DNA of 64,000 nucleotides from Pseudomonadaceae bacterium. GTDB lineage: Bacteria; Pseudomonadota; Gammaproteobacteria; Pseudomonadales; Azotimanducaceae. Below are positions 1 through 64,000 of this stretch, piece by piece. Location of the stretch: NCBI GenBank assembly GCA_024743435.1, contig JANSWO010000002.1:248001-312000 (forward strand), written 5' to 3'. A program made the position numbers and the translations under genes. Below the pieces are notes generated by a model. The model had not been told where the DNA came from. It made no database searches and worked only from the letters and a program-made list of their open reading frames with translations. How positions within the stretch are numbered: position 1 is the first letter of the stretch; every line of letters begins with the position of its first letter.

Positions 1-1043
1 AGGTGAAGATTGAAGAGCCGGTTGCCACCTCATACAAAGGCATCGACGTTTTCAAGCTGACCACCTGGGTGCAAGGGCCGGTGATGTTGCAGGCGCTGAA
101 CATGCTCGAGGGTTTTGATCTGAAAGCGCTCGGTTACAACAGCGCGCGCTACATGCACCTGTTGTATCAAGTCATGAATCTATCGTTTGCGGACAGGGAC
201 TTTTACTACGGCGATCCGGCATTCCCGCCGGAAGAGCCTATCCAAGGCCTGTTGTCTAAAGCCTACGCGGCCGAGCGAGCGAAACTGATCGGCTGGCAAG
301 CCAACGATGAGCTCGCCAAACCGGGAGATCCTTATCGACATCAGCGCGGCAAAAATCCGTTCCTTGACGCGTTGTCGCGCTGGACCAATAGCGCAGACAG
401 CGAGCGCGGCGTCATGCCGCCGTGGCAACAGGCGAGCATCGAACACGATAGTCAGTTCCTGGCCGGCACAACGTCAATCCAGGCTGCGGATGCGGATGGT
501 TGGGTAGTGTCTGTTACTCCCAGCGGTGGCTGGATTCCGGCTGTCATCGCAGGCAGAACCGGCATGGGTATGAGCCAGCGAATGCAGAGTTTTAACCTGG
601 ATCCGGAGCAGAACCCATACAATGTGGTTGAGCCTGGCAAACGGCCTCGAGCAACGCTGACGCCGAGCATGGCATTGAAAGATGGCAAGCCTTACCTGTC
701 ATTTGCCGTGCAGGGCGGTGATATTCAGGATCAGGTGCAGCTCCAGTTTTTCCTGAACATGGTCGAGTTCGGTATGAACGTTCAGGAGGCGGTAGAAGCT
801 GCTCACATCTGGAGCTACCAGATGCGCAACTCCTTCGGCGATCACAAAGCGCAGCCTGGCCGTCTGCTCGTGAACAGTGAAACATCGCCCTGGGTAATCA
901 GTGAGCTTACGAAACTGGGCTACGAGGTGGAGACCCGGGACAAGACTTCCGGGCCGATTACCGCCATTCATTTCGACCAGGAGCAGGGCACCTTCATGGG
1001 CGGCGCCAGCAACTTCGGTGACGATTACGGCATCGCCTGGTAG
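1..1043 (+). CDS. Gamma-glutamyltransferase family protein, C-terminal part (5' end outside window)
   Basis: This is the C-terminal part (about 347 residues) of an N-terminal-nucleophile hydrolase of the gamma-glutamyltransferase/cephalosporin acylase family. Such proteins are made as a precursor that cleaves itself before a catalytic threonine. The visible GTTS motif (about residue 155 of the visible part), followed by an ADADG-type strand, fits that threonine and the start of the small subunit. A PSGGW segment and the closing GGASNFGDDYG segment also fit the small subunit. The frame is open to the window edge, so the start lies upstream. The usual TTHxS form is replaced by TTSIQ, so the substrate may be neither glutathione nor a canonical gamma-glutamyl compound. 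Family assignment is good; substrate is unknown. Confidence 0.88.
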   Translation, partial: VKIEEPVATSYKGIDVFKLTTWVQGPVMLQALNMLEGFDLKALGYNSARYMHLLYQVMNLSFADRDFYYGDPAFPPEEPIQGLLSKAYAAERAKLIGWQANDELAKPGDPYRHQRGKNPFLDALSRWTNSADSERGVMPPWQQASIEHDSQFLAGTTSIQAADADGWVVSVTPSGGWIPAVIAGRTGMGMSQRMQSFNLDPEQNPYNVVEPGKRPRATLTPSMALKDGKPYLSFAVQGGDIQDQVQLQFFLNMVEFGMNVQEAVEAAHIWSYQMRNSFGDHKAQPGRLLVNSETSPWVISELTKLGYEVETRDKTSGPITAIHFDQEQGTFMGGASNFGDDYGIAW

Positions 1044-1058
1044 CGTTTGCTGCACTCA

Positions 1059-1153
1059 GCCTCGCAGAGAAGCGAAAGCCTCGCAAAGACGAGCGAGCCT
1101 CGCAGAGAAACAAGAGCCTCGCAGAGAAGAAAGAGCCTCGCTGAGTAGAAGCG
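1059..1153. repeat. 19-bp tandem repeat, five copies
   Basis: Five consecutive 19-base units begin at 1059, 1078, 1097, 1116 and 1135, each opening with GCCTCGC. The first unit is GCCTCGCAGAGAAGCGAAA; the fourth is GCCTCGCAGAGAAGAAAGA. The first seven bases are conserved in all units and the purine-rich second half drifts. The array begins 16 bases after the stop codon of the transferase-like gene and lies between two convergent genes. A short hairpin (AGCGCC/GGCGCT, 1150-1168) overlaps its end, without a T-run. No coding role is apparent. Confidence 0.9.
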
Positions 1154-1180
1154 CCGATCGGCGGCGCTGACGCCAGCTGC

Positions 1181-1567
1181 TCAGCGGTGCTGGTCGAAGA
1201 GTATCCGGTTACCGTCGGGGTCAGTCACCATAAAGCTGCCCGGACCGCTGTCCCCCTCGACCTGGGTCTCAGGCTTCACACCCCAATCGGTGAGGGCTTG
1301 CTGCAGTTGGCGCACGTCGGTGAATGGATCGATCGGTTGGCCGCTTTGATCCCAGCCCGGATTGAAGGTCATCAGGTTACCTTCGAACATGCCCTGAAAC
1401 AGGCCGATAACGTGCTGCCCGTTGCGTAGCATCAGGTAATTGTCGGCGTGTGCGCCGGCAAAGATCTCGAAGCCCAGCGCCTGGTAGAAGCTAACGGATG
1501 CCGCGAGATCGCGTACGGCGAGGCTGAGCGAAAATGCACCGAGTTCGGAGTTGGCTGGATCTGTCAT
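1181..1567 (-). CDS. VOC (glyoxalase/bleomycin-resistance fold) family protein
   Basis: A 128-residue single-domain protein of the vicinal oxygen chelate superfamily. It opens with the usual beta strand and helix (FSLSLAVRDLAASVSFYQALGF) - here seen as AVRDLAASVSFYQALGF - and ends with a DPDGNRILFDQH strand, the standard C-terminal VOC signature. Such proteins are metal-dependent lyases, isomerases or dioxygenases, or drug-binding proteins; single-module versions dimerise to form the site. The gene is convergent with the upstream transferase-like gene and diverges from the P450 gene, with about 70 bases between their starts. Substrate cannot be inferred. Confidence 0.85.
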   Translation of the reverse strand: MTDPANSELGAFSLSLAVRDLAASVSFYQALGFEIFAGAHADNYLMLRNGQHVIGLFQGMFEGNLMTFNPGWDQSGQPIDPFTDVRQLQQALTDWGVKPETQVEGDSGPGSFMVTDPDGNRILFDQHR

Positions 1568-1640
1568 GTTGTCTCCAAGTGTTGATGGCAGAGCGTCTCA
1601 AGAGTAGCTTCAGGGTATTCGCAAACGAGGGGGCTGTGAA

Positions 1641-2891
1641 ATGAGTGAAGCTATTGATACCAGTGCAGACGTAGATCCATACGCGTTGCCACTTGAGCAG
1701 ATTGACGTGTCGAATCCGTCGCTCTACCAACACGATGCCCACTGGCGTTTCTTCGAACGGCTGCGCAGCGAAGATCCAGTGCACTTTCAGAAAGACAGCG
1801 CGTTTGGCCCGTTCTGGTCCATCACCCGGTTCGACGACATCATGGCGGTGGATACCAACCATCAGCAATTCTCCTCCTATCCTGCCATTGTCATCGGAGA
1901 CCAGGATCCGAATTTCATCGTGAAACAGTTTATTGCGGCGGATCCGCCAATTCACGACCACCAACGTCGCGCGGTCACACCCGCGGTTGCGCCGAATCAG
2001 CTTGCAAGGCTCGAACCGCTGATTCGCGAACGAATTGGCAGGATCATGGATGGGCTTCCCGTTGGCGAGACATTTGATTGGGTTGATCGAGTCTCCATCG
2101 AGCTGACAACCCAGATGCTGGCAACGCTGTTCGACTTCCCATTCGAGGACCGACGTAAACTGACGTTCTGGTCAGACATGGCGACAGCGAGCCCGGAGAT
2201 TGCCGGCGATGACAGTGTTACCTCGGAAGAACGACAGGTGGCACTGACCGAATGTCTGGAAGTGTTTACCAAGCTCTGGATGGAGCGAGTTGACCGCTCG
2301 CCGGAGGAACACGCGGACTTCATCACGCTCATGTCTCACTCCCAGCATTTCCGCGACATCGACCCGATGGAATACTTGGGCAATCTGATTCTGCTGATCG
2401 TCGGCGGTAACGACACAACGCGCAATTCGATGTCTGGCGGTGTGTTGATGCTGAATGAAAACCCGGCCGAGTACGACAAGTTGCGCGCGGATCACGGACT
2501 CATTCCGAATATGGTGTCCGAGATTATTCGCTATCAAACCCCGCTGATGCACATGCGTCGGGTTGCGACTGAAGACGTAGAACTCGGGGGCAAGACCATC
2601 AAGGCCGGTGACAAGGTCGTGATGTGGTATGTCTCCGGCAATCGAGATGCGAGCAAGATCGATCGTCCTGATGAGTTCCTCATCGATCGTGCGAACGCAC
2701 GCAACCATTTGTCTTTCGGTTTCGGCGTGCACCGGTGCCTTGGCAATCGGCTTGCTGAGATGCAGCTACGCCTGGTTTGGGAAGAAATTGTTAAGCGCTT
2801 CTCCCGCGTCGAAGTCGTCGGCCCGGCTGAGCGACTGAAGTCCAACTTCGTGCGCGGTATTACCAGGCTGCCGGTGGTGTGTCACCGTTAG
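1641..2891 (+). CDS. Cytochrome P450, CYP153-type alkane/fatty-acid terminal hydroxylase
   Basis: A full-length (416 residue) soluble bacterial P450. The I-helix oxygen-activation motif GGNDTTRNS is at about 255-263, the K-helix ExxR is at E294/R297, and the haem loop FGFGVHRCLGN has the thiolate cysteine at 366. Several stretches match my memory of CYP153A closely, including DVSNPSLY near the N-terminus, FGPFWSITRF, FIAADPPIHD, the I-helix and NFVRG near the end. CYP153 enzymes hydroxylate medium-chain alkanes, alkenes and fatty acids at the terminal carbon. They normally receive electrons from a 2Fe-2S ferredoxin and an FAD ferredoxin reductase, and neither is nearby here. The ATG start lies after a weak purine-rich stretch. 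Family is confident; chain-length preference is not predictable. Confidence 0.9.
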   Translation: MSEAIDTSADVDPYALPLEQIDVSNPSLYQHDAHWRFFERLRSEDPVHFQKDSAFGPFWSITRFDDIMAVDTNHQQFSSYPAIVIGDQDPNFIVKQFIAADPPIHDHQRRAVTPAVAPNQLARLEPLIRERIGRIMDGLPVGETFDWVDRVSIELTTQMLATLFDFPFEDRRKLTFWSDMATASPEIAGDDSVTSEERQVALTECLEVFTKLWMERVDRSPEEHADFITLMSHSQHFRDIDPMEYLGNLILLIVGGNDTTRNSMSGGVLMLNENPAEYDKLRADHGLIPNMVSEIIRYQTPLMHMRRVATEDVELGGKTIKAGDKVVMWYVSGNRDASKIDRPDEFLIDRANARNHLSFGFGVHRCLGNRLAEMQLRLVWEEIVKRFSRVEVVGPAERLKSNFVRGITRLPVVCHR

Positions 2892-2944
2892 GCCCGCAAT
2901 AGCAATCACGAGCGCCATCTGGATGCGACTTGCTCAGTGCCCGG

Positions 2945-4051
2945 CTACTTGAGCCGGTAGGCATTCAGGCTTGGCATGAATTCCATCTGCGAGGTGTAGC
3001 GCTCAGGCCTGTCGCCCGTGAAGAGTTTGTCGAAAAGGCGCCGAAGCTTGTTGTTCCTGCACGGGGCATCGCCAAGGAAATAGCCGTGTTCGTCGCCCAC
3101 TGCCTTGGCCCGCGTTAGATCCACGTAAATCGCATTGGGTGAGTTCAGGCGCCGAACATAGTGTCCTAGGCGTTCGAGTTGCTCGTCCCCCGGTTTCCGC
3201 CGGGACCACTGCAGGGCGTAGTCGTTTTCGTTTATGACGACATACACACCCCCGCGGGCTTCAATACGGCTCACCCAATTCGCATGATCGTGATTGTTTA
3301 CGTCGGCAGCTACCAGGCAGACGTTGTCAAAAACCAGGGAGCGCATATGCGAGCCGGATGGCAGCGTTGCGTACTTCAGCACGTAGTTGCCCATGGAGTG
3401 GCACAGCAGGTTGATTGTGACTTTGCAGGCTCGCGCCTGTGCTTCCACAAAGGCGATGCGCGCGGCCTCAGGATTGTCGTCAAACTCCTCGTTGTTCAAC
3501 ACTGAGCGCCATAGTGATTCGCTTCGGGATTCGCTGATGAGCAGGTGCAGTCGTCTGGTGTGCTCGATTACCCGATCCAGTGCGCCGGAGGATGCTCGCG
3601 CATCGCGTTTGTCGTTCAGGTAATTCGGTGTACCGGAGAGGACGCCGCCGCCTTTCGCAGGCCAGGTGAATGGCACCACCAGCACATCCGGATATTGCTT
3701 TTCCAGTTCGTAGACGCTGTCGATGATGCTCTCGACATCATTGTTGTAGCCGTGCACGTAGAACAGCAGGTGTTTGTTCAGACGACAGGCTTCGGAGAAC
3801 AAGATGCAGGCCATCTCAAGACTTCGATACTGCACCTCGTTTTCGTCGATATGCAGATCGAAGGTCTTCTTCAGGGCTTTGACCCGTGCCTTGCCAACAA
3901 CGTCGGGCAGAGCCTTCGCCTTCGCCCGAGACCCTCTCCCAGTGACCTCGACAATGCGCAGCTCATTCGCGCCTTTGCTATTCGGCATGCTTCCGAAGAT
4001 GTCCAATCCGCCAGATTCCGCGGATAGCGCTCGATTGGTGATCAGGTACAT
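2945..4051 (-). CDS. DUF900-type alpha/beta hydrolase
   Basis: A 368-residue protein of the DUF900 alpha/beta-hydrolase group. From the chosen start, the oxyanion region FYVHGYNN is at about 97-104 and the nucleophile elbow CHSMGN has its serine at about 219. A following AADVNNHDH segment probably contributes the acid. The family is thought to act as esterases or lipases; physiological substrates are mostly unknown. There is no signal peptide, so it is probably cytosolic. The start beginning MYLITNRAL is preferred because AAGGA lies about nine bases upstream; an in-frame ATG at 4072 would add seven residues. It is convergent with the P450 gene and divergent from the P-loop gene. Confidence 0.75.
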   Translation of the reverse strand: MYLITNRALSAESGGLDIFGSMPNSKGANELRIVEVTGRGSRAKAKALPDVVGKARVKALKKTFDLHIDENEVQYRSLEMACILFSEACRLNKHLLFYVHGYNNDVESIIDSVYELEKQYPDVLVVPFTWPAKGGGVLSGTPNYLNDKRDARASSGALDRVIEHTRRLHLLISESRSESLWRSVLNNEEFDDNPEAARIAFVEAQARACKVTINLLCHSMGNYVLKYATLPSGSHMRSLVFDNVCLVAADVNNHDHANWVSRIEARGGVYVVINENDYALQWSRRKPGDEQLERLGHYVRRLNSPNAIYVDLTRAKAVGDEHGYFLGDAPCRNNKLRRLFDKLFTGDRPERYTSQMEFMPSLNAYRLK

Positions 4052-4191
4052 TCTGTGACGTCCTTGTGTCATGGCTCCGATTTGCTGAGCTTGCGCATCT
4101 GTGCGCTTGCTTGCTGTAGACGGTTTATCATTTCGGGATTGTCGTTAACCACCGATATCGCGCGTGTGCCCGCAAGAAGGTTGAGAGCAGT

Positions 4192-4758
4192 ATGTCCCAG
4201 CGATTTCATGTTATCGGCAATAGTTGCGCCGGGAAAAGCACGTTTGCACAAGCTCTCGGCACCGCCCTTGATGTGCCCGTTGTTGAATTGGATGCACTGA
4301 ATTGGCTGCCCGATTGGTATGGACTCAACGAGCACGACCCGCCGCGACTCGAGCGGCGCATCCTTGCAGCCACCCAAGGGGAGGCGTGGATCCTGGCAGG
4401 CTCCTACGAGAGCTTCTGTCGTCGGCTGTGTTGGCATCGCCTGGATACGCTCATTTGGCTGGATCGGCCGCTGCCTCTGTTGCTGCTGCGCTTTCTTCGA
4501 CGATCCTGGCGACGTTGGCGTTCGGACGAGCTTCTCTGGGGGACGAACCGCGAGAAATTCTGGCCCCAGCTCGCCGTTTGGCGCAAAGAAAAATCGCTAC
4601 TGTGGTGGATTGTGAGCCAACACCGGCGCAAGCGCTTGGCGGTGTTTGCGATGATGCGAGACCCCCAGTGGCGGCATATCTGTGTTGTGCGTCTTAGCTC
4701 CGATGCGGATATCGCGCGGTATCTGTCGACCGTTGAATCCGTGCAGAGTAAGAATTGA
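4192..4758 (+). CDS. P-loop NTPase, adenylate kinase / topology-modulation (FlaR-like) type
   Basis: A 188-residue P-loop protein. Walker A GNSCAGKST sits at residues 9-17, followed by VVELDALNW, the usual substrate-binding start of the FlaR-like and shikimate/gluconate kinase-like group. A WILAGSYES strand follows, then a basic arginine-rich lid segment (FLRRSWRRWRSDEL). This group is annotated variously as DNA topology modulation protein or AAA-type kinase; the phosphorylated substrate is not known. It stands alone with no operon partner. The preceding 120 bases contain no recognisable gene or regulatory site. Confidence 0.7.
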   Translation: MSQRFHVIGNSCAGKSTFAQALGTALDVPVVELDALNWLPDWYGLNEHDPPRLERRILAATQGEAWILAGSYESFCRRLCWHRLDTLIWLDRPLPLLLLRFLRRSWRRWRSDELLWGTNREKFWPQLAVWRKEKSLLWWIVSQHRRKRLAVFAMMRDPQWRHICVVRLSSDADIARYLSTVESVQSKN

Positions 4759-4849
4759 ACCAATTGTGCTGCAGCGGCTCCAAGAAGGAAGCAAACTGGC
4801 GAGTCATTGCAGGCGTATATTCGTCGGCGAATCAGGGAATCCAACAACC

Positions 4850-5332
4850 ATGCGATCAGCGGTACCAATAAAGCGCCTGCCCATGTGGTTGCTCGCCGGC
4901 CTCACCTGCCTTTCGAGTGGGGCGGAGGAAACTCTGGCGGTTCATGATTGGCGCGTTTGTGCGCCCGATGGCGTCGCTCTTGGTGGTTTCGATGTCACCT
5001 CTTATTGGCAGGCGGATATGCCTTCAGCGGGACAGGACGATTTGACTGTGCAGCTCGGGGAGCTGACTTATCGATTTGCAAACGCGGCGAATCGGCAGGC
5101 GTTTCTTGCAGACCCTGCGAGGTATCTACCAACCTATCAAGGCTGGTGCTCGACCAACTTATCCATGGGTAGCCTGGCTTGTCCGGACTACACCAACTTC
5201 AAGATTGAAGACGGCAGGCTATTGTTGTTTGAGCAGATTGGATTCAGTAACGGACGCGACGTTTGGAACTCGGATCCGTTGCTGCATCGCCGCCAGGCCG
5301 ACACAAACTTTCAGGCCTTCCTGGCTCCGTGA
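4850..5332 (+). CDS. Secreted YHS-domain protein
   Basis: A 160-residue protein with an N-terminal signal sequence (a basic start then LPMWLLAGLTCLSSG) followed by a YHS domain. The characteristic GGFDVTSYW is at 45-53, then a TYRFANAANRQAFLADPARYLP helix region (seen as RFANAANRQAFLADPARYLP) and PTYQGWCS. YHS domains are small modules associated with metal handling, often of copper or haem-linked centres; exported versions are common in marine gammaproteobacteria. The ATG at 4850 is chosen over an in-frame upstream start because it gives a proper signal peptide and follows a CAGGGAAT purine stretch. It is followed after two bases by the TAXI lipoprotein gene, so the two are probably co-transcribed. 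Confidence 0.8.
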   Translation: MRSAVPIKRLPMWLLAGLTCLSSGAEETLAVHDWRVCAPDGVALGGFDVTSYWQADMPSAGQDDLTVQLGELTYRFANAANRQAFLADPARYLPTYQGWCSTNLSMGSLACPDYTNFKIEDGRLLLFEQIGFSNGRDVWNSDPLLHRRQADTNFQAFLAP

Positions 5333-5334
5333 TC

Positions 5335-6555
5335 ATGGCGAGCCGGCTGCTCGTAGGCATGGCCGTCGCCTGTTTGCTTCTGCTGTTACCGGCCTGTACT
5401 GATTCCCCAGAACTTACACTCGGTGTGAGCCCGACGGAGCCTGCGCCGGCCATCGCCGCTCGCCTCGAGTCGATAGCTAAACGTAGTGGCTTGCAGCTCA
5501 CGCTCGTGAGCTACCCAACGGAAAGCGAGCTTACAACTGCGCTTGCGCAGGGAGATCTGGACCTCGCGGTTCTAGAGCAACCTCCCGGCCCCGTACCCGG
5601 CATGGGCATCATCGCCTCGCTGTACCCGAGTGTTCTGCACGTGCTCACTCGAGTAGAAGCCGCCTGCACTGGGGCATCGGTGTACGACTCACTCCTGGGG
5701 CAGGCAGTGTTTGCCGGCAATGTTGGTAGCGCCGGCTCTCGGTTGCTCAACGAGCTATCGGAAATCGGAATTGCGCCTCAAACAGGGGAAATGCGCGTGC
5801 TAACCAGCGCGTTCGGTGAAACGCCGGATACGTTTCTGATTTTCGGTGGGCTGCTGTCGCGAGATGCCCGCAGCCGGCTGCAAGGCTATTGTCTGTTGCC
5901 GCTGGGCCAGGCCGGGCGATCGCTGGCCGGTGGAGCCGCCTTCAGGTTTCCGCATCTGGAACGCTTCACGTTGCCGGATGGCGTTTACCCCGAGCTCGCC
6001 AGCAGTGATGTCACAACGCTTGCCGTTCGAACCCTGTTACTCGGGCACTCATCGCTGCCTGAGGCAGTGGCTTTCGATCTGGCCCAAGTCATATCCGACA
6101 GCAGTGCTGAGCTTGGGGAGGTCTACCCTTTGGCTCGCGTCGGAGTGTTTGCGCCGCTGGATCCAGCGCGTCTCAGTCTTCCCGTTTTGCCTGGAGCGCA
6201 GCGATACCAGGACAAAGATAGTCCTGGTTTATTAGAGCGTTATGCAGAAGTTCTCGCGTTAGTTGTCACCATTGGAATCGCACTGTCCAGCGCGCTGGTT
6301 GCATGGCTTCGAGTTCGTCGGCAGGCTCGAAAAGATCGCCTGGATGTGTACTTCAAACGCTTGCTGGAGCTCCGGTCAGAACTGGCGGTAAGCACGCAGG
6401 CCGAAGAAGTCGCGGCGCAGGTACGCTCATTGCAGGCAACCGTCACGCAGCTGCTCGTCGATGAGCGCATCGAGCCGGATGCATCGCTTGTGGCGTTCAT
6501 AAGCCTGTCCGGAGAGGTTCTGCGCGAGGCAGAGGACAGCCGACGCGCGCCATAG
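5335..6555 (+). CDS. TAXI-family solute-receptor-like lipoprotein with C-terminal membrane anchor
   Basis: From the ATG two bases after the preceding stop, the protein has 406 residues. It starts with a lipoprotein signal (LLLLLPAC) and continues with a periplasmic-binding-protein domain of the TRAP-associated TAXI type: LTLGVSPTEPAPAIAARLE, then DLDLAVLEQPP, SLYPSVLHVLTR and a paired lobe. One transmembrane helix follows at about 303-325 (VLALVVTIGIALSSALVAWL), then about 75 cytoplasmic residues rich in Arg, Glu and Gln that look coiled-coil. Classic TAXI receptors are soluble and serve TRAP permeases; none is encoded here. This form, anchored at both ends, probably senses a ligand or organises a complex rather than feeding a permease. 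Confidence 0.72.
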   Translation: MASRLLVGMAVACLLLLLPACTDSPELTLGVSPTEPAPAIAARLESIAKRSGLQLTLVSYPTESELTTALAQGDLDLAVLEQPPGPVPGMGIIASLYPSVLHVLTRVEAACTGASVYDSLLGQAVFAGNVGSAGSRLLNELSEIGIAPQTGEMRVLTSAFGETPDTFLIFGGLLSRDARSRLQGYCLLPLGQAGRSLAGGAAFRFPHLERFTLPDGVYPELASSDVTTLAVRTLLLGHSSLPEAVAFDLAQVISDSSAELGEVYPLARVGVFAPLDPARLSLPVLPGAQRYQDKDSPGLLERYAEVLALVVTIGIALSSALVAWLRVRRQARKDRLDVYFKRLLELRSELAVSTQAEEVAAQVRSLQATVTQLLVDERIEPDASLVAFISLSGEVLREAEDSRRAP

Positions 6556-6662
6556 AATGGCGGTGGCTGACTTGCGAGCTGAAACGACTGCGTGGTGGTG
6601 GCCTCTCGCCGTTGCATGTGGATAATCGCGGGCCCGCCAACCGCACTGGAATGCAAACCTAG

Positions 6663-7550
6663 ATGTTTCGAAACCTCCGCCTGTACCGACTTCGCAGCCC
6701 CTGGCCAGAATCTGAAGAAGCGCTCTCCCATAAGCTGTTGGATGCCCAGTTCAAACCCTGTGGTCCTGCCACCGAAGTCAGTTCGGGTTTTGAGCCGCCG
6801 GCGACCGGGGTGGATCTGCTCAGTCGTCGCGTCGCGGGTGCAGATTTGCTGCGCTTGCGCAGTCAATCCCGGGTGCTTCCCGCAGCGGCAATCAACGAAG
6901 CATTGGAGGTGCGCGTCGAAGAATACACGGCTCGGACTGGCGAGCCACCGCGTCGAAAAGACAGGCGAGAGCTGAAAGACGAGGTGCGTAGCCAATTGAT
7001 GAGCCAGTCCTTCGTCAAATCTGATCGAATTTGGGGAATGTGTCTTCCTAAGGATGAGCTACTGGTCGTCGGCACCGCTTCGGAGAAACAGGCGGAGTCC
7101 TTCCTGGATGCCTTGCGCGCCGCACTCGGCACACTGCAGGTCACACCCCTGGTGTTTAACAAGTCCATGGCGGGCTTCATGCAGAGCGTGTTTCTCAGTG
7201 GCAGCTCGGGTCCGTTTACCACCGGCGCTGAATGCAAAATGGAAGATCCAGGCAACGCGCGCGCAACCGTTACCTGGATGGATATGGATATCGATTCGAA
7301 AGAGGTCCAGCGTCACGTTCAGGACGGGTTGAAGCTAACGCGGCTCGCTGTTGAATTCGATGGCACGCTGTCCTGTGTGCTCGCAGAGGATGCCGTGCTG
7401 CGGAAATTCAAACTGCATGGCCTCGATGCGATGGATGAACTGCCCGAAGAGGATCCGATTGCCAAGTTGGATTCGGAGTTTGTGGTCTACGCCGGCGCGG
7501 TGAGTCGGCTCGTGAAAGCGCTTTCAACATCGCTGGATGGCATGGTCTAG
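6663..7550 (+). CDS. rdgC: Recombination-associated protein RdgC
   Basis: A 295-residue match to RdgC (E. coli protein about 303 residues). It starts with MFRNLRLYRL, has a conserved VLPAAAINEAL segment, and continues with the basic RRKDRRELKDEV helix and LMSQSF. RdgC forms a ring-shaped dimer around double-stranded DNA and restrains RecA by competing for DNA; it matters most when replication restart is impaired. It is cytoplasmic and nucleoid-associated. The gene stands alone; its stop codon is followed eight bases later by the first palindromic repeat cluster, which may act as a 3' structure on its transcript. The start is an ATG giving the family-typical N-terminus. Confidence 0.93.
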   Translation: MFRNLRLYRLRSPWPESEEALSHKLLDAQFKPCGPATEVSSGFEPPATGVDLLSRRVAGADLLRLRSQSRVLPAAAINEALEVRVEEYTARTGEPPRRKDRRELKDEVRSQLMSQSFVKSDRIWGMCLPKDELLVVGTASEKQAESFLDALRAALGTLQVTPLVFNKSMAGFMQSVFLSGSSGPFTTGAECKMEDPGNARATVTWMDMDIDSKEVQRHVQDGLKLTRLAVEFDGTLSCVLAEDAVLRKFKLHGLDAMDELPEEDPIAKLDSEFVVYAGAVSRLVKALSTSLDGMV

Positions 7551-7558
7551 CAAACCAA

Positions 7559-7706
7559 GGGGACAGGTCCAAGTGCCAGGTCCAAACGCAAACGTTGGCA
7601 AACGTTGGCAAACATTGGGGACAGGTCCAGGTGCCAGGCCCAACCTAATAGATCCGCCAATTCATCCTGATTCCAGTGATTGGACCTGGCACCTGGGCCT
7701 GTCCCC
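7559..7706. repeat. Composite palindromic repeat cluster 1 (downstream of rdgC)
   Basis: Three copies of a 25-base arm beginning GGGGACAGGTCC are present: forward at 7559-7583 and 7617-7641, inverted at 7682-7706. The second and third form a long hairpin around a 40-base loop containing TAATAGATCCGCCAATTCAT. The first copy is joined by a spacer (7584-7616) that carries the 10-base motif AAACGTTGGC twice. The same arms, loop and spacer recur in cluster 2 on the other side of the OmpA-like gene. The arrangement resembles REP/BIME elements mobilised by IS200-like REP-associated transposases; no such transposase is in this window. Confidence 0.9.
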
Positions 7707-7762
7707 GTTACTCATCCGATGCATAATCAGCTTCGAGGTTCGCACACGTTGAGGGACAGGCT

Positions 7763-8752
7763 ATGCAAGGTTGGTTCACAGGGGCATGCGCTGGGTTGTT
7801 GCTGAGTATCATCGCGACAGCCGTTGCCGCAAAGGATGTTGACGGAGCGCTCGAGCATCCGATGTTCGAACGCTACCCAGGCCAGGTACTCGCCTGGCAG
7901 CACATCGAAAACTACCAGCCGTATAAGGTCGCCGTTGGTCCCGTAAGCGGTTACCGAACGATCTCCGAGTGGATCGAGACACAAGGCCGGGTAACACGCA
8001 CGTTCTACAAGTACGAGGGTGATGACCGCACCTACTCAGAGGTCTACAAGAACTATCTTGATGCTCTGCAAGCCGAGGGCTTTGACATTCTCGGCCAGGG
8101 TAACTCTGCGGATCGCAAAGGCGTAGCCGTTGGATCCCGGCAGTGGATGGAAGTGACGTTTGCTGAGAACCCTGCCACCAAGCCTGGCGCTGTAGGGACG
8201 ATGTTCTCTGGCACATCGTCCTCCGGTGGGGCGGGCGCCATTGTCGCGACTAAAGAGCGCGCGGCAGGAACCGCATACGTGGTGATCTACGTGGAGCAGC
8301 ACTCGCGAAACTATATTGGCACGCTGATCGATATCGTCGAGGTTGAGTCTGCCGAAACTGGGCTTGTGGTCGTGGATGCCGACGCGATGGGTTCCGATAT
8401 CGATGAGTATGGCCGCGTGGTGCTGGACGGTATTGTCTTCGACTTCGACAAGGCCACGCTCAAAGCGGAGTCGAAAGCGGCCCTCGATGCGATAGCTGGC
8501 TACTTAAAAGCAAACTCCGAGAAGCAGTTTTACGTCGTCGGCCACACCGACTCGAAGGGCACTTTCGCCTACAACAGTAAGTTGTCATCGGACCGAGCCA
8601 GGGCTGTCGCAGATGCACTCAAGCAGGGCTATGACATCGCACCGGATCGATTGCAGCCGCATGGGGTAGGGCCATTGGTTCCCGTGTTCTCGAACGGCAG
8701 CGATAGCGGGCGGGATAAGAACCGCCGAGTTGAGTTGGTTGAGAGGGAGTGA
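7763..8752 (+). CDS. DUF4892-OmpA family outer-membrane/periplasmic protein
   Basis: A 329-residue exported protein. A signal peptide covers about 1-23 (ending AVAAKD). Residues 25-200 fit the DUF4892 domain, with the typical DVDGALEHPMFERYPG start. Residues about 218-328 form an OmpA C-terminal peptidoglycan-binding domain: VFDFDKATL, VVGHTDSKGTFAYN, LSSDRARAVADAL and the closing DKNRRVEL. The OmpA domain should bind diaminopimelate in peptidoglycan and tether the protein between outer membrane and wall. It is monocistronic and enclosed by two clusters of the same inverted repeat, the second starting one base after its stop codon. Those hairpins probably form the 3' end of its mRNA. Confidence 0.88.
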   Translation: MQGWFTGACAGLLLSIIATAVAAKDVDGALEHPMFERYPGQVLAWQHIENYQPYKVAVGPVSGYRTISEWIETQGRVTRTFYKYEGDDRTYSEVYKNYLDALQAEGFDILGQGNSADRKGVAVGSRQWMEVTFAENPATKPGAVGTMFSGTSSSGGAGAIVATKERAAGTAYVVIYVEQHSRNYIGTLIDIVEVESAETGLVVVDADAMGSDIDEYGRVVLDGIVFDFDKATLKAESKAALDAIAGYLKANSEKQFYVVGHTDSKGTFAYNSKLSSDRARAVADALKQGYDIAPDRLQPHGVGPLVPVFSNGSDSGRDKNRRVELVERE

Positions 8753-8753
8753 T

Positions 8754-8974
8754 GGGGACAGGTCCAAGTGCCAGGTCCGAGGAGTAATGGGGACAGGTCC
8801 AAGTGCCAGGTCCGATTTAATAGATCCGCCAATTCATCCTGATTCCAGTGATTGGACCTGGCACTTGGACCTGTCCCCAATGTTCGCCAACGTTTGCGTT
8901 TGGACCTGGCACTTGGACCTGTCCCCAATGTTTGCCAACGTTTGCGTTTGGACCTGGCACCTGGACCTGTCCCC
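8754..8974. repeat. Composite palindromic repeat cluster 2 (downstream of the OmpA-like gene)
   Basis: Five copies of the 25-base GGGGACAGGTCC arm occur: forward at 8754-8778 and 8789-8813, inverted at 8854-8878, 8902-8926 and 8950-8974. The 8789-8813 and 8854-8878 copies are exact inverted repeats and can form a 25-bp stem around the same 40-base loop seen in cluster 1. The three inverted copies are separated by two 23-base spacers (8879-8901, 8927-8949), the reverse complement of the cluster 1 spacer. Together with cluster 1, the unit is a central hairpin with spacer-arm extensions added outward. The reading frames through it encode only repeat-derived peptides. Confidence 0.92.
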
Positions 8975-8991
8975 GCGGCTAATCCCCACTG

Positions 8992-10458
8992 CTACACGAT
9001 GCTGTTCGATTCATCCTGTGTGTCGTCATAGGCTTCGGAAATGCTGTGCTCGTCCCAGGGCTCGGCTAACTCGACGACATCGGCTTCCGCTTCGACAACG
9101 ACAACCTCGGTTGGCATCGGGGCCTCCTCGCCCGCGAGTGACTCCTCGGCCCACTGGGCCTCCGCCTCTCTAGCCATTTGCGAGACGTAGGCATCCAGTT
9201 TTTCGGTCTCGGTCATCTCCAGATCGACTGCCACTTCCGTTGCTTGTGGCGGTACGTCCGGGTCATAGGGCTCCGAGAGCGGTATCTCGATAGCCTCGAT
9301 GACATCTGCTTCACTCGTCGCCGCGATAACCGGCTCTGCGGAGTCCTGGGCAGCGACGCTGACACTCACTTGCGCACTGACGTCGTTGTTAGCTGGTTCA
9401 GGTGCGTTGTTGCTAACCGAGGCGGTGTTAGTAGCCGGTTCGGTAGCGCCCTCGGGCTCGATGTCAGGGCTGGAGGGCTCTATTCGTTGGGCGTCAGCCA
9501 TCTGTGGTTCTGGTGCGATGTCGTCTTGTTTAGCCGCGACGGGTTCCGGCACCTCTACTTGCGCAGGAGCGAGTTCTTCAACTTTGGTTGCCGCAACCTC
9601 TTCCTCGTCCGGTCGTACCTGCTCGAGCACATACTCTTTGGCATCCTCAATGCGCTCGCCGGCAGCGTCCCAAAGCTGGCTGAAGAAGCCAGGTTCCGCA
9701 TTGCCGGGGTTCTCCTTTGCTGAGGCTTCTGCTTCAGCCTCGGCTTCTAGCTCGCGAGCAACCGATTCTGCTTGGTTCGCTGACCATTCCAGATCTTTCT
9801 CGAAACGACCTTCGTAAGTGTCCCCAAACCCCTCATATTCAAGGTTTTCCAGGTTGTTGTAGATGCCTGCATGGGCATCCATGTGGTCTTTTGCCCAAGC
9901 CTGAACCTCGTCAACGGGGCGGCCCGCGTCGAGCTGCTCTCGAATCTGCTTGTCCATGTAGTCGTGATTGACCGCGTAGGCGTGCACGACGGCCTGGTCG
10001 CCATCCGCCTTGGAGCTGCCCTCATTGGCCTCGAACTGGGCCGCTTCCTCCAGATAGACAGAGGCGACTTCACCGGTTTGGTGGGCGGCGTAGTTGATGA
10101 GCATGCCGCCGGGACCAAGGCTATCCAGATAGTCGCTGGCGACCTTGTCGACCGCTTCAGCGCCGAATTGAATGACTGCACCCTGATAGTCGCCGCGATC
10201 GACCATCTCCTTGATGGCCAGGCCCTTGTCCAGCATGTCTAACGTGTTGAAGGCACTGCCCAGCGCGTCGGCTTTACCGGCGGTTTCAGCCCAGTCGTCC
10301 ATTTTGCCTACGGCCTCGCGCGCGCTGCTCCAGTCGCCAGCCTTAGCGGCGTCGACAAAGGCCTGCATGGATTCGGCCTGGCCGTTCTTGGCAGCCCAGG
10401 CAACCAGGTCGTTGAACGATTTAGCTTCGGCCGGAACTTCGGGGTAGGGATTTGCCAC
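8992..10458 (-). CDS. Acidic protein of unknown function with low-complexity C-terminal half
   Basis: A 488-residue protein I do not recognise. Residues 1-250 look mostly helical and globular, with Ala-, Glu- and Gly-rich helices and no signal peptide or membrane segment. A short run of alternating Glu and Ala (ELEAEAEAEASAKE) leads to WDAAGERIEDAKEYVLEQV. From about residue 290 the chain is dominated by Pro, Val, Glu, Ala, Thr and Ser in loosely repeating patterns and is probably disordered and strongly acidic. The start is a GTG with AGGATG upstream. It lies 70 bases downstream of lipA on the same strand and could be the last gene of that operon. Clean codon structure supports a real gene; the function is open. 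Confidence 0.75.
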   Translation of the reverse strand: MANPYPEVPAEAKSFNDLVAWAAKNGQAESMQAFVDAAKAGDWSSAREAVGKMDDWAETAGKADALGSAFNTLDMLDKGLAIKEMVDRGDYQGAVIQFGAEAVDKVASDYLDSLGPGGMLINYAAHQTGEVASVYLEEAAQFEANEGSSKADGDQAVVHAYAVNHDYMDKQIREQLDAGRPVDEVQAWAKDHMDAHAGIYNNLENLEYEGFGDTYEGRFEKDLEWSANQAESVARELEAEAEAEASAKENPGNAEPGFFSQLWDAAGERIEDAKEYVLEQVRPDEEEVAATKVEELAPAQVEVPEPVAAKQDDIAPEPQMADAQRIEPSSPDIEPEGATEPATNTASVSNNAPEPANNDVSAQVSVSVAAQDSAEPVIAATSEADVIEAIEIPLSEPYDPDVPPQATEVAVDLEMTETEKLDAYVSQMAREAEAQWAEESLAGEEAPMPTEVVVVEAEADVVELAEPWDEHSISEAYDDTQDESNSIV

Positions 10459-10528
10459 GTCGGCATCCTCGCTGTGGTGTTATTCCTTTAGGCGAGGTGG
10501 GTGCGGAAATTGGGTCAGCGAGGGCGGG

Positions 10529-11551
10529 CTAATCTATGGTTACGGCGGCGATGCGCGAGCTGTCGAGCCCCAGATTGTTCTTCTCCAGAATACGATCCGC
10601 GCGGTAGCTTGAGCGCACGAGGGGACCGGATGCGACTTCGGTAAAGCCCATATCGAGCCCCCATTCCCGGTAGGCGGCGAACTGATCCGGGTGCACCCAG
10701 CGATCAATGTCCAGGTGATTTGGAGTAGGGCGCAGATATTGCCCCAGGGTCAACACGTCCACATCGTGCTCGCGCAGCGCCTGCATGGCCGTGCGAATCT
10801 CATCGTCAGTCTCACCGAGACCAACCATAAGTGAGGATTTGGTCAGTGGCGCGCCAGCGCGCTTCGCGTGTGCGAGCACGTCGAGCGTCTGCTGGTATCC
10901 GGCCCGCGGGTCGCGTACAACATGGGTCAGTCGCTCGACGGTTTCCAGGTTCTGCGCGAAGACCTCCAGACCACTGGTGACGACCGTGGTGACATCGTTG
11001 AGCCGGCCGGCAAAGTCTGGCGTCAGTGCTTCCACAGCCGTTTGTGGATTCACCTGCTTGATCGCTCGAATACAGGCCGCGTAGTGAGCCGCGCCACCAT
11101 CCGGCAGGTCATCGCGATCAACAGAGGTCAGTACTACGTAGCGAAGTTCCATCAGCCGGACAGACTCAGCGGCTCCGTTCGGCTCGTTAGCGTCCAGCCA
11201 GCCTTTCGGGTTGCCGGTATCGACGGAGCAGAAGCGACAGGCGCGCGTACAGACGCTACCCATGAGCATGATGGTCGCTGTGCCATTGGACCAACACTCG
11301 CCGATGTTAGGGCAGTGCGACTCCTCACAAACGGTGGCGAGGCGATTCTCGGTGACTGTGTTCTTGACCGCCGTGTACTTGCCGCCACCAGGCATGCGGG
11401 CGCGCAGCCACGGCGGCTTTCTGCCCGTCGGAGCAGATTCCCCAGCGCGCACCTTCTGGCCATCCTTTATCGCGACCGTGCCTTCCGGCGTGCGGAACTT
11501 GGCGCCGGAGGGGACGTGCTGGACGGGTGTGTTCGTCGGTTTGCTGACCAT
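10529..11551 (-). CDS. lipA: Lipoyl synthase
   Basis: A 340-residue radical-SAM enzyme that inserts two sulfur atoms into octanoyl groups on lipoyl domains of 2-oxoacid dehydrogenases and the glycine cleavage system. Both cluster motifs are visible: the auxiliary set C75, C80 and C86 ([12 protein letters not shown]) and the radical-SAM set C101, C105 and C108 (CTRACRFC). The C-terminal RSSYRAD motif, a ligand region for the auxiliary cluster, is also present. Its usual partner lipB, the octanoyltransferase, is not adjacent. It lies nine bases downstream of the ABC exporter genes, so it probably shares their transcript. The N-terminal 45 residues are longer and more polar than in E. coli LipA. 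Confidence 0.97.
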
Positions 11552-11560
11552 AACGCTAGT

Positions 11561-13486
11561 CTAGTCCTGCTCGGGCGTTGGTGCAGCCGGTTGAGCCTCG
11601 GCATCGTCTGATTGGAATTGCAGCGAGTACAGGGTTGAGTACAGCCCGCCTTGGCTGAGCAATTCGTTGTGGCTGCCAATCTCGCGCACTTGCCCATCTT
11701 CCAACACCAGAATTCGATCAGCTTCCGCAATCGTCTGCAGCCTGTGCGCGATGATGATCGATGTCCGTCCCTGGGTGAGTTTGTCCAGCGCGTCCTGAAT
11801 CAGCAGCTCGGTTGCTGTGTCGATGCTGGCGGTCGCTTCGTCCAGCACGAGTATCTCCGGATCGGCAGCGAGCACCCGTGCGAAGGCGAGTAACTGCCGC
11901 TGTCCTTGGGAAAGGTTCTGCCCGCGTTCGGACAGTTCGGTATCTATTCCTTCTGGCAATTCGCTGATGAAGCGCCACGCGTTGACCGTTTTTGCGGCTT
12001 CGATTGCCCGTTCGCGGCTAATCTGCGGATCGCCGAGTGAGATGTTGTCGTAGATGCTGCCGGAGAAGATGTGGAAGTCCTGCAGCACGACGCCCACGCG
12101 CCTGCGCAGGTCGTGGCTGTGAATGTGATTGAGATCGATGCCGTCCAGGAAAATTTTGCCGTCCGGAAAATCGTAAAACCGCGCAAGCAGACGAATCAGC
12201 GTGCTCTTGCCGGAACCGGTTGGGCCGACTATCGCGAGGCGCTCGCCAGCTTCAATATTCAGCGAGACGTCTTTTAGTACCGTCTCACCATAGTCGTAGG
12301 CAAACGTCAGGTTCTTGAATTCGAGTTCGCCGCGCAAACGCTGGGGTAGCGCCGCGGGTTCGAGCGGTTCGTGGATGCGTTCGTCCCAATCCAGCGCTTG
12401 GAAGATTCGCTCGCCGGACGCCATAGCGCGAAACAGAATGTTGGTCTGTTCGCCGAGCGCGACGATAGGTTGAAACAACATGTCAACGAAGCGCGTGAAC
12501 AGCACAACGCCGCCAAGCGACATCGCGCCGGCAGCAACAGACTCGGTGCCGATCCAAACGATCGCTGCCAACGCCAGATGGCTCATCGAATCCGTGAACG
12601 CGCCATACAGTGTTTCGATGCGAGCTGAAGCCAACTCGGCGTCACGGTGCGAGGCGTTGATGTCGGTGTAGCGCTCGAGGTTTTCCTCCTCGCGCCCAGA
12701 AATCTGAACCACGGTGAGGCCAGAGAGATTTTCCTGCATGTTCTGATTCAGGGACGACAGCGCCAGCCTGGCGCGCCGGAAGAGCTCTCGAGAGAAACGC
12801 CGGAATACAGTAGTCACTGTGCCCATGATTGGCAGAGCGAGCAGTAGCCACAGCGTTAACTCGACATCGGTCGCGAGCATGATGCCGAGCGCCACAAAGA
12901 AAGGCACAAACTCGCCGACCAGCGTTCCCAGACCGCGCAGCGCTTCGTACAGCGCTTCGACGTCGTTGGTCACGCGCGTCATGATTCTGCCGACGGCGAC
13001 GCGGTCATAGAATGAAGCCGGGCGGCTCTCAAGGTGAGAGAACAGATCCAGCCGAAGATCGCGCAGGCCGTTGATGACGGCGCTGTTCAACGTCATACGA
13101 TGCCAGTGCCCAAGAATCGCCCAGGACACCTGGAAAACGACATACATAAGCGCGGCCGCAAATAGCGGGGCCCATCCAAGGGACTCGCTGAGCCAACCGT
13201 TTAACGCGATCAAACCCAGGTCCGGCGAGGCTGGGTCTGGGTTGCCGCCAAGAATGTGATCGATGGCGACGATAGAGATGATGACCGGCAGCAGTACCTG
13301 CAGAACTGACGCAACCAACACGAGTACGGAAGAGACGGCAACGGTCACCTTATACGGCGCGAGCCAACGCAGCAGTCGTTTCAACAACGACAAATTGAGT
13401 ACCGCGCCGCTGATCTCGGCGTCGAACATCTGATGGTCGCGACCGGCGCTGGTCGGCGAGGGTGAGCTGGCCTGGCGTTTACTCAT
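11561..13486 (-). CDS. ABC exporter half-transporter with canonical catalytic site (MdlB/YheH-like)
   Basis: A 641-residue half-transporter: six transmembrane helices in the first 350 residues, then a nucleotide-binding domain. Walker A is GPTGSGKST, the signature is LSQGQRQ, and Walker B ends VLDEATASID with the catalytic glutamate present. It overlaps the preceding half-transporter by four bases (ATGA), so the two are translationally coupled and should form a heterodimer of the MdlAB, YheIH or TM287/288 type. Such exporters move lipids, drugs or peptides outward across the inner membrane; the substrate here is unknown. A 30-residue polar N-terminal extension precedes the first membrane region. 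Confidence 0.9.
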   Translation of the reverse strand: MSKRQASSPSPTSAGRDHQMFDAEISGAVLNLSLLKRLLRWLAPYKVTVAVSSVLVLVASVLQVLLPVIISIVAIDHILGGNPDPASPDLGLIALNGWLSESLGWAPLFAAALMYVVFQVSWAILGHWHRMTLNSAVINGLRDLRLDLFSHLESRPASFYDRVAVGRIMTRVTNDVEALYEALRGLGTLVGEFVPFFVALGIMLATDVELTLWLLLALPIMGTVTTVFRRFSRELFRRARLALSSLNQNMQENLSGLTVVQISGREEENLERYTDINASHRDAELASARIETLYGAFTDSMSHLALAAIVWIGTESVAAGAMSLGGVVLFTRFVDMLFQPIVALGEQTNILFRAMASGERIFQALDWDERIHEPLEPAALPQRLRGELEFKNLTFAYDYGETVLKDVSLNIEAGERLAIVGPTGSGKSTLIRLLARFYDFPDGKIFLDGIDLNHIHSHDLRRRVGVVLQDFHIFSGSIYDNISLGDPQISRERAIEAAKTVNAWRFISELPEGIDTELSERGQNLSQGQRQLLAFARVLAADPEILVLDEATASIDTATELLIQDALDKLTQGRTSIIIAHRLQTIAEADRILVLEDGQVREIGSHNELLSQGGLYSTLYSLQFQSDDAEAQPAAPTPEQD

Positions 13487-15261
13487 CCGATGGGTGCGCC
13501 CAGTAACTCGAGGTCCGCGCTGGATGCGCCTTCGCGCTGAATTCGTTCAAGTTCAGAGTAGTAGCCACCTGATCTGATCAGGTCTTCGTGGCTACCGATC
13601 TCGGTTATCTGACCGCCTTCGAGAACGACAATACGATCCGCGTGTCTGGCCGTTGATACCCGGTGCGAGACCAGGAGCGTTGTCTGGCCGGATCTAAGCC
13701 GACGCAACTCGGAGAGAATGTGTTCTTCGGTCTCGGTATCGACAGCCGAGAAACAATCGTCGAGCAGTAACACGGGCGCGTTGCGAATCAAGCCTCGCGC
13801 AAGGGCAGCGCGCTGCTTCTGGCCGCCGGACAGCGTCACGCCGCGCTCACCGACCTCGGTATCCATTTGCTCGGGAAAGCCTTCGATCGTGGAACGCAGA
13901 TCTGCCGATGTGGCCGCCGCCCAGATGCGAGCCAGCGCTCGCTCAGGATCGTCATAGGTCAGGTTGTCGCGCAGTGGCTCCGCAAACAGAAACGCATCCT
14001 GCGGGACGTAAGCCAAGTCGCGGCGAAGCACCGATAGCGGGTAGTCGGAGACAGCGTGTCCGTCGATAAAGACGCATCGTGTCGGCGGTTCGAGCAGCCG
14101 AACGATCTGTCTGAGAATGGTGGTTTTGCCGGCGCCTACCGGGCCCATGATGGCGACGGTCTCGCCCGGCGCGATGGTTAGGTTGATTCCCTCGAGAGCC
14201 GGCCGACGCGTGCCAGGGAACGAGAAAGACAGATCTTTGAGTTCGATGTTGCCGGTGATGTGTTCAGGCGTATCGCCGCTTGGTGCGTCGGGAATCTCAG
14301 GGCTGCGATCCATTACATCGAACACGCGCTGGGAGGCGACAGCCGCGCGTTGGAACATATTCAGCATGAAACCGGCCACGCGGAATGGTTGTACGACCAT
14401 GCTGATGTACATGAAGAACGCAACAAAATCCCCGATGGCGAGTTCACCATCGAGCACCAGTGTGCCGCCGACGCCGAGTACCGTAATGGTGCAGATCGCG
14501 GCGAGGGAGGGCATCCAGGCGCCCATCATCGACGTAACCCACGCCTGTCGATAAAACGCATCGGCGTAGAGCTGATTGGTGCGAGCGAAGCGCTCGATTT
14601 CATTGTCTTCCTGCACCATTGCCTGGATGGTGCGAATGCCGGACAGGTTTTCCTGCACCTGAGCCGATAGGTCGGAGAGTCGGTTCTGCACGTCGGCGGA
14701 CGCTTCTCCCATCTGCCGCGCGGACCAGCGCGCGTAGAAAAACACCAGGGGGAGTGGCGGTATCAGAAGCAGCGTCAGCATCGGCGACAGATACAACATG
14801 AAGGCAAAGCCGACGATCGTCGCGTAGACGAGAATCACTGCGAGGATGGTGCCCAGTGAGATGAGGCGCTGTATGAGCGATATGTCCGCGACCGCACGGG
14901 TCATCATGTCGCCGACAGAGAATTCGTTGAAAAACGTAGCGCCCTGGCTTTGGAGCGTCTCGTACAGATTGCGTCGCAGATCGAATGCGACCTTGAGTGA
15001 TGCTGAGCGAACCAGATAGCGGGCGCTGGTAACGAATGCGTAGCGGCCGATCACTGCGCCGACTATCCACAGCACGGGATTGATCACATCCCAGTTACCT
15101 TCGGCCATTCGATTAATGCTCACGGCAAGCGACAGTGGCACCATGGCTTCAAGCACTCTGGCAATACCGAAGCAGGCGATCCCTGCGCCCAGACGCAATC
15201 GATAGTGCCGGGCATAGGGCCAGACCCTCGCCAGGTGTTTGAAGGTGTCGCGGGTGCGCAC
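13483..15261 (-). CDS. ABC exporter half-transporter with degenerate catalytic site (MdlA/YheI-like)
   Basis: A 592-residue half-transporter with an N-terminal six-helix membrane domain and a C-terminal ATPase domain. Walker A is GPVGAGKTT and the signature is LSGGQKQR. Walker B ends LLLDDCFSAVD, with aspartate where the catalytic glutamate would be. This glutamate-to-aspartate change is the hallmark of the non-consensus half in asymmetric heterodimeric exporters, and the partner encoded immediately downstream keeps the glutamate. The gene starts 12 bases after asnS on the same strand. The pair is well supported; the transported compound is not. Confidence 0.9.
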   Translation of the reverse strand: MRTRDTFKHLARVWPYARHYRLRLGAGIACFGIARVLEAMVPLSLAVSINRMAEGNWDVINPVLWIVGAVIGRYAFVTSARYLVRSASLKVAFDLRRNLYETLQSQGATFFNEFSVGDMMTRAVADISLIQRLISLGTILAVILVYATIVGFAFMLYLSPMLTLLLIPPLPLVFFYARWSARQMGEASADVQNRLSDLSAQVQENLSGIRTIQAMVQEDNEIERFARTNQLYADAFYRQAWVTSMMGAWMPSLAAICTITVLGVGGTLVLDGELAIGDFVAFFMYISMVVQPFRVAGFMLNMFQRAAVASQRVFDVMDRSPEIPDAPSGDTPEHITGNIELKDLSFSFPGTRRPALEGINLTIAPGETVAIMGPVGAGKTTILRQIVRLLEPPTRCVFIDGHAVSDYPLSVLRRDLAYVPQDAFLFAEPLRDNLTYDDPERALARIWAAATSADLRSTIEGFPEQMDTEVGERGVTLSGGQKQRAALARGLIRNAPVLLLDDCFSAVDTETEEHILSELRRLRSGQTTLLVSHRVSTARHADRIVVLEGGQITEIGSHEDLIRSGGYYSELERIQREGASSADLELLGAPIG

Positions 15262-15273
15262 TATGGCTGATTC

Positions 15274-16653
15274 CTAGAAGTCTGCGCCGTTAGGCACACG
15301 CGGAAACGCGATCACATCGCGAATGTTGGCCATGCCCGTCACGTATTGAACGAGCCGCTCAAAGCCCAGGCCGAAACCGGCGTGGGGAACGCTTCCATAG
15401 CGCCGTAAATCCCGATACCACCAAAGTTCTTCGCTCAGGCCTTGCGCGGCGAGCTTCGCATCGAGGACGTCCAGGCGCTCTTCCCGCTGGCTGCCGCCGA
15501 TGATTTCGCCAATACCGGGGACGAGTACATCCATCGCAGCAACCGTCTTACCGTCGTCGTTGGCGCGCATGTAGAAGGCTTTGATGTCGGCTGGATAATC
15601 CGTGACGACAACGGGGCCCTTGAAGTGTTCTTCCGTCAGGAAGCGCTCGTGCTCCGACTGCATGTCCAGCCCCCAGGCAACCGGGAACTCAAACGTTTTG
15701 CCGGATGCTTTCAGGATGTCGATGGCCTCGGTATAGGTGATGCGGACAAAGGGTTTCTCGATCACCGTTTGCAGCCGCTCGATTGCGCTCGAATCGACTC
15801 GCTCGGCGAAAAACGCCATGTCATCCGCATTGTCTTCGAGCGCTTTGGCGAAGACAGATTTCAGTAAGCCTTCCGCGAGGTCGGCATCAGCGGCGAGATC
15901 GGCGAAAGCGATTTCGGGCTCGATCATCCAGAATTCAGCCAGGTGTCTTGCCGTATTGGAGTTCTCCGCCCGAAAGGTGGGTCCGAAGGTGTAAACCTTG
16001 GACATGGCGAGGCAGTAGCTCTCGACGTTGAGCTGCCCGGATACGGTTAGAAACGTTTCGCGGCCAAAGAAATCGTCGCCGAAATCCTGACCCTTGTTAA
16101 CCGAGTCCAGGGTAGAGACGCGAAACAGCTCACCGGCGCCTTCGCAATCGCTACCGGTGATGATTGGCGTTGCGACCCAGATGTAGCCCTGCTCGTTCAG
16201 ATAGCCGTGCACCGCCTGCGCAAGGGTATTGCGCATGCGCGCAATGGCACCAAAGGTATTGGTGCGCGGCCGCAGGTGGGCGACGCTGCGCAGGTACTCG
16301 AATGTATGCCGCTTCTTGGCGATCGGATAGGTTTCTGGATCGTCAACATCGCCGATCACCTCGATGGCGCTTGCCTGGATCTCGCGATCCTGGCCTTTGC
16401 CCTGACTCTCGACCAGGGTGCCCGTGATCCTGACCGATGCGCCGGTTACCAGTTCTGCTATGTCCTGCTCGTAGTTGTCGAGGCTGCCATCGGCAACGGC
16501 CTGGATGGTGTCGAAGCAGGAGCCGTCGTGCACATGTACGAACGAAAAACCGCCCTTGCTGGTGCGCCGGGAGCGAACCCAACCCTCTATCGTCACCGGT
16601 GTGTCCAGTTCGATCTGGTGGGCGAGAAGGGCTTTGATGGCGGTAGCGGTCAT
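15274..16653 (-). CDS. asnS: Asparaginyl-tRNA synthetase
   Basis: A class II aminoacyl-tRNA synthetase of about 459 residues, close to the E. coli length. The N-terminal anticodon-binding OB fold begins [18 protein letters not shown]. The catalytic core contains the [20 protein letters not shown] motif 2 region and ends with motif 3, [16 protein letters not shown]. The start at 16653 ([11 protein letters not shown]) is chosen because it matches the family N-terminus; an in-frame upstream start would add 38 unusual residues. The first gene of a probable operon with the ABC exporter and lipA. A 174-base divergent promoter region separates it from the DUF3014 gene. Confidence 0.95.
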
Positions 16654-16827
16654 ATCAGAGAAGTCTCGATCGTTCGATAAATGGGCCGGGCCGGCATAAT
16701 AAACCTTATTGTCCGTCAAGACGCCGTGCACGTGTTGCCAGTGCTGCTGCCGGAGTGATTTAGTCACGATCAGTTAAGCGCACCAGCCTCAATATCTGGT
16801 GCTCGAATTCAATGCAAAGGAGCGCAG

Positions 16828-17625
16828 GTGAAGCACTGGGGTGTGGTGGCAGGTTTGGTGGCAGCGGCCCTCATTATCGTTGTTCTGGAGTACGGCGTAC
16901 CCTGGTGGCAATCCCGTGGCGATACTGAGAAAGCTGATGCACCGGTGCAGGCGAATGATGCGCTTGCCGAACCTTTGAGCGCAGAGTCGAACGCGCCGAC
17001 TGCTTACACGCCGCGTCCGATACCACCGACGCTACCACCACTTGATCAAAGCGATGTCGCTGTGATCGAGGAACTGGCCGATTGGCCGGTGGACCCTGGC
17101 TGGCTGGAGCAGGGAGATCTGCTGCGCCGTCTGGCAGCACTGATCGATAACGCTGCGCGCGGTGAGGTGCCGCGAAGCCAACTGGCGTTCTTGCTGCCGG
17201 AGCAGGGTTTCTCTGTGGCCAACGCTAACGGCCAGCTCCGTATGTCAGCGCGTAGCGGCGCCCGCTTTGATGCTTACCTCGATTTGCTGGAGGCTTTTCC
17301 TTCGGAGCAGGCCGCCAGGCTTCTCACTCTGTATGCGCCCTTGCTGGATGCAGCGCTGCGTGAGCTTGGCCGACCGGACGCGGATTCCATTGCGCTCGTG
17401 CGCCGATCTGTAGACAACGTGCTGGCGGTGTCAATTCCCCAGGAAGGCCTTGCTCTGGTGCGAGCTGAGCGTGGCTACGCATTTGCTGATGAATCGATTG
17501 AGGCGGCAACTGAGTTTGATAAACAGTTGCTGAGGTTGGGCCCCGATAACCTAGGCCGGCTACAGCGCTACGCGACTGACCTATTGAGAGCACTCGACGC
17601 TCTGGACAGTGACAACGCGCCCTAG
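16828..17625 (+). CDS. DUF3014 family membrane-anchored protein
   Basis: A 265-residue protein with a single N-terminal membrane anchor (VVAGLVAAALIIVVLEYGV). A Pro/Ala-rich linker (about 30-70) leads to a helical domain fitting DUF3014: LPPLDQSDVAVIEELAD, then a LLRRLAALIDNAARGEV segment. It probably faces the periplasm; no molecular function is established for the family. It follows an AAAGGAGC ribosome-binding site and is transcribed divergently from asnS. It ends one base before the stop of the convergent acyltransferase gene. Confidence 0.8.
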   Translation: MKHWGVVAGLVAAALIIVVLEYGVPWWQSRGDTEKADAPVQANDALAEPLSAESNAPTAYTPRPIPPTLPPLDQSDVAVIEELADWPVDPGWLEQGDLLRRLAALIDNAARGEVPRSQLAFLLPEQGFSVANANGQLRMSARSGARFDAYLDLLEAFPSEQAARLLTLYAPLLDAALRELGRPDADSIALVRRSVDNVLAVSIPQEGLALVRAERGYAFADESIEAATEFDKQLLRLGPDNLGRLQRYATDLLRALDALDSDNAP

Positions 17626-17626
17626 G

Positions 17627-18790
17627 CTAGGCCTTCCGGAACGGCGTGTGCTGGCTGACGTGCTCAATGTCCTGCTCGACATAGCCTCGCTCGTCGTCGA
17701 GGTAGCGCTCGATCGCCGCGCGGAAACCCGGATCTGGAATCCAGTGGGCACTGTAGGTGGCCTGCGGTTCGTACCCTCGGGCAACCTTGTGGCTGCCCTG
17801 GGCGCCTGCTTCGACCCGCGCTAGCCCGCGCTCGATCGCGAAGTCGATGGCCTGGTAGTAGCAGACCTCGAAGTGCAGGAATCGGTGGTCTTCAACGCAG
17901 CCCCAATTGCGGCCAAACAGGGTGTCGGAGCCGATGAAGTTGATCGCGCCCGCGATATAGCGGCCAGCGCGGCGTGCCATTATAAGTAGCGTATGCTCAG
18001 CGAAATCCTGCGCCATTGCCGAGAAAAATTCGCGGCTCAAATACGGCGATCCCCACTTGCGTGAGCCCGTATCCTGATAGAACTGATAGAACGCATCCAT
18101 GTGTTCATCGGTCAGCTCATCGCCGGTTATCCGTTCGATGGTTATGTCGTTCGCGAGTGCATCCCGCCGTTCGCGTTTGAGGTTCTTGCGCTTCTTGGAT
18201 GACAGGGCAGATAGGAAGTCATCGAAGCAGTTGTAACCACGGTTCTGCCAGTGGAATTGCTGGTCGATTCGCGCGAGGTAGCCCGCGTGCCTGGCCAACT
18301 CCCAGTCCTCTTGCTCCATGAACGTGATGTGCAGGCTCGAGAGGCTCATCTCGTCCGCGATTTGCGACGCCGCGCCCAGCAGGTCCATACGCCGATCGTT
18401 TGCATCATTCAAAACGCTGGGGTGCCGCAGCAGGCGAGGGCCTGTAGCCGGTGTGAACGGAACACAGCTCTGCAGCTTTGGGTAGTACTTGCCACCCGCA
18501 CGATGCCAGGCATCCGCCCAGGCATGATCGAAAACGTACTCACCCTGGGAATGCCCCTTGAGATACATGGGCATGAGTCCGACAACACGATTCGGGCTGT
18601 CGTCATCTTCGAGCAGCAAATGGAAGGGGTGCCAACCGGTTTCTTTTGTTGCGCTGTGCGAACGCTCCAGTGCGTACAGGAATGCATGGCTTAGAAAAGG
18701 GTTGTAGCTACCGGAAGAGGTTGCGCAGGCATCCCAGAGGGCGGCATCAATCTCGCTGATATCGTGGACGGCGCGGGCGGTAAGTGACAT
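17627..18790 (-). CDS. FemAB/GNAT-fold acyltransferase-like protein (COG3146 type)
   Basis: A 387-residue protein of the group annotated GNAT-family acetyltransferase or peptidoglycan biosynthesis protein, related to the FemAB fold. Visible family features are YNPFLSHAFLYALERS near the start, a KKRKNLKRERRDAL basic helix in the middle, and YYQAIDFAIERGLARVEAGA followed by HKVARGYEP near the end. No signal or membrane segment is seen. These proteins are assumed to transfer an acyl or aminoacyl group, but neither donor nor acceptor is known. Transcribed convergently with the DUF3014 gene. Confidence 0.8.
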   Translation of the reverse strand: MSLTARAVHDISEIDAALWDACATSSGSYNPFLSHAFLYALERSHSATKETGWHPFHLLLEDDDSPNRVVGLMPMYLKGHSQGEYVFDHAWADAWHRAGGKYYPKLQSCVPFTPATGPRLLRHPSVLNDANDRRMDLLGAASQIADEMSLSSLHITFMEQEDWELARHAGYLARIDQQFHWQNRGYNCFDDFLSALSSKKRKNLKRERRDALANDITIERITGDELTDEHMDAFYQFYQDTGSRKWGSPYLSREFFSAMAQDFAEHTLLIMARRAGRYIAGAINFIGSDTLFGRNWGCVEDHRFLHFEVCYYQAIDFAIERGLARVEAGAQGSHKVARGYEPQATYSAHWIPDPGFRAAIERYLDDERGYVEQDIEHVSQHTPFRKA

Positions 18791-18905
18791 GTCGCAAGAT
18801 TACTCGATTCGCCTGATGAGCGCGTGACGATTGAGAGAGAACAGGAGCTGGGGTCGGGCAAACCCAGGGGCTGGCTGGGAGGCATTGATTGAAATAAAAA
18901 TGTTA

Positions 18906-18935
18906 TTGAGAACGATTCTCATTATCGGCTATAGT
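18906..18935 (+). promoter_or_regulatory. Promoter overlapped by a Fur box
   Basis: The perfect dyad TGAGAA-CGA-TTCTCA lies at 18907-18921. The 19 bases from 18908 (GAGAACGATTCTCATTATC) match the classical Fur consensus at 15 positions by my count. A -35-like TTGAGA (18906-18911) and a -10-like TATAGT (18930-18935), spaced 18 bases apart, bracket the dyad. Bound Fur would therefore block RNA polymerase when iron is plentiful. It precedes a TonB-dependent receptor, the expected target. Confidence 0.82.
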
Positions 18936-19015
18936 CTGCCCCCTCGACGGTCGCAGCAGGCCGTTGAGTGGCTGTTGCCATCCTTTGCCACCCGTCAACA
19001 ACTAGAGATCGCTCG

Positions 19016-21292
19016 ATGCGTCGTCAATCAGAATCTACCGCTCCTCCATCGCTTTTTGGCGCGGCCGCCACCCTCGTCGTTACCTGCGCGCTCATCGTTG
19101 TACCGGTTACTGCTGATGATTCTCTGTTCGTGGAAGAGATCACGATCGTTGGAGATCGCGAGCAGGGTGAGCAGGTTCCCGGCAGTGCTCATTATCTGGG
19201 CAAGCAAGAGCTTGAGCGCTTGGGATATAGCGACATACAGCGCGTGATTCGTCAGATTCCTGGCGTCTCGGTACAGGTTGAAGACGGCTACGGGCTACGA
19301 CCAAATCTGTCAATCCGAGGTGTTGCTACCGAGCGAAGTGGGCGCATTACCCTGCTGGAAGACAACGTGCTGATCGCTCCGGCGCCTTACTCAGCGCCCA
19401 GTGCTTATTACTTCCCAACCCTCGGCCGCATGTCTGGGGTCGAAGTACTGAAAGGACCGGCAGCCATCACCCAGGGCCCGTACACGATCGGCGGTGCGCT
19501 CAACATGCTGTCTACGCCCATTCCAACAGAGGCGAGTGGAGAAGTGCTGCTCGAAGCAGCTGAAGATTCAACGTATCGATTGCATGGCCACTTCGGCCAG
19601 ACCTTCGGCAATGGCTTCGGTTTCCTGCTTGAGACACACCAGTGGCGTTCTGACGGTTTTCAAACCATCGACCGGGGTGGTGACTCCGGGCTCGATGTGC
19701 GGGATTACACCCTGAAACTGGCTTATGCACCGGCCGAATCGCGTCACAGGATCGAGTTGAAGTGGCAGGTGGCTGATCAGGACTCGGATCAAAGCTATCT
19801 CGGCCTGACGGATGCGGACTTCAGTGACAACGGTCTGCGACGCTACGGTTTGTCAGCGCTCGACAATATCGACACGGCGCACGATCAGATAATCGTTCGC
19901 TACGAGTTTGCATTGAATGATTCATCCGCGTTGTCGTTAACGGGTTATCGCAATGAGCACGAGCGCGATTGGTTCAAAACCGAGGGCATCGACTTTGACG
20001 GCAGCGCAAACGCCGAGTCGTTCTCCCGCACCAGCTGGTCTAATGTGATTCAGGCGGTGAATGGTGGTGCGTCATTGGGTGGCTTCACGTCTTTGGAGCT
20101 AGCTCAGATACTTGACGGTAGCCTCGATACCGCGCCGGGCAGTATTCAGTTGCGCTCGAACGCCCGGGAATACCTCTCCCAGGGCATCCAGCTGGGGTTC
20201 ACCTGGGACTTCGAGACGGGTGCGTTGCGCCATGAATTCTCTGCAGGCATTCGCTGGCACGAAGATGAAGAGGACAGGCTGCAGCGCAATAGCAGCTACT
20301 CCCAGATTGATGGCGAGCTTGTTCTGGATGACCTCGGGCTGCTTGGCAATGCCGGCAACCGGCTGCAGGAGGCCGAGGCTTTAGCGATTCATGTGTTCGA
20401 CCGGATAGAAGTGGGTAACTGGGTGTTTACCCCCGGCGTTCGCTTCGAAGATATTGAGCAGCAGAGAACGCGGTGGGAAACGCGCTCGAGCGTGACGAGC
20501 GATCCCTCGCAGCGAACCGCGGCCAGCGTGCGAGATCGTCGCAGCAATGACACGACAGTCGTTCTGCCAGGGTTTGGAGCCGCCTACCAGGTAACGGATT
20601 CGTTATCCCTGTTCGGTGGCGTCCATAAGGGCTTTACGGCGCCGAGTAACTCGCCGGGCGTCAAGGAAGAGGAGGCGATCAACTATGAGCTTGGTGTCCG
20701 GCTGAGCCATGGCGAGCTATACGCCGAAGCCGCGTACTTCTTGAGCGACTATGACAACCTGCTCGGAGAGTGCACGGCATCCTCAGGTTCGGACTGTGAC
20801 ATTGGCGATGCGTTCAATGGCGATGCCGCAACGGTTAAAGGCGTCGAATTACTGGTCACGGCAGACCTCTCCCAGGGCGCGGGCATCTCCATACCGGCAT
20901 CGTTGGCGTACACCTACATAGACGGCTCCTTCGACACCGACATTGCGGATACGGCGTTCTTTGGCGACGTCAGTTCCGGCGACCCGATTCCCTACATTCC
21001 GGAGCACCAGCTCAGCCTGACCGTTGGTCTGGAGACCGAACGCTGGGGGGTGTTCGGAGCACTCAGTTTCGTCGACGAGGTGTGCGTGCGCGCTTCCTGC
21101 TCAGACTTCGAACAAACCGATAGCTCAATGACGCTGGATATCTCCTCACGCTATTCACTGCGCGATGGCGTTACGCTGCTGGCGCGGATTGAAAACCTGA
21201 CGGATGAAGAAGATATCCTGGGCCGACAGCCGTACGGCGCACGTCCGAACAAAAGCCGAACTGCATCGCTGGGCGTTCGCGTGGAGTTCTAG
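19016..21292 (+). CDS. TonB-dependent outer-membrane receptor, FecA-like
   Basis: A 758-residue outer-membrane receptor. After a signal peptide ending near VPVTADD comes a TonB-box-like stretch (VEEITIVGDRE). The plug domain includes RQIPGVSVQ, LRPNLSIRG and VEVLKGPAAITQGPYTIGG. The 22-strand barrel ends in LGVRVEF with the usual C-terminal aromatic residue. It resembles ferric-dicitrate and related siderophore receptors; the exact ligand is unknown. The ATG at 19016 gives a good signal peptide; a GTG at 18968 would add 16 residues. A Fur box about 100 bases upstream supports iron-repressed expression. No ABC permease, TonB or FecR/FecI genes are next to it, so it relies on transport genes elsewhere. 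Confidence 0.92.
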   Translation: MRRQSESTAPPSLFGAAATLVVTCALIVVPVTADDSLFVEEITIVGDREQGEQVPGSAHYLGKQELERLGYSDIQRVIRQIPGVSVQVEDGYGLRPNLSIRGVATERSGRITLLEDNVLIAPAPYSAPSAYYFPTLGRMSGVEVLKGPAAITQGPYTIGGALNMLSTPIPTEASGEVLLEAAEDSTYRLHGHFGQTFGNGFGFLLETHQWRSDGFQTIDRGGDSGLDVRDYTLKLAYAPAESRHRIELKWQVADQDSDQSYLGLTDADFSDNGLRRYGLSALDNIDTAHDQIIVRYEFALNDSSALSLTGYRNEHERDWFKTEGIDFDGSANAESFSRTSWSNVIQAVNGGASLGGFTSLELAQILDGSLDTAPGSIQLRSNAREYLSQGIQLGFTWDFETGALRHEFSAGIRWHEDEEDRLQRNSSYSQIDGELVLDDLGLLGNAGNRLQEAEALAIHVFDRIEVGNWVFTPGVRFEDIEQQRTRWETRSSVTSDPSQRTAASVRDRRSNDTTVVLPGFGAAYQVTDSLSLFGGVHKGFTAPSNSPGVKEEEAINYELGVRLSHGELYAEAAYFLSDYDNLLGECTASSGSDCDIGDAFNGDAATVKGVELLVTADLSQGAGISIPASLAYTYIDGSFDTDIADTAFFGDVSSGDPIPYIPEHQLSLTVGLETERWGVFGALSFVDEVCVRASCSDFEQTDSSMTLDISSRYSLRDGVTLLARIENLTDEEDILGRQPYGARPNKSRTASLGVRVEF

Positions 21293-21328
21293 GCTGCCCG
21301 GGTTGCGCTACGCCGGAACCACTGTTGT

Positions 21329-21396
21329 TTAGTCGACAAGGTTTCTTAATCGACATAGTTGTTTAAACGACATAGTCGCTTAGTCGACATAGCAGG
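21329..21396. repeat. 17-bp tandem repeat overlapping the 3' end of the NUDIX gene
   Basis: Four 17-base units start at 21329, 21346, 21363 and 21380, in the pattern TTAGTCGACATAG plus four variable bases. The unit at 21380 contains the stop codon and last codons (Tyr-Val-Asp-stop) of the minus-strand NUDIX gene. Each other unit carries a copy of the same TAA in the same relative position, so the gene's terminus appears to have been duplicated outward three times. The array lies between that gene and the convergent TonB-dependent receptor gene. Confidence 0.88.
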
Positions 21397-22024
21397 CCAG
21401 GGTAGGCTCATCTCTATGCCGCACGGCTAGATGAATGTCGTCCGCAATGGTTCTGCCTTCGGATAGTGGGGGCAACGCGTCAATAGGAAAGTAGCGAGCG
21501 TCCGATGTTTCCATGCCGGCTATGGGAACATCGCCCCTCGGGTCTTCGCAAAGCAGAAACAGTTTGTAGAAGTCGCGAACGTCGGGCGTGTAGTTGTGCC
21601 TGATTTTGTGCTTGAGGGCGAACAGCCGGCCCACGGTCACATCGATTCCTGCTTCTTCCCGGATCTCCTTGATGATGTTCTGCCTCGGCGAAAGACCGAC
21701 TTCTGTGAAACCTCCGGGCAAACACCACAGGCCGTCTGCTTTTTCCTGAACCAGGAGAATCCGGTCGGATTCACCATCGAATACAGCGCCTCGAACCTCG
21801 ACCTTTGGGGTGCTGTAGCCTTCGCCGTGATCGGTAAACAGGCCTTTGATCGCCTGTGGTGTTGAGTCTGCGAGTTGCGCCAGCATCATGGTCGCAATGT
21901 CGTTCAGCTCGTCGTAACGCTCTCTGTCGAATTCGCTCGCAGCGAAATGTTGACCAGTGCCAGCAATCGCGTGGATTTTCTTAACCCAGTCGAGCCAGCT
22001 GTCTTTTCGATCGGCTGGTTTCAT
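21380..22024 (-). CDS. NUDIX hydrolase with N-terminal Nudix_N-type domain
   Basis: A 214-residue protein. About 55 helical N-terminal residues (WLDWVKKIHAIAGTGQ, LNDIATMMLAQL) precede the hydrolase domain, as in a family often annotated ADP-ribose pyrophosphatase. The NUDIX box reads GGFTEVGLSPRQ then NIIKEIREEAGI: the metal-binding REEAG core is present, but the first box glutamate is leucine and the RE is KE, which I believe is common in this subfamily. Likely substrates are nucleoside diphosphates linked to another group. The start at 22024 is preferred; an upstream start would run into trxB. It lies seven bases downstream of trxB, so the two are co-transcribed. Confidence 0.85.
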   Translation of the reverse strand: MKPADRKDSWLDWVKKIHAIAGTGQHFAASEFDRERYDELNDIATMMLAQLADSTPQAIKGLFTDHGEGYSTPKVEVRGAVFDGESDRILLVQEKADGLWCLPGGFTEVGLSPRQNIIKEIREEAGIDVTVGRLFALKHKIRHNYTPDVRDFYKLFLLCEDPRGDVPIAGMETSDARYFPIDALPPLSEGRTIADDIHLAVRHRDEPTLACYVD

Positions 22025-22031
22025 TACGCGC

Positions 22032-22994
<963 letters not shown>

Positions 22995-23040
22995 CTAGCG
23001 GCGGAGTCTAGCGACTCAGGCCAGCAAGCGCGACGGTTGT

Positions 23041-23068
23041 TGCGGCAGACAGGTGCCTTTTTGCCGCA
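23041..23068. promoter_or_regulatory. Nested dyad in the trxB / hydrolase divergent region
   Basis: TGCGGCA at 23041-23047 is mirrored exactly by TGCCGCA at 23062-23068, and AGG-TG-CCT lies nested between them. The whole 28-base stretch could fold as one hairpin or serve as an operator for a dimeric regulator. It sits in the 221-base region between two divergent genes, where regulator sites are expected. No regulator is adjacent, so this is only a candidate. Confidence 0.35.
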
Positions 23069-23182
23069 TGGAGGGCAAACTTGGAGGTCGCAGGCGGGGC
23101 TATCTAAGGGGTCTCGGATGCGATACTGCGAGGGCAACCACGAGTTGCAAATACAGTGATGGGATGACGAGGGGGACAGTTC

Positions 23183-23905
23183 ATGCCCATGTTCGATGAT
23201 GGTGAGCGATCGATTTACTACGAGGATCGTGGATCGGGTGAGGCAGTGCTTCTGCTGGCGCCTGGAGGCATGCGCAGCAGCGTCGCCATGTGGAGTAACT
23301 CACCGTTTAACCCGGTTGAGGAGCTGTCCGATGGTTTCCGCGTGATTGCGATGGATCAGAGAAACGCCGGCCAGAGCCGCGCGCCGATCGCCGCTGAGGA
23401 CGGCTGGCACACGTACGCTGCGGATCAACTGGCGCTCATGGATCACCTGGGTATCGAACGCTTTCACGTGCTCGGTATGTGCATCGGTGGCCCGTTTTGT
23501 TTAGGGCTCATCGAGTCAGCACCGCTGCGTGTCCTCAGCGCCGTACTGCTGCAACCGATTGGGTTGGATGATAACCGCGAGGTCTTTCACGATCTGTTCG
23601 ACGGCTGGGCAGCGGAAATGGAGGCAGATGGCCGAGGCGTGGCGGAGGACGTGCTGGCGAGCTTTCGAAGCAATCTGTTTGATGGCGAAGACTTTCTGTT
23701 CAATGTCGGCGATGAGTTTGTTGCAGCCTGCGCGACGCCATTGATGGTTCTACAGGGGAACGATCCCTATCACCCGCTCGCAACGAGCAAGCGGATTCGA
23801 GAATCTGCCCCCAATGTGACGTATATCGAATCCTGGAAAGAAGGGGCGGACGTCCCGGCGGCCGCCGGCGAAGTGCGCACGTTCCTGACTGCGCATTCCG
23901 AGTAG
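23183..23905 (+). CDS. Alpha/beta hydrolase with a cysteine nucleophile
   Basis: A 240-residue alpha/beta-hydrolase-fold protein with no signal peptide. It shows the usual LLLAPGGMRS oxyanion loop near 24-32, VIAMDQRNAGQS (54-65) and the nucleophile elbow GMCIGG with a cysteine at 100 instead of serine. The acid-histidine region is probably GNDPYHP at about 193-199. A cysteine nucleophile occurs in dienelactone hydrolases but is uncommon in this branch, so the reaction is uncertain. It is monocistronic and convergent with the MFS transporter. Confidence 0.8.
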   Translation: MPMFDDGERSIYYEDRGSGEAVLLLAPGGMRSSVAMWSNSPFNPVEELSDGFRVIAMDQRNAGQSRAPIAAEDGWHTYAADQLALMDHLGIERFHVLGMCIGGPFCLGLIESAPLRVLSAVLLQPIGLDDNREVFHDLFDGWAAEMEADGRGVAEDVLASFRSNLFDGEDFLFNVGDEFVAACATPLMVLQGNDPYHPLATSKRIRESAPNVTYIESWKEGADVPAAAGEVRTFLTAHSE

Positions 23906-23989
23906 CGCAACTGTCTGCGCCGCCGTCGCTCCGGGCGCGCCTGAAGCAATCTGTCCGGGCTCTCATCGAGCCCGGTATGCCGCGGCGAG

Positions 23990-25306
23990 CTAGGCAGGCT
24001 TGTCCACCAGCACCACATCGTCGGTGACCAGATCGTTCTCCAGATGCCTGCCTGCCATGAAGTAGTGGAAGGCGGACCAGAGATAGACAAACGAGCAGAT
24101 CATCAAGCTGTAGCGGATCGCTTGCTCACCGTAGGACGGTTCGAGCAGGTCTGCGATCAAGCCGGTCACGGTTGGCCCGAGCCCGAGACCAATGATGTTG
24201 AGTACGAACAGCAACACAGCAGAAGCGACAGCCCGCATCCTCAGCGCAACCAGCCCCTGCGTTTGCGCGAATGTGGTTGCCTGGTAGAAGTTGGACAGCA
24301 TCACCGGTATGCACAGCCAGAACCAGGCCATCCATGCCGTTTTCGACATCAGCGCGATGACCGTGAAAGGCACAGATACCGATAGTGCCGCCGCGACCAC
24401 CCATAGCGCCCAACGCTTGTCCCGGGAGCCCATTCGATCGGACAGATAGCCTCCCAAGGCGATGCCGATGCCGCCGGGGATGCCGAACAGTAAGCCGAGC
24501 ATGGTGCCGACTTCGCCCGTTTTCATATCGAAGCTGAGAATGAAGAAAGAGGCGGCAAAGTTGGTCATGCCGTAACCGACGAAGGCGGCAAGCGCACCGC
24601 CAAATGCCATGTGGCGAAAGGTCGGTTTACGCCACAACGTGCCAAATGTGACCCATACCGATGGGGCCTCGACAACCGCGCTGCGCGCTTCAGCCATGCC
24701 TCTTGGCGGTTCACGCAGCGTAAAGCGGACGATGAGCGCGATCAGCAGGCCGGGAATGCCGACGACGGCAAATGCCCAACGCCAGCCGAAAAACTCATTA
24801 ATCCAGCCGCCGACGAAGAAGCCAAACAGAATGCCAACCGGAATTCCCAGGCTGTAGATGCCGAGCGCGGTAGCCCGTTTATCGGCCGGATAGTAGTCAG
24901 AGATCATCGAGTGCGATGGCGGTGAGCCACCAGCCTCGCCGACAGCAACGCCGACACGAGCGAGCAGCATTTGCCAGAAGTTGTTGGCAAGGCCTGAGAT
25001 GGCTGTGAAGAAGCTCCAGATGGTGACCGCCAACGCGATGATGTTGCGCCGGTTGTGTTTGTCCGCGAGCCGCGCAATCGGGATGCCGAGCGTTGCGTAG
25101 AACATGGCAAAGGCTAAGCCGGTGAGGAGACCGATCTGAAAGTTAGAGAAACCCAGCTCTGCTTTGATCGGCTCCACCAGGATCGACAGAATCTGTCGAT
25201 CGATGAAGTTGAAGGTGTAAACAACCGTCAGGACGCCAAGTGCGTAGTTGCGCGTGGCAGGACTGAAGATGCTTGTGTCAACGGGCTGCGGTTTCGGCTC
25301 GGACAT
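23990..25306 (-). CDS. Major facilitator superfamily transporter, Spinster-like
   Basis: A 438-residue inner-membrane transporter with about 12 hydrophobic helices. It opens with the FNFIDRQILSILVEPIK helix and has the loop 2-3 motif ARLADKHNRRNI and a second-helix AVGEAGGSPPSHSMISDYY motif, both typical of the Spinster/hexuronate-like MFS group common in marine and soil proteobacteria. It should couple proton or sodium flow to movement of an organic anion or lipid-like solute. The substrate is unknown. No catabolic genes are adjacent. Confidence 0.87.
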   Translation of the reverse strand: MSEPKPQPVDTSIFSPATRNYALGVLTVVYTFNFIDRQILSILVEPIKAELGFSNFQIGLLTGLAFAMFYATLGIPIARLADKHNRRNIIALAVTIWSFFTAISGLANNFWQMLLARVGVAVGEAGGSPPSHSMISDYYPADKRATALGIYSLGIPVGILFGFFVGGWINEFFGWRWAFAVVGIPGLLIALIVRFTLREPPRGMAEARSAVVEAPSVWVTFGTLWRKPTFRHMAFGGALAAFVGYGMTNFAASFFILSFDMKTGEVGTMLGLLFGIPGGIGIALGGYLSDRMGSRDKRWALWVVAAALSVSVPFTVIALMSKTAWMAWFWLCIPVMLSNFYQATTFAQTQGLVALRMRAVASAVLLFVLNIIGLGLGPTVTGLIADLLEPSYGEQAIRYSLMICSFVYLWSAFHYFMAGRHLENDLVTDDVVLVDKPA

Positions 25307-25439
25307 GTTGGGCGGCTACCCCTCGATTGTTATTGGTTTTATTTGGCTCGCGCTTCGATTGTGGCAGCGCGCCGGCGTGCTGGCCAGTTGCGCTGAGCAG
25401 CATTGTGAGATCGGAGAACGGCGGCCACGTTCTGTGATC

Positions 25440-26108
25440 TCAACCGACTCGGAAGCCATCAGGGTCTGTCTCGCACCAGGTGATTGCTGGGCCGGCGCGC
25501 GCCGGCCCGGTGCCAGCGAGACTGAATTCCAGGCGAGCAGGCCCCGTCTCTACGGAAACCTGCGGGCAGCCATCTGGCCAATCGATCGACGGCAGCAGTT
25601 GATGGACACATGACGCTGGCGGCGCGCAGAGGCGCAGACCAAGCAAACGCGCGTCGGCCGTAAGCGTCATGCTGGGGTGCGGGCTGTCGAGCCAATTGAT
25701 AAAGAAAGGCACACAACCACCGCCCGCGTCGCCGCGAATGAATAGCAGCTGCCATTTCAGCAGCTCGCCCGTCGGCGTCTTGCGGCTCATGTTGAGCGCA
25801 CCGGTATGTGCAATGCCCTGGCGCTCGAGAGCAGCGCCCCATGCGTCAAGATCATCGATGGCGAGCGCCCAGTGAAACGGGCTCAGGGTTTGTGGCAGCG
25901 TTGGCTGCTGCCGCGCGGGTTGCCCCGGATCATGAGCCAGCAGCTCAACGTACATCCCATCCGCCAGTCCACTCAGGGCATTGCGCGTACCGACGCCCGG
26001 GTGGCTGCCGCCATCGTCGACACTCGTGCCCATCGCACGCTGCCACTGCGCCTTCGCATCGAGCAGATCCATTGCGGCGAGTACGATGTGATCGATGCTC
26101 GCCTTCAT
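25440..26108 (-). CDS. VOC / glyoxalase-like domain protein
   Basis: A 222-residue protein starting MKASIDHIVLAAMDLLDA, the opening strand of a Glyoxalase_3-type domain. A central HWALAIDDLDAWGAAL segment resembles the second half of the fold. The C-terminal 90 residues are less conserved. These proteins are annotated only as glyoxalase-like; no substrate is known. The start overlaps the stop of the upstream DsbA-family gene by four bases (ATGA), so the pair is translationally coupled. Confidence 0.8.
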   Translation of the reverse strand: MKASIDHIVLAAMDLLDAKAQWQRAMGTSVDDGGSHPGVGTRNALSGLADGMYVELLAHDPGQPARQQPTLPQTLSPFHWALAIDDLDAWGAALERQGIAHTGALNMSRKTPTGELLKWQLLFIRGDAGGGCVPFFINWLDSPHPSMTLTADARLLGLRLCAPPASCVHQLLPSIDWPDGCPQVSVETGPARLEFSLAGTGPARAGPAITWCETDPDGFRVG

Positions 26109-26758
26109 GCCGGTCGATCGTCCAAGCGACTTTTGGCGCGTTCGATAATCTGGGCTAGTGAATCGACGGTTTGCGCACCCGGAAGTACATAGCTATTTGC
26201 CAGCAAAAAGCTTGGTACACCGGCGATGTTCAACTCCATTGCGCGTTCGCGCTGCACGCTCATCTCGCGATCTGCCTGCTCTCTGCCGGGGCCAGACAGG
26301 CATTGGCTTACGTCTGGCTCGCTCAGGCCGCTCGCGCGCGCAATCTCCATGAGCGCCATCTCGTCACCAACATCGAGACCGTCCAGGAAATGGGCTCGAA
26401 ACAGTTGCTCCGCCAGTTCGTGTTGCAGCCCCTGATCGTGTGCGACATCCATCAGGGCATGGGCTGCAGCGGTGTTCGGGGTTTTCGTTATCGCTGCATA
26501 GTTCAGTTCGAGCCCGACCGAGCTGGCCTCTTCACGAATGCGTCCGGGCACTCGCGCAAGCGATGCGCCTTCCCCATAGCGGCTACGCAGCTGTTTCATC
26601 CTGTCGATGCCCTGGGCGGGCACGTTGGGTTGCAATTGCCATGGCCGCCAGCGAACGCTGACACCGTCTCCGGTTGGCCCGGCCAGCACGACATCGAGCC
26701 GGCGTTTGCCGATGAAACACCAGGGACAAATGATGTCGGAGAAAATCTCGATCAGCAT
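26105..26758 (-). CDS. DsbA-family (FrnE-like) oxidoreductase
   Basis: A 217-residue thioredoxin-fold protein beginning MLIEIFSDIICPWCFIGKRR, with the active-site CPWC at about 11-14. This is the signature of the cytosolic FrnE/2-hydroxychromene-2-carboxylate isomerase-like branch of DsbA. There is a helical insertion, then the closing GVPSFLLANSYVLPGAQ with the cis-proline loop. There is no signal peptide, consistent with a cytosolic dithiol oxidoreductase or polyketide-type isomerase. The ATG at 26758 is preferred because GGAAGAAA lies just upstream. It is the first gene of a pair with the VOC protein. Confidence 0.88.
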   Translation of the reverse strand: MLIEIFSDIICPWCFIGKRRLDVVLAGPTGDGVSVRWRPWQLQPNVPAQGIDRMKQLRSRYGEGASLARVPGRIREEASSVGLELNYAAITKTPNTAAAHALMDVAHDQGLQHELAEQLFRAHFLDGLDVGDEMALMEIARASGLSEPDVSQCLSGPGREQADREMSVQRERAMELNIAGVPSFLLANSYVLPGAQTVDSLAQIIERAKSRLDDRPA

Positions 26759-26930
26759 GGTTTCTTCCCACTGGTAAATGGCGCCTGGCCTGTAGCGCGC
26801 ATGGTCTGCCCGCAATGCTCATGACAGGCGCGGCGCCTACGCGTCAGGTTTTCGGGAGCAGCGTGGCGGAAATTTGACAACCCATTCATTTTTGCTGGAC
26901 TTGAGTCAGGGAGCAACTCGGAACGAGAAC

Positions 26931-27158
26931 ATGTCAGCAGGACAAGCGATACGGATATCAGGGCAACGAACGTCAAGTGATGGCGTCATGGGCGCTGTCG
27001 TGCAGATCGGGGCAGAGGAATATCGGGTCACCGATGTCCGCCATCAGCAAGGTGGCACCATGTTGTACGCCGAACGGCAAGCCATTCGGGGCGGTCGGCC
27101 ACATCGAGCCGCATTCCGTCTTGATGACGTCATTGACCATGTGCTCGTTGGTGCCTGA
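26931..27158 (+). CDS. Small hypothetical protein
   Basis: A 75-residue protein I do not recognise. It has alternating polar and hydrophobic residues suggesting several beta strands (GAVVQIGAEEYRVTDVRH) and a closing AAFRLDDVIDHVLVG. No signal peptide or membrane segment. The ATG at 26931 follows a GAACGAGAA purine stretch; an in-frame TTG further upstream is possible. It sits 148 bases upstream of another unknown gene on the same strand. The coding claim rests on codon structure alone. Confidence 0.5.
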   Translation: MSAGQAIRISGQRTSSDGVMGAVVQIGAEEYRVTDVRHQQGGTMLYAERQAIRGGRPHRAAFRLDDVIDHVLVGA

Positions 27159-27306
27159 ACGCCAGCAGTGGCGCCGTTTGTCGCGGCTTTGAGAGCGCCT
27201 GTCTGCGCTGAGACGACAACGTGACGCCGCGCACACTGTGTCTGCACGCCAGGGTTTTTAATGGCTAACGAGCCAGTAAACGCCGGATGTAGTAACTCAG
27301 CACGCC

Positions 27307-28056
27307 ATGGATAGTGCCTTCAACGAAGCCATCTACCTATTTCGCGATGGTCAGATCACAAGCGAGATGCGCTACAGCGAGTTCGAATCGTTGCTGTCCG
27401 GTGCTGCCACGCTTGAAGATCGCGCCGGTGAACGCGTTCCCTGCGCCTATGCTGCCATCGGCTCTGGTCTTGCGGTTCGTGGCCTGGTTTTCTTTGAGTT
27501 ATCCGTTGCCGCCAATGGCGTGGCAGACAGTGGCTTTAACGTGCCACTGCGCTATCTGGTGCGCAATGCCGGTGCTGGCCCGGATCTTGGCCACGGTCCT
27601 ATTCGGCTTTCCTGTCGTGGGCGTTGCTCGGTGCCGTGGCACGCCAGCAATCTGTGGCAACCTGAGATTGACGGGCCAGGCAACGCACCAGAACTCATTC
27701 GTAAGTGCGTACGCAAGAACCGACTCGGTTTCAAAGCGAATACTGTGAACCGGGTGGAAGACCCCGCGTTGGAACTGGCGCGTCCAGAGCCTGCCATCGA
27801 TCAACTCAAAACGAGAGCTGATGCGGCATTCGCCGATGGTGGCCGGGTAACCGTACGGCAAGTCCTCGCCAGGCACGCAAAACACGTTGAAGAGTTAAAG
27901 GCCGCGCATCAGGCCGACATCGCGCGGCAACAGCAGGCGTATCTTGATCAGATTCGTCAGTTTTCTGATGAGATCAACCGTTTGCGCAGCGCGCTACGGC
28001 AGGAGAAGGCGCGCAGCAAACGATTGCAGCTCATGCTGCGAGGCGAGGCCGGCTAA
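27307..28056 (+). CDS. Conserved hypothetical protein with C-terminal coiled coil
   Basis: A 249-residue protein of unknown function. The N-terminal 160 residues look globular and contain several cysteines (PCAYAAIG, RLSCRGRCSVPW) and a LWQPEIDG segment. A linker leads to residues about 185-245, an Arg-, Lys-, Glu- and Gln-rich region with heptad-like leucines (HVEELKAAHQADIARQQQAY, then INRLRSALRQEKARSKRLQL) that should form a coiled coil. I recall similar proteins in Pseudomonas but not a name. No signal peptide. Convergent with cysE. Confidence 0.65.
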   Translation: MDSAFNEAIYLFRDGQITSEMRYSEFESLLSGAATLEDRAGERVPCAYAAIGSGLAVRGLVFFELSVAANGVADSGFNVPLRYLVRNAGAGPDLGHGPIRLSCRGRCSVPWHASNLWQPEIDGPGNAPELIRKCVRKNRLGFKANTVNRVEDPALELARPEPAIDQLKTRADAAFADGGRVTVRQVLARHAKHVEELKAAHQADIARQQQAYLDQIRQFSDEINRLRSALRQEKARSKRLQLMLRGEAG

Positions 28057-28096
28057 CGGCGCAACTCGGGCGCGACGCAGCCGACCGGCTGTCCGT

Positions 28097-29032
28097 TCAG
28101 CCGCCGATGCTCTGATCCATATTCAAAGACGGCGAGTCTTCACCCGGCTTACCCACGATGCGAGCGGGCACCCCGGCAACAGTGACATGTGGCGGTACGT
28201 CTTCGAGCACGACGCTACCGGCGCCTACCTTGGCACCACGGCCAACCTCGATGTTACCCAGCACCTTGCAACCGGCAGACAGCAATACGCCTGCCCGAAT
28301 TTTAGGATGGCGATCGCCGCCGTCCTTGCCGGAGCCACCCAGGGTTACGGAATGCAGAATCGATACGTCGTCGTCAACCACGGCAGTCTCGCCAATGACA
28401 ATGCCAGTTGCGTGATCAAACATGATGCCGGAGCCGATTCGCGCGGCTGGATGTATGTCCACTCCAAGGGTTACCGAAATCTGGTTCTGAAAGAACTGGG
28501 CAAGCGTTCGTCGGCCGTTGTTCCATAGCCAGTGCGCGACCCGATGTGCCTGCAGCGCGTGATAGCCCTTGAAAAACAGGAACGGTGAGCACAAGTCGAC
28601 GCACGCTGGATCTCTGGTGAATGTGGCAAGCATGTCGATCTCGGCGCACTTCAACATGTGCGGATCTTCACGCATCGCTTCGTCGATAACGTCGCGAATC
28701 AGCATGGTCGGTAGCATCGGGTTATCGAGTTTGCTGGCAAGGCGGAAACTAAGGGCTGCTCCGAACGTTGGGTGATTGAGAATCGTCGCGTGGAAGTAGC
28801 TACCGAGGATCGGCTCTTCCACGGCTTTGTCCTGTGCCTCGCTGCGCATGACGTCCCACAGGTTGCTGCCCGCGTCTAACGGTTGCCGGCCGTCTTCGGC
28901 GGCGGCGAGCTTCAGGTGGATAAGTCGATTGTCCAGACTGGTGTCTGAATCCTCCGCTTGCGTTACCTGGTTGTCGGGTTTCGTCACAATCGCTCCTGTG
29001 CCCACTCTGGCGTCCGGTGCCTGTGCGCTCAT
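28097..29032 (-). CDS. cysE: Serine O-acetyltransferase
   Basis: A protein of about 311 residues (E. coli CysE is 273) catalysing acetyl-CoA + L-serine to O-acetylserine, the first step of cysteine synthesis. The N-terminal helical SAT domain includes ILNHPTFGAALSFRLASKL; the C-terminal left-handed hexapeptide beta-helix includes VDIHPAARIGSGIMFDHATG and VAGVPARIVGKP. The catalytic His-Asp pair lies in the FDHATG region. The N-terminal tail of about 40 residues is longer than in E. coli and polar, so the start could be further downstream. It is convergent with the coiled-coil gene. Confidence 0.93.
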   Translation of the reverse strand: MSAQAPDARVGTGAIVTKPDNQVTQAEDSDTSLDNRLIHLKLAAAEDGRQPLDAGSNLWDVMRSEAQDKAVEEPILGSYFHATILNHPTFGAALSFRLASKLDNPMLPTMLIRDVIDEAMREDPHMLKCAEIDMLATFTRDPACVDLCSPFLFFKGYHALQAHRVAHWLWNNGRRTLAQFFQNQISVTLGVDIHPAARIGSGIMFDHATGIVIGETAVVDDDVSILHSVTLGGSGKDGGDRHPKIRAGVLLSAGCKVLGNIEVGRGAKVGAGSVVLEDVPPHVTVAGVPARIVGKPGEDSPSLNMDQSIGG

Positions 29033-29128
29033 GCGGCAAGTCTGGCTATCAGACTGCCAGAACACGCGAACGTTCAGTATTTGCCTCGCACCTTAGCCCG
29101 GCTGGCAGACGCTCTGCCAGTGAACATT

Positions 29129-29566
29129 TTATATCGGCGACAGTAGAAAGTGGCCACGAGCGCTGGCAATTGGCTTGCTGCGGCTGTGTTGCCACAACTC
29201 TACTCGTACATTTGCCACGCGGCGTCCCTGGCGAGTGACGTGGGCCCGTCCGAACAGGTCCTCGGCGAGTCCTGAACGCAGATAGTCGATGGCGAGATCA
29301 ACCGTTTTCGGCAATCTAGACAGCTCGCTGTCTCGCAGTAGTTGCATGACCGCGGTCAGCTCCAGCATGGAGCCGATGACGCCGCCATGAATTGCCGGCA
29401 GATTGACGTTGCCGATCAGCTCGTCGCGAAAAGGCAGAACGGTGGTCAGCTCATCACCTTTCGATTCGACTCTCAAGCCCAGAAAGCGTGCATAGGGGAG
29501 TGCATCGGCAACGGCCTGCATGTTGTGCGCATCGCCCGATGCGCGCAGTTCTTCGAGGATCTTCAT
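29129..29566 (-). CDS. PaaI-type hotdog-fold thioesterase (second of a pair)
   Basis: A 145-residue hotdog-fold protein related to PaaI and YbgC acyl-CoA thioesterases. The motif ELIGNVNLPAIHGGVIGSMLELTAVMQLL holds the HGG(V/A) loop and the helix that positions the acyl chain - here seen as AIHGGVIGSMLELTA. A closing RRVANVRVELWQ strand follows. Such enzymes cleave acyl- or aryl-CoA thioesters, often relieving CoA trapping. It overlaps the other thioesterase gene by four bases. Confidence 0.85.
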   Translation of the reverse strand: MKILEELRASGDAHNMQAVADALPYARFLGLRVESKGDELTTVLPFRDELIGNVNLPAIHGGVIGSMLELTAVMQLLRDSELSRLPKTVDLAIDYLRSGLAEDLFGRAHVTRQGRRVANVRVELWQHSRSKPIASARGHFLLSPI

Positions 29567-30033
29567 GTGCCTGCCGGACCCGTTGGTTCCTGGCGAGGCT
29601 CGCTTCTGGTACCGAGCATGAACGCGCCAACGCAGGTTGCAATCGGCTCATCGGGCGAGTCGGTATAGGCGCTGCCGGATACAAAGGCGATGTTGCGAGT
29701 CATTCGATAGCAGCGCGCGTTGGCGTATATGTCGCGTTGTGGTTCCGCGCCCGACATGTAGTCGATGCGCAGATCCAGTGTCGCGATTGCACCCTCGTCG
29801 TCTCCGCCCGCTCGCTCGCGCGCCGCATGTACCGCGCGGCCACAGGCGTTATCGAGCATGGCGGTGATCACGCCGCCGTGCACGACGCCCGTATCCGGGT
29901 CGCCCACCAAGTGTTCTGCCCACGGCGTTCTGATTGTAACGCTGCCATCGGCTTGTACATCAGGCTCAGATTCGAATTCGAACCCCAGCGCCGTGCCGAA
30001 TGGCGGCGAGAAACGGGATATATCCACGCTCAT
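29563..30033 (-). CDS. PaaI-type hotdog-fold thioesterase (first of a pair)
   Basis: A 156-residue hotdog-fold thioesterase. The catalytic loop is TGVVHGGVITAMLDNACGRA, followed by TLDLRIDYM and a FVSGSAY strand. It is translationally coupled (ATGA overlap) to a second paralogous thioesterase. Tandem hotdog pairs may form heteromers or cover different acyl-CoA chain lengths. The likely role is housekeeping removal of stalled acyl-CoA; the substrate is unknown. It is divergent from nadK. Confidence 0.85.
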   Translation of the reverse strand: MSVDISRFSPPFGTALGFEFESEPDVQADGSVTIRTPWAEHLVGDPDTGVVHGGVITAMLDNACGRAVHAARERAGGDDEGAIATLDLRIDYMSGAEPQRDIYANARCYRMTRNIAFVSGSAYTDSPDEPIATCVGAFMLGTRSEPRQEPTGPAGT

Positions 30034-30142
30034 TAATCTTTGCTTGTTTGTCGGTTGTTGGCTTCACAGTTTAGCGCAGTGAGAGGCTGGTTATGGACTC
30101 CTGCCGGGTTACACTGCGTCAAGCGCGGGGGCAGAGAAGCAG

Positions 30143-31015
30143 ATGTTCAAGACGATTGGTTTGGTGGGACGGGCCGGCAAGGCGGAGGTCGAGGAGACCG
30201 TTGCCGAGGTCGAGGCGTTTCTATGCCAACGTGATACGACGCTCATCGTCGAAACCAACACCGCGTCGATGCTATCGGTATGTGAGCACAAAGTGTGCGA
30301 TCGCGAAGATATGGGTGGTTGCGATCTGATTGTGGTTGTCGGTGGCGATGGCTCGCTACTCGGCGTCGCCAGAGATCTCGCTCATACCAATACGCCCGTT
30401 GTCGGAGTCAACCGTGGCGGCCTTGGGTTTCTGGCCGGTATTCCACCCGATCAGCTCGGTTTGCTCGGTGACGTACTCGCCGGGCGCTATCAGCTCGAAG
30501 AGCACTTTCTGCTTCAATTGTCGCTGTTTCGCGACGGCAAACTCATGGGCGAATCGACCGCTCTGAACGATATCGTTGTTCATTCCGGCAGTCTGGCTCG
30601 CATGATCGAGTTCAATCTCACCGTCAACGGTGACTTCGTATACACCCAACGCAGTGACGGGCTGATTGTCGCCTCACCAACCGGCTCCACCGCGTATTCT
30701 CTGTCCGCAGGCGGACCAATTATGCATCCCTCGCTGGATGCGATTGTGATTGTGCCGATGTTCCCGCACACGCTGACCTCCAGGCCGTTAGTGGTGAGAG
30801 GAGACTCCAAGCTCGAGATCGTTATCACCTCTGAGCCGTCGAGTTCACCCATGGTGAGCTGCGACTCGCAGGTTGATATGGCGATTGCCGAGGGCGACAT
30901 CATTCGCGTTGAGAAAGCAGCAAGTCCCCTGCGCCTGGTTAATCCGGAGCAGCACAGTTTCTTTGAATCCTGCCGCAGCAAACTCGACTGGGCGTCACGT
31001 TTAGTCGGAGCCTGA
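30143..31015 (+). CDS. nadK: NAD kinase
   Basis: A 290-residue NAD+ kinase that makes NADP+. The catalytic GGDGSLL is at 67-73, the NE/D-type loop appears as ALNDIVVH, and the SPTGSTAYSLSAGGPI motif is intact. RGGLGFLAGI follows the first domain, as in the family. It is cytosolic, with the usual length. The 3' end overlaps the convergent MocA-like gene by 15 bases, so one transcript extends into the antisense of the other. Confidence 0.96.
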   Translation: MFKTIGLVGRAGKAEVEETVAEVEAFLCQRDTTLIVETNTASMLSVCEHKVCDREDMGGCDLIVVVGGDGSLLGVARDLAHTNTPVVGVNRGGLGFLAGIPPDQLGLLGDVLAGRYQLEEHFLLQLSLFRDGKLMGESTALNDIVVHSGSLARMIEFNLTVNGDFVYTQRSDGLIVASPTGSTAYSLSAGGPIMHPSLDAIVIVPMFPHTLTSRPLVVRGDSKLEIVITSEPSSSPMVSCDSQVDMAIAEGDIIRVEKAASPLRLVNPEQHSFFESCRSKLDWASRLVGA

Positions 31016-31645
31016 CGCCGGCGGATAGTCGATATCGCGTATCACTCCGGTGTCGGTCGTAGCGACGCTCAGCAGCTTTTGTGCATGTTTTGTGAGCAGG
31101 CTACGCGCGCCTTTGTCGCCAGTGAGGCTGGCGAGTTCGTCGAGCAAAGCCCAGGGGAAGCGAACCGGGTTGCCAAGTTGAGACGAACGACTGGCATCGG
31201 ATGCGCTGAGCTCGGGTGCGACGATGTTGTCTGTGCCATCACCAATGGATGCGAGCGCCTCGATCGTCTTAGCCTTGAGATAGGGCATGTCCGCCAGCGC
31301 TACCAGAATGCCCTGTGAGCGCCCCCTTTCAACCAGTGGCGAGCCGGTGCCGGCGAGCGATCGCAGGTACGCCGCGCCATCGGCTAGCGAGTAACCCATG
31401 CCTTGAACGGCGCGATCGCTGAGCACTGGTTGCTGACAGCCTGCCGCTTTAAGCCGCGCGCCAAGAATCTTCTCGTCTTCAGGCCGTATGACCGGCACAA
31501 CCGGTAGCCCGAGGTCCAGATAGAGGCAGGCGCTCTGCACGGCCAGAGGATCTCCATCGTTCAAGGCATACAGACGCTTATCGCTGCCGAAGCGGCGTGA
31601 TTGGCCTGCGGCCAACAGCAGCACAAGGGGGCCGCCCGGGATCAA
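31001..31645 (-). CDS. MobA/MocA-like nucleotidyltransferase
   Basis: A 214-residue NTP-transferase-fold protein. The N-terminal LLLAAGQSRRFGSDK motif binds the nucleotide, and VALADMPYLKAKTI carries the metal-binding aspartate of the MobA-like group. The GNPVRFPWALLDEL segment is typical of MocA, which attaches CMP to molybdopterin for xanthine-dehydrogenase-type enzymes. It overlaps the XdhC gene by four bases, which supports a molybdenum-cofactor maturation role. No molybdenum hydroxylase is encoded in the window. Confidence 0.87.
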   Translation of the reverse strand: MIPGGPLVLLLAAGQSRRFGSDKRLYALNDGDPLAVQSACLYLDLGLPVVPVIRPEDEKILGARLKAAGCQQPVLSDRAVQGMGYSLADGAAYLRSLAGTGSPLVERGRSQGILVALADMPYLKAKTIEALASIGDGTDNIVAPELSASDASRSSQLGNPVRFPWALLDELASLTGDKGARSLLTKHAQKLLSVATTDTGVIRDIDYPPASGSD

Positions 31646-32631
31646 ACGGCGGCGGCCTCATGACTTACGATCGCCGCGTTTTTTCGCACCGCGGTGATTT
31701 CAGCGAGCACCGCCAATGCAATCTCGGGCGGCGTCTTGCTGCCGATCGGAAGGCCAATGGGTGCATGCAGGCGTGACAGCTCCGCCTCCGTGATGCCGAG
31801 AGCGAGCAGGCGTTCCCGGCGCGCCGCGGAGGTTCTGCTTGAGCCCATGGCGCCGATGTAGAACGCATCGGTCTTGAGCGCGGCCAGCAAGCCCATATCG
31901 TCGATGCGGGGGTCGTGGGTCAACGCGACGATCGCGCTGGCGGAGTCGAGCGCTTTTGCTCGGATCGCATCGTCCGGCATGTCACAGACCTTATCGACCG
32001 CCGCCACGGCGAAATCATCCAACAACTGCTCTCGCGGATCGCACACGGTCACCTGGTAGTCCAGCATGCTGGCAAATTCGGCCACGTAGGTAGACACCAT
32101 GCCGGCCCCGATAACGAAGAGGTGGTAGCGGGGTCCATAGGTGTGGTCGAGACGTTGGCTATCCGAGTGCCAGCGCAGTGGCGCATGATCGGGCGCATCG
32201 GTCAGGCTTCTAGTGCCGTCTGTGAGATCAATTTGCCGGCGTAGCCAGCGGCGCTCATGAAGCGCCGTTGCTAATGCGCCAAAGTGCTCTGCGTTGTCAG
32301 CGCTGGCACTGACCGGCTCGACGACGATATCCAGCTGGCCGCCGCAGGGCAGGCCGAGGCGCTCTGTCTCTTCGGTGGTAACGCCGTACTCAAAGAAGAC
32401 CGGGCCATCGACGGCCAATTCACCTGCGGTAAGCTTCTCCATGAGGTCATCTTCGATGCAACCTCCGGATAGTGAGCCGACGCTTTGACCGTCCTGATTA
32501 CAGGCGAAAACCGATCCCACGGGCCTTGGCGATGAGCCCCATGTGGCAAGTACCGTGGCAAACCAGGATTGGCGGCCTTCGCTGATCCAGCGGGTCAGGG
32601 CGGTAAGTACTTCCTGGTCGACGGCTTGCAT
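31642..32631 (-). CDS. XdhC/CoxI family molybdenum-cofactor insertion protein
   Basis: A protein of about 329 residues. The N-terminal XdhC/CoxI domain includes FATVLATWGSSPRPVGS and GSLSGGCIEDDL with the conserved cysteine. The C-terminal Rossmann-type domain includes LFVIGAGMVSTYVAEFASML and VALTHDPRIDDMGLLAAL. XdhC binds the Mo-cofactor, promotes its sulfuration and inserts it into xanthine dehydrogenase; CoxI plays a similar role for CO dehydrogenase. The start at 32631 gives a family-like N-terminus; an in-frame upstream ATG would add 44 unusual residues. Coupled to the MocA-like gene by a four-base overlap and divergent from the rhomboid gene. Confidence 0.88.
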   Translation of the reverse strand: MQAVDQEVLTALTRWISEGRQSWFATVLATWGSSPRPVGSVFACNQDGQSVGSLSGGCIEDDLMEKLTAGELAVDGPVFFEYGVTTEETERLGLPCGGQLDIVVEPVSASADNAEHFGALATALHERRWLRRQIDLTDGTRSLTDAPDHAPLRWHSDSQRLDHTYGPRYHLFVIGAGMVSTYVAEFASMLDYQVTVCDPREQLLDDFAVAAVDKVCDMPDDAIRAKALDSASAIVALTHDPRIDDMGLLAALKTDAFYIGAMGSSRTSAARRERLLALGITEAELSRLHAPIGLPIGSKTPPEIALAVLAEITAVRKNAAIVSHEAAAV

Positions 32632-32757
32632 GGGGAATCTCGTTCGCGAGCGATATCGCCAGAGTTTACCATTGCTGTCCGGCTTGCATGCCTGGCGCGG
32701 AAGCAAGCCGCAGCCCGGTGCGTCTTGCCGAAAGCCTTTCGGCCTATGATTGGAACC

Positions 32758-33618
32758 ATGCACGTACTCGATACCGACCTCGACCAGGACCTGGCGCCGT
32801 TTTCAGCCTTTTTGTGGCAGCAGGGCGTTGCCCACCGGATTTTCGAGGACGGAGGCCGGCAGGTGCTCAGCGTCGACAACCCGGCGAATGCAGATGAAGT
32901 CAAACGGGCGTTTGATGACTGGAGGGCAGGGCGCTTCGGGCTCGAACTGACGCCGACAGCCCGCAAGCCTTCGCGCTGGAATCTGGCGCAGCTAATGCTC
33001 GCGTACCCGATTGTCAGTTCTGTCGTGTTGGCTTGTTGTCTGTTGTTTCCGATTTCGATGGGTTGGTTGGCATCAGGTAGCGGCGCGATGCAACAGCTCC
33101 TGTTCTGGCCACAGCAGGCGCCTGCGGTCGCGCCCGGAGATATCGGTGGTCTTGTGTCGATTTTTGCGGCGCAGCCTGAGTTTTGGCGTCTGCTTACGCC
33201 AGCGCTGTTGCACTTCAGCATCATGCATATCGCATTCAACCTTGCGATATTCGTGTTTGTCGGCAGGCGTATTGAGTATCTGCTGGGTCACGGCTCGTTG
33301 GTAGTAGTGGTTGTCGTCACGGCGCTGCTCAGCAATGTCGCGCAAGCGTTGTGGCATCCGGACTCGACCTTTGGCGGTTTGTCGGGCGTCTGTTACGGCG
33401 TGGTTGCCTACGGCTGGCTCGCTGCAAGGCGGCAAGGCCTGGCGCTGTGGCAGTTGCCGCCGGGCCTGATGCCAGCCCTGTTGATCATGCTGCTCCTGTT
33501 TTCAACCGGGATAACCGAACCACTGGGACTGTTTGTCGCCAACGCGGCTCACTGGGGTGGCCTGGTAAGCGGTTTGCTGCTGGCAAGCGTTTACCTGCCG
33601 GGCCCACGTCACGGATAA
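32758..33618 (+). CDS. glpG: Rhomboid intramembrane serine protease, GlpG type
   Basis: A 286-residue rhomboid protease. Residues 1-65 form the small soluble domain seen in GlpG. Six or more membrane helices follow. The catalytic serine is in GGLSGVCYG at about 209, the histidine in NAAHWGGL at 265, and the oxyanion residues in MHIAFN at 156-161 - equivalent to E. coli S201, H254 and the H150/N154 pair. It cleaves transmembrane substrates in the inner membrane. The ATG at 32758 follows GGAA; upstream in-frame starts would read through the divergent promoter region. No glpE or glpR is adjacent. Confidence 0.9.
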   Translation: MHVLDTDLDQDLAPFSAFLWQQGVAHRIFEDGGRQVLSVDNPANADEVKRAFDDWRAGRFGLELTPTARKPSRWNLAQLMLAYPIVSSVVLACCLLFPISMGWLASGSGAMQQLLFWPQQAPAVAPGDIGGLVSIFAAQPEFWRLLTPALLHFSIMHIAFNLAIFVFVGRRIEYLLGHGSLVVVVVVTALLSNVAQALWHPDSTFGGLSGVCYGVVAYGWLAARRQGLALWQLPPGLMPALLIMLLLFSTGITEPLGLFVANAAHWGGLVSGLLLASVYLPGPRHG

Positions 33619-33632
33619 TGCCCCCGACACAC

Positions 33633-33651
33633 GGCTGCGCAGTGCGCAGCC
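33633..33651. terminator. Perfect hairpin between glpG and pepN
   Basis: GGCTGCGCA-G-TGCGCAGCC is a perfect 9-bp dyad directly after glpG. There is no following T-run, so it is not a classical intrinsic terminator. It could end the glpG transcript weakly, stabilise its 3' end, or be an operator in front of pepN. Confidence 0.4.
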
Positions 33652-33678
33652 CTCACGAATCACTCATCGAGACCTTCA

Positions 33679-36336
33679 GTGAAAGACGCAACACCCAACG
33701 TTATTCGGCTGGCTGACTACACGCCGGCTGCGTTCACCACGACTGATGTCGAACTTGATTTCGATATTCGAGAAGGCGCGACGACCGTTCGCTCGACGCT
33801 CAACGTCGTGCGACAGCGGGCGGGTAGCGAGCCTCTCGAGCTCGATGGCGAGCACATGCAGCTAGTTTCCCTGCAGGTTGATGGCGAGCCCTGGGTCAGC
33901 GATGGCAAAGTACTCGATGCCAACGCGGTGGAACTCAGCGATGAGGGCTTGCGGCTGTTTGGCGTGCCGGATCAAGCGAGCATCGCCATCGAAACGATCA
34001 TCGAGCCGGAGAACAACAAAGCCCTGGAGGGCCTCTATCACTCAGGCTCCATGTATTGCACGCAATGTGAAGCACAGGGCTTTCGGCGCATCACCTACTA
34101 CCAGGATCGTCCGGATGTGCTGGCTCGCTTCACGACGTCAATCACGGCCGATGCAGCCCGTTATCCAACGGCATTGTCCAACGGCAACTGTGTTGCCGAC
34201 GAGATGCAGGTGGATGGCCGCCGTCGGGTCACCTGGGAAGATCCCTTTCCGAAGCCCAGTTATCTGTTTGCGCTCGTCTGCGGTGATCTGTCGATGATCG
34301 AAGATGCCTTTGTCACGGCCTCTGGTCGCAAAGTCACGCTTCAGATTTTCAGCGAGCCGCACAACATTGATCAGTGCGATTTCGCGATGGATGCGTTGAA
34401 GCGCTCAATGCGCTGGGACGAAGTCGCCTACGGCCGGGAATATGATCTGGATATCTTCATGATCGTTGCGGTTGAAGATTTCAATATGGGGGCAATGGAA
34501 AACAAGGGCCTCAACATATTCAACACAGCGGCGCTGCTAACGCATGCGGATACGGCGACTGACGCAGCCTATGAACGCGTCGAAGCGATCGTTGCACACG
34601 AGTACTTTCATAATTGGTCCGGCAACCGGGTGACGTGTCGGGATTGGTTCCAGCTATCGTTAAAAGAAGGTTTTACCGTATTCCGGGATTCGCAATTCAG
34701 TTCTGATCAGAATTCCGAAACCGTGAAGCGTATTGAGGATATCTCCTTCCTGCGTGCCATTCAGTTTGTTGAAGACGGTGGCCCGATGGCGCATCCGATT
34801 CGACCCGATTCGTACATTGAGATATCCAACTTCTACACGCCCACTGTCTATGAGAAAGGTGCAGAGGTGGTCCGCATGCTGCACACAATTGTCGGCGCTG
34901 AGACGTTTCGTGCCGGCAGTGATCTCTACTTCGATCGGTTCGATGGCAGCGCGGCGACAACAGAGGACTTTGTCTCCGTGATGGAGGAGGTCAGCGGTAT
35001 CGATCTCGGCCAGTTTCGGTTGTGGTATACCCAGGCAGGCACGCCGGTGCTCACCGTCAGCGAAACGTTTGAGGCCGGCAAACTCACATTGACCATCGAG
35101 CAGCATTGTCCACCGACGCCAGGTCAGGACAGCAAAGCGCCAATGCATATCCCGGTTCTGCTTGGGCTAACCGGAGCGAATGCTGCGGCGTTGGAATCTG
35201 TTGCCGGTGACGTTGCCTTTGAACCGCGTGGCGATTCGGTTCTCCTGCATCTAAAGCAGCCGGTCAGCAGCGTTACGTTCAAGGGTCTTGCCAGCAAGCC
35301 CGAAGTGAGCTTTCTGCGTGGCTTTTCAGCTCCCGTGCGAGTGGAGTATCCGCGCAGCGATGAAGCCCTCGCAATACTCGCGAGCAGCGACACGGACGGC
35401 TTCGCCCGCTGGGACGTTCTGCAAACGCTGATTCTCAATACGGTATCGCGCCTGACGTCGGGCGATGCGGTAAGCGATACGTTGTTGACCACGTTCGCAA
35501 CGTTGCTCGATCAGGCGCTGTCCGCATCCGAAGAGCCTGAGCCTCGACTGATGCTGGCCAGCCTTTTGACGTTGCCGTCGGAGGCCTATCTGTTGGATCA
35601 GATGCCGGGCGTGGCGGTCGATCAAGTATGCGCGGCTCGCGATTCACTCAGGCGCGAGCTCGCGCATCGATTCTCTGCGCGCTGGCAAAGCCTGGTTACT
35701 CAGCTGTCGAGTGACGGGGCATTTGAGGCGAGCGCTTCGGAGCGGGGGCGTCGCGGCTTATTAGGGGTCGCGTTCAGCTATGCAGCCCTTGCCGGTGACG
35801 ACGCAGATTGGATACGAGAGCACTACTATGCTGCGGACAATCTGACTGATCGTCAGATGGCACTGGCTGCGGTGCTGGATATTGATCACGATGATGAGAC
35901 GCTGACCGATGAGTTGCTGTCCGATTTCAGCGAGCGCTTTGGCCATCAGGCGTTGTGCATGGACGCCTGGTTCCGGCTGCAGGCGACGAGTCCGCGTCGG
36001 GGGCAGCCTGAGACGCTGACCGCCCTGGAGGGTGATTCACGCTTCGATGCGAGCAACCCAAACAAGATCCGCGCGCTGTACGGTGCCTTTGCCATGGCGA
36101 GCATCCGCCATTTTCACGCCCTTGATGGCTCGGGCTATCGCTGGCTCACCGATCGGGTTTTAGACGTTGACTCTCGCAATCCGCAGATGGCATCGAGACT
36201 CGTCAACCCGCTGATCCAGTGGCGCCGTGTCGACAGCAAACGAGGCGAGTTCATGCGCGCCTGCCTTGAACGTATCGTCGAACACGATGGCTTGTCCAAA
36301 GACGTATTTGAGTTGGTAAGCAAAGGCCTCTCTTAG
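33679..36336 (+). CDS. pepN: Aminopeptidase N (M1 metallopeptidase)
   Basis: An 885-residue zinc aminopeptidase close to E. coli PepN in size. The exopeptidase motif GAMEN is at 271-275 and the zinc site HEYFHNWSG at 307-311, with the third zinc ligand in the LKEGFTVFRD segment just beyond. The N-terminal beta domain holds YHSGSMYCTQCEAQGFRRIT. It removes N-terminal residues from cytosolic peptides with broad specificity. The start is a GTG. It is convergent with the Bat operon. Confidence 0.96.
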   Translation: MKDATPNVIRLADYTPAAFTTTDVELDFDIREGATTVRSTLNVVRQRAGSEPLELDGEHMQLVSLQVDGEPWVSDGKVLDANAVELSDEGLRLFGVPDQASIAIETIIEPENNKALEGLYHSGSMYCTQCEAQGFRRITYYQDRPDVLARFTTSITADAARYPTALSNGNCVADEMQVDGRRRVTWEDPFPKPSYLFALVCGDLSMIEDAFVTASGRKVTLQIFSEPHNIDQCDFAMDALKRSMRWDEVAYGREYDLDIFMIVAVEDFNMGAMENKGLNIFNTAALLTHADTATDAAYERVEAIVAHEYFHNWSGNRVTCRDWFQLSLKEGFTVFRDSQFSSDQNSETVKRIEDISFLRAIQFVEDGGPMAHPIRPDSYIEISNFYTPTVYEKGAEVVRMLHTIVGAETFRAGSDLYFDRFDGSAATTEDFVSVMEEVSGIDLGQFRLWYTQAGTPVLTVSETFEAGKLTLTIEQHCPPTPGQDSKAPMHIPVLLGLTGANAAALESVAGDVAFEPRGDSVLLHLKQPVSSVTFKGLASKPEVSFLRGFSAPVRVEYPRSDEALAILASSDTDGFARWDVLQTLILNTVSRLTSGDAVSDTLLTTFATLLDQALSASEEPEPRLMLASLLTLPSEAYLLDQMPGVAVDQVCAARDSLRRELAHRFSARWQSLVTQLSSDGAFEASASERGRRGLLGVAFSYAALAGDDADWIREHYYAADNLTDRQMALAAVLDIDHDDETLTDELLSDFSERFGHQALCMDAWFRLQATSPRRGQPETLTALEGDSRFDASNPNKIRALYGAFAMASIRHFHALDGSGYRWLTDRVLDVDSRNPQMASRLVNPLIQWRRVDSKRGEFMRACLERIVEHDGLSKDVFELVSKGLS

Positions 36337-36379
36337 CCTTTCCTAGTGTGGGCACAGGGAAACCTTGCCAACGAGCAGG

Positions 36380-38104
36380 TTAGGAGGCAAAAAGCCCCGG
36401 CAGCGCCGTTGAATCTGCCGAAGCCTTTGCGCTGGCGCGGGTCTTCTCAGTCGCTGCAAGTACCGAATCCGCGATTGCGGCGGCGCGCGTTGACTCCAGC
36501 TCGCCCTGGCCGGACGGTGAGTACAAGACGGCATCAAGGTCATCGAGCGCCTTGGCGGCAATTGGGTCTTTGCGCCACTGCCGTGTTGCCTCGGGCAGGC
36601 TTGAGCCAAACTGGTCGAGCAGCCACAGATCCAGTGAGCGCCGGAGCGCCTGCAGATCCTGTGACTTTGCTGCAGCGTGCATTTTCTTTTCTATTTGCCG
36701 CGTCGTTTCAACCGTCTGCGGTGCGCGTTTACGTGCTGCATCGCTGCTGCTTGAAGCCGTTGTGTCCTGGCGTGCCCGGCGGCGGAGCAGCAAGATGGTC
36801 GTGAGTAGCCATCCTATGCAGGCCATAGCGGTAGCCAGTATCCAGGGCCAGGGGCGAGCATTGTTACCTCCGACGACGTCGGCGGGCGTCAGGGTCTCGG
36901 GTGAGTCGCTGTCCTGCACCGGGACGGCCGGAGCCGTTGGGTCTGGAAGCACTAGCAACGCCTGTGGTGCAATGCGGGCAATCCTGGTTTGCTCGCTCTC
37001 GGTGTCGAACCAGGTGACCTCGATAGCCGGTAGCGTGCTCGAACCGCTCGCCGTTGGCACGATCGACGTCCGCTGTTCGCGCGCGCCGATGACGTCAGTT
37101 CCCGCCGCACTCTCCGTAAGCTGAGGTGCTTCGTCGTAGGAGCGGGCGGCTAGATCGCCCAGTGGCGTGTCGATCGGGGGAATCAGCGATGAGGTTGCGT
37201 TCTCGGCGCTGACGGTAATTCTGCGCGTCACTGGCGTTCCAACCATCATGGCGTCGATTTCAGCGTCCCAGCGTTGTTCCAAACGAACAGCCTGAGCAGG
37301 AAACCATGGTGCATCGGCCGGATAGCTCGCCGGCACGCCAAGCACATCGATGCTGACTTCATCGGCGTTCACCACGATGCCGCGGCGCCGAGCTCGGCCG
37401 GTTTCGCGCAGAACGATGCTGCCAGTAACGGAGGCCCCACCGACCGTCAGAGTGCCTGGTTGTTCCGGGAAGATGGCATAGCGCTGTTCAAGCACGCCAT
37501 AACTACGCCCGCTACGAGTTTCTCGATAGGGGCTGACTTCGGGCAGCGCAACGACCAGGGCGGCGTCCACCTCGGGCGCACCAGGCAAGTCACCGTAAAG
37601 CTGTGCACCCTCGGCGTAGTAGAGCTTGCGGATATAGGTAGCCTGGGCTTGCACGTACACCGAGTCTTCGAGGAGCGTGGTTTCAAAGAACAGCGTGTTA
37701 TCGATAGCGGAGCGCACAGCCTGGGACAGCGGTGCGACCCTCAAGCGCAGGGCGTCCACGACTTCATCGCCGATTGTGATCGGACCGATGCTGATGTCAC
37801 CGGTTCGGCGCGGACGCAGGGTAAGCGTCCGTATTGTCCACGACTCGACCCGGCCGGCGATGCTTCGAAGTTGCGAGTTGCTGCTGTTGCTGATGACTTC
37901 GACATCGTCTCCGAGGCTGGTCAGGTCAATCTCTGGCGCGCTTTGCACGCTGTTCGTACGGATGTGGAGTTCGGTGTTGTCACCCTCTTCAATGGAGTCT
38001 GGGTCTAGCCAAACCTGCACATCGGCTGCGGCGTGGGAGGGCCAAAGCCAAGCAAGCAGCGCGATGCTGACTACGCATACGCTTCGAATCCGTTGGCTCA
38101 CCAT
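36380..38104 (-). CDS. batD: BatD-like membrane protein
   Basis: A 574-residue protein, last gene of the Bat operon. A signal peptide (LLAWLWPSHAAAD) precedes three or so immunoglobulin-like beta domains, as in BatD/DUF11-like oxygen-tolerance proteins. A membrane helix at about 415-436 (WPWILATAMACIGWLLTTIL) leads to a cytoplasmic helical tail with LRRSLDLWLLDQFG. BatD is predicted to sit in the inner membrane with its bulk in the periplasm and to bridge the VWA proteins. It overlaps the BatB/C gene by seven bases. Its biochemical role is unproven in the family. Confidence 0.85.
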   Translation of the reverse strand: MVSQRIRSVCVVSIALLAWLWPSHAAADVQVWLDPDSIEEGDNTELHIRTNSVQSAPEIDLTSLGDDVEVISNSSNSQLRSIAGRVESWTIRTLTLRPRRTGDISIGPITIGDEVVDALRLRVAPLSQAVRSAIDNTLFFETTLLEDSVYVQAQATYIRKLYYAEGAQLYGDLPGAPEVDAALVVALPEVSPYRETRSGRSYGVLEQRYAIFPEQPGTLTVGGASVTGSIVLRETGRARRRGIVVNADEVSIDVLGVPASYPADAPWFPAQAVRLEQRWDAEIDAMMVGTPVTRRITVSAENATSSLIPPIDTPLGDLAARSYDEAPQLTESAAGTDVIGAREQRTSIVPTASGSSTLPAIEVTWFDTESEQTRIARIAPQALLVLPDPTAPAVPVQDSDSPETLTPADVVGGNNARPWPWILATAMACIGWLLTTILLLRRRARQDTTASSSSDAARKRAPQTVETTRQIEKKMHAAAKSQDLQALRRSLDLWLLDQFGSSLPEATRQWRKDPIAAKALDDLDAVLYSPSGQGELESTRAAAIADSVLAATEKTRASAKASADSTALPGLFAS

Positions 38105-39846
38105 ATTCTCTCAGTCTCCCTTGACGCGTAGTCGCCTCGCTGCAAGCGTTGGTTGGTTTCGTGCTGGAATTTTCGTCTGAGCAGGCCGCCAGGCTCATCA
38201 GGCACGCGCCTGAGCCATTGCTCGGAGGCCTCGCTATCCGCGCTGCGCGCCTCGTCTGTTTCCTGCTCATCTAGCTGCGCTTCATTGCCTTCTTCATCCT
38301 TCTGCTTCTGGTCTTGCTGTGTTGATTGCTGATCTTCAGGGTTGTCAGCGTTTTCTTCATCACTGCTGCCTTGCTGTTCGGACTGGCTGTCCTGGGCTTC
38401 GCCATCGCTGCTTTCTTCGTCACTGGCCTCGCTGTTCTGCTCGTCATTGGATTGACTGGGGTCACTCTGGTTTGCCTGGGATTCCTCTAAAATTCGCTCA
38501 ACTAAGTCCCGGTTGAACTGGGCGTCTGCATGATCCGGTTCAAGAGCAAGCGCTGCATCGAATGCCGCGAGTGCTTCTTGAAAGCGTTCGGCCTTCGCCA
38601 GCGCGGTGCCGCGGTTGTAGTGCCCGCGAGCGCTGTCCTCAGTCTGGAATCGCTCTGCAGCGCCGTCAAAGTCGTCGCTGCGATAACGGGCAACGCCTTG
38701 CCAGGCGGGATCTTTGAACAGCGTTTCTGCGCGCTCCGGGGCACCACGGCGAAGATGATCGAACGCCTGTTGATCATCACGCAGCCAAAGATCCTGCCAG
38801 AGGTTGGCGTCGGCGGAAGGCGCTATTACAAACGCCGCAACCACCGTTAACGCACCGCGACGAAATGTCGGTAACAACAACAAAGCAACCGGAATCAGTA
38901 GCCAGAAGCCGGCGTCAGCCCAGACATCGAACTGGCGATCGACGGTCTCGGTTTGATCAGGTTGTGGTAGCGGTAGATCAAGCAGGTACTCGACGTCGGA
39001 GGTGTCGGCACTGAGCCGTGCATAGCGACCAAAGCTCAGTTCGGCGATGTCTGCCAGCTTAGTCTCGTCCAACTGCGGCACAATTGTCGTGCCGGCATCG
39101 TTCTGGAGAAAGCGTCCGGGTTGGCCAGCAAAGTCCAATGGAATGGGAGCACCGCCCTCGGTGCCCACAGCGAGAATGCTGATGGGATGGTTTGAGGAGC
39201 GTTCCCCCGTGACATCGATGATGCGATCGATGCCATCCGTTATGACAATGATTCTGCTTTGCTTCACGCCGGCGCGTTCAATGACGTCGCGGGTCAAGCG
39301 CAGGGCGTCTGCGATGTCGGATCCGAAGACGGGCATCATGCCGGGCTCGAGCGCGCCCAGCAGGTTTTCGATCGTTGCGACATCATCCGTGAGCGGTGCG
39401 ACCGTATGGGCATCTCCGGCATACGCGATCAGCGCGGTATAGCCCTCGTCTCGCTGCCTCAGGATATCGATAACCTTGTGTCTGGCCTGCACCAGCCGAG
39501 ACGGCGCGACATCACGGGCGTACATCGATAATGACAAGTCCAGCACAATGAACAGAGCATCGGTGGTGCGTTCGACGTCCTGCGGCAGTCGCTGCCAGGC
39601 TGGACCAGCGAGCGCAACGCCGAGGAGTGCGATCGCTACGATTAGCAGCGATGAGCGGCGGCGGCGATTGCCCTGTTCAGGATCGTCCAGCAATACATCC
39701 GCGAGTTCTGGATCAATCACCCCCTGCCAGGGAGAGTGCATGCCAGCGCGATTGCGCCGAAGCACGACAACCAGCGCTGCGACGGCGACGACAGTGACAA
39801 GCAGCCACAATGGTCTTAGGAAATGGAAGTCTGCCAATTCAGCCAT
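38098..39846 (-). CDS. BatB/BatC fusion: VWA membrane protein with TPR and acidic tail
   Basis: A 582-residue protein. Two N-terminal membrane helices precede a von Willebrand A domain with an intact MIDAS (VLDLSLSMYARD, D103). A third helix (FWLLIPVALLLLP) is followed by TPR repeats (SARGHYNRGTALAKAERFQE and AALALEPDHADAQFN) at about 395-435. An extremely acidic Ser/Glu/Gln/Asp tail (about 445-545) ends in a basic LLRRKFQHETNQRLQ. In Bacteroides and Leptospira-type Bat systems, BatB carries the VWA domain and BatC the TPR; here they are one chain. It is coupled to both neighbours by short overlaps. Confidence 0.87.
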   Translation of the reverse strand: MAELADFHFLRPLWLLVTVVAVAALVVVLRRNRAGMHSPWQGVIDPELADVLLDDPEQGNRRRRSSLLIVAIALLGVALAGPAWQRLPQDVERTTDALFIVLDLSLSMYARDVAPSRLVQARHKVIDILRQRDEGYTALIAYAGDAHTVAPLTDDVATIENLLGALEPGMMPVFGSDIADALRLTRDVIERAGVKQSRIIVITDGIDRIIDVTGERSSNHPISILAVGTEGGAPIPLDFAGQPGRFLQNDAGTTIVPQLDETKLADIAELSFGRYARLSADTSDVEYLLDLPLPQPDQTETVDRQFDVWADAGFWLLIPVALLLLPTFRRGALTVVAAFVIAPSADANLWQDLWLRDDQQAFDHLRRGAPERAETLFKDPAWQGVARYRSDDFDGAAERFQTEDSARGHYNRGTALAKAERFQEALAAFDAALALEPDHADAQFNRDLVERILEESQANQSDPSQSNDEQNSEASDEESSDGEAQDSQSEQQGSSDEENADNPEDQQSTQQDQKQKDEEGNEAQLDEQETDEARSADSEASEQWLRRVPDEPGGLLRRKFQHETNQRLQRGDYASRETERIW

Positions 39847-40876
39847 GATCGGTGCTCACCCTGTTTACGGCTTGCATGTGCTGTCGACGCAAGTGCTGCA
39901 ACGGCAGTGCTCCGAGTAGCAATATCAGGAATGCAATTGCAGCCGGCCAGAAGTACAGCGCGCGTGTGGGCCGATAGGTTGCTTCATCCTGGTCGACGGG
40001 CTCGAGTTCGTCGATGAGGTTATAGATCACGTCGAGTTCTTCGGGATTGCGGGCACGAAAATACTGGCCACCGGTTTTCTCGGCGATGTCGGTCAGGCTT
40101 TGCTCATCGAGATCCGCGGAGGGATTGATGGTGCGGGAGCCAAAGGTGCCGAATATGCCCGGCATCCGCATTTCTTCAGCCCCGACGCCAACGGTGTAGA
40201 TAGTGATGTCGTACTCGGCCGCAATGCTTGTGGCGCGCTCCGGTGTGATGTCGTTGACGTTGTTTGCGCCGTCTGTGAGCAATATCAGCACGCGTTTGCC
40301 GGATTCCCGCTCGCGCAGCCGCTTTACCGCGAGCGCTATCGCATTGCCAACGGCGGTCTTGCCACCGGCCATGCCCGGGCGCGATTCACGTAGCAGCTGC
40401 TCAACGCTCGCAAGATCGAATGTCAGTGGCGCTTGCAGGTAAGCCTGGGTGCCAAACAGGATCAGGCCGAGGCGGTCGCCGGCGCGGCGCGTAATGAATT
40501 CCCCTACGACTTCTTTCACCGCGTCGAGTCTGGTGACTTTCTCTCCCTCAAGTTGCATGTCCTCCTGGCGCATGCTTCCGGAGATGTCTACAGCGAGCAT
40601 CAGATCCCGACCGGTTGTGGGCAATGCGGTTGCTTCCCCAAGCCATTGCGGACGGCTGAGTGCGACAATCAACAGAGCCCATGCCAGCCAGGCGAGCAGT
40701 TGCCGCACCGAAACGGTTGAGCCTGAAGATTTGAGTGCGCCCTCATTCGCCGCGAACGGCGCGAGGCCAGGCACACGCAACGCCGCGCTGTCGGGAGCGC
40801 GAGGTGGTAGCAATCGGCCAAGCAACAGAGGCAGCGGTAGCGCCAGCAACAACCATGGCCAGGCTAGCGAGATCAT
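39839..40876 (-). CDS. batA: BatA-like VWA membrane protein
   Basis: A 345-residue protein with two N-terminal membrane helices and a C-terminal helix near 317-334 (YFWPAAIAFLILLLGALPL). Its VWA domain has the metal-adhesion motif AVDISGSM at 95-102 and the T-loop LLTDGANNVND. The fold suggests a metal-dependent protein interaction with BatB or other membrane partners. It overlaps the DUF4381 gene by four bases and the BatB/C gene by eight. Confidence 0.9.
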   Translation of the reverse strand: MISLAWPWLLLALPLPLLLGRLLPPRAPDSAALRVPGLAPFAANEGALKSSGSTVSVRQLLAWLAWALLIVALSRPQWLGEATALPTTGRDLMLAVDISGSMRQEDMQLEGEKVTRLDAVKEVVGEFITRRAGDRLGLILFGTQAYLQAPLTFDLASVEQLLRESRPGMAGGKTAVGNAIALAVKRLRERESGKRVLILLTDGANNVNDITPERATSIAAEYDITIYTVGVGAEEMRMPGIFGTFGSRTINPSADLDEQSLTDIAEKTGGQYFRARNPEELDVIYNLIDELEPVDQDEATYRPTRALYFWPAAIAFLILLLGALPLQHLRRQHMQAVNRVSTDHG

Positions 40877-41349
40877 TGGCCGATCCTCGCAACGGTTTTG
40901 TCGATCAACGCAGCAAACGCCTGCCAGTCGGTTTCGACGTGCCGACGGAAGCGATCGTGACCTAAAACGCGGCCTGGGCCTTTGCTGAAGTCATCGTTGC
41001 CGGCGCTCGCATCGAGATAGGCTAACCATTCATCACCAAAGGCCGTCAGTTCGGGCGCCGCTGGTTGATAGTGGCGCAAAACGCGTTTGAGTAGCTCGTT
41101 AACGGTATCGGCGTACTCGTTGGCACTGAGCTCGCTGGCACGAAATGCCTGCCGAGCATGGGTCAATTCTACGCGCGCCAAACGTCGCGGCGCCGCATCG
41201 CTATGACGACGCCTCAGCTGTATGACAGACCAGGTGAGAAGCCCCAGGGCACAGGCGCTCAGCAGCCACCAGCCAGGAGCGGGCGGCCACATGGAGGGCT
41301 CCGGTGGCAGCTCCAAACCTTTCAATTGTTGTAGCAGGTCCGTGTTCAC
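40873..41349 (-). CDS. DUF4381 family small membrane protein of the Bat operon
   Basis: A 158-residue protein. A short periplasmic start (LPPEPSMWPPAPGWWLL) leads to one membrane helix, then an Arg-rich cytoplasmic segment and a helical domain. DUF4381 proteins nearly always lie between DUF58 and BatA genes, as here, and are assumed to belong to the same membrane complex. It overlaps both neighbours by four bases, indicating translational coupling. Confidence 0.87.
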   Translation of the reverse strand: MNTDLLQQLKGLELPPEPSMWPPAPGWWLLSACALGLLTWSVIQLRRRHSDAAPRRLARVELTHARQAFRASELSANEYADTVNELLKRVLRHYQPAAPELTAFGDEWLAYLDASAGNDDFSKGPGRVLGHDRFRRHVETDWQAFAALIDKTVARIGQ

Positions 41350-42332
41350 GTTGCCTCAGCAACCTCGATCGTCGACGCGCGGTGCGCGGATTCCCGCTGA
41401 CCGTCTGTTCTGATCACCGTGCTTGGCCATCGGCAAGCCAGCAGAAGTTCGCAGCATGCGGCCAGGCGCGAGCTGAACTGTTCTTGATAGCGGGCGCGCA
41501 GGCTGGCGCTGCCGGCGTCAAACTCGAGTCGGTTGGCGCCGTCGGTGACGGCTGCGGGGTCGCGTAGCGGTAGAGCGCCCTCGAGTGGATCGATCAGCAC
41601 CTCGGCGCTGGCATCGTTGTGTCTGGCCAGTGCCAGCAACACCTCGCGCCAGGCTTGCTGGCGGACCGGGTCGCCTACGCCATCCGACTGCATATCGCTG
41701 AAGTCACTGATGACGATGACCCGATGACCGCTCGGGGCTAGCTCATGCAGTGCGCGCAGCGCCAACAGCATTGGCTGGCGATCGGCCACTACCTGGCTAT
41801 GTCGGGAGAGGTTCTGGTTTGCGTTTGCCACGTCACCAAGGAGCCGCGCGACATGCCGGGCACTACGTTTTGGCTTTTGTACAGACGTGTCAGCGTTGCC
41901 GACGACGATGCTGCCTACGCGATCGCCCATTGCCAGGGCCTGCCATGCGTGGCGCGCGGCGAGTTCTGCGGCCAGCACGGATTTCAAGCGACCTCGTGAG
42001 CCAAAAAACATGGATTGGCTTTGATCCACACAAATCAGCGTTGGTCGCTCGCGTTCTTCGCGGAACACCTTCGTGTGTGGTTCATTCGTGCGAGCTGTGA
42101 CCCGCCAGTCGATGGTTCTGACATCGTCTCCCGCCTGGTATGCACGCACCTCCGCGAAGTCCACGCCACGTCCACGCTGACGGGAAGTCAGTGCGCCGGC
42201 CGTTGCGTGTGCCTGGGAGACGCGACGTCGGCGGCGGTTGTCGATGCCGCGCAGAGACAGCAAAGCCTCGACGTTTGTGTAGGCGCCGCTGAGATGCAGT
42301 TCGATATCTGAGAGGGGCGAGTTGGCCGACAT
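41346..42332 (-). CDS. DUF58 domain protein of the Bat operon
   Basis: A 328-residue soluble protein with the DUF58 signature: RQRGRGVDFAEVRAYQAGDD followed by VRTIDWRVTAR. The C-terminal half is a VWA-like domain with a degenerate metal site (LICVDQSQSMFF). It typically partners the MoxR ATPase, whose gene ends 13 bases upstream. No enzyme activity is established for the family. Confidence 0.9.
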   Translation of the reverse strand: MSANSPLSDIELHLSGAYTNVEALLSLRGIDNRRRRRVSQAHATAGALTSRQRGRGVDFAEVRAYQAGDDVRTIDWRVTARTNEPHTKVFREERERPTLICVDQSQSMFFGSRGRLKSVLAAELAARHAWQALAMGDRVGSIVVGNADTSVQKPKRSARHVARLLGDVANANQNLSRHSQVVADRQPMLLALRALHELAPSGHRVIVISDFSDMQSDGVGDPVRQQAWREVLLALARHNDASAEVLIDPLEGALPLRDPAAVTDGANRLEFDAGSASLRARYQEQFSSRLAACCELLLACRWPSTVIRTDGQRESAHRASTIEVAEAT

Positions 42333-42345
42333 GAATCAGTTGCGC

Positions 42346-43335
42346 TTACGGCACAGGTACTTCATTGAGCAATTCGTCGATCACCTGATTGCTGGTGATC
42401 CCCTGGGCATCGGCCTCGAACGTCAGCAGCACTCGATGCCGAAGCACATCGTGAGCCGCAGCCTGGACGTCTGCGGGTGTCGCATGATCTCGGCCTGCGA
42501 GCCATGCGCCAGCGCGCGCGCACTGATCGAGTGCGATGGTTGCACGCGGCGATGCACCGAAGTCTACGTATCGGGCCACCGGTCCGTCGGCAGCCCGGGT
42601 AGCCTGCACAAGCGCGATGAGGTAGCGCTCGACGCTGTCGGCCATGTAAACCGCGAGGGCGGCCTGGCGCGCGTCAAAAACGTCCTGTTGGCTGAGCTGG
42701 ACGGGTGGCTCAGCCATCTCGGTCGAGCCTTGCTCCGCGCGCACCAATGCAAGGATGCCGGCCTCGGCGTCGGAGTCCGGATAGTTGACTTCGACGTGCA
42801 TGAGAAAGCGATCCAGCTGCGCCTCGGGCAGAGGGTAGGTGCCTTCCTGTTCAATAGGGTTCTGGGTCGCCATGACCATGAATAGCTCGGGTAGCGGGTA
42901 GGTTGTGCGGCCGACCGATACCTGACCCTCAGCCATTGCTTCGAGTAACGCAGACTGCACCTTGGCGGGTGCCCGGTTTACTTCGTCCGCCAGCAGGACG
43001 TTGTTGAAGATAGGCCCCTGTTGAAAAACGAAGCTGCCGTCCTGCGGGCGGTATATTTCAGTGCCGGTAACGTCGCTGGGTAGCAGGTCGGGCGTGAACT
43101 GTATTCGGTGAAAGTCCCCGTGCACGATGCTCGCGAGTTCCTTGATTGCCCGGGTCTTCGCAAGCCCTGGAGGGCCTTCGACGAGCAGGTGTCCGCCGGT
43201 AACCAGGGCCATGAGCAGGCGATCGACAAGCGCTTGCTGGCCGAGGATTCGACTGCCTAGCCAGCGTTGACACTCCTGAAATCGACGGGCGAGGTTGGGT
43301 TGCGTCGGGCTCTCGACACTCTGCTGATCGGACAT
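42346..43335 (-). CDS. MoxR-family AAA+ ATPase
   Basis: A 329-residue AAA+ ATPase. Walker A EGPPGLAKT is at about 53-61, Walker B is VLLADEVNRAP, sensor 1 is MATQNPIEQEGTYPLPEAQL, and the arginine-finger region LDRFLMHV follows. MoxR ATPases remodel or load partner proteins, usually with DUF58 and VWA proteins as here. It is the first gene of the six-gene Bat operon. The ATG at 43335 is preferred; an in-frame start further upstream adds 42 residues with no family resemblance. Confidence 0.93.
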   Translation of the reverse strand: MSDQQSVESPTQPNLARRFQECQRWLGSRILGQQALVDRLLMALVTGGHLLVEGPPGLAKTRAIKELASIVHGDFHRIQFTPDLLPSDVTGTEIYRPQDGSFVFQQGPIFNNVLLADEVNRAPAKVQSALLEAMAEGQVSVGRTTYPLPELFMVMATQNPIEQEGTYPLPEAQLDRFLMHVEVNYPDSDAEAGILALVRAEQGSTEMAEPPVQLSQQDVFDARQAALAVYMADSVERYLIALVQATRAADGPVARYVDFGASPRATIALDQCARAGAWLAGRDHATPADVQAAAHDVLRHRVLLTFEADAQGITSNQVIDELLNEVPVP

Positions 43336-43618
43336 CGTTAACTGTTGTCTGCTGTGACTGTATGAAGGCGCGGATTGTAGCCCAGCGCCGGACTCTTCGG
43401 GATGCTCTTGTCCGGGCAGCCAGGATTCGCGTGTTAGCCGAACCCAAGCGTTCAAGGCCAACGGTTTTTGGGCAAGGCTCGGCTATTTGCCCAGGATAGT
43501 TGGTGTCTTTGCGGCCCGCTGCCGAGCTGGCGAAGCGCACGGTGTGAACTAGGCTTGAGGGGTCTGATCCGTCGCTCATCGAAGCGCCAGCGGATCGCTT
43601 ACCTGCTCATAGTCCTCG

Positions 43619-43849
43619 ATGGTCACGATGGCTCACTTTGACGTTGCTTTGTCGATCTCTGCGGATGAGTTTTCTCGTCTGTATCAAGGCCAGGCCAATA
43701 GCGTTTTTGCGCACACACGGGATGGCCGCAGTATTCGTTTCCCAGCCCGCTCGTTGATAGCACACCTGTCCCGATCGGGTGTGCGTGGTCACTTTCGAAT
43801 CACGGTTGATTCAAGCAATCGGCTGGTAGACGTCTCGCGCCTCTCCTAA
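43619..43849 (+). CDS. DUF2835 family protein
   Basis: A 73-76 residue protein of DUF2835. It shows the family pattern ISADEFSRLYQGQANSVFA, then RDGRSIRFPARSL and a closing FRITVDSSNRLVDVSRL strand. It is gammaproteobacterial, small, probably beta-rich and of unknown function. Two in-frame ATG codons (43619 and 43628) are possible starts. Its TAA stop codon coincides with the left flanking TAA of the inverted-repeat element that follows, so the insertion happened exactly at the end of the gene without disrupting it. Confidence 0.8.
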   Translation: MVTMAHFDVALSISADEFSRLYQGQANSVFAHTRDGRSIRFPARSLIAHLSRSGVRGHFRITVDSSNRLVDVSRLS

Positions 43850-44111
43850 GGGAACCTCTGATTAACGCCTGCATGCTCAGAGCGTCTGGCTTCTTTCCTG
43901 TCTAGAAGCGGGCTGCAGGTAATGTAGATCACCTTATCAAGGCACGCGACAACGACAGGGAAGACGCCAGACGCTCCCAAAGGGCGCATTTTACGGGGTC
44001 TTGCTCGGCGATACGCTTCTTGGCAAGGTGGCCTACATTGCCGGCGAAGCGCGCCTTGTCCAAGACCCCGTAAACTTGCGCTGAGCACGCAGGCGTTAAT
44101 CAGAGGTTCCC
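43850..44111. mobile_element. 262-bp non-coding inverted-repeat element (MITE-like)
   Basis: The ends at 43850-43880 and 44081-44111 are 31-bp inverted repeats with one mismatch, both starting GGGAACCTCTGATTAACG at the outside. The flanks are TAA on the left (43847-43849) and TAA on the right (44112-44114), a possible 3-bp target-site duplication. Inside, 43881-43902 is mirrored by 43954-43975 (a GCGTCTGGC arm), and TTTACGGGGTCTTG (43990-44003) is mirrored exactly at 44061-44074. There is no open frame of note. The structure fits a miniature element moved by a transposase encoded elsewhere. I do not recognise the parent family with certainty. Confidence 0.85.
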
Positions 44112-44180
44112 TAAGCACTGTCAGCGCCATCACTCGTCATTGGCGCAGCTGTCGCGAGCGTCTGGCGTTACACTGCAGCC

Positions 44181-45188
44181 ATGATTGATCTCGCACGCAA
44201 AGCGCTATTCGCGCTCGATCCGGAAACAGCCCACCACCTCGCGATCTCAGGCATGTCGATGTACGGCCAGCTACCGGGTTCCGTACGCCCCGGCGCTGGC
44301 CGAAGCGTGCGTGTGTTCGGCCGTGAGTTTGCCAACCCGGTTGGGCTCGCCGCAGGCTTGGATAAGAGCGCGGAGGCAGTGCTGGGCTTTGCACGGCTGG
44401 GTTTTGGCTTCGTGGAAATCGGCACGGTAACTCCGAAAGCACAGCCCGGTAATCCCAAGCCCAGAATGTTCAGACTGCCGGAGCATGACGCGATCATTAA
44501 CCGGATGGGCTTCAACAATGACGGCGCCGATGCCGTTGCCCGCCGGCTTGCGCGCGCAAGGCCAAGCCTGAACGGCACGATCGTCGGTGTGAATATCGGC
44601 AAAAACAAAGTCACACCCGTAGAGAACGCGCTGCAGGACTACGTCAGCGCCATGCGCACGCTGTATACGCATGCAGACTATTTCGTTGCCAATTTGTCGT
44701 CGCCCAACACACCCGGGCTGCGCTCGCTGCAGTCGGTTCAGGAGCTCGACAGGCTATGCGCCGCCCTGCGCGAAGTCCAAAACGACATGACGGCTGCAGG
44801 ACATCCGCTCGTGCCATTCTGCATAAAAGTTGCGCCGGACCTCTCAGATACCGATATCGATGCGATTTCGGAACGCTTGAGTGACGGCATCGCTGATGGG
44901 CTGGTCGCGACCAATACGACCCTGGAGCGCGCGCCAGTAGCTGGGCATCGCCATGCTGAGCAGGCCGGTGGCTTGTCCGGTGCGCCGGTTACCGGGCGTG
45001 CGCTGGCGACGGTTGCACGCTTCGCCAATCGCCTGCCTGACAGCGTGCCGATCATCGGCGTCGGCGGAATAGGCTCTGTCGCCCAAGCCCAGGCGATGCT
45101 CGATGCCGGCGCTGTTTTGGTGCAGATCTATACGGCGTTCATCTATCAGGGCCCAAAATTGGTGCGACAGTTGGTCGGTGCGGTTTAG
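44181..45188 (+). CDS. pyrD: Dihydroorotate dehydrogenase (quinone), class 2
   Basis: A 335-residue FMN enzyme of pyrimidine synthesis that oxidises dihydroorotate and passes electrons to quinone at the inner membrane. Class 2 features are the N-terminal membrane-associating helices (LARKALFALDPETAHHLAI), GFVEIGTVTPKAQPGNPKPR, INRMGFNNDG and the catalytic-serine loop NLSSPNTPGLR. The FMN phosphate site GVGGIGS and the closing YTAFIYQGP are intact. The region upstream, between the inverted-repeat element and the ATG, is 69 bases and could hold the promoter. Confidence 0.97.
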   Translation: MIDLARKALFALDPETAHHLAISGMSMYGQLPGSVRPGAGRSVRVFGREFANPVGLAAGLDKSAEAVLGFARLGFGFVEIGTVTPKAQPGNPKPRMFRLPEHDAIINRMGFNNDGADAVARRLARARPSLNGTIVGVNIGKNKVTPVENALQDYVSAMRTLYTHADYFVANLSSPNTPGLRSLQSVQELDRLCAALREVQNDMTAAGHPLVPFCIKVAPDLSDTDIDAISERLSDGIADGLVATNTTLERAPVAGHRHAEQAGGLSGAPVTGRALATVARFANRLPDSVPIIGVGGIGSVAQAQAMLDAGAVLVQIYTAFIYQGPKLVRQLVGAV

Positions 45189-45354
45189 CGTTCGGGGCAA
45201 TTTCGTCGCAGCACGAGGGAACTGGGCAAACCCGTTTTCAAACGCGCCGGATGCTCACAGGCCAGCCGAGGCGCGGGATTGGCTCGAAGTCCCACGCTCA
45301 ATAGATTAATTGCGCTACCCAAAGATGCACCGGGGTTGCCCGTTTGCACGGAAG

Positions 45355-45370
45355 TGGTGCGATTTTTGCA
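45355..45370 (+). promoter_or_regulatory. Sigma-54 promoter candidate upstream of amtB, with possible NtrC half-sites
   Basis: TGGTGCGATTTTTGCA has GG at -24 and GC at -12 with exact sigma-54 spacing and close agreement with TGGCACG-N4-TTGCA. It lies about 110 bases upstream of the ammonium transporter. GCACC (45327-45331) and GGTGC (45356-45360) nearby resemble NtrC half-sites, though their spacing is not canonical. Nitrogen-limited expression through RpoN and NtrC is the expected logic for amtB. The remainder of the 290-base pyrD-amtB gap shows no gene. Confidence 0.7.
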
Positions 45371-45478
45371 CGCACTCAAGTCAAGCGAAAACCGGAAAGA
45401 TTGTGTGGTTGAGTAGGCACTTGGCCTCACAAGGATAAGAAACTGACGATTGCTCGTCATGAAAATGCGAGAGAGGGG

Positions 45479-46777
45479 ATGATGATCAAGTTTGCTCACC
45501 GGACAGCGTTGCTTGCCGGCCTGTCAACTATTGCGCTGTTTGCTTCGGCAAACGTGGCCGCTGATACCTTAAACGAGGGCAACACTGCCTGGGTCCTGAC
45601 TGCAACCGCACTAGTGCTGTTCATGACCATTCCAGGACTGTCACTGTTCTACGGTGGCCTGGTACGCAGCAAGAACGTGCTCAGCGTTCTCATGCAGTGT
45701 TTCAGTATCACCGCGATGGTTTCTGTGCTGTGGCTGCTGGTGGGTTACTCGCTGGCTTTCAGTGAAGGCAACAGCTTCATCGGCGGCTTCGAGGCGGCTC
45801 TGTTCATGGGCATCAGCGAAGGCAGCATGTCGGGCGATCTCCCCGAAACCTCCTTTGCACTGTTCCAGATGACCTTCGCCATCATTACCCCGGCGCTCAT
45901 CGTCGGCGGCTTCGCCGAGCGTATGCGCTTCTCCGCTGTTCTGCTGTTTTCGGCAGCCTGGCTGCTGCTGGTGTATGCGCCGATTTGCCATTGGGTGTGG
46001 GGCGGCGGCTGGCTTTCCGAAATGGGCTTCATGGACTTCGCCGGTGGCGCGGTCGTTCACATTACGGCCGGTACCGCGGCAGTAGTAGCCGCCATGGTGT
46101 TGGGCAATCGACGCGGATTCCCGAACCAACCGATGATGCCCCACAACATGACACTGACCGTCGCGGGCGCAGGCATGCTCTGGATTGGCTGGTTTGGCTT
46201 CAACGGCGGCAGCGCCTTGTCGGCCGGTGGTGATGCGGCGATGGCCATGCTCGTCACGCATATCAGCGCCGCCGCGGGAACCCTCGTATGGATGGGTGCT
46301 GAGTGGGTTCGCTTTGGCAAGCCAAGCGCGTTGGGTGCGGTTACGGGAATGGTTGCGGGCCTGGGTACCATTACCCCGGCGTCCGGCTATGTTGGTCCGA
46401 TGGGTGCTCTGGTGATTGGTATCACAGCGGGTCTGGTTTGCTTCGCGGCAACCAACTACATGAAGCGCACCCTTAAGATCGATGACAGCCTGGATGTCTT
46501 TCCTGTGCACGGCGTCGGCGGCCTGCTAGGCATTATGCTGACGGCGGTGTTTGCCAGCGACTCGCTGGGTGTTTTCAGTGGTCAGGAAGAGATCAGCATC
46601 ACTGGCCAGTTAGGAACCCAGGCAATTGGCGCGCTGGCAACGCTCGTCTACACCGGTGTCGTCACCTTCATCCTACTTAAAATCACCGATGTCCTTGTCG
46701 GTAACCGGGTAGATGAAGACCAGGAAGTGGAAGGCCTGGACGTTGTCCTGCACAACGAGCGCGGATACGACCTGTAA
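45479..46777 (+). CDS. amtB: Ammonium transporter AmtB
   Basis: A 432-residue ammonium channel. A cleavable signal-like N-terminus (ALLAGLSTIALFASANVAAD) is followed by 11 membrane helices. Family motifs are FYGGLVRSKNVLSVLMQC and the twin pore histidines in ICHWVWGGG and DVFPVHGVGGLLG. The cytoplasmic tail ends in DVVLHNERGYDL. In nitrogen-limited cells AmtB is gated by the PII protein GlnK, whose gene usually lies just upstream; it is not here. Two adjacent ATG codons at 45479 and 45482 follow GAGAGGGG; the second has better spacing. Confidence 0.95.
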   Translation: MMIKFAHRTALLAGLSTIALFASANVAADTLNEGNTAWVLTATALVLFMTIPGLSLFYGGLVRSKNVLSVLMQCFSITAMVSVLWLLVGYSLAFSEGNSFIGGFEAALFMGISEGSMSGDLPETSFALFQMTFAIITPALIVGGFAERMRFSAVLLFSAAWLLLVYAPICHWVWGGGWLSEMGFMDFAGGAVVHITAGTAAVVAAMVLGNRRGFPNQPMMPHNMTLTVAGAGMLWIGWFGFNGGSALSAGGDAAMAMLVTHISAAAGTLVWMGAEWVRFGKPSALGAVTGMVAGLGTITPASGYVGPMGALVIGITAGLVCFAATNYMKRTLKIDDSLDVFPVHGVGGLLGIMLTAVFASDSLGVFSGQEEISITGQLGTQAIGALATLVYTGVVTFILLKITDVLVGNRVDEDQEVEGLDVVLHNERGYDL

Positions 46778-46799
46778 CAACGGCGTAGCCACCGGGATG

Positions 46800-46818
46800 A
46801 GGGCGCGTGTGTGCGCCT
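46800..46818 (+). terminator. Possible hairpin after amtB
   Basis: AGGGCGC and GCGCCTT are arranged as near-inverted repeats around a GTGTGT loop, about 20 bases after the amtB stop codon. One stem position is mismatched and the downstream sequence (CCGTCCTGC) has no strong T-run, so it is at best a weak intrinsic terminator. Confidence 0.35.
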
Positions 46819-46959
46819 TCCGTCCTGCTATGAACGGGATGAGCTTTGGCGCTAAAGTTGCGCGCGATCTGGCCGACACACTGATCAGGGAGTTCCAATG
46901 AAGGGCTCCTGATGGCACGTCATTGCGCGTGCCCGCTTGGATCAGCAAGGACAGCGATC

Positions 46960-48468
46960 ATGGTCAGTCTTCAGCCCGGATATCTGCCGGCCCAATACAA
47001 TCCGTACGCGGCGGCGCAGCAAGCCCCCGCGGCCGCTGCAAATAGTGGCCATTCAACGTCTAATCCAACGTCGTCGCTCGCGCCGGCGCCGGTTGCGGGT
47101 CAATCGACGATACAGCCCGTGGGTCAAGTTGGCTTCGCATCGGCAGTACCCGCTGCCTTCATTGCCTTCGTCCCGAGTTTTGGCGTTCCGATTGCGAGTG
47201 TTGGCGGCGGCTATGGCGCCGCGGGCTTCGGCTCCGGTCAAGTTGCATCCGGCGTGCCCCAGGCGCAAGCGGGGGCGGCCGAGTCAGGCCACGTCACCAA
47301 GAACCCAACCAGCGCGTTAGGCAGTGATGCCGCGCCTACTGGCCCTGTTGGAGGCGATTATGCTGGCGGCTTCGCCGGTAGCGTGGGCGCCTTCGGCGGC
47401 ATAGGCGCGTACGCGCTCGCTACGCCGGTGGTGGTCGTTCCAGTATTCCTGCAGCTCGGCAGCCCCATTTTTCTGCAGCAGCCGGTGCAGCCGGGCGTTG
47501 CACCGGCACCGGATGGGGTGCCATCGAATCCGGTGGCGGATGATGCGCCAGTGGTGGACGACGGAGCAGACCCGGCGCCAGCCACACCGCCGTCTGGCAC
47601 GCCGCCGGTCGTCGATCCAGGAACCGAGACTGACAATGACGATGTTGATCAGGTCAACGATTTTCCGATATCGCGCTACACAGCCGAAGATTTTGCGCGG
47701 CTTCGCGGACGAGTGGGTGAGCGTAGCGTCGAGTCAAATCTGTCGCTGTCTCTGACCACCAAAGACGGCGATACGATCAAGCTGGACTTCGCCGCGCTCG
47801 ACGTGAGTTCTGGCTATCGGCTTCGCGGCGAACTGGTAGACGGCGGTTCAGTGCGTGAGTCGTCACGCTCGAGCAGCAGCGAACGCGCGCTGTCGATCGA
47901 GATCACTGGTGATCTCTCCGATGATGAGAAAGCCGCGATCGATGCGTTGTTGGATGGTCTCGTGGAGGCGGCCGGTAGCTTCCTGTCCGGCGACGGTCGC
48001 GGTGCGCTGCGACAGCTGGAAGCACTGGACTTCGATACTTCCCAGTTAGCTGAATTCTCACTGGATCTATCGGTGACGAAGAAGGTGTCGGTGGACCGAC
48101 TCTTTAAGGGCGAAGCATCTCCGCTTTCGAGTATCGCTGCACGCGATAGTAATGTAAGCGCGACCCTCGATCTGCTCGCAAGCGAACAGAAGACGCTGAT
48201 CGATTCAGCCAGGCAGTCATTTGATGATGCCAGTGCGGCAAATCTTGTGCGCCAGGCTCTGCCATTCCTGCTGGTGTCGCCGCTGGAGCAGCTGGCTGAC
48301 GATGTCGCGGGCTACAGCGCGCCAGCCGCGGACGATTCAGCAGCTGACTCTGGTGAGGCCGCTGACGACGTTGCGGCTGGCGCTTCATCGCCAGCGCCGG
48401 TTGTGGCTGATGATGTTGGCTCCGCTGAGCAAGATGAGTCTGCTCAGTACCTGCCGCCGCTCGCCTAG
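46960..48468 (+). CDS. Repeat-containing protein of unknown function
   Basis: A 502-residue protein I do not recognise. Residues 1-190 are Ala-, Gly-, Pro- and Val-rich and contain a duplicated motif, SGHSTSNPTSSL and SGHVTKNPTSAL. A Pro/Asp-rich linker (about 195-245) follows. Residues 255-440 form a soluble domain with LRGRVGERSVESNLSLSLTT and a helical LSDDEKAAIDALLDGLVEAA stretch. The last 60 residues are acidic and Ala-rich. There is no clear signal peptide or membrane helix. The ATG at 46960 follows AAGGACAG. The last four bases overlap the convergent ddl gene. The split layout suggests a surface or assembly protein, but that is only a guess. Confidence 0.7.
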   Translation: MVSLQPGYLPAQYNPYAAAQQAPAAAANSGHSTSNPTSSLAPAPVAGQSTIQPVGQVGFASAVPAAFIAFVPSFGVPIASVGGGYGAAGFGSGQVASGVPQAQAGAAESGHVTKNPTSALGSDAAPTGPVGGDYAGGFAGSVGAFGGIGAYALATPVVVVPVFLQLGSPIFLQQPVQPGVAPAPDGVPSNPVADDAPVVDDGADPAPATPPSGTPPVVDPGTETDNDDVDQVNDFPISRYTAEDFARLRGRVGERSVESNLSLSLTTKDGDTIKLDFAALDVSSGYRLRGELVDGGSVRESSRSSSSERALSIEITGDLSDDEKAAIDALLDGLVEAAGSFLSGDGRGALRQLEALDFDTSQLAEFSLDLSVTKKVSVDRLFKGEASPLSSIAARDSNVSATLDLLASEQKTLIDSARQSFDDASAANLVRQALPFLLVSPLEQLADDVAGYSAPAADDSAADSGEAADDVAAGASSPAPVVADDVGSAEQDESAQYLPPLA

Positions 48469-49412
48469 GCGCTTGAGAACTGCTTCGATCGCTGCGCAGC
48501 GCTGGTGACTAAGGCGCTGACGAGCTCCGGAAAACTGTAGCCAAGAGCGGCCGCTCCATCCGGGTAGAGCGAAGTCGGTGTCATGCCAGGCAGGGAGTTC
48601 ACTTCGAGCAGAACGACCTCGTCCAGATCGTTAACGATGAAGTCAGCTCGGGATAAATCGCGCAATCCAAGGCATGCGTGCGCACGTAGCGAAATGTCAG
48701 CGATGTTATCCAGTACATTCTGCTCAAGCGGCGCCGGCAGTATGTGTTTGCTCTTCCCCGCGGCGTAACGGTTGGTGAAGTCGTACCATTCGTTGTCGTC
48801 GGTAGTGATTTCAATGACGGGATGCGCGATGGCTTCCTCGCCATGCAGATCCAGCACGCCGCACGTGATCTCGCGACCGCTGATGAAGGGTTCAACCAGC
48901 ACTTCGCCAAAGGCAAGCGCGTCTTGAAGGGCAGTCCGTACGTCGCCGCCGTTCGGCAGTAAGGTCACGCCCAGTGCAGAACCGGATGCCTGCGGTTTGA
49001 TGACGACGCGCTCGCCGAGTGTTGTCCGTATTGCCTCGATGCAGGCATCAATGTCGGCGGTATCCTTGATGCTCAAGCCGCGAGCAACCGGCAAGCCGGC
49101 ATCGGCGAAAAGGAGTTTTGCCGCGGCCTTGTGCATCGCAAACGCGCTCGATGCGACATCGCCGCCAACGTAGGCAAACTCGAGCATCTCGAGGTAACCC
49201 TGAACCGTGCCATCTTCGCCGGGCGGGCCGTGTAGCGCAGGGAACACGACGTCAGGCTTTTGCGCGAGCAGGTTCTGCGTCAGCTGCTCGTCGAGCTCTA
49301 CGCAGAATGCCTCGAAGCCAGATTCATTGAGCGCCAGGCAGACTTCTCGCGCCGAGGAGCGAGAAACTTCGGCTTCAGCGGAGGATCCGCCCTGTAGTAC
49401 TGCCACACGCAT
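48465..49412 (-). CDS. ddl: D-alanine--D-alanine ligase
   Basis: A 315-residue ATP-grasp ligase making D-Ala-D-Ala for peptidoglycan. It shows VAVLQGGSSAEAEVSRSSA at the start, the FPALHGPPGEDGTVQGYLE signature, MHKAAAKLLFADAGLPVA, the ATP-grasp core with VVIKPQASGSALGV, and LLEVNSLPGMTPTSL near the end. It stands outside the mur cluster, beside an S9 peptidase whose stop codon overlaps its start (TAATG). Length and motifs are full. Confidence 0.95.
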   Translation of the reverse strand: MRVAVLQGGSSAEAEVSRSSAREVCLALNESGFEAFCVELDEQLTQNLLAQKPDVVFPALHGPPGEDGTVQGYLEMLEFAYVGGDVASSAFAMHKAAAKLLFADAGLPVARGLSIKDTADIDACIEAIRTTLGERVVIKPQASGSALGVTLLPNGGDVRTALQDALAFGEVLVEPFISGREITCGVLDLHGEEAIAHPVIEITTDDNEWYDFTNRYAAGKSKHILPAPLEQNVLDNIADISLRAHACLGLRDLSRADFIVNDLDEVVLLEVNSLPGMTPTSLYPDGAAALGYSFPELVSALVTSAAQRSKQFSSA

Positions 49413-51361
49413 TAGCGCTCTCCTGATCTCTGCGCTGATGGTACTCGGGGTAAGTCATCGGCTGGCTCAAACTCGAATACACGAGCAAGAAAAGCGTACT
49501 CGGATTCTATAGAGCGTTTGATGTTGATTGCGTCCCTGAAGCCGTGGCCTTCACCCTCGAACAACAAGTAAGAAACATCGATGCCTTTATCCAGTAGGAC
49601 ATCAACCATGGCCTGAGCCTGATTCGGTGGAACCACGCGATCTTCACTGCCCTGGAAAAAGATTACCGGGCAGTTCAGGCGCTCGACATGGCGAATGGGT
49701 GAGCGGGCCTCGTGCTCATTGTTGACAAGGCCATCGAGATAGCGAGCTTCGAACTTGTGTGTGTCTTGTTCCAGCGCGCGCAGATCTCCGATACCGTAGT
49801 AGCTGGCGCCGGCGCGGAATGTACTGGTGAAGCACAACGCGGCCAGTGTCGTGTAGCCGCCGGCGCTGCCGCCGCGGATGGCGATCCGAGCAGCATCTGC
49901 TCGACCGCTGGCCACGAGATGGCGTGCAGCGTCTTCACAATCGGCAACGTCAACGATTCCCCAGTTGTCCTGCAACCGAAGACGATAGCCTCGCCCGTAG
50001 CCTGTGCTGCCGCCGTAGTTGACGTCCACGACTGCCCACCCTCGGGACGTGAAATACTGAATTCGATAGTTCAGGGAAGTGGATGCGCTTGCTGTTGGCC
50101 CGCCGTGGGACAAGACCATGAGGGGAGGGAGTTCGTCGCCGGCGCCACGAAACTTCGCGGAAGTCGGAGCGTAGTAGAAGGCGTGCGCAATCGATCCGTC
50201 GCGCGCCGGGAATCGAATTGGCTCGGCGCGAGCGATTGCTGCGGGTGAAAGCGTTGTGGGGCTAGGACAGAAGAGCTCGCCGACAGCACCCGATGCGCTG
50301 AACGAAGCCAGGCAGGCAGTATCGTCTTCTCTGCCGCACAGGGCCAGCACGCCACCGCCATCGGAGCGATGACAGATGCCGGTGTAGCTGCTGAAGTCAC
50401 TGTGCAGAGGTGTATAGAGGCCTGCCTGAGTGTCGATGATGACAAGCTCGCTGCTGCCATCGAGGATGCGCTGGGCCGCGCTGTAGCGATCGTCCAGGTG
50501 ACAGACCGTACGGGTATCGAACTGCCACGGTGGCAGTGCGTACTCAGCATCGTCCGGTAGGACGCTATCGATACCGGATTCATCGAAACGCCATAGATTC
50601 CAGTAACCGGAGCGATCGCTGGTGAAAAACAGCGTCCCGTCGCTGCGCCAGCTCGGCTCACATATGGATTCGCTCGCGCCGCCAGCGAGCACTGTCGTGT
50701 CGGCAAGTGAGCCGTCACTGGCCAGGTTCGCCAACAGCAGCTGACTACCATCCCAAGGCATATTGGGATGATCCCAGGTTACATAGGCGAGCTGCTGGTT
50801 GTCTGGGCTCAGGCGTGGACACGCGATGAAGTCAGCGCCACTGGCTATGCAGTCAACATCGCCCGTGTGCAGTGATATCCGCACCAGATCGTTGCGCGGC
50901 TCACTAGCGCCCTCGGTATGGAGTTCGCGTACCGCAATGAGCCAACCGGCGGCCAGGTTGACGGTCAGATCCGCAAACCTCTCGTTGTTCTGTGAGTTTG
51001 TAAGCTGCCTGGTTTCGCCGTTGCGATCGATTCGGTAGATATTCTGATCGCTGAAGTTGACGACGAAGGCTGTGCCGTCGGTACATGTGCGCAGCGCACC
51101 GCCACCGTACTCATGCACTCGCGAGCGAACGTTCAGTTCGGGCGTCATGTCCACAGCCTGCTCGCCTGAGGCAAGATCCTGTGAGCGCATCAGAGTAACG
51201 CGGCCGCTTTCTTCCGGGCGAGATTCAAGCCAATAGATGGCATCCATGCTCGTCTGCAAGTCAACCAGGCCGCGAGCGCCGGTCACTATATCTTCGGCGC
51301 TCAGTGGCGATGGCCAGGTGCCAAATGCACGAGCAACGGTATGTGGATTAGCTTCAGTCAT
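49412..51361 (-). CDS. S9 family (prolyl-oligopeptidase-like) peptidase
   Basis: A 649-residue protein. The N-terminal 380 residues form a beta-propeller, with repeated WD-like strands such as ACPRLSPDNQQLAYVTWDHPNM - here seen as ACPRLSPDNQQLAYVTWD. The C-terminal catalytic domain has the nucleophile GGSAGGYTT, the acid in GSEDRVVPPNQ, and the histidine in EGEGHGFRD. There is no signal peptide, so a cytosolic oligopeptidase or acylaminoacyl peptidase is likely. Translationally coupled to ddl downstream. Confidence 0.93.
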   Translation of the reverse strand: MTEANPHTVARAFGTWPSPLSAEDIVTGARGLVDLQTSMDAIYWLESRPEESGRVTLMRSQDLASGEQAVDMTPELNVRSRVHEYGGGALRTCTDGTAFVVNFSDQNIYRIDRNGETRQLTNSQNNERFADLTVNLAAGWLIAVRELHTEGASEPRNDLVRISLHTGDVDCIASGADFIACPRLSPDNQQLAYVTWDHPNMPWDGSQLLLANLASDGSLADTTVLAGGASESICEPSWRSDGTLFFTSDRSGYWNLWRFDESGIDSVLPDDAEYALPPWQFDTRTVCHLDDRYSAAQRILDGSSELVIIDTQAGLYTPLHSDFSSYTGICHRSDGGGVLALCGREDDTACLASFSASGAVGELFCPSPTTLSPAAIARAEPIRFPARDGSIAHAFYYAPTSAKFRGAGDELPPLMVLSHGGPTASASTSLNYRIQYFTSRGWAVVDVNYGGSTGYGRGYRLRLQDNWGIVDVADCEDAARHLVASGRADAARIAIRGGSAGGYTTLAALCFTSTFRAGASYYGIGDLRALEQDTHKFEARYLDGLVNNEHEARSPIRHVERLNCPVIFFQGSEDRVVPPNQAQAMVDVLLDKGIDVSYLLFEGEGHGFRDAINIKRSIESEYAFLARVFEFEPADDLPRVPSAQRSGER

Positions 51362-51453
51362 AGATCCTATCGCCTAGAGGGTCGAGTCGTGTGAGGCGGG
51401 CGCCGAGCGAAAGTGTCGCTTGCTCGTTGTTGCTTGCCTGCTGTGCGCCGTCG

Positions 51454-52011
51454 CTATGGCAGTAGCGATGTACGAGCATCGATAAGCGTCCAGCGCTCGT
51501 GATCTCGCCAGGCGCCATCGATAAAAAGATAAGCCGGTGAGATGCCTTCGAATTGAAACCCGAGAGCTTTAACCAGTGCGATCGAGGGCAGGTTGGCGCT
51601 TTGAATGTTTGCCTCCAAACGGTGCAGCCGCAGATCGATAAATGCGTGTTCCACCACTCGTTTGAGCCCCACGCGCATGTAACCCCGGCCGTTCAGTTCG
51701 GCGTTCGCGTAATAGCCCAGGCTCGCTGACAAGAAGGAGCCGCGAACGATGTTGTTGATGTTGACGACGCCGATCAGCGCGTGATCGGCGCGTCTGCGGA
51801 TGATCTTGCCAATGTGGTCTGAGCGCCGAATACGATCCAGGTAGTGCTGAAAGCCTACGCGATCGACGGGCGGCGATATCCACTGAGCGTGCAGCGCTCG
51901 CGAGGCACGATTGGTCGCAATGAGCTCGCTCTCATCAGACGGCAGGACATCTCTGATGTAGATCGAATCGGCCTCGATCGCAGGCGTTGGCTCTACAGGG
52001 AGTTCGCTCAA
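51454..52011 (-). CDS. GNAT (RimJ/RimL-type) N-acetyltransferase
   Basis: A protein of about 185 residues with the GNAT fold. It has IYIRDVLPSDESELIATNR, the acetyl-CoA-binding YYANAELNGRGYMRVGLKRV segment (the R/QxxGxG/A motif as NGRGYM) and the LRLHRLEANIQSANLPSIAL signature of the RimJ/L group. Such enzymes acetylate ribosomal proteins or small amines. The TTG at 52011 is preferred because AAGGAG lies eight bases upstream. A longer in-frame start would add 41 Arg/Ser/Pro-rich residues with no family resemblance. Confidence 0.85.
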   Translation of the reverse strand: MSELPVEPTPAIEADSIYIRDVLPSDESELIATNRASRALHAQWISPPVDRVGFQHYLDRIRRSDHIGKIIRRRADHALIGVVNINNIVRGSFLSASLGYYANAELNGRGYMRVGLKRVVEHAFIDLRLHRLEANIQSANLPSIALVKALGFQFEGISPAYLFIDGAWRDHERWTLIDARTSLLP

Positions 52012-52057
52012 GTTGGTCCCGCTCCTTCGCGGTGAAAGTATCCTGGCAGTGCGCGCG

Positions 52058-52339
52058 CTAGCGCGACGTATGGCGCTGACTGTTGGGTTCGCTGGTAGCC
52101 GTGTTGTTCTCGTCCTCGCGCTGCTCGGTTGCAATCTGCAGCAACAGTAGCTCCCACAAAGTTACAGGCAACATCGCAAGCCCTACGGTGAGAATCACCA
52201 CTGGGTGAATGATCCATGGGTGATTGAGTTCCAGCAAGCGCTGTAGCGTGAAGCCTGTGGATTGCCACAGAAGAAGTCCAACTGTTATCAGCGCCGTCGC
52301 CACAATGAGCAGCAGAAATCGCAGAAGGTATCTGCTCAT
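52058..52339 (-). CDS. Small two-helix membrane protein
   Basis: A 93-residue protein with two membrane helices (LLRFLLLIVATALITVGLLL and WIIHPVVILTVGLAMLPVTL) joined by a short loop, and a polar Glu/Asn/Ser tail. I do not recognise a family. Its ATG overlaps the upstream C39-like peptidase gene by four bases (ATGA), so the two are coupled and may act together, for example as anchor and enzyme. Confidence 0.65.
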   Translation of the reverse strand: MSRYLLRFLLLIVATALITVGLLLWQSTGFTLQRLLELNHPWIIHPVVILTVGLAMLPVTLWELLLLQIATEQREDENNTATSEPNSQRHTSR

Positions 52340-53118
52340 GGCTCGTGGTCCGCGAAGAAATAAGTGGCGCCACGCTGCGCGAGCCAGGCGCGGGAAAACT
52401 CGGTTGCGTCGTAGCGCCGAAGCACGCTGTTGTGGTCAGGCGCAGCTGGATCGTGACAAATCACCGTGTTGTTCTCGATGCCAATGACGACAACCAGGTG
52501 GCCATCGGTTCGTTCGAGCGGAGCGTCGCGCAACTCACCGGGACCGAAACGAACGCTGGTGATCACTGGCGTGCCGCTGGCGAGGGCTCGCAGGAGCGGA
52601 TCGAAACTTGAGCAAGCCTCAATGCTCATAAGCCTGCCTCGGCGAGCAGCCGCGGCGGTGGTCATTGGCCACACGCCGTACATGCCGCTCGCGGGATGCT
52701 GGCACTCATCGACCAGTGCACGAACATCCAGACTCGGGTGCTTGGGAAGCAGGGTCATCGCTAGGGAAACGGGGGAGCAGCAGCGCTGGGCAACGTCTGG
52801 CGCCAGCGTCATCTGGGAGAAGCCAGCGCAGTGCAGAGGCGCTCTGAACGCGCGCTGGGGTGTGGGCGCGGGCAGGCTTAGCGGGCGAATAGAAACCGTC
52901 GCCAGATAGCGCTCGGGAGGCTGGGGCAATAAATAGAAGAAGCGGATGCGCAATTCACTGAGGTCTTCGAGAATCTCCAGGCAATCAACAGCGACGCGCG
53001 CCCATGATCGCGCAGGTGTCAGCTCGCAGTCTTTGGAACCGGGCATCGCGGGCAGGATCAGAGTCTCGCCCTGCGCTTGCGCCTCGATTCGCACACAGCT
53101 ATCCACCGGGTTGGTCAC
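52336..53118 (-). CDS. C39-like cysteine peptidase
   Basis: A protein of at least 260 residues. The C-terminal half matches a papain-like C39 fold: the cysteine region VAQRCCSPVSLAMTLL, LDVRALVDECQHPASGMYG, and the histidine in DGHLVVVIGIENN followed by the aspartate in CHDPAAP. The N-terminal half looks like a beta-sandwich (RIRFFYLLPQPPERYLATVS). No ATG or TTG start exists upstream; the only recognised start is the GTG at 53118, which has a weak GGGA site. The frame stays open to 53463, so the real protein may be longer. Such proteins process peptides or wall components, but the substrate is unknown. Coupled to a small membrane protein. Confidence 0.75.
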   Translation of the reverse strand: MTNPVDSCVRIEAQAQGETLILPAMPGSKDCELTPARSWARVAVDCLEILEDLSELRIRFFYLLPQPPERYLATVSIRPLSLPAPTPQRAFRAPLHCAGFSQMTLAPDVAQRCCSPVSLAMTLLPKHPSLDVRALVDECQHPASGMYGVWPMTTAAAARRGRLMSIEACSSFDPLLRALASGTPVITSVRFGPGELRDAPLERTDGHLVVVIGIENNTVICHDPAAPDHNSVLRRYDATEFSRAWLAQRGATYFFADHEP

Positions 53119-53455
53119 TGCGCTGGATCCCGCGCCGGGGGTAAGGGCGGTGAAGCTCGGTACCAGCAGATCGCCAGCGCGCAGGCTTGTGAGCCCAACG
53201 CTGATGCAGGGCAGGGAGCGCTGCTGCGGCCAACTAGCTAGAGCAGTAACGCTACCCCAATGGCTGTCGGCAGTGGTTGGGTCTGCCAGCCGACGAACGC
53301 CGTAGCCCGCTAATTCAGCCTGATCACACGGGATGCTGAAATTGGTCTTCGCAGCGGAGATAATCGCGCCCCGGTCGGTTGCTGGCGGGCTCCAAACCCT
53401 GGCCTGAAGCCAATAATACTCTAACGCATACGCGTGATGCGCAAGGTGAACATGG
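53119..53455. other. 337-bp region with an open minus-strand frame and no start codon
   Basis: This stretch separates the C39-like peptidase from the divergent glutaredoxin-like gene. It must hold both promoters, yet the minus-strand frame of the peptidase stays open through it to a TGA at 53461-53463, about 115 codons, without ATG, GTG or TTG. The encoded residues are mixed and plausible (for example AKTNFSIPCDQAELAGYGV), so either a rare start codon is used, the start was lost, or the openness is chance. No other feature is seen. Confidence 0.45.
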
Positions 53456-53707
53456 ATGACTCAGCGCGAGCTCACACTGTATTCGACTGACGCCTGTTCA
53501 GCCTGCGACAAGGCGATGGATCTGCTGCTGTCGCTGCCAGCATTGCGCGGCATGTCGCTTGTGGTCGTCGATGTGGCGCAATCAGCCGAGCTCGTTGCCC
53601 TCTATGGCGAGCGCGTGCCCGTACTGAGTGTGGACGATAAGACTCTTGTCTGGCCGTTCGATTCGCAGGCGATTGATCACCTGCTCGCAGACAGGTTGCC
53701 TGGCTGA
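53456..53707 (+). CDS. Glutaredoxin-like (DUF836) thiol protein
   Basis: An 83-residue thioredoxin-fold protein of the glutaredoxin-like DUF836 group. The redox motif CSAC is at about 14-17 in TDACSACDKAMDLL, and the RVPVLSVDD segment carries the cis-proline loop. It is cytosolic and probably a small thiol-disulfide oxidoreductase. Its 3' end overlaps the convergent slt gene by 31 bases. Confidence 0.82.
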   Translation: MTQRELTLYSTDACSACDKAMDLLLSLPALRGMSLVVVDVAQSAELVALYGERVPVLSVDDKTLVWPFDSQAIDHLLADRLPG

Positions 53708-55713
53708 GAAACGCGCCGTTCGTGCTCAAAGAGCACTGGCAGCTCTCGCTGGCTCAGTTTGCCGTAGACGTAGTTGAAGGCGAGTACGTTTTTCACGTAG
53801 TTGCGCGTCTCATAGAACGGTATGCGTTCGATCCACAGGTCCATGGGCGCGCCGGCCGCTTCTTTGATCCAGCGATCGACGCGGTGTTCGCCAGCGTTGT
53901 AGGCGGCGAACACCAGTGGCCGCTGACCGTCGTAGCGATCCATCAGGAAGTTCAGATGGCTGGCGGCAAGCGTGATGTTGGTTTCAGGCTGGTAGAGATC
54001 AGTGACGCTCGGGCTCTTAAGCTTCGCCCGGCGGGCGGCAATTCGAGCGGTGCTGTGCAGCATCTGCATCAGGCCTCGAGCGTTCGCCGACGATCTTGCC
54101 CGGTGATCAAAAGCGCTTTCCTGCCGGGTTACTCCAAGCAACATTGCGAGTGGGACGTTACTGCGGACGCTCGCATCCAGGTAGCTGTCCAGGTGCGGCA
54201 TCGGAAAGCGCAGTGCGAGATCGTCGTGCGCTCCTGCCTTGTTCGCCGCTCGTATGGCTTTGTCCGTCCAACCCAATTGCAATGCCAGATGTCCGGCTAC
54301 CTGCAGCTCAGCGGTTGTGAGTGGCGCCAGCACGTTGTTCCACTCTCTGCGCGCATTCGTTCGCTCGCCGACTTCGTAGAGTTCAATGGCGCGCACAACT
54401 GACGGTTTTGCCAGCAGACCCGCCACGGCGTCGCCGTGCGCAGACGAACTCGCGCTGTTCAGTCGTCCTGGCCGACCAAGCGCATCGGCGGCCATGAAGC
54501 CATAGTAGTGTCGTTGTTCTGCCAGGGCGTTCAGCGTGAGTTGCGCGCGTTTAGAGTCTACGCCCTGCGTTTCCCGCAGGGACCGTGCGAGCCAGTATTG
54601 CCAGTTCGGGGCAAGTCGCTCCTCCAGTGGCAGTGCGTCAATCGCGCTGATCGCGAGGCTCCAGTTAGCTGATTCGACGGCTTCGTTGGCGACCCCGGCA
54701 AGGGCGTCCGGATGTATGCCGGCAACAGTGGCAGGTGGGTGACCGGCTTTGATCAAGGCTGGCCAGAGGCTGCTATCAACCTTGGCGATGGCGGTCTCGC
54801 TGAAATCAAGCCGGTCCGCGTAGTAACTCCATAGCCGCAAGGCTTTGGCTGCGTCACGGCTGGCAAGGCGCGTCAGCGCGTGGGCGACGATCTGGCGCAT
54901 GTCCGGATTGTCCTCGGCGAAGCGCGAGGTCGTAGCCAGCAGAGTGGGCTGCCGATGGCTGTCGTAGTAGAGCTGGGCGCGTTCACTTCGGTTCGATTCA
55001 AAGAACCGCAGCAGATATCTGGCCAACGACTGCTGACCGGCTTCGAGCGCAAGGCCGAGGCGTTGCCAGACGAGTTCCTCCGTCAGGTAGCCGGCGCCAA
55101 TCCAGGCGTCGAACAGGGGATCGCAGGCTTTGGGCTGGGACTTGCCGGCGAGCCACAGTGGCGCCACCTGGTTCAACGCCTGGGTCCGCTCCCCGCTGCG
55201 ATAGAGTGCGCGCAAGTGGTAGCACTGGCGCTCAGCGCTCGAACTCTCCTCATAGTGTGCAAGGTACGTATCCCAGTTACCGCGCCGGGCCATGGTGAGT
55301 AGCCACGAACGCTTCAATCTCGCCGGTAGGGGCGTATCGGACCATTGCCTGTCGAACTGTTCGATCTCATTGATGTCGAGATAGGCCAGGCGAGTTCGGA
55401 GCCGGTGATACTCCAGATAGGGAGCAAGTGGATAGTCGCGCAGTGTTGCCTGAATTCGTTCGAATTCGCTGGTTTCTCCGGCCGCAAGCTTCGTCATGGC
55501 ACGTCGGTATTGACGTCGCTCGTCCCGCCATCGCGAGGGCGGTTGGATGCTCGCCAGCGCGCCTTGTTCCAACTCTGTGATGACGGCGCGTTCGCCGGCA
55601 AGATCATCGGATGCCTGTGCGAATACGGGCGCCCCCAGCGCAAGCGCGCAGATGAGTGCGGTCACGTGCTGTCGGGTCAGCTTGTTAACGTTTGCAATGG
55701 TGGACTGCGCCAT
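53677..55713 (-). CDS. slt: Soluble lytic murein transglycosylase, Slt70 type
   Basis: A 678-residue periplasmic lytic transglycosylase. A signal peptide ends near GAPVFAQAS; a long alpha-superhelical domain forms the ring typical of Slt70. The C-terminal lysozyme-like domain has the catalytic glutamate in LGVTRQESAFDHRARS, ARGLMQMLHSTA, and the closing FAAYNAGEHRVDRWI. It cuts glycan strands to 1,6-anhydro products during wall recycling. Its 5' neighbour on the same strand is the universal stress gene, 145 bases away. Confidence 0.93.
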   Translation of the reverse strand: MAQSTIANVNKLTRQHVTALICALALGAPVFAQASDDLAGERAVITELEQGALASIQPPSRWRDERRQYRRAMTKLAAGETSEFERIQATLRDYPLAPYLEYHRLRTRLAYLDINEIEQFDRQWSDTPLPARLKRSWLLTMARRGNWDTYLAHYEESSSAERQCYHLRALYRSGERTQALNQVAPLWLAGKSQPKACDPLFDAWIGAGYLTEELVWQRLGLALEAGQQSLARYLLRFFESNRSERAQLYYDSHRQPTLLATTSRFAEDNPDMRQIVAHALTRLASRDAAKALRLWSYYADRLDFSETAIAKVDSSLWPALIKAGHPPATVAGIHPDALAGVANEAVESANWSLAISAIDALPLEERLAPNWQYWLARSLRETQGVDSKRAQLTLNALAEQRHYYGFMAADALGRPGRLNSASSSAHGDAVAGLLAKPSVVRAIELYEVGERTNARREWNNVLAPLTTAELQVAGHLALQLGWTDKAIRAANKAGAHDDLALRFPMPHLDSYLDASVRSNVPLAMLLGVTRQESAFDHRARSSANARGLMQMLHSTARIAARRAKLKSPSVTDLYQPETNITLAASHLNFLMDRYDGQRPLVFAAYNAGEHRVDRWIKEAAGAPMDLWIERIPFYETRNYVKNVLAFNYVYGKLSQRELPVLFEHERRVSQPGNLSASR

Positions 55714-55858
55714 GGGGTGTTCCGGTAATCCTTGCTCGGAGTCTGGCTTGCGGCGGGACTGGCACGCAAATCGGGTTTGTACGGTTTGTAAGCAAGCTGT
55801 GGGCTCCTGCGTTGGTGTTCGCAGAGACAGCTGGCTGCGGCGAAATCAGTTCGCCGGA

Positions 55859-56305
55859 TCAGGATTCACCGGCGCTTCCAACATGTACAGCCAGAACATC
55901 GATGGTGGCACCGTGGAGCACACCGTTTGCCGTTGAACCCAGGAGGAGGGCGAGTCCGGCGCGGCCGTGGCTCCCCACCACAATGAGGTCTGCCTCGATC
56001 GATTCGGCGGTACGGTGAATCTCGTTCTCTGGACGGCCAAAGATCAGGTGTTGCCTGTCCTTCGGCACGCCAAGCGCTGCGCCGAGATCTGTGAGATGCG
56101 CCTGGGCTTGCTCGTGAATCTGCTCCTGAACCGACGACAGGTCCATGGGTACATCGCCGCCATACGCGAGCGATATCGGCTCGAGAACGTGGACGATGTG
56201 CAGCTCTGAAGAAAATAGATCGGCCAGTTCACTGGCTTTCGAGGAAACGACGTTTGATTCCTCAGTCAGGTCCACGGCAAGCAGTAATCGATCGTAGCCG
56301 GGCAT
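55859..56305 (-). CDS. Universal stress protein (UspA family)
   Basis: A 148-residue single UspA domain. It opens DRLLLAVDLTEESNVVSSKA and ends with the ATP-binding signature GSHGRAGLALLLGSTANGVL (G-x2-G-x9-G-S) then IDVLAVHVG. The motif places it in the ATP-binding class. Such proteins accumulate under stress or stationary phase; the precise role is unclear. It is divergent from the small membrane-protein gene that precedes topA. Confidence 0.9.
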   Translation of the reverse strand: MPGYDRLLLAVDLTEESNVVSSKASELADLFSSELHIVHVLEPISLAYGGDVPMDLSSVQEQIHEQAQAHLTDLGAALGVPKDRQHLIFGRPENEIHRTAESIEADLIVVGSHGRAGLALLLGSTANGVLHGATIDVLAVHVGSAGES

Positions 56306-56390
56306 AGAGTTCTCCGAGGCTTAGGAGTGTTACCTGAAGCAAAATACACACTATGATGAGCGCTCTCAACACGATTGAAGCGAGTCGCTT

Positions 56391-56987
56391 GTGGTTTGGT
56401 TGCTAATAGCTCTGATACTGGTTGTGGCCTTCGGACCGTTGTTCTACCTGCGCCCCAGCCCGCGCGACCGTCGGCTTGCGGCGCTTCGTGCGAAAGCCGT
56501 ATCTGAAGGCCTGGTGGTCGAGATTAGCCACCTTGAGAAGCGTAATGCGAGCGCCGAGGAGCGGGTTAACTCTGCCGGACGAGAGCGGCACCCAAAGATC
56601 TCACTTGCGCTGTATCGGCAGCCGCTCACGCGCAAGCTTCGGCTGCTTGAGCCTCTTCGCCTCCAGCGCGATGGCGATGGTCGCGGCGAGATTGCCGGTT
56701 GGCATTTGACCGGCTCGTTAACACCGCCGCGAAGTGATTTCTTCCCTGTTATGTCTGAGCTGCTTGCGTCAATGCCACAGGGAGTAGAGGCGTTCGATAT
56801 CGACAGCCGTTTCGTGAGCGTTTTCTGGCGTGAGAGCAAAGCGGAGGATGAAGCGGCATTGCTGATCATCGCCCGTAACCTGCGGCACGCAGCGGACTAT
56901 CTGCAGGAAGTTGAGGCTGAACTCGAGCTTGGCAGCGGCTCTCAGGAGGGAGCATCAGACGATGATTCGGGGCCGGATCAGGCCTGA
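56391..56987 (+). CDS. Conserved membrane-anchored protein upstream of topA
   Basis: A 198-residue protein with an N-terminal anchor (LLIALILVVAFGPLFYL), then a RPSPRDRRLAALRAKAVSEGL segment - here seen as RPSPRDRRLAALRAKAV - and a cytoplasmic domain containing YRQPL and WHLTGSLTP. It ends in an acidic tail. From memory, a similar gene lies next to topA and near lexA in Pseudomonas. The function is unknown; the domain order suggests a small inner-membrane accessory protein. The start is a GTG. topA begins 145 bases downstream on the same strand. Confidence 0.75.
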   Translation: MVWLLIALILVVAFGPLFYLRPSPRDRRLAALRAKAVSEGLVVEISHLEKRNASAEERVNSAGRERHPKISLALYRQPLTRKLRLLEPLRLQRDGDGRGEIAGWHLTGSLTPPRSDFFPVMSELLASMPQGVEAFDIDSRFVSVFWRESKAEDEAALLIIARNLRHAADYLQEVEAELELGSGSQEGASDDDSGPDQA

Positions 56988-57132
56988 TTACGCCGGGAGT
57001 GGTCAGTAGCTGAGATTTCGGTCAAGCGAAGCTTGACCGGCGAGGTTGATTTGCCCTGATGCCTTGACAGTGCTTTCGGCGAGCCCGTATAAACCGCCGG
57101 TCTTTAACGCCGAATACCCCACCAGGAGGCAA

Positions 57133-59826
57133 ATGGCCCGGTCCCTCGTCATCGTTGAGTCTCCGGCGAAAGCCCGCACAATCAACCGCTATCTGGGTCG
57201 CGACTATGTGGTCAAGTCCAGTGTTGGCCACATTCGTGATCTGCCCGTTGGCGGTAAGAAGAGTGATCCAAAGGAGCGGGCCAAGGAAGCCGCGAAAACG
57301 CGGAAAGTGCCTGCCGACAAGAAGGCTGCGTATAAAGCCAAGCGAGCGCGTGAACAGCTCATTCGCCGAATGGGTATTGATCCCGACAACAACTGGGCTG
57401 CCAACTACGAAATCCTGCCTGGCAAAGAAAAAGTCGTCAGCGAGCTGAGCAAGCTGGCAGAGACGGCCGATACTATTTACCTCGCGACGGATATGGACCG
57501 CGAAGGGGAGGCCATCGCCTGGCACCTGCGCGAGGCGATTGGTGGCGATCCAGAGCGCTATCGTCGCGTGGTGTTCAATCAGATAACGCGCAGTGCCATC
57601 AACGAAGCCTTTGAAGAGCCTGGGCAGATTGACCTCGACAGGGTCTATGCCCAACAGGCGCGCCGCTTCCTTGACCGGGTTGTCGGCTTCGAAGTGTCGC
57701 CGCTGTTGTGGGCGAAGGTCGCCCGTGGTCTCTCCGCAGGACGCGTGCAATCCGTTGCCGTTCGCTTGGTTGTCGAGCGCGAGCGCGAAATTCGCGCCTT
57801 TATCCCGGAAGAGTATTGGGAGGCGTTTGCCGATCTCACTCGGGGAGCAGAGCCGGAACAGCATCGCTTCCAGGTTGCCAAGGTCGGCGGCAAGGCCTTC
57901 CGACCCACCAATTCAGAGCAGGCCGAGCAAGCGCTCGCTGCGCTGCGTGCGGCCAGTTATTCGGTGTCCGCGCGGGAAGACAAACCAACGTCTACCAAGC
58001 CGAACGCACCCTTTATTACCTCGACACTGCAGCAATCCGCGAGCACCCGTCTTGGCTTCAGCGTGAAGAAGACCATGACGATGGCTCAGCGCCTGTATGA
58101 AGCTGGCTACATCACCTACATGCGAACGGATTCGACCGCGCTCGCTCCGGAGGCCATCGAGTCCTGTAGGGAATTCATCAAAGAGCAGTTTGGCGATCGC
58201 TATCTGTTGGACAAACCGAACGTCTACGCAAGCAAAGATCAGGCGCAGGAGGCCCACGAGGCCATCCGCCCGACTAACGTTGGGACGCAGTCCGAGCACA
58301 TCACTCGGGTCGATGGCGATGCCGTGCGTCTGTACGATTTGATCTGGCGACAGTTCGTCGCCTGCCAGATGCCCAAGGCTGAATACCTCTCGACGACCGT
58401 CACCGTAACCGCCGGTGACTTTGAGCTTCGAGTCCGCGGTCGAATCATGCAGTTCGATGGCTACACGAAAGTGTTGCCGCCAGCCGGCAAGAAGGATGCG
58501 GATGCGCAGCTTCCCGACTTCCAGGTCGGTGAAGAGTTGGGGCTCGCGGACGTTGAAGGCGTTCAGCATTTCACCAAGCCACCGGCTCGCTTTGGCGAAG
58601 CATCGCTTGTGCGAGAGTTGGAAAAGCGAGGCATTGGCCGGCCATCCACATACGCGGCAATCATCTCGACGATCCAGGATCGAGGTTATGTTGCGCTGAA
58701 GAACCGGCGGTTCTATGCGGAGAAAATCGGCGAGCTGGTCACTGACCGGTTGCTGGAAAATTTCGACAATCTGATGGATTACGGCTTCACCGCAGATCTC
58801 GAGGCCGAGCTCGATAAGATCAGCGAAGGCCAGGCTGAATGGCTTGGTGTGCTCAACGAATTCTATGGCGATTTCCAGGGCAAGCTGAAAAGCGCCTCGA
58901 GCGCCGAAGGCGGAATGCGAGCCAACGATCCGACTGACACGGACGTGGAATGCCCGACCTGCGGCAGGCCCATGCAGATCCGTACGGGATCTACCGGTGT
59001 CTTTCTCGGCTGTTCCGGGTATGCGTTGCCGCCGAAAGAACGCTGCACCGCCACCCTGAATCTGATTCCCGGCGATGAAGTCGTTGACGCTGATGCAGAC
59101 GAAGAAGGTGAGTCGCGTCTGCTGCGCAGCAAGCGCAAATGCCCGAAGTGCTCAACCCCGATGGACAGCTACCTGGTGGATGAGACGCGCAAACTGCACG
59201 TGTGCGGCAACGGGCCGGATTGTGATGGCGTTGAGATAGAGAAAGGTGCCTTCAAGATCAAAGGCTACGACGGCCCAGAGATCGAATGCGACAAATGCTC
59301 AGCGACCATGCAGCTCAAGTCCGGACGCTTTGGCAAGTACTTCGGTTGCACCGAATGCAAGAACACCCGGAAACTCCTGCGCAGTGGTCAGCCAGCGCCG
59401 CCGAAGGCAGATCCCGTACCGATGCCGGAACTCAAGTGCCAGAAAGTTGATGACTACTATCTGCTCCGAGACGGCGCAGCGGGCATATTCCTGGCTGCCA
59501 GCCAGTTTCCCAAGCACCGGGAAACCCGAGCCCCGCTGGTTCGAGAGCTGAAGGCCCACGCCAATGAGCTCGATCCGAAGTTCGGCTACTTACTGACAGC
59601 GCCGGAAGAGGACAGTGCAGGGCGGCCGAGTGTCATTAAGTTCTCGCGTAAAGAATCTGAACAATACGTGGCAACGGAAGAAGACGGCAAAGCCACGGGC
59701 TGGCGAGCAAGCTACCGAGATGGTCGCTGGGTGGTGGAAGAGCCGAAGCCCAAAGCGAAAGCCAAAGCGAAGGCGAAGCCCAAAGCAAAAGCCAAGGCAA
59801 AGGCAAAACCCAAACCTGCGGCGTAG
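57133..59826 (+). CDS. topA: DNA topoisomerase I
   Basis: An 897-residue type IA topoisomerase that relaxes negative supercoils. The N-terminal Toprim domain has [11 protein letters not shown] and [15 protein letters not shown] with the metal-binding acidic triad. The catalytic tyrosine is at about 329 in [10 protein letters not shown]. Three C-terminal zinc ribbons follow, including [18 protein letters not shown] and CDKCSATMQ with paired downstream cysteines. The last 25 residues are a Lys/Ala/Pro tail ([19 protein letters not shown]), which should bind DNA. The ATG at 57133 follows AGGAGG at good spacing; an in-frame upstream start would add 29 residues. Confidence 0.97.
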
Positions 59827-59865
59827 CAGCCGCCAGGAAGCTCGGGGGTCCACGACTAGCTCGAG

Positions 59866-59910
59866 CTTCTCTACTCCCTGCTTCCTACTTCCTACTTCTC
59901 CAGCTTCTTA
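59866..59910. repeat. Heptamer repeat tract between topA and lexA
   Basis: Read on the minus strand, this purine-rich tract is five or six heptamers of the type GAAGTAG/GAAGCAG/GAAGCTG, two of them separated by a GA dinucleotide. It lies in the 112-base gap between convergent topA and lexA. Just beside it, CTCGGG-TGTGCG-CCCGAG (59911-59928) is a perfect 6-bp hairpin that could be a weak bidirectional terminator; it is not followed by a T-run on either strand. Confidence 0.75.
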
Positions 59911-59938
59911 CTCGGGTGTGCGCCCGAGGAGAGGGTTG

Positions 59939-60580
59939 TCAGCGGCGGATCAAGCCTACCGAAAGGCCCTCAATGGCGAATGATTGCTCGCGAAGGTCTA
60001 CCTCGATCGGCGAGTAATCATCGTTTTCCGGGAGCAGTGAGACGAGGTGTTTGCTCTTCCCGGATTGCAGCCGTTTCACCGTCACTTCGTCGTCGATACG
60101 AGCGACCACGATCTGGCCGTTCTCAGCGTTTGGTGTGCTATGCACCGCCAGCAAATCTCCATCGTGAATGCCGATGTTGATCATTGAGTCGCCACGAACC
60201 GTGAGGAGGTAGTCCGCCCGGGGCCGGAACATTTCTGGCGGTACTTCACAGGTATCTTCTATGTGTTCCTCGGCGAGGATCGGGCTACCGGCGGCGACGC
60301 GCCCGACGATGGGCAGGCCGCTCGCCTCGTGTGGCAACCGAATCCCGCGAGACGTGCCAGGGATCATTTCGATCGCGCCTTTTCGAGCCAGTGCCTTGAG
60401 GTGCTCCTCTGCGGCATTGGCGGACTTGAATCCGAGCTCGGCGGCGATGTCGGCTCTGGTTGGCGGGTAGCCGGTGTCACTGATGTGTCGACGCACAATG
60501 TCGAGCACCTGGCTTTGGCGAGCGGTCAGCTTTGCGGGCCCTTTGCTCAGATTGGCTGGTACATGAGGGTTTGATTTCAC
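59939..60580 (-). CDS. lexA: LexA repressor
   Basis: A 213-residue SOS repressor. The N-terminal winged helix contains [20 protein letters not shown] and the recognition region [13 protein letters not shown]. The self-cleavage site is Ala97-Gly98 in GRVAAGSP, with catalytic Ser132 (RGDSMINIG) and Lys169. All three sit 13 residues later than in E. coli, so a 13-residue N-terminal extension is the main difference. The start is a GTG. It represses SOS genes and is cleaved when RecA is activated. It is convergent with topA; the leader is unusually long and repeat-rich. Confidence 0.95.
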
Positions 60581-60640
60581 GTGATTCTCGCTGTCCGTCT
60601 ATTTATCGAATGTGGGTATCGGCATTTGCCGGCTGGTGTG

Positions 60641-60724
60641 AGCCGGCTTCTGTTTTAGCTAACTTCTGTTTTTAGCTAACTGCTGTATCTAGCTAATTTC
60701 TGCATTTAGCTGACTTCGTCGTGC
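60641..60724. repeat. 17-bp tandem repeat in the lexA leader
   Basis: Units start at 60657, 60674, 60691 and 60708, opening AGCTAACTTCTGT or a variant (AGCTAACTGCTGT, AGCTAATTTCTGC). A weaker unit precedes them from 60641. Period is exactly 17. The array is 60 bases upstream of the lexA start, in the transcript if transcription begins at the SOS boxes. It also overlaps the 3' part of a possible small leader ORF. Confidence 0.85.
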
Positions 60725-60742
60725 AGTCACTCGGTTCTTGTC

Positions 60743-60832
60743 CCGCTTGTTAGTCCCGTCGTACTTGTCAGTCCTTTTGTACTTGTCAGTCCTTTTGTAC
60801 TTGTCAGTCCTTTTGTACTTGTCAGTTTCTGA
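60743..60832. repeat. 18-bp tandem repeat in the lexA leader
   Basis: Three identical units (60761-60778, 60779-60796, 60797-60814) are GTACTTGTCAGTCCTTTT; a degenerate unit precedes them at 60743 and another follows at 60815-60832. The period is a multiple of three, so a minus-strand frame reads as a Thr-Asp-Lys-Tyr-Lys-Arg repeat. That frame belongs to a 60-codon ORF (GTG at 60871 to a stop at 60689) lying between the SOS boxes and lexA. Its upstream sequence has no convincing ribosome-binding site. Confidence 0.9.
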
Positions 60833-60876
60833 CGCGCTGTCAGGCTCGCCGATTAGCAGCCGGGCGAGCACTAAGA

Positions 60877-60892
60877 CTGTTTAAATATACAT
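60877..60892. promoter_or_regulatory. Second, imperfect SOS box candidate (CTG-N10-CAT)
   Basis: CTGTTTAAATATACAT differs from the CTG-N10-CAG LexA consensus at the last base only and has the A/T-rich centre expected of a LexA site. It lies four bases from the better box. Paired boxes are usual at autoregulated lexA promoters, which supports both. Confidence 0.55.
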
Positions 60893-60896
60893 GCAA

Positions 60897-60912
60897 CTGG
60901 AAGTATATACAG
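60897..60912. promoter_or_regulatory. SOS (LexA) box
   Basis: CTGGAAGTATATACAG fits CTG-N10-CAG with the TATATA core. It is in the divergent region between lexA and the LolA-like gene. For lexA it would imply a leader of about 300 bases containing both tandem arrays; for the LolA-like gene it lies about 80 bases upstream of the ATG. Autoregulation of lexA is the expected use; control of the divergent gene is possible. Confidence 0.72.
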
Positions 60913-60990
60913 CACCTGTCTATTTGCACAGGGTGTTGTCAAACCCGTACCATCGCGTTCGCCAGTGAACCGAGATTCATCTGAACTATC

Positions 60991-61839
60991 ATGCCTAAGC
61001 TGTTGTGCTTCAACATTATTGCGCTTGTCGCATCGCTACTGATGGCGACCAGCATCTCCGCGCAGGAAGCGACGTCCGTTGTTGCCCCTGCCAGTACAGG
61101 TGATGCGACTGCTGATGCCAGCGAACTCACCGGTCGCGACATTTTTGAGGCCTACGACGAGCGGACCAGTGGCTTTGTGGACCTGACGGTCGAACTCGAA
61201 ATGGTCTTGCGCTCCAAAACCGGTGCGGAAACCCGACGCCAGCTGACCTTCAAGGAAATGGAAGTTGATGACGACGGCAATATGTCGATCATCGTTTTTG
61301 ACGCGCCGCGCGCCATCAAGGGGGCCGGGCTGCTATCCCACGCCCATCCGGATATCGCCGACGATCAATGGCTTTATCTGCCGGCGACCAGGCGGGTGAA
61401 GAAAGTTGCGACTCGCAATAAATCCGGTCCGTTCATGGGTAGCGAGTTTGCCTATGAAGACCTCTCGGCGCTGGAGATCGACCGCTTCGAGTACCAACTA
61501 CTGGGTGAAGAACCATGCGGCGAACTCAATTGCTGGCGTGTTGAGCGCAGGCCGTTGGATGAGTACTCCGGATATTCGCGCCATGAAGTCCTGCTGGATC
61601 AGCAGGCACTACGCCTGCAGAAAATCGATTACTACAATCGCCGCGGTGAGCTCGCGAAGACTGCCGACATGAGCGACTACCAGCTATTCGACAACGGTCA
61701 GTGGCGTGCGGGCCGAATGTTCATGAGTAATCACCTTTCCGGCAAAAGCACGGAGCTGATCTGGCGCGACTTTCAGTTCAATCAGGCATTGATTGCAGAA
61801 CGCGATTTCACGACAAACGCACTGAAGCGCGCCCGCTGA
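60991..61839 (+). CDS. LolA-like outer-membrane lipoprotein-sorting protein
   Basis: A 282-residue periplasmic protein. A signal peptide ends near ATSISAQEA. The remainder fits the LolA-like fold common next to lipid exporters: LTGRDIFEAYDERTSGFVD, WLYLPATRRVKKVATRNKSG, PFMGSEFAYEDLSALE and a closing SGKSTELIWRDFQFN. These proteins are thought to bind lipids. It is separated by one base from the SPOR-barrel gene, so the two are co-transcribed. Family members often follow an RND-family exporter gene, which is absent here. Confidence 0.85.
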   Translation: MPKLLCFNIIALVASLLMATSISAQEATSVVAPASTGDATADASELTGRDIFEAYDERTSGFVDLTVELEMVLRSKTGAETRRQLTFKEMEVDDDGNMSIIVFDAPRAIKGAGLLSHAHPDIADDQWLYLPATRRVKKVATRNKSGPFMGSEFAYEDLSALEIDRFEYQLLGEEPCGELNCWRVERRPLDEYSGYSRHEVLLDQQALRLQKIDYYNRRGELAKTADMSDYQLFDNGQWRAGRMFMSNHLSGKSTELIWRDFQFNQALIAERDFTTNALKRAR

Positions 61840-61840
61840 T

Positions 61841-63589
61841 ATGTGGCTCCGACAAACGCTGGCGTTTGCCGTTGTCGTTCTGCTGCAGGCGGCTGCGCTA
61901 TCGAGTAGCGCTCAGCAGATAGAGTCTGGAGCACACGATGGCGAGGCGATCGCCGTTGTTTTTGGAAGCTTCAGCTCGCAGGACAACGCAGCTCGCTGGG
62001 CGGCAGACGTTGCTCGCCAGCTATCGACAGATGTCGGTGTTGAACGGATCGAAAACGGGCTGTACCGCGTCAAAACAGCGCCGCTGGATGTTACGAGTGC
62101 GAACCGGCTGCTTAGGCTCGCGCGCGAGCGCGGGCTGGACGCGTGGCGTCTGCGACCCAAATCTAGCGCAGTGGTTGCGGGTGAGGCGGTCAGCGATCCC
62201 GCGGCCATACCTCAAGAGGTAGTTGAGCCGGTTCCATCACAGCTGTCAGCCGATGCCAAAACAGAGCCAGAGCGTGACGTTGTTCCAGCCCTCGAGTCAC
62301 CCTCATCCTCATCCACGCCGCAGCATCATTCACCGCCGCGGGCGCTGCCGCAGGCGCCGCAACAGCGCTCATCAACGCCGGCTGACAAGCGGGCTTCGCG
62401 CCCGGCTCCTTTGCCTGCTCCGTTGAGCGTTGAGTGGCACAGTGAGATCGGTGCGGAAAATCGGGTATTCGCTCGTACTGGGGCCTCTGGTCAGGACCGT
62501 TGGGCACCATCGCTCAGTCTCGAAGCTTCCTTGTTCGTCGCAAGCGGAGATGAGCGTTGGAGCTTCACAGCCACGCCTCACCTGCGACTCGATGCGCAGG
62601 ATGGCCGGCGCAACCGCTTCGATTTGCGTGAGTTTTACGTCTCTCGAGTGGGCGGTCGCTGGGAGGCGCACTTAGGTGCCAAACAGGTGTTCTGGGGCGT
62701 GACGGAGTTCAGTCACTTGGTCGATGTCATCAACCAGACAGATTTGGTTGAGAACATCGATGGCGAAGACAAACTCGGCCAGCCGATGCTCGCAATTTCG
62801 CGAGTTACTGACTGGGGCATTGTCGATCTGTACGCGCTACTGGGTGCTCGGGAGAGGACCTTTCCTGGCGCAGAAGGGCGCCTACGGACTATCGCCCCGG
62901 TGGCGACGGGGCACGCACGGTTCGATTCCGGTGCTGGCCGCGAGCGGGTGGATACGGCGATCCGCTGGACGCACTTCATGGGCCCGGCAGAAGTGGGGCT
63001 CTATCATTTCAGCGGCACCTCGCGGGAGCCGATTCTCGAACCGGTGCTAAGCGCTGGCGAATGGCAACTCATACCGCGCTATACAACCATCGATCAAACA
63101 GGGATTGATGCGCAGTACCTGTTTGGCGATACCGCACTCAAACTCGAGGCAATCCGTCGTAGTGGCTTCGGAGACACTTACGTAGCGGCGAATGTCGGGG
63201 TTGAGCACACGCTGGTGGGAGCCTTCGGTGGCCGATCCGATCTCGGCCTGGTGCTCGAGTACCTATGGGATGAGCGGGGTGACGAGGCGTTTAATACCGT
63301 CTTTGAGCGAGATATCGCGATTGGCAGTCGCTGGCAGTTCAATGATGCGGCAGACACGCATGCCTTGTTTGGCATCATTTGGGACCCTTCCACCGATGAG
63401 TCTCAGTATTCGCTTGAGGCAGGTCGGCGTCTGGGTGATCTGTGGTCGCTGAATCTCGAGGCACGTGTCTTCTCGGGAGATGATCCGGATTCCACTGACG
63501 TGCTGGCAACACTGCTCGATTCAGATCGCAAGCTCTCCTCGGTCACGCAGGATGACTATCTTCAGCTCGAAGTCGTGCGCTACTTCTGA
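61841..63589 (+). CDS. Predicted outer-membrane beta-barrel with N-terminal SPOR domain
   Basis: A 582-residue exported protein. A signal peptide ends near ALSSSAQQI. Residues 37-108 resemble a SPOR peptidoglycan-binding domain (AVVFGSFSSQDNAARWAADV). A Pro/Ser/Ala-rich linker (about 110-190) leads to a barrel with strands such as WSFTATPHLRLDAQDGRRNR and DLREFYVSRVGGRWEAHLGA, which ends in LQLEVVRYF with a C-terminal aromatic residue. The design suggests a barrel tethered to septal or denuded peptidoglycan. Coupled to the LolA-like gene. The function is unknown. Confidence 0.75.
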   Translation: MWLRQTLAFAVVVLLQAAALSSSAQQIESGAHDGEAIAVVFGSFSSQDNAARWAADVARQLSTDVGVERIENGLYRVKTAPLDVTSANRLLRLARERGLDAWRLRPKSSAVVAGEAVSDPAAIPQEVVEPVPSQLSADAKTEPERDVVPALESPSSSSTPQHHSPPRALPQAPQQRSSTPADKRASRPAPLPAPLSVEWHSEIGAENRVFARTGASGQDRWAPSLSLEASLFVASGDERWSFTATPHLRLDAQDGRRNRFDLREFYVSRVGGRWEAHLGAKQVFWGVTEFSHLVDVINQTDLVENIDGEDKLGQPMLAISRVTDWGIVDLYALLGARERTFPGAEGRLRTIAPVATGHARFDSGAGRERVDTAIRWTHFMGPAEVGLYHFSGTSREPILEPVLSAGEWQLIPRYTTIDQTGIDAQYLFGDTALKLEAIRRSGFGDTYVAANVGVEHTLVGAFGGRSDLGLVLEYLWDERGDEAFNTVFERDIAIGSRWQFNDAADTHALFGIIWDPSTDESQYSLEAGRRLGDLWSLNLEARVFSGDDPDSTDVLATLLDSDRKLSSVTQDDYLQLEVVRYF

Positions 63590-63611
63590 CTCTTCGTCAT
63601 ACTCCGCCGCT

Positions 63612-64000
63612 ATGGGGAATGACAACGATAAGACTCTGCGCCATCCGGCTGCACAAAACGCTCTCGATCTGCTGGATTCCGCCCGCTGCGTCGTGGATCG
63701 AGAAGAGCTCGGTCGAGCGCTGGATCAGCTGGCGATCCGGCTGACCTGCGATCTGATTGATGACAACCCGCTGTTGGTTAACGTACTCAACGGGGGTGCA
63801 GCCTTAACTGGTGCGCTGCTGACTCGGTTGAAGTTTCCGCTGGAGGTGGCTGCCATTCGAGTATCCCGTTATCGCGCCGAGCGAAGCGGTGGCGTGCTGC
63901 ATTGGCATGACGACGGTGATCTGGACGAGATGCGGGTTGCGGGCCGAACGATTGTGCTCGTCGATGATGTGTTGGATGAAGGCCACACACTCGCCGCGCT
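63612..64000 (+). CDS. hpt: Hypoxanthine-guanine phosphoribosyltransferase (3' end outside window)
   Basis: The first 129 codons of a purine-salvage phosphoribosyltransferase. It shows LLVNVLNGGAALTGALLTRL (the first loop), FPLEVAAIRVSRYRAERSGG as in Pseudomonas-type Hpt, and the PRPP-binding motif IVLVDDVLDEGHTLAA. It makes IMP or GMP from base plus PRPP. The frame is open at the window edge. It starts 22 bases after the barrel gene, with a poor ribosome-binding site, so the start is probable rather than certain. Confidence 0.88.
   Translation, partial: MGNDNDKTLRHPAAQNALDLLDSARCVVDREELGRALDQLAIRLTCDLIDDNPLLVNVLNGGAALTGALLTRLKFPLEVAAIRVSRYRAERSGGVLHWHDDGDLDEMRVAGRTIVLVDDVLDEGHTLAA

Follow-up and report, generated by a model that had tools for sequence, protein, structure and literature searches.

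Tandem-repeat arrays in the leaders of lexA and other SOS genes in a family of Pseudomonadales

The lexA gene described here is separated from its LexA boxes by an unusually long leader that holds two short tandem arrays, and arrays of other, apparently unrelated units recur in the same place at lexA of several relatives and in front of other genes of the damage response. Since unrelated repeats occupy the same place in relatives and also precede other damage-response genes, these leaders look favoured for repeat growth. We consider it probable that LexA control has been kept while the leaders of SOS genes have recurrently grown by tandem duplication. The leaders of lexA and recA are usually regarded as short and fixed. 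Neither the recurrence of arrays in relatives nor their presence at recA figures in the earlier note on this DNA.

The lexA promoter and leader in the window

The window, the whole stretch of 64,000 nucleotides that was analysed, carries the following features around lexA.

59939–60580, minus strand: lexA, GTG start, 213 aa (Pfam LexA_DNA_bind 1.4e-27 and Peptidase_S24 5.2e-35)
60581–60895, minus strand: predicted untranslated lexA leader, about 315 nt, with an in-frame stop downstream of both arrays
60628–60647, plus strand (opposite lexA): terminator-like hairpin whose T-rich tail enters the 17-bp array
60647–60717, minus strand: 17-bp array, 4.2 units, TRF score 93; TTAGCT in three of four units
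60689–60871, minus strand: 60-codon frame with TDKYKR repeats across the 18-bp array, probably not a gene
60746–60826, minus strand: 18-bp array, 4.5 units, TRF score 134; unit ACTGACAAGTACAAAAGG
60877–60892, minus strand: proximal LexA box, ATGTATATTTAAACAG; matrix score 21.5, rank 4 in 464 kb
60897–60912, minus strand: middle LexA box, CTGTATATACTTCCAG; matrix score 21.3, rank 5; contains the -10 TATACT (60902–60907)
60916–60931, minus strand: third LexA box, CTGTGCAAATAGACAG; matrix score 16.6, rank 6; overlaps the -35-like GTGCAA (60924–60929)
60991–61839, plus strand: divergent LolA-like/DUF1329 gene (Pfam PF17131, 3.8e-52)

From the in-frame stop that precedes lexA as far as its LTxRQ motif, the GTG is the sole start of the ATG, GTG or TTG type. 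Boxes were scored with a matrix built from the boxes of relatives and scanned over 464 kb of the window's genome (20 stretches plus the window). The earlier note had described two LexA-box-like sites about 300 bases upstream of the GTG, with a 17-bp and an 18-bp array between them and lexA. Both sites, which begin 312 and 332 bases before the GTG, stand high in the scan (ranks 4 and 5), and both arrays were recovered by TRF (scores 93 and 134) as head-to-tail, near-identical units of the kind found at variable-number tandem repeat loci. The third box (60916–60931) was absent from that note.

The promoter itself is of a familiar kind. Of 110 loci taken for alignment, 14 lack a detectable box pair; the rest yielded 87 distinct promoters, which were aligned on the upstream box. 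In these relatives a TTGC[CA]A-like -35 lies 17 to 12 bases ahead of the upstream box, and the -10, mostly TATAAT and otherwise TATACT, lies inside it. The window's core promoter was read by eye, the alignment script having paired the window's third and second boxes; it consists of GTGCAA, a spacer of 16 bases and TATACT, with -35 and -10 in positions that match those of the relatives. With its boxes 17–21 bp apart and its -10 inside the upstream box, the locus resembles the autoregulated, paired-box lexA promoters of Pseudomonadales (87 promoters). It differs from them in a third box over the -35 and in the approximately 300 bp between box and start codon, where the others have a few tens. 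The tandem boxes overlap the core promoter, as in a LexA-autoregulated promoter, and this arrangement suggests that LexA still controls lexA in the window. As the core promoter matches that of the relatives, transcription most likely starts near 60895, judging from the -10 hexamer, which would place both arrays within an untranslated leader of about 315 nt.

The leader was also considered as a dispersed repeat, and this was rejected: the genome has no second copy, and the seven other matches are 15–30 bp long with E of at least 0.2. Searched against the family, the leader finds a match at E ≤ 0.01 in 20 of 206 genomes (its own included), the best of them covering the boxes; two weak matches (E 0.0017 and 0.0072) that touch the 17-bp array are taken for chance. 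The plus-strand hairpin at 60628–60647 would face transcription through the convergent topA–lexA junction. The C-terminal Lys/Ala/Pro repeat tail of TopA is itself encoded by a 30-bp array (59744–59814).

Leader length and arrays at lexA across the family

Leader length was followed as the distance from the last box to LTxRQ, in two sets of loci that partly overlap. In the first set (110 loci, made up of the window and 29 + 80 named loci, with some genomes represented twice), the median distance over the 107 boxed loci is 28, and the window's 347 is the longest, followed by 300 at lexA of Agaribacterium haliotis (L081), which has an array of 15 bp x 2.4. The family search covered 206 genomes and found a lexA match in 179; about 150 places were listed, and 148 loci plus the window were examined. 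Six of these 149 lack a box (L219, L257, L259, L264, L265, L268) and were dropped, leaving 143 loci with 140 distinct leaders; one further locus (G199, 68 nt, no array) stays outside the main family count. Among the matches listed, the median over the 143 boxed loci is 38, with at least 100 in 24 of them and at least 150 in 13, and the window's 347 is again the longest, so that the earlier description of this leader as unusually long for lexA stands. The same note had suggested an expansion between promoter and gene, and the comparison agrees: the box pair and core promoter are common to most relatives examined, and what varies is the stretch from there down to the start codon.

An array was counted when its TRF score reached 50 and its period was 8 or more. 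Among the matches listed, they occur in 12 of the 140 distinct family leaders (the window, L006, L167, L174, L179, L200, L209, L210, L232, L239, L244 and L263), and according to a coding check they are untranslated in all 12. The units are 11–18 bp long and apparently unrelated between genomes, except for L179 and L244, which belong to one genus (not the window's) and whose arrays (called as 14 x 4.0 in L179 and 17 x 2.5 in L244) are related and point to common ancestry. Of the 30 leaders that reach 80 nt, 10 hold an array; the corresponding count for non-convergent intergenic regions of 80 bp or more is 10 of 228 (Fisher p 8.5e-6, among the matches listed). The excess persists when the window is removed and L179/L244 are collapsed into one (8/28), both against the whole control (p 1.6e-4) and against the regions from relatives alone (6/105, p 0.0019). 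Per kb, lexA leaders that reach 80 nt hold about ten times as many arrays as intergenic DNA does. The leader side of the lexA loci is also richer in arrays than the other side of the boxes: 12 lie within 8.4 kb of leader and 9 within 34.6 kb of upstream, partly coding DNA (p 1.6e-4). Leaders of 40–80 nt show no enrichment (2/41 vs 3/84), and an array is missing from 20 of the 30 leaders that are 80 nt or longer.

The control of 228 regions combines 123 from the window's genome (4 with arrays) and 105 from relatives that carry lexA arrays (6 with arrays). It rests on crude gene calls and leaves out convergent intergenic regions, among them the array-bearing 1044–1180 and 8753–8991 of the window, as well as periods below 8. 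A plain comparison of 300 bp upstream of lexA (23/149) mixes leaders with neighbouring DNA and was not used as the main test.

Comparison with sister species gives a picture that is not uniform. L006 has 246 nt from last box to LTxRQ, against 24 in four other species of its genus, and TRF detects three short arrays in its leader when the score cutoff is 30, two of which also reach 50. L263 has 268 nt against 15–54 in 14 congeners, and L200 has 225 against 16 in two congeners, a third congener being without a box. The array-bearing L174, at 89, stands against congeners at 16, 16, 21 and 22 and an array-free one at 99. In contrast, the array carriers L239 (75) and L209 (60) fall below those of their sisters that have no array (105, 155 and 156, and 134 and 174, respectively). 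The array carrier is thus far longer than its sisters in three genera, and not in two others.

Further repeats were seen in the window's genome. Within the window, short arrays lie in wholly or largely non-coding DNA at 1058–1150 (19 bp x 4.9) and 21324–21392 (17 bp x 4.1), and the 464-kb matrix scan gave no strong LexA-box match beside either. At 8746–8974, sequence resembling GGACCTGGCACTTGGACCTGTCCCC, present in both orientations, makes up arrays of 35 bp x 2.0 and 48 bp x 2.6; this may be a palindromic dispersed element. Elsewhere in the genome (L147:18427–18533), a CTAAGAG x 15 array adjoins a long coding array of 18/36 bp.

Arrays before other SOS genes

A hot spot specific to lexA was considered and abandoned, as recA leaders carry arrays too. 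The recA sample comprised 50 loci, namely the best 30 Pfam matches and 20 chosen ones (ten from genomes with lexA arrays); nine had no box and were dropped. Of the 41 boxed loci, ten have arrays, eight of them clearly untranslated (L291, L302, L314, L323, L326, L327, L328, L337), while those of L292 and L311 may be N-terminal coding sequence. Untranslated arrays are present in 8/33 of the recA leaders that reach 80 nt (p 5e-4); in the best-30-match set, which was not chosen for lexA arrays, the count is 3/17 and the difference borderline (p 0.052). The box of L314, the strongest case of that set, is weak (14.9); omitting this locus leaves 7/32 overall (p 0.0018) and 2/16 in the 30-locus set (p 0.18). 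The recA leader of the window's own genome is short and has no array.

For dnaE2, the query matches the error-prone polymerase model NF004225 together with Pfam PHP and DNA_pol3_alpha. Here 28 of 30 loci are boxed (two were dropped) and five have arrays, of which two, from one lineage, are surely untranslated and three possibly encode N-terminal residues. By itself dnaE2 is not significant (2/13, both of one lineage), and its standing as a clear third case was downgraded after the coding check. The window's genome has no dnaE2 match at E 1e-100; 159 of the 206 family genomes have one.

Further box sites led to 26 loci, in four of which an array separates the box from the gene: dnaE2 in G192 and G203 (L355, L357), imuA in G203 (L349) and lexA of G209. 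Three of 20 additional box-site loci have an array within 300 bp of the box, including imuA in G166 (L407), so that arrays in imuA leaders are on record from two genera (L407, L349). The enrichment seen at SOS leaders thus differs by gene: lexA shows it strongly and recA moderately, for dnaE2 it is weak, and for imuA it is anecdotal. At one locus (L342, G000:C1:106741), a LexA box that scores strongly lies 30 bp ahead of a radical SAM gene of the PA0069 family, which is likely a further SOS gene with a short leader.

Alternative explanations and significance

The arrays might be neutral minisatellites of the sort that long 5′ untranslated regions in this family acquire generally, with nothing special about SOS genes. 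That no unit sequence is common between genomes, L179/L244 apart, fits this, as do the folding of the 12 array leaders, which is not consistent (z from -2.3 to +2.4), and the arrays present in 13 of 312 ordinary intergenic regions. On the other hand, the 300 bp upstream of HMM matches for two non-SOS genes contain arrays in just 1 of 60 cases (groES 1/30; csp 0/30, 27 of them full length), and the roughly tenfold difference in density also argues against neutrality. Since a LexA box is present in just one of the control regions, being an SOS leader and being any long 5′ untranslated region are not fully separable in these counts. We regard the neutral reading as tenable, if somewhat doubtful.

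Alternatively, lexA could be attenuated or tuned by its leader acting as a regulatory RNA, with an output set by copy number. The window leader folds somewhat better than its shuffles (z -2.27, 2/100), the arrays are flanked by hairpin-like repeats, and A exceeds T on the sense strand in 28 of the 30 lexA leaders that are 80 nt or longer. However, the other array leaders do not share this folding, the same bias is present, more weakly, upstream of the boxes (123/138), and half of the family loci manage with at most 38 nt between box and LTxRQ. An Rfam search of 59000–62000 gave no match at E up to 1, and the attenuation envisaged in the earlier note finds no support from intrinsic terminators: the lexA leader has no sense-strand terminator with a U-run, as an attenuator leader would, and the two terminator-like matches are both on the plus strand. 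The hairpin evidence is itself weak, as two matches compare with a shuffle mean of 0.9. More generally, that the arrays share neither sequence nor a consistent fold speaks against one common RNA function, and a regulatory RNA seems to us rather unlikely.

A second promoter nearer to lexA had also been proposed in that note; it could be a LexA-independent one within the leader that drives basal lexA expression. A leader of 300 nt gives it space; no computed result speaks in its favour. Relatives with short leaders have space for the boxed promoter only. A sigma-70 consensus scan found no site in 60500–61100, which is weak evidence because the scan equally misses the conserved boxed promoter. 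We hold such a promoter to be highly improbable. A small TDKYKR-repeat peptide is scarcely credible: its 60-codon frame does begin about 24 nt into the predicted transcript, but its length is near chance (56 of 1000 shuffles are as long), it has no Pfam match, and by eye the longest frames in six other long leaders look unrelated.

Recurrent growth of SOS leaders by tandem duplication under retained LexA control thus remains our preferred reading. The ancestral lexA promoter and its LexA boxes would have been retained, and the arrays, lying beyond the point where transcription starts, would belong to the untranslated leader. Duplication, either by slippage or by RecA-type recombination between copies, presumably made the arrays: in the window, two unrelated short units would have been duplicated locally in tandem, and comparable growth with other units would have arisen independently at lexA of several relatives and at recA. 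Most likely, SOS leaders, transcribed but seldom expressed, would accommodate growth and undergo more of it when DNA is damaged, and an effect of this growth on translation could then be used by selection. As the arrays share no sequence or fold, and as the A-over-T bias extends upstream of the boxes, mostly tolerated growth is favoured; a tuning effect is possible.

Paired lexA boxes and tandem repeats before genes are each already known. In E. coli tolA, array contraction is largely RecA-dependent, falling to 15% in a recA mutant, and rises 3.3-fold in uvrD (PMC3477136). Variable repeats of this type are short tandem units, as here; those of tolA are coding, whereas the arrays of the family are untranslated and precede SOS genes. 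The intergenic TAACTGA repeats of Beggiatoaceae (PMC4679880) are alike in being direct repeats close upstream of many start codons. They consist of one fixed heptamer and follow no pattern of gene function, whereas here the units are varied, 11–18 bp long and enriched at SOS genes. A search of titles and the beginnings of abstracts, with subscription journals mostly outside its coverage, found no published account of repeats in SOS leaders.

A bolder version, which we consider quite unlikely, is that SOS leaders are self-tuning loci, in which damage-induced RecA and error-prone synthesis alter the array copy number at lexA, recA and imuA; if it were true, the strength of the SOS response would drift heritably with past damage. 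Repeated growth of SOS leaders by tandem duplication would tie the machinery that changes repeats to the very genes that control it, and the array-bearing leaders would offer many natural alleles for asking whether leader length tunes the SOS response.
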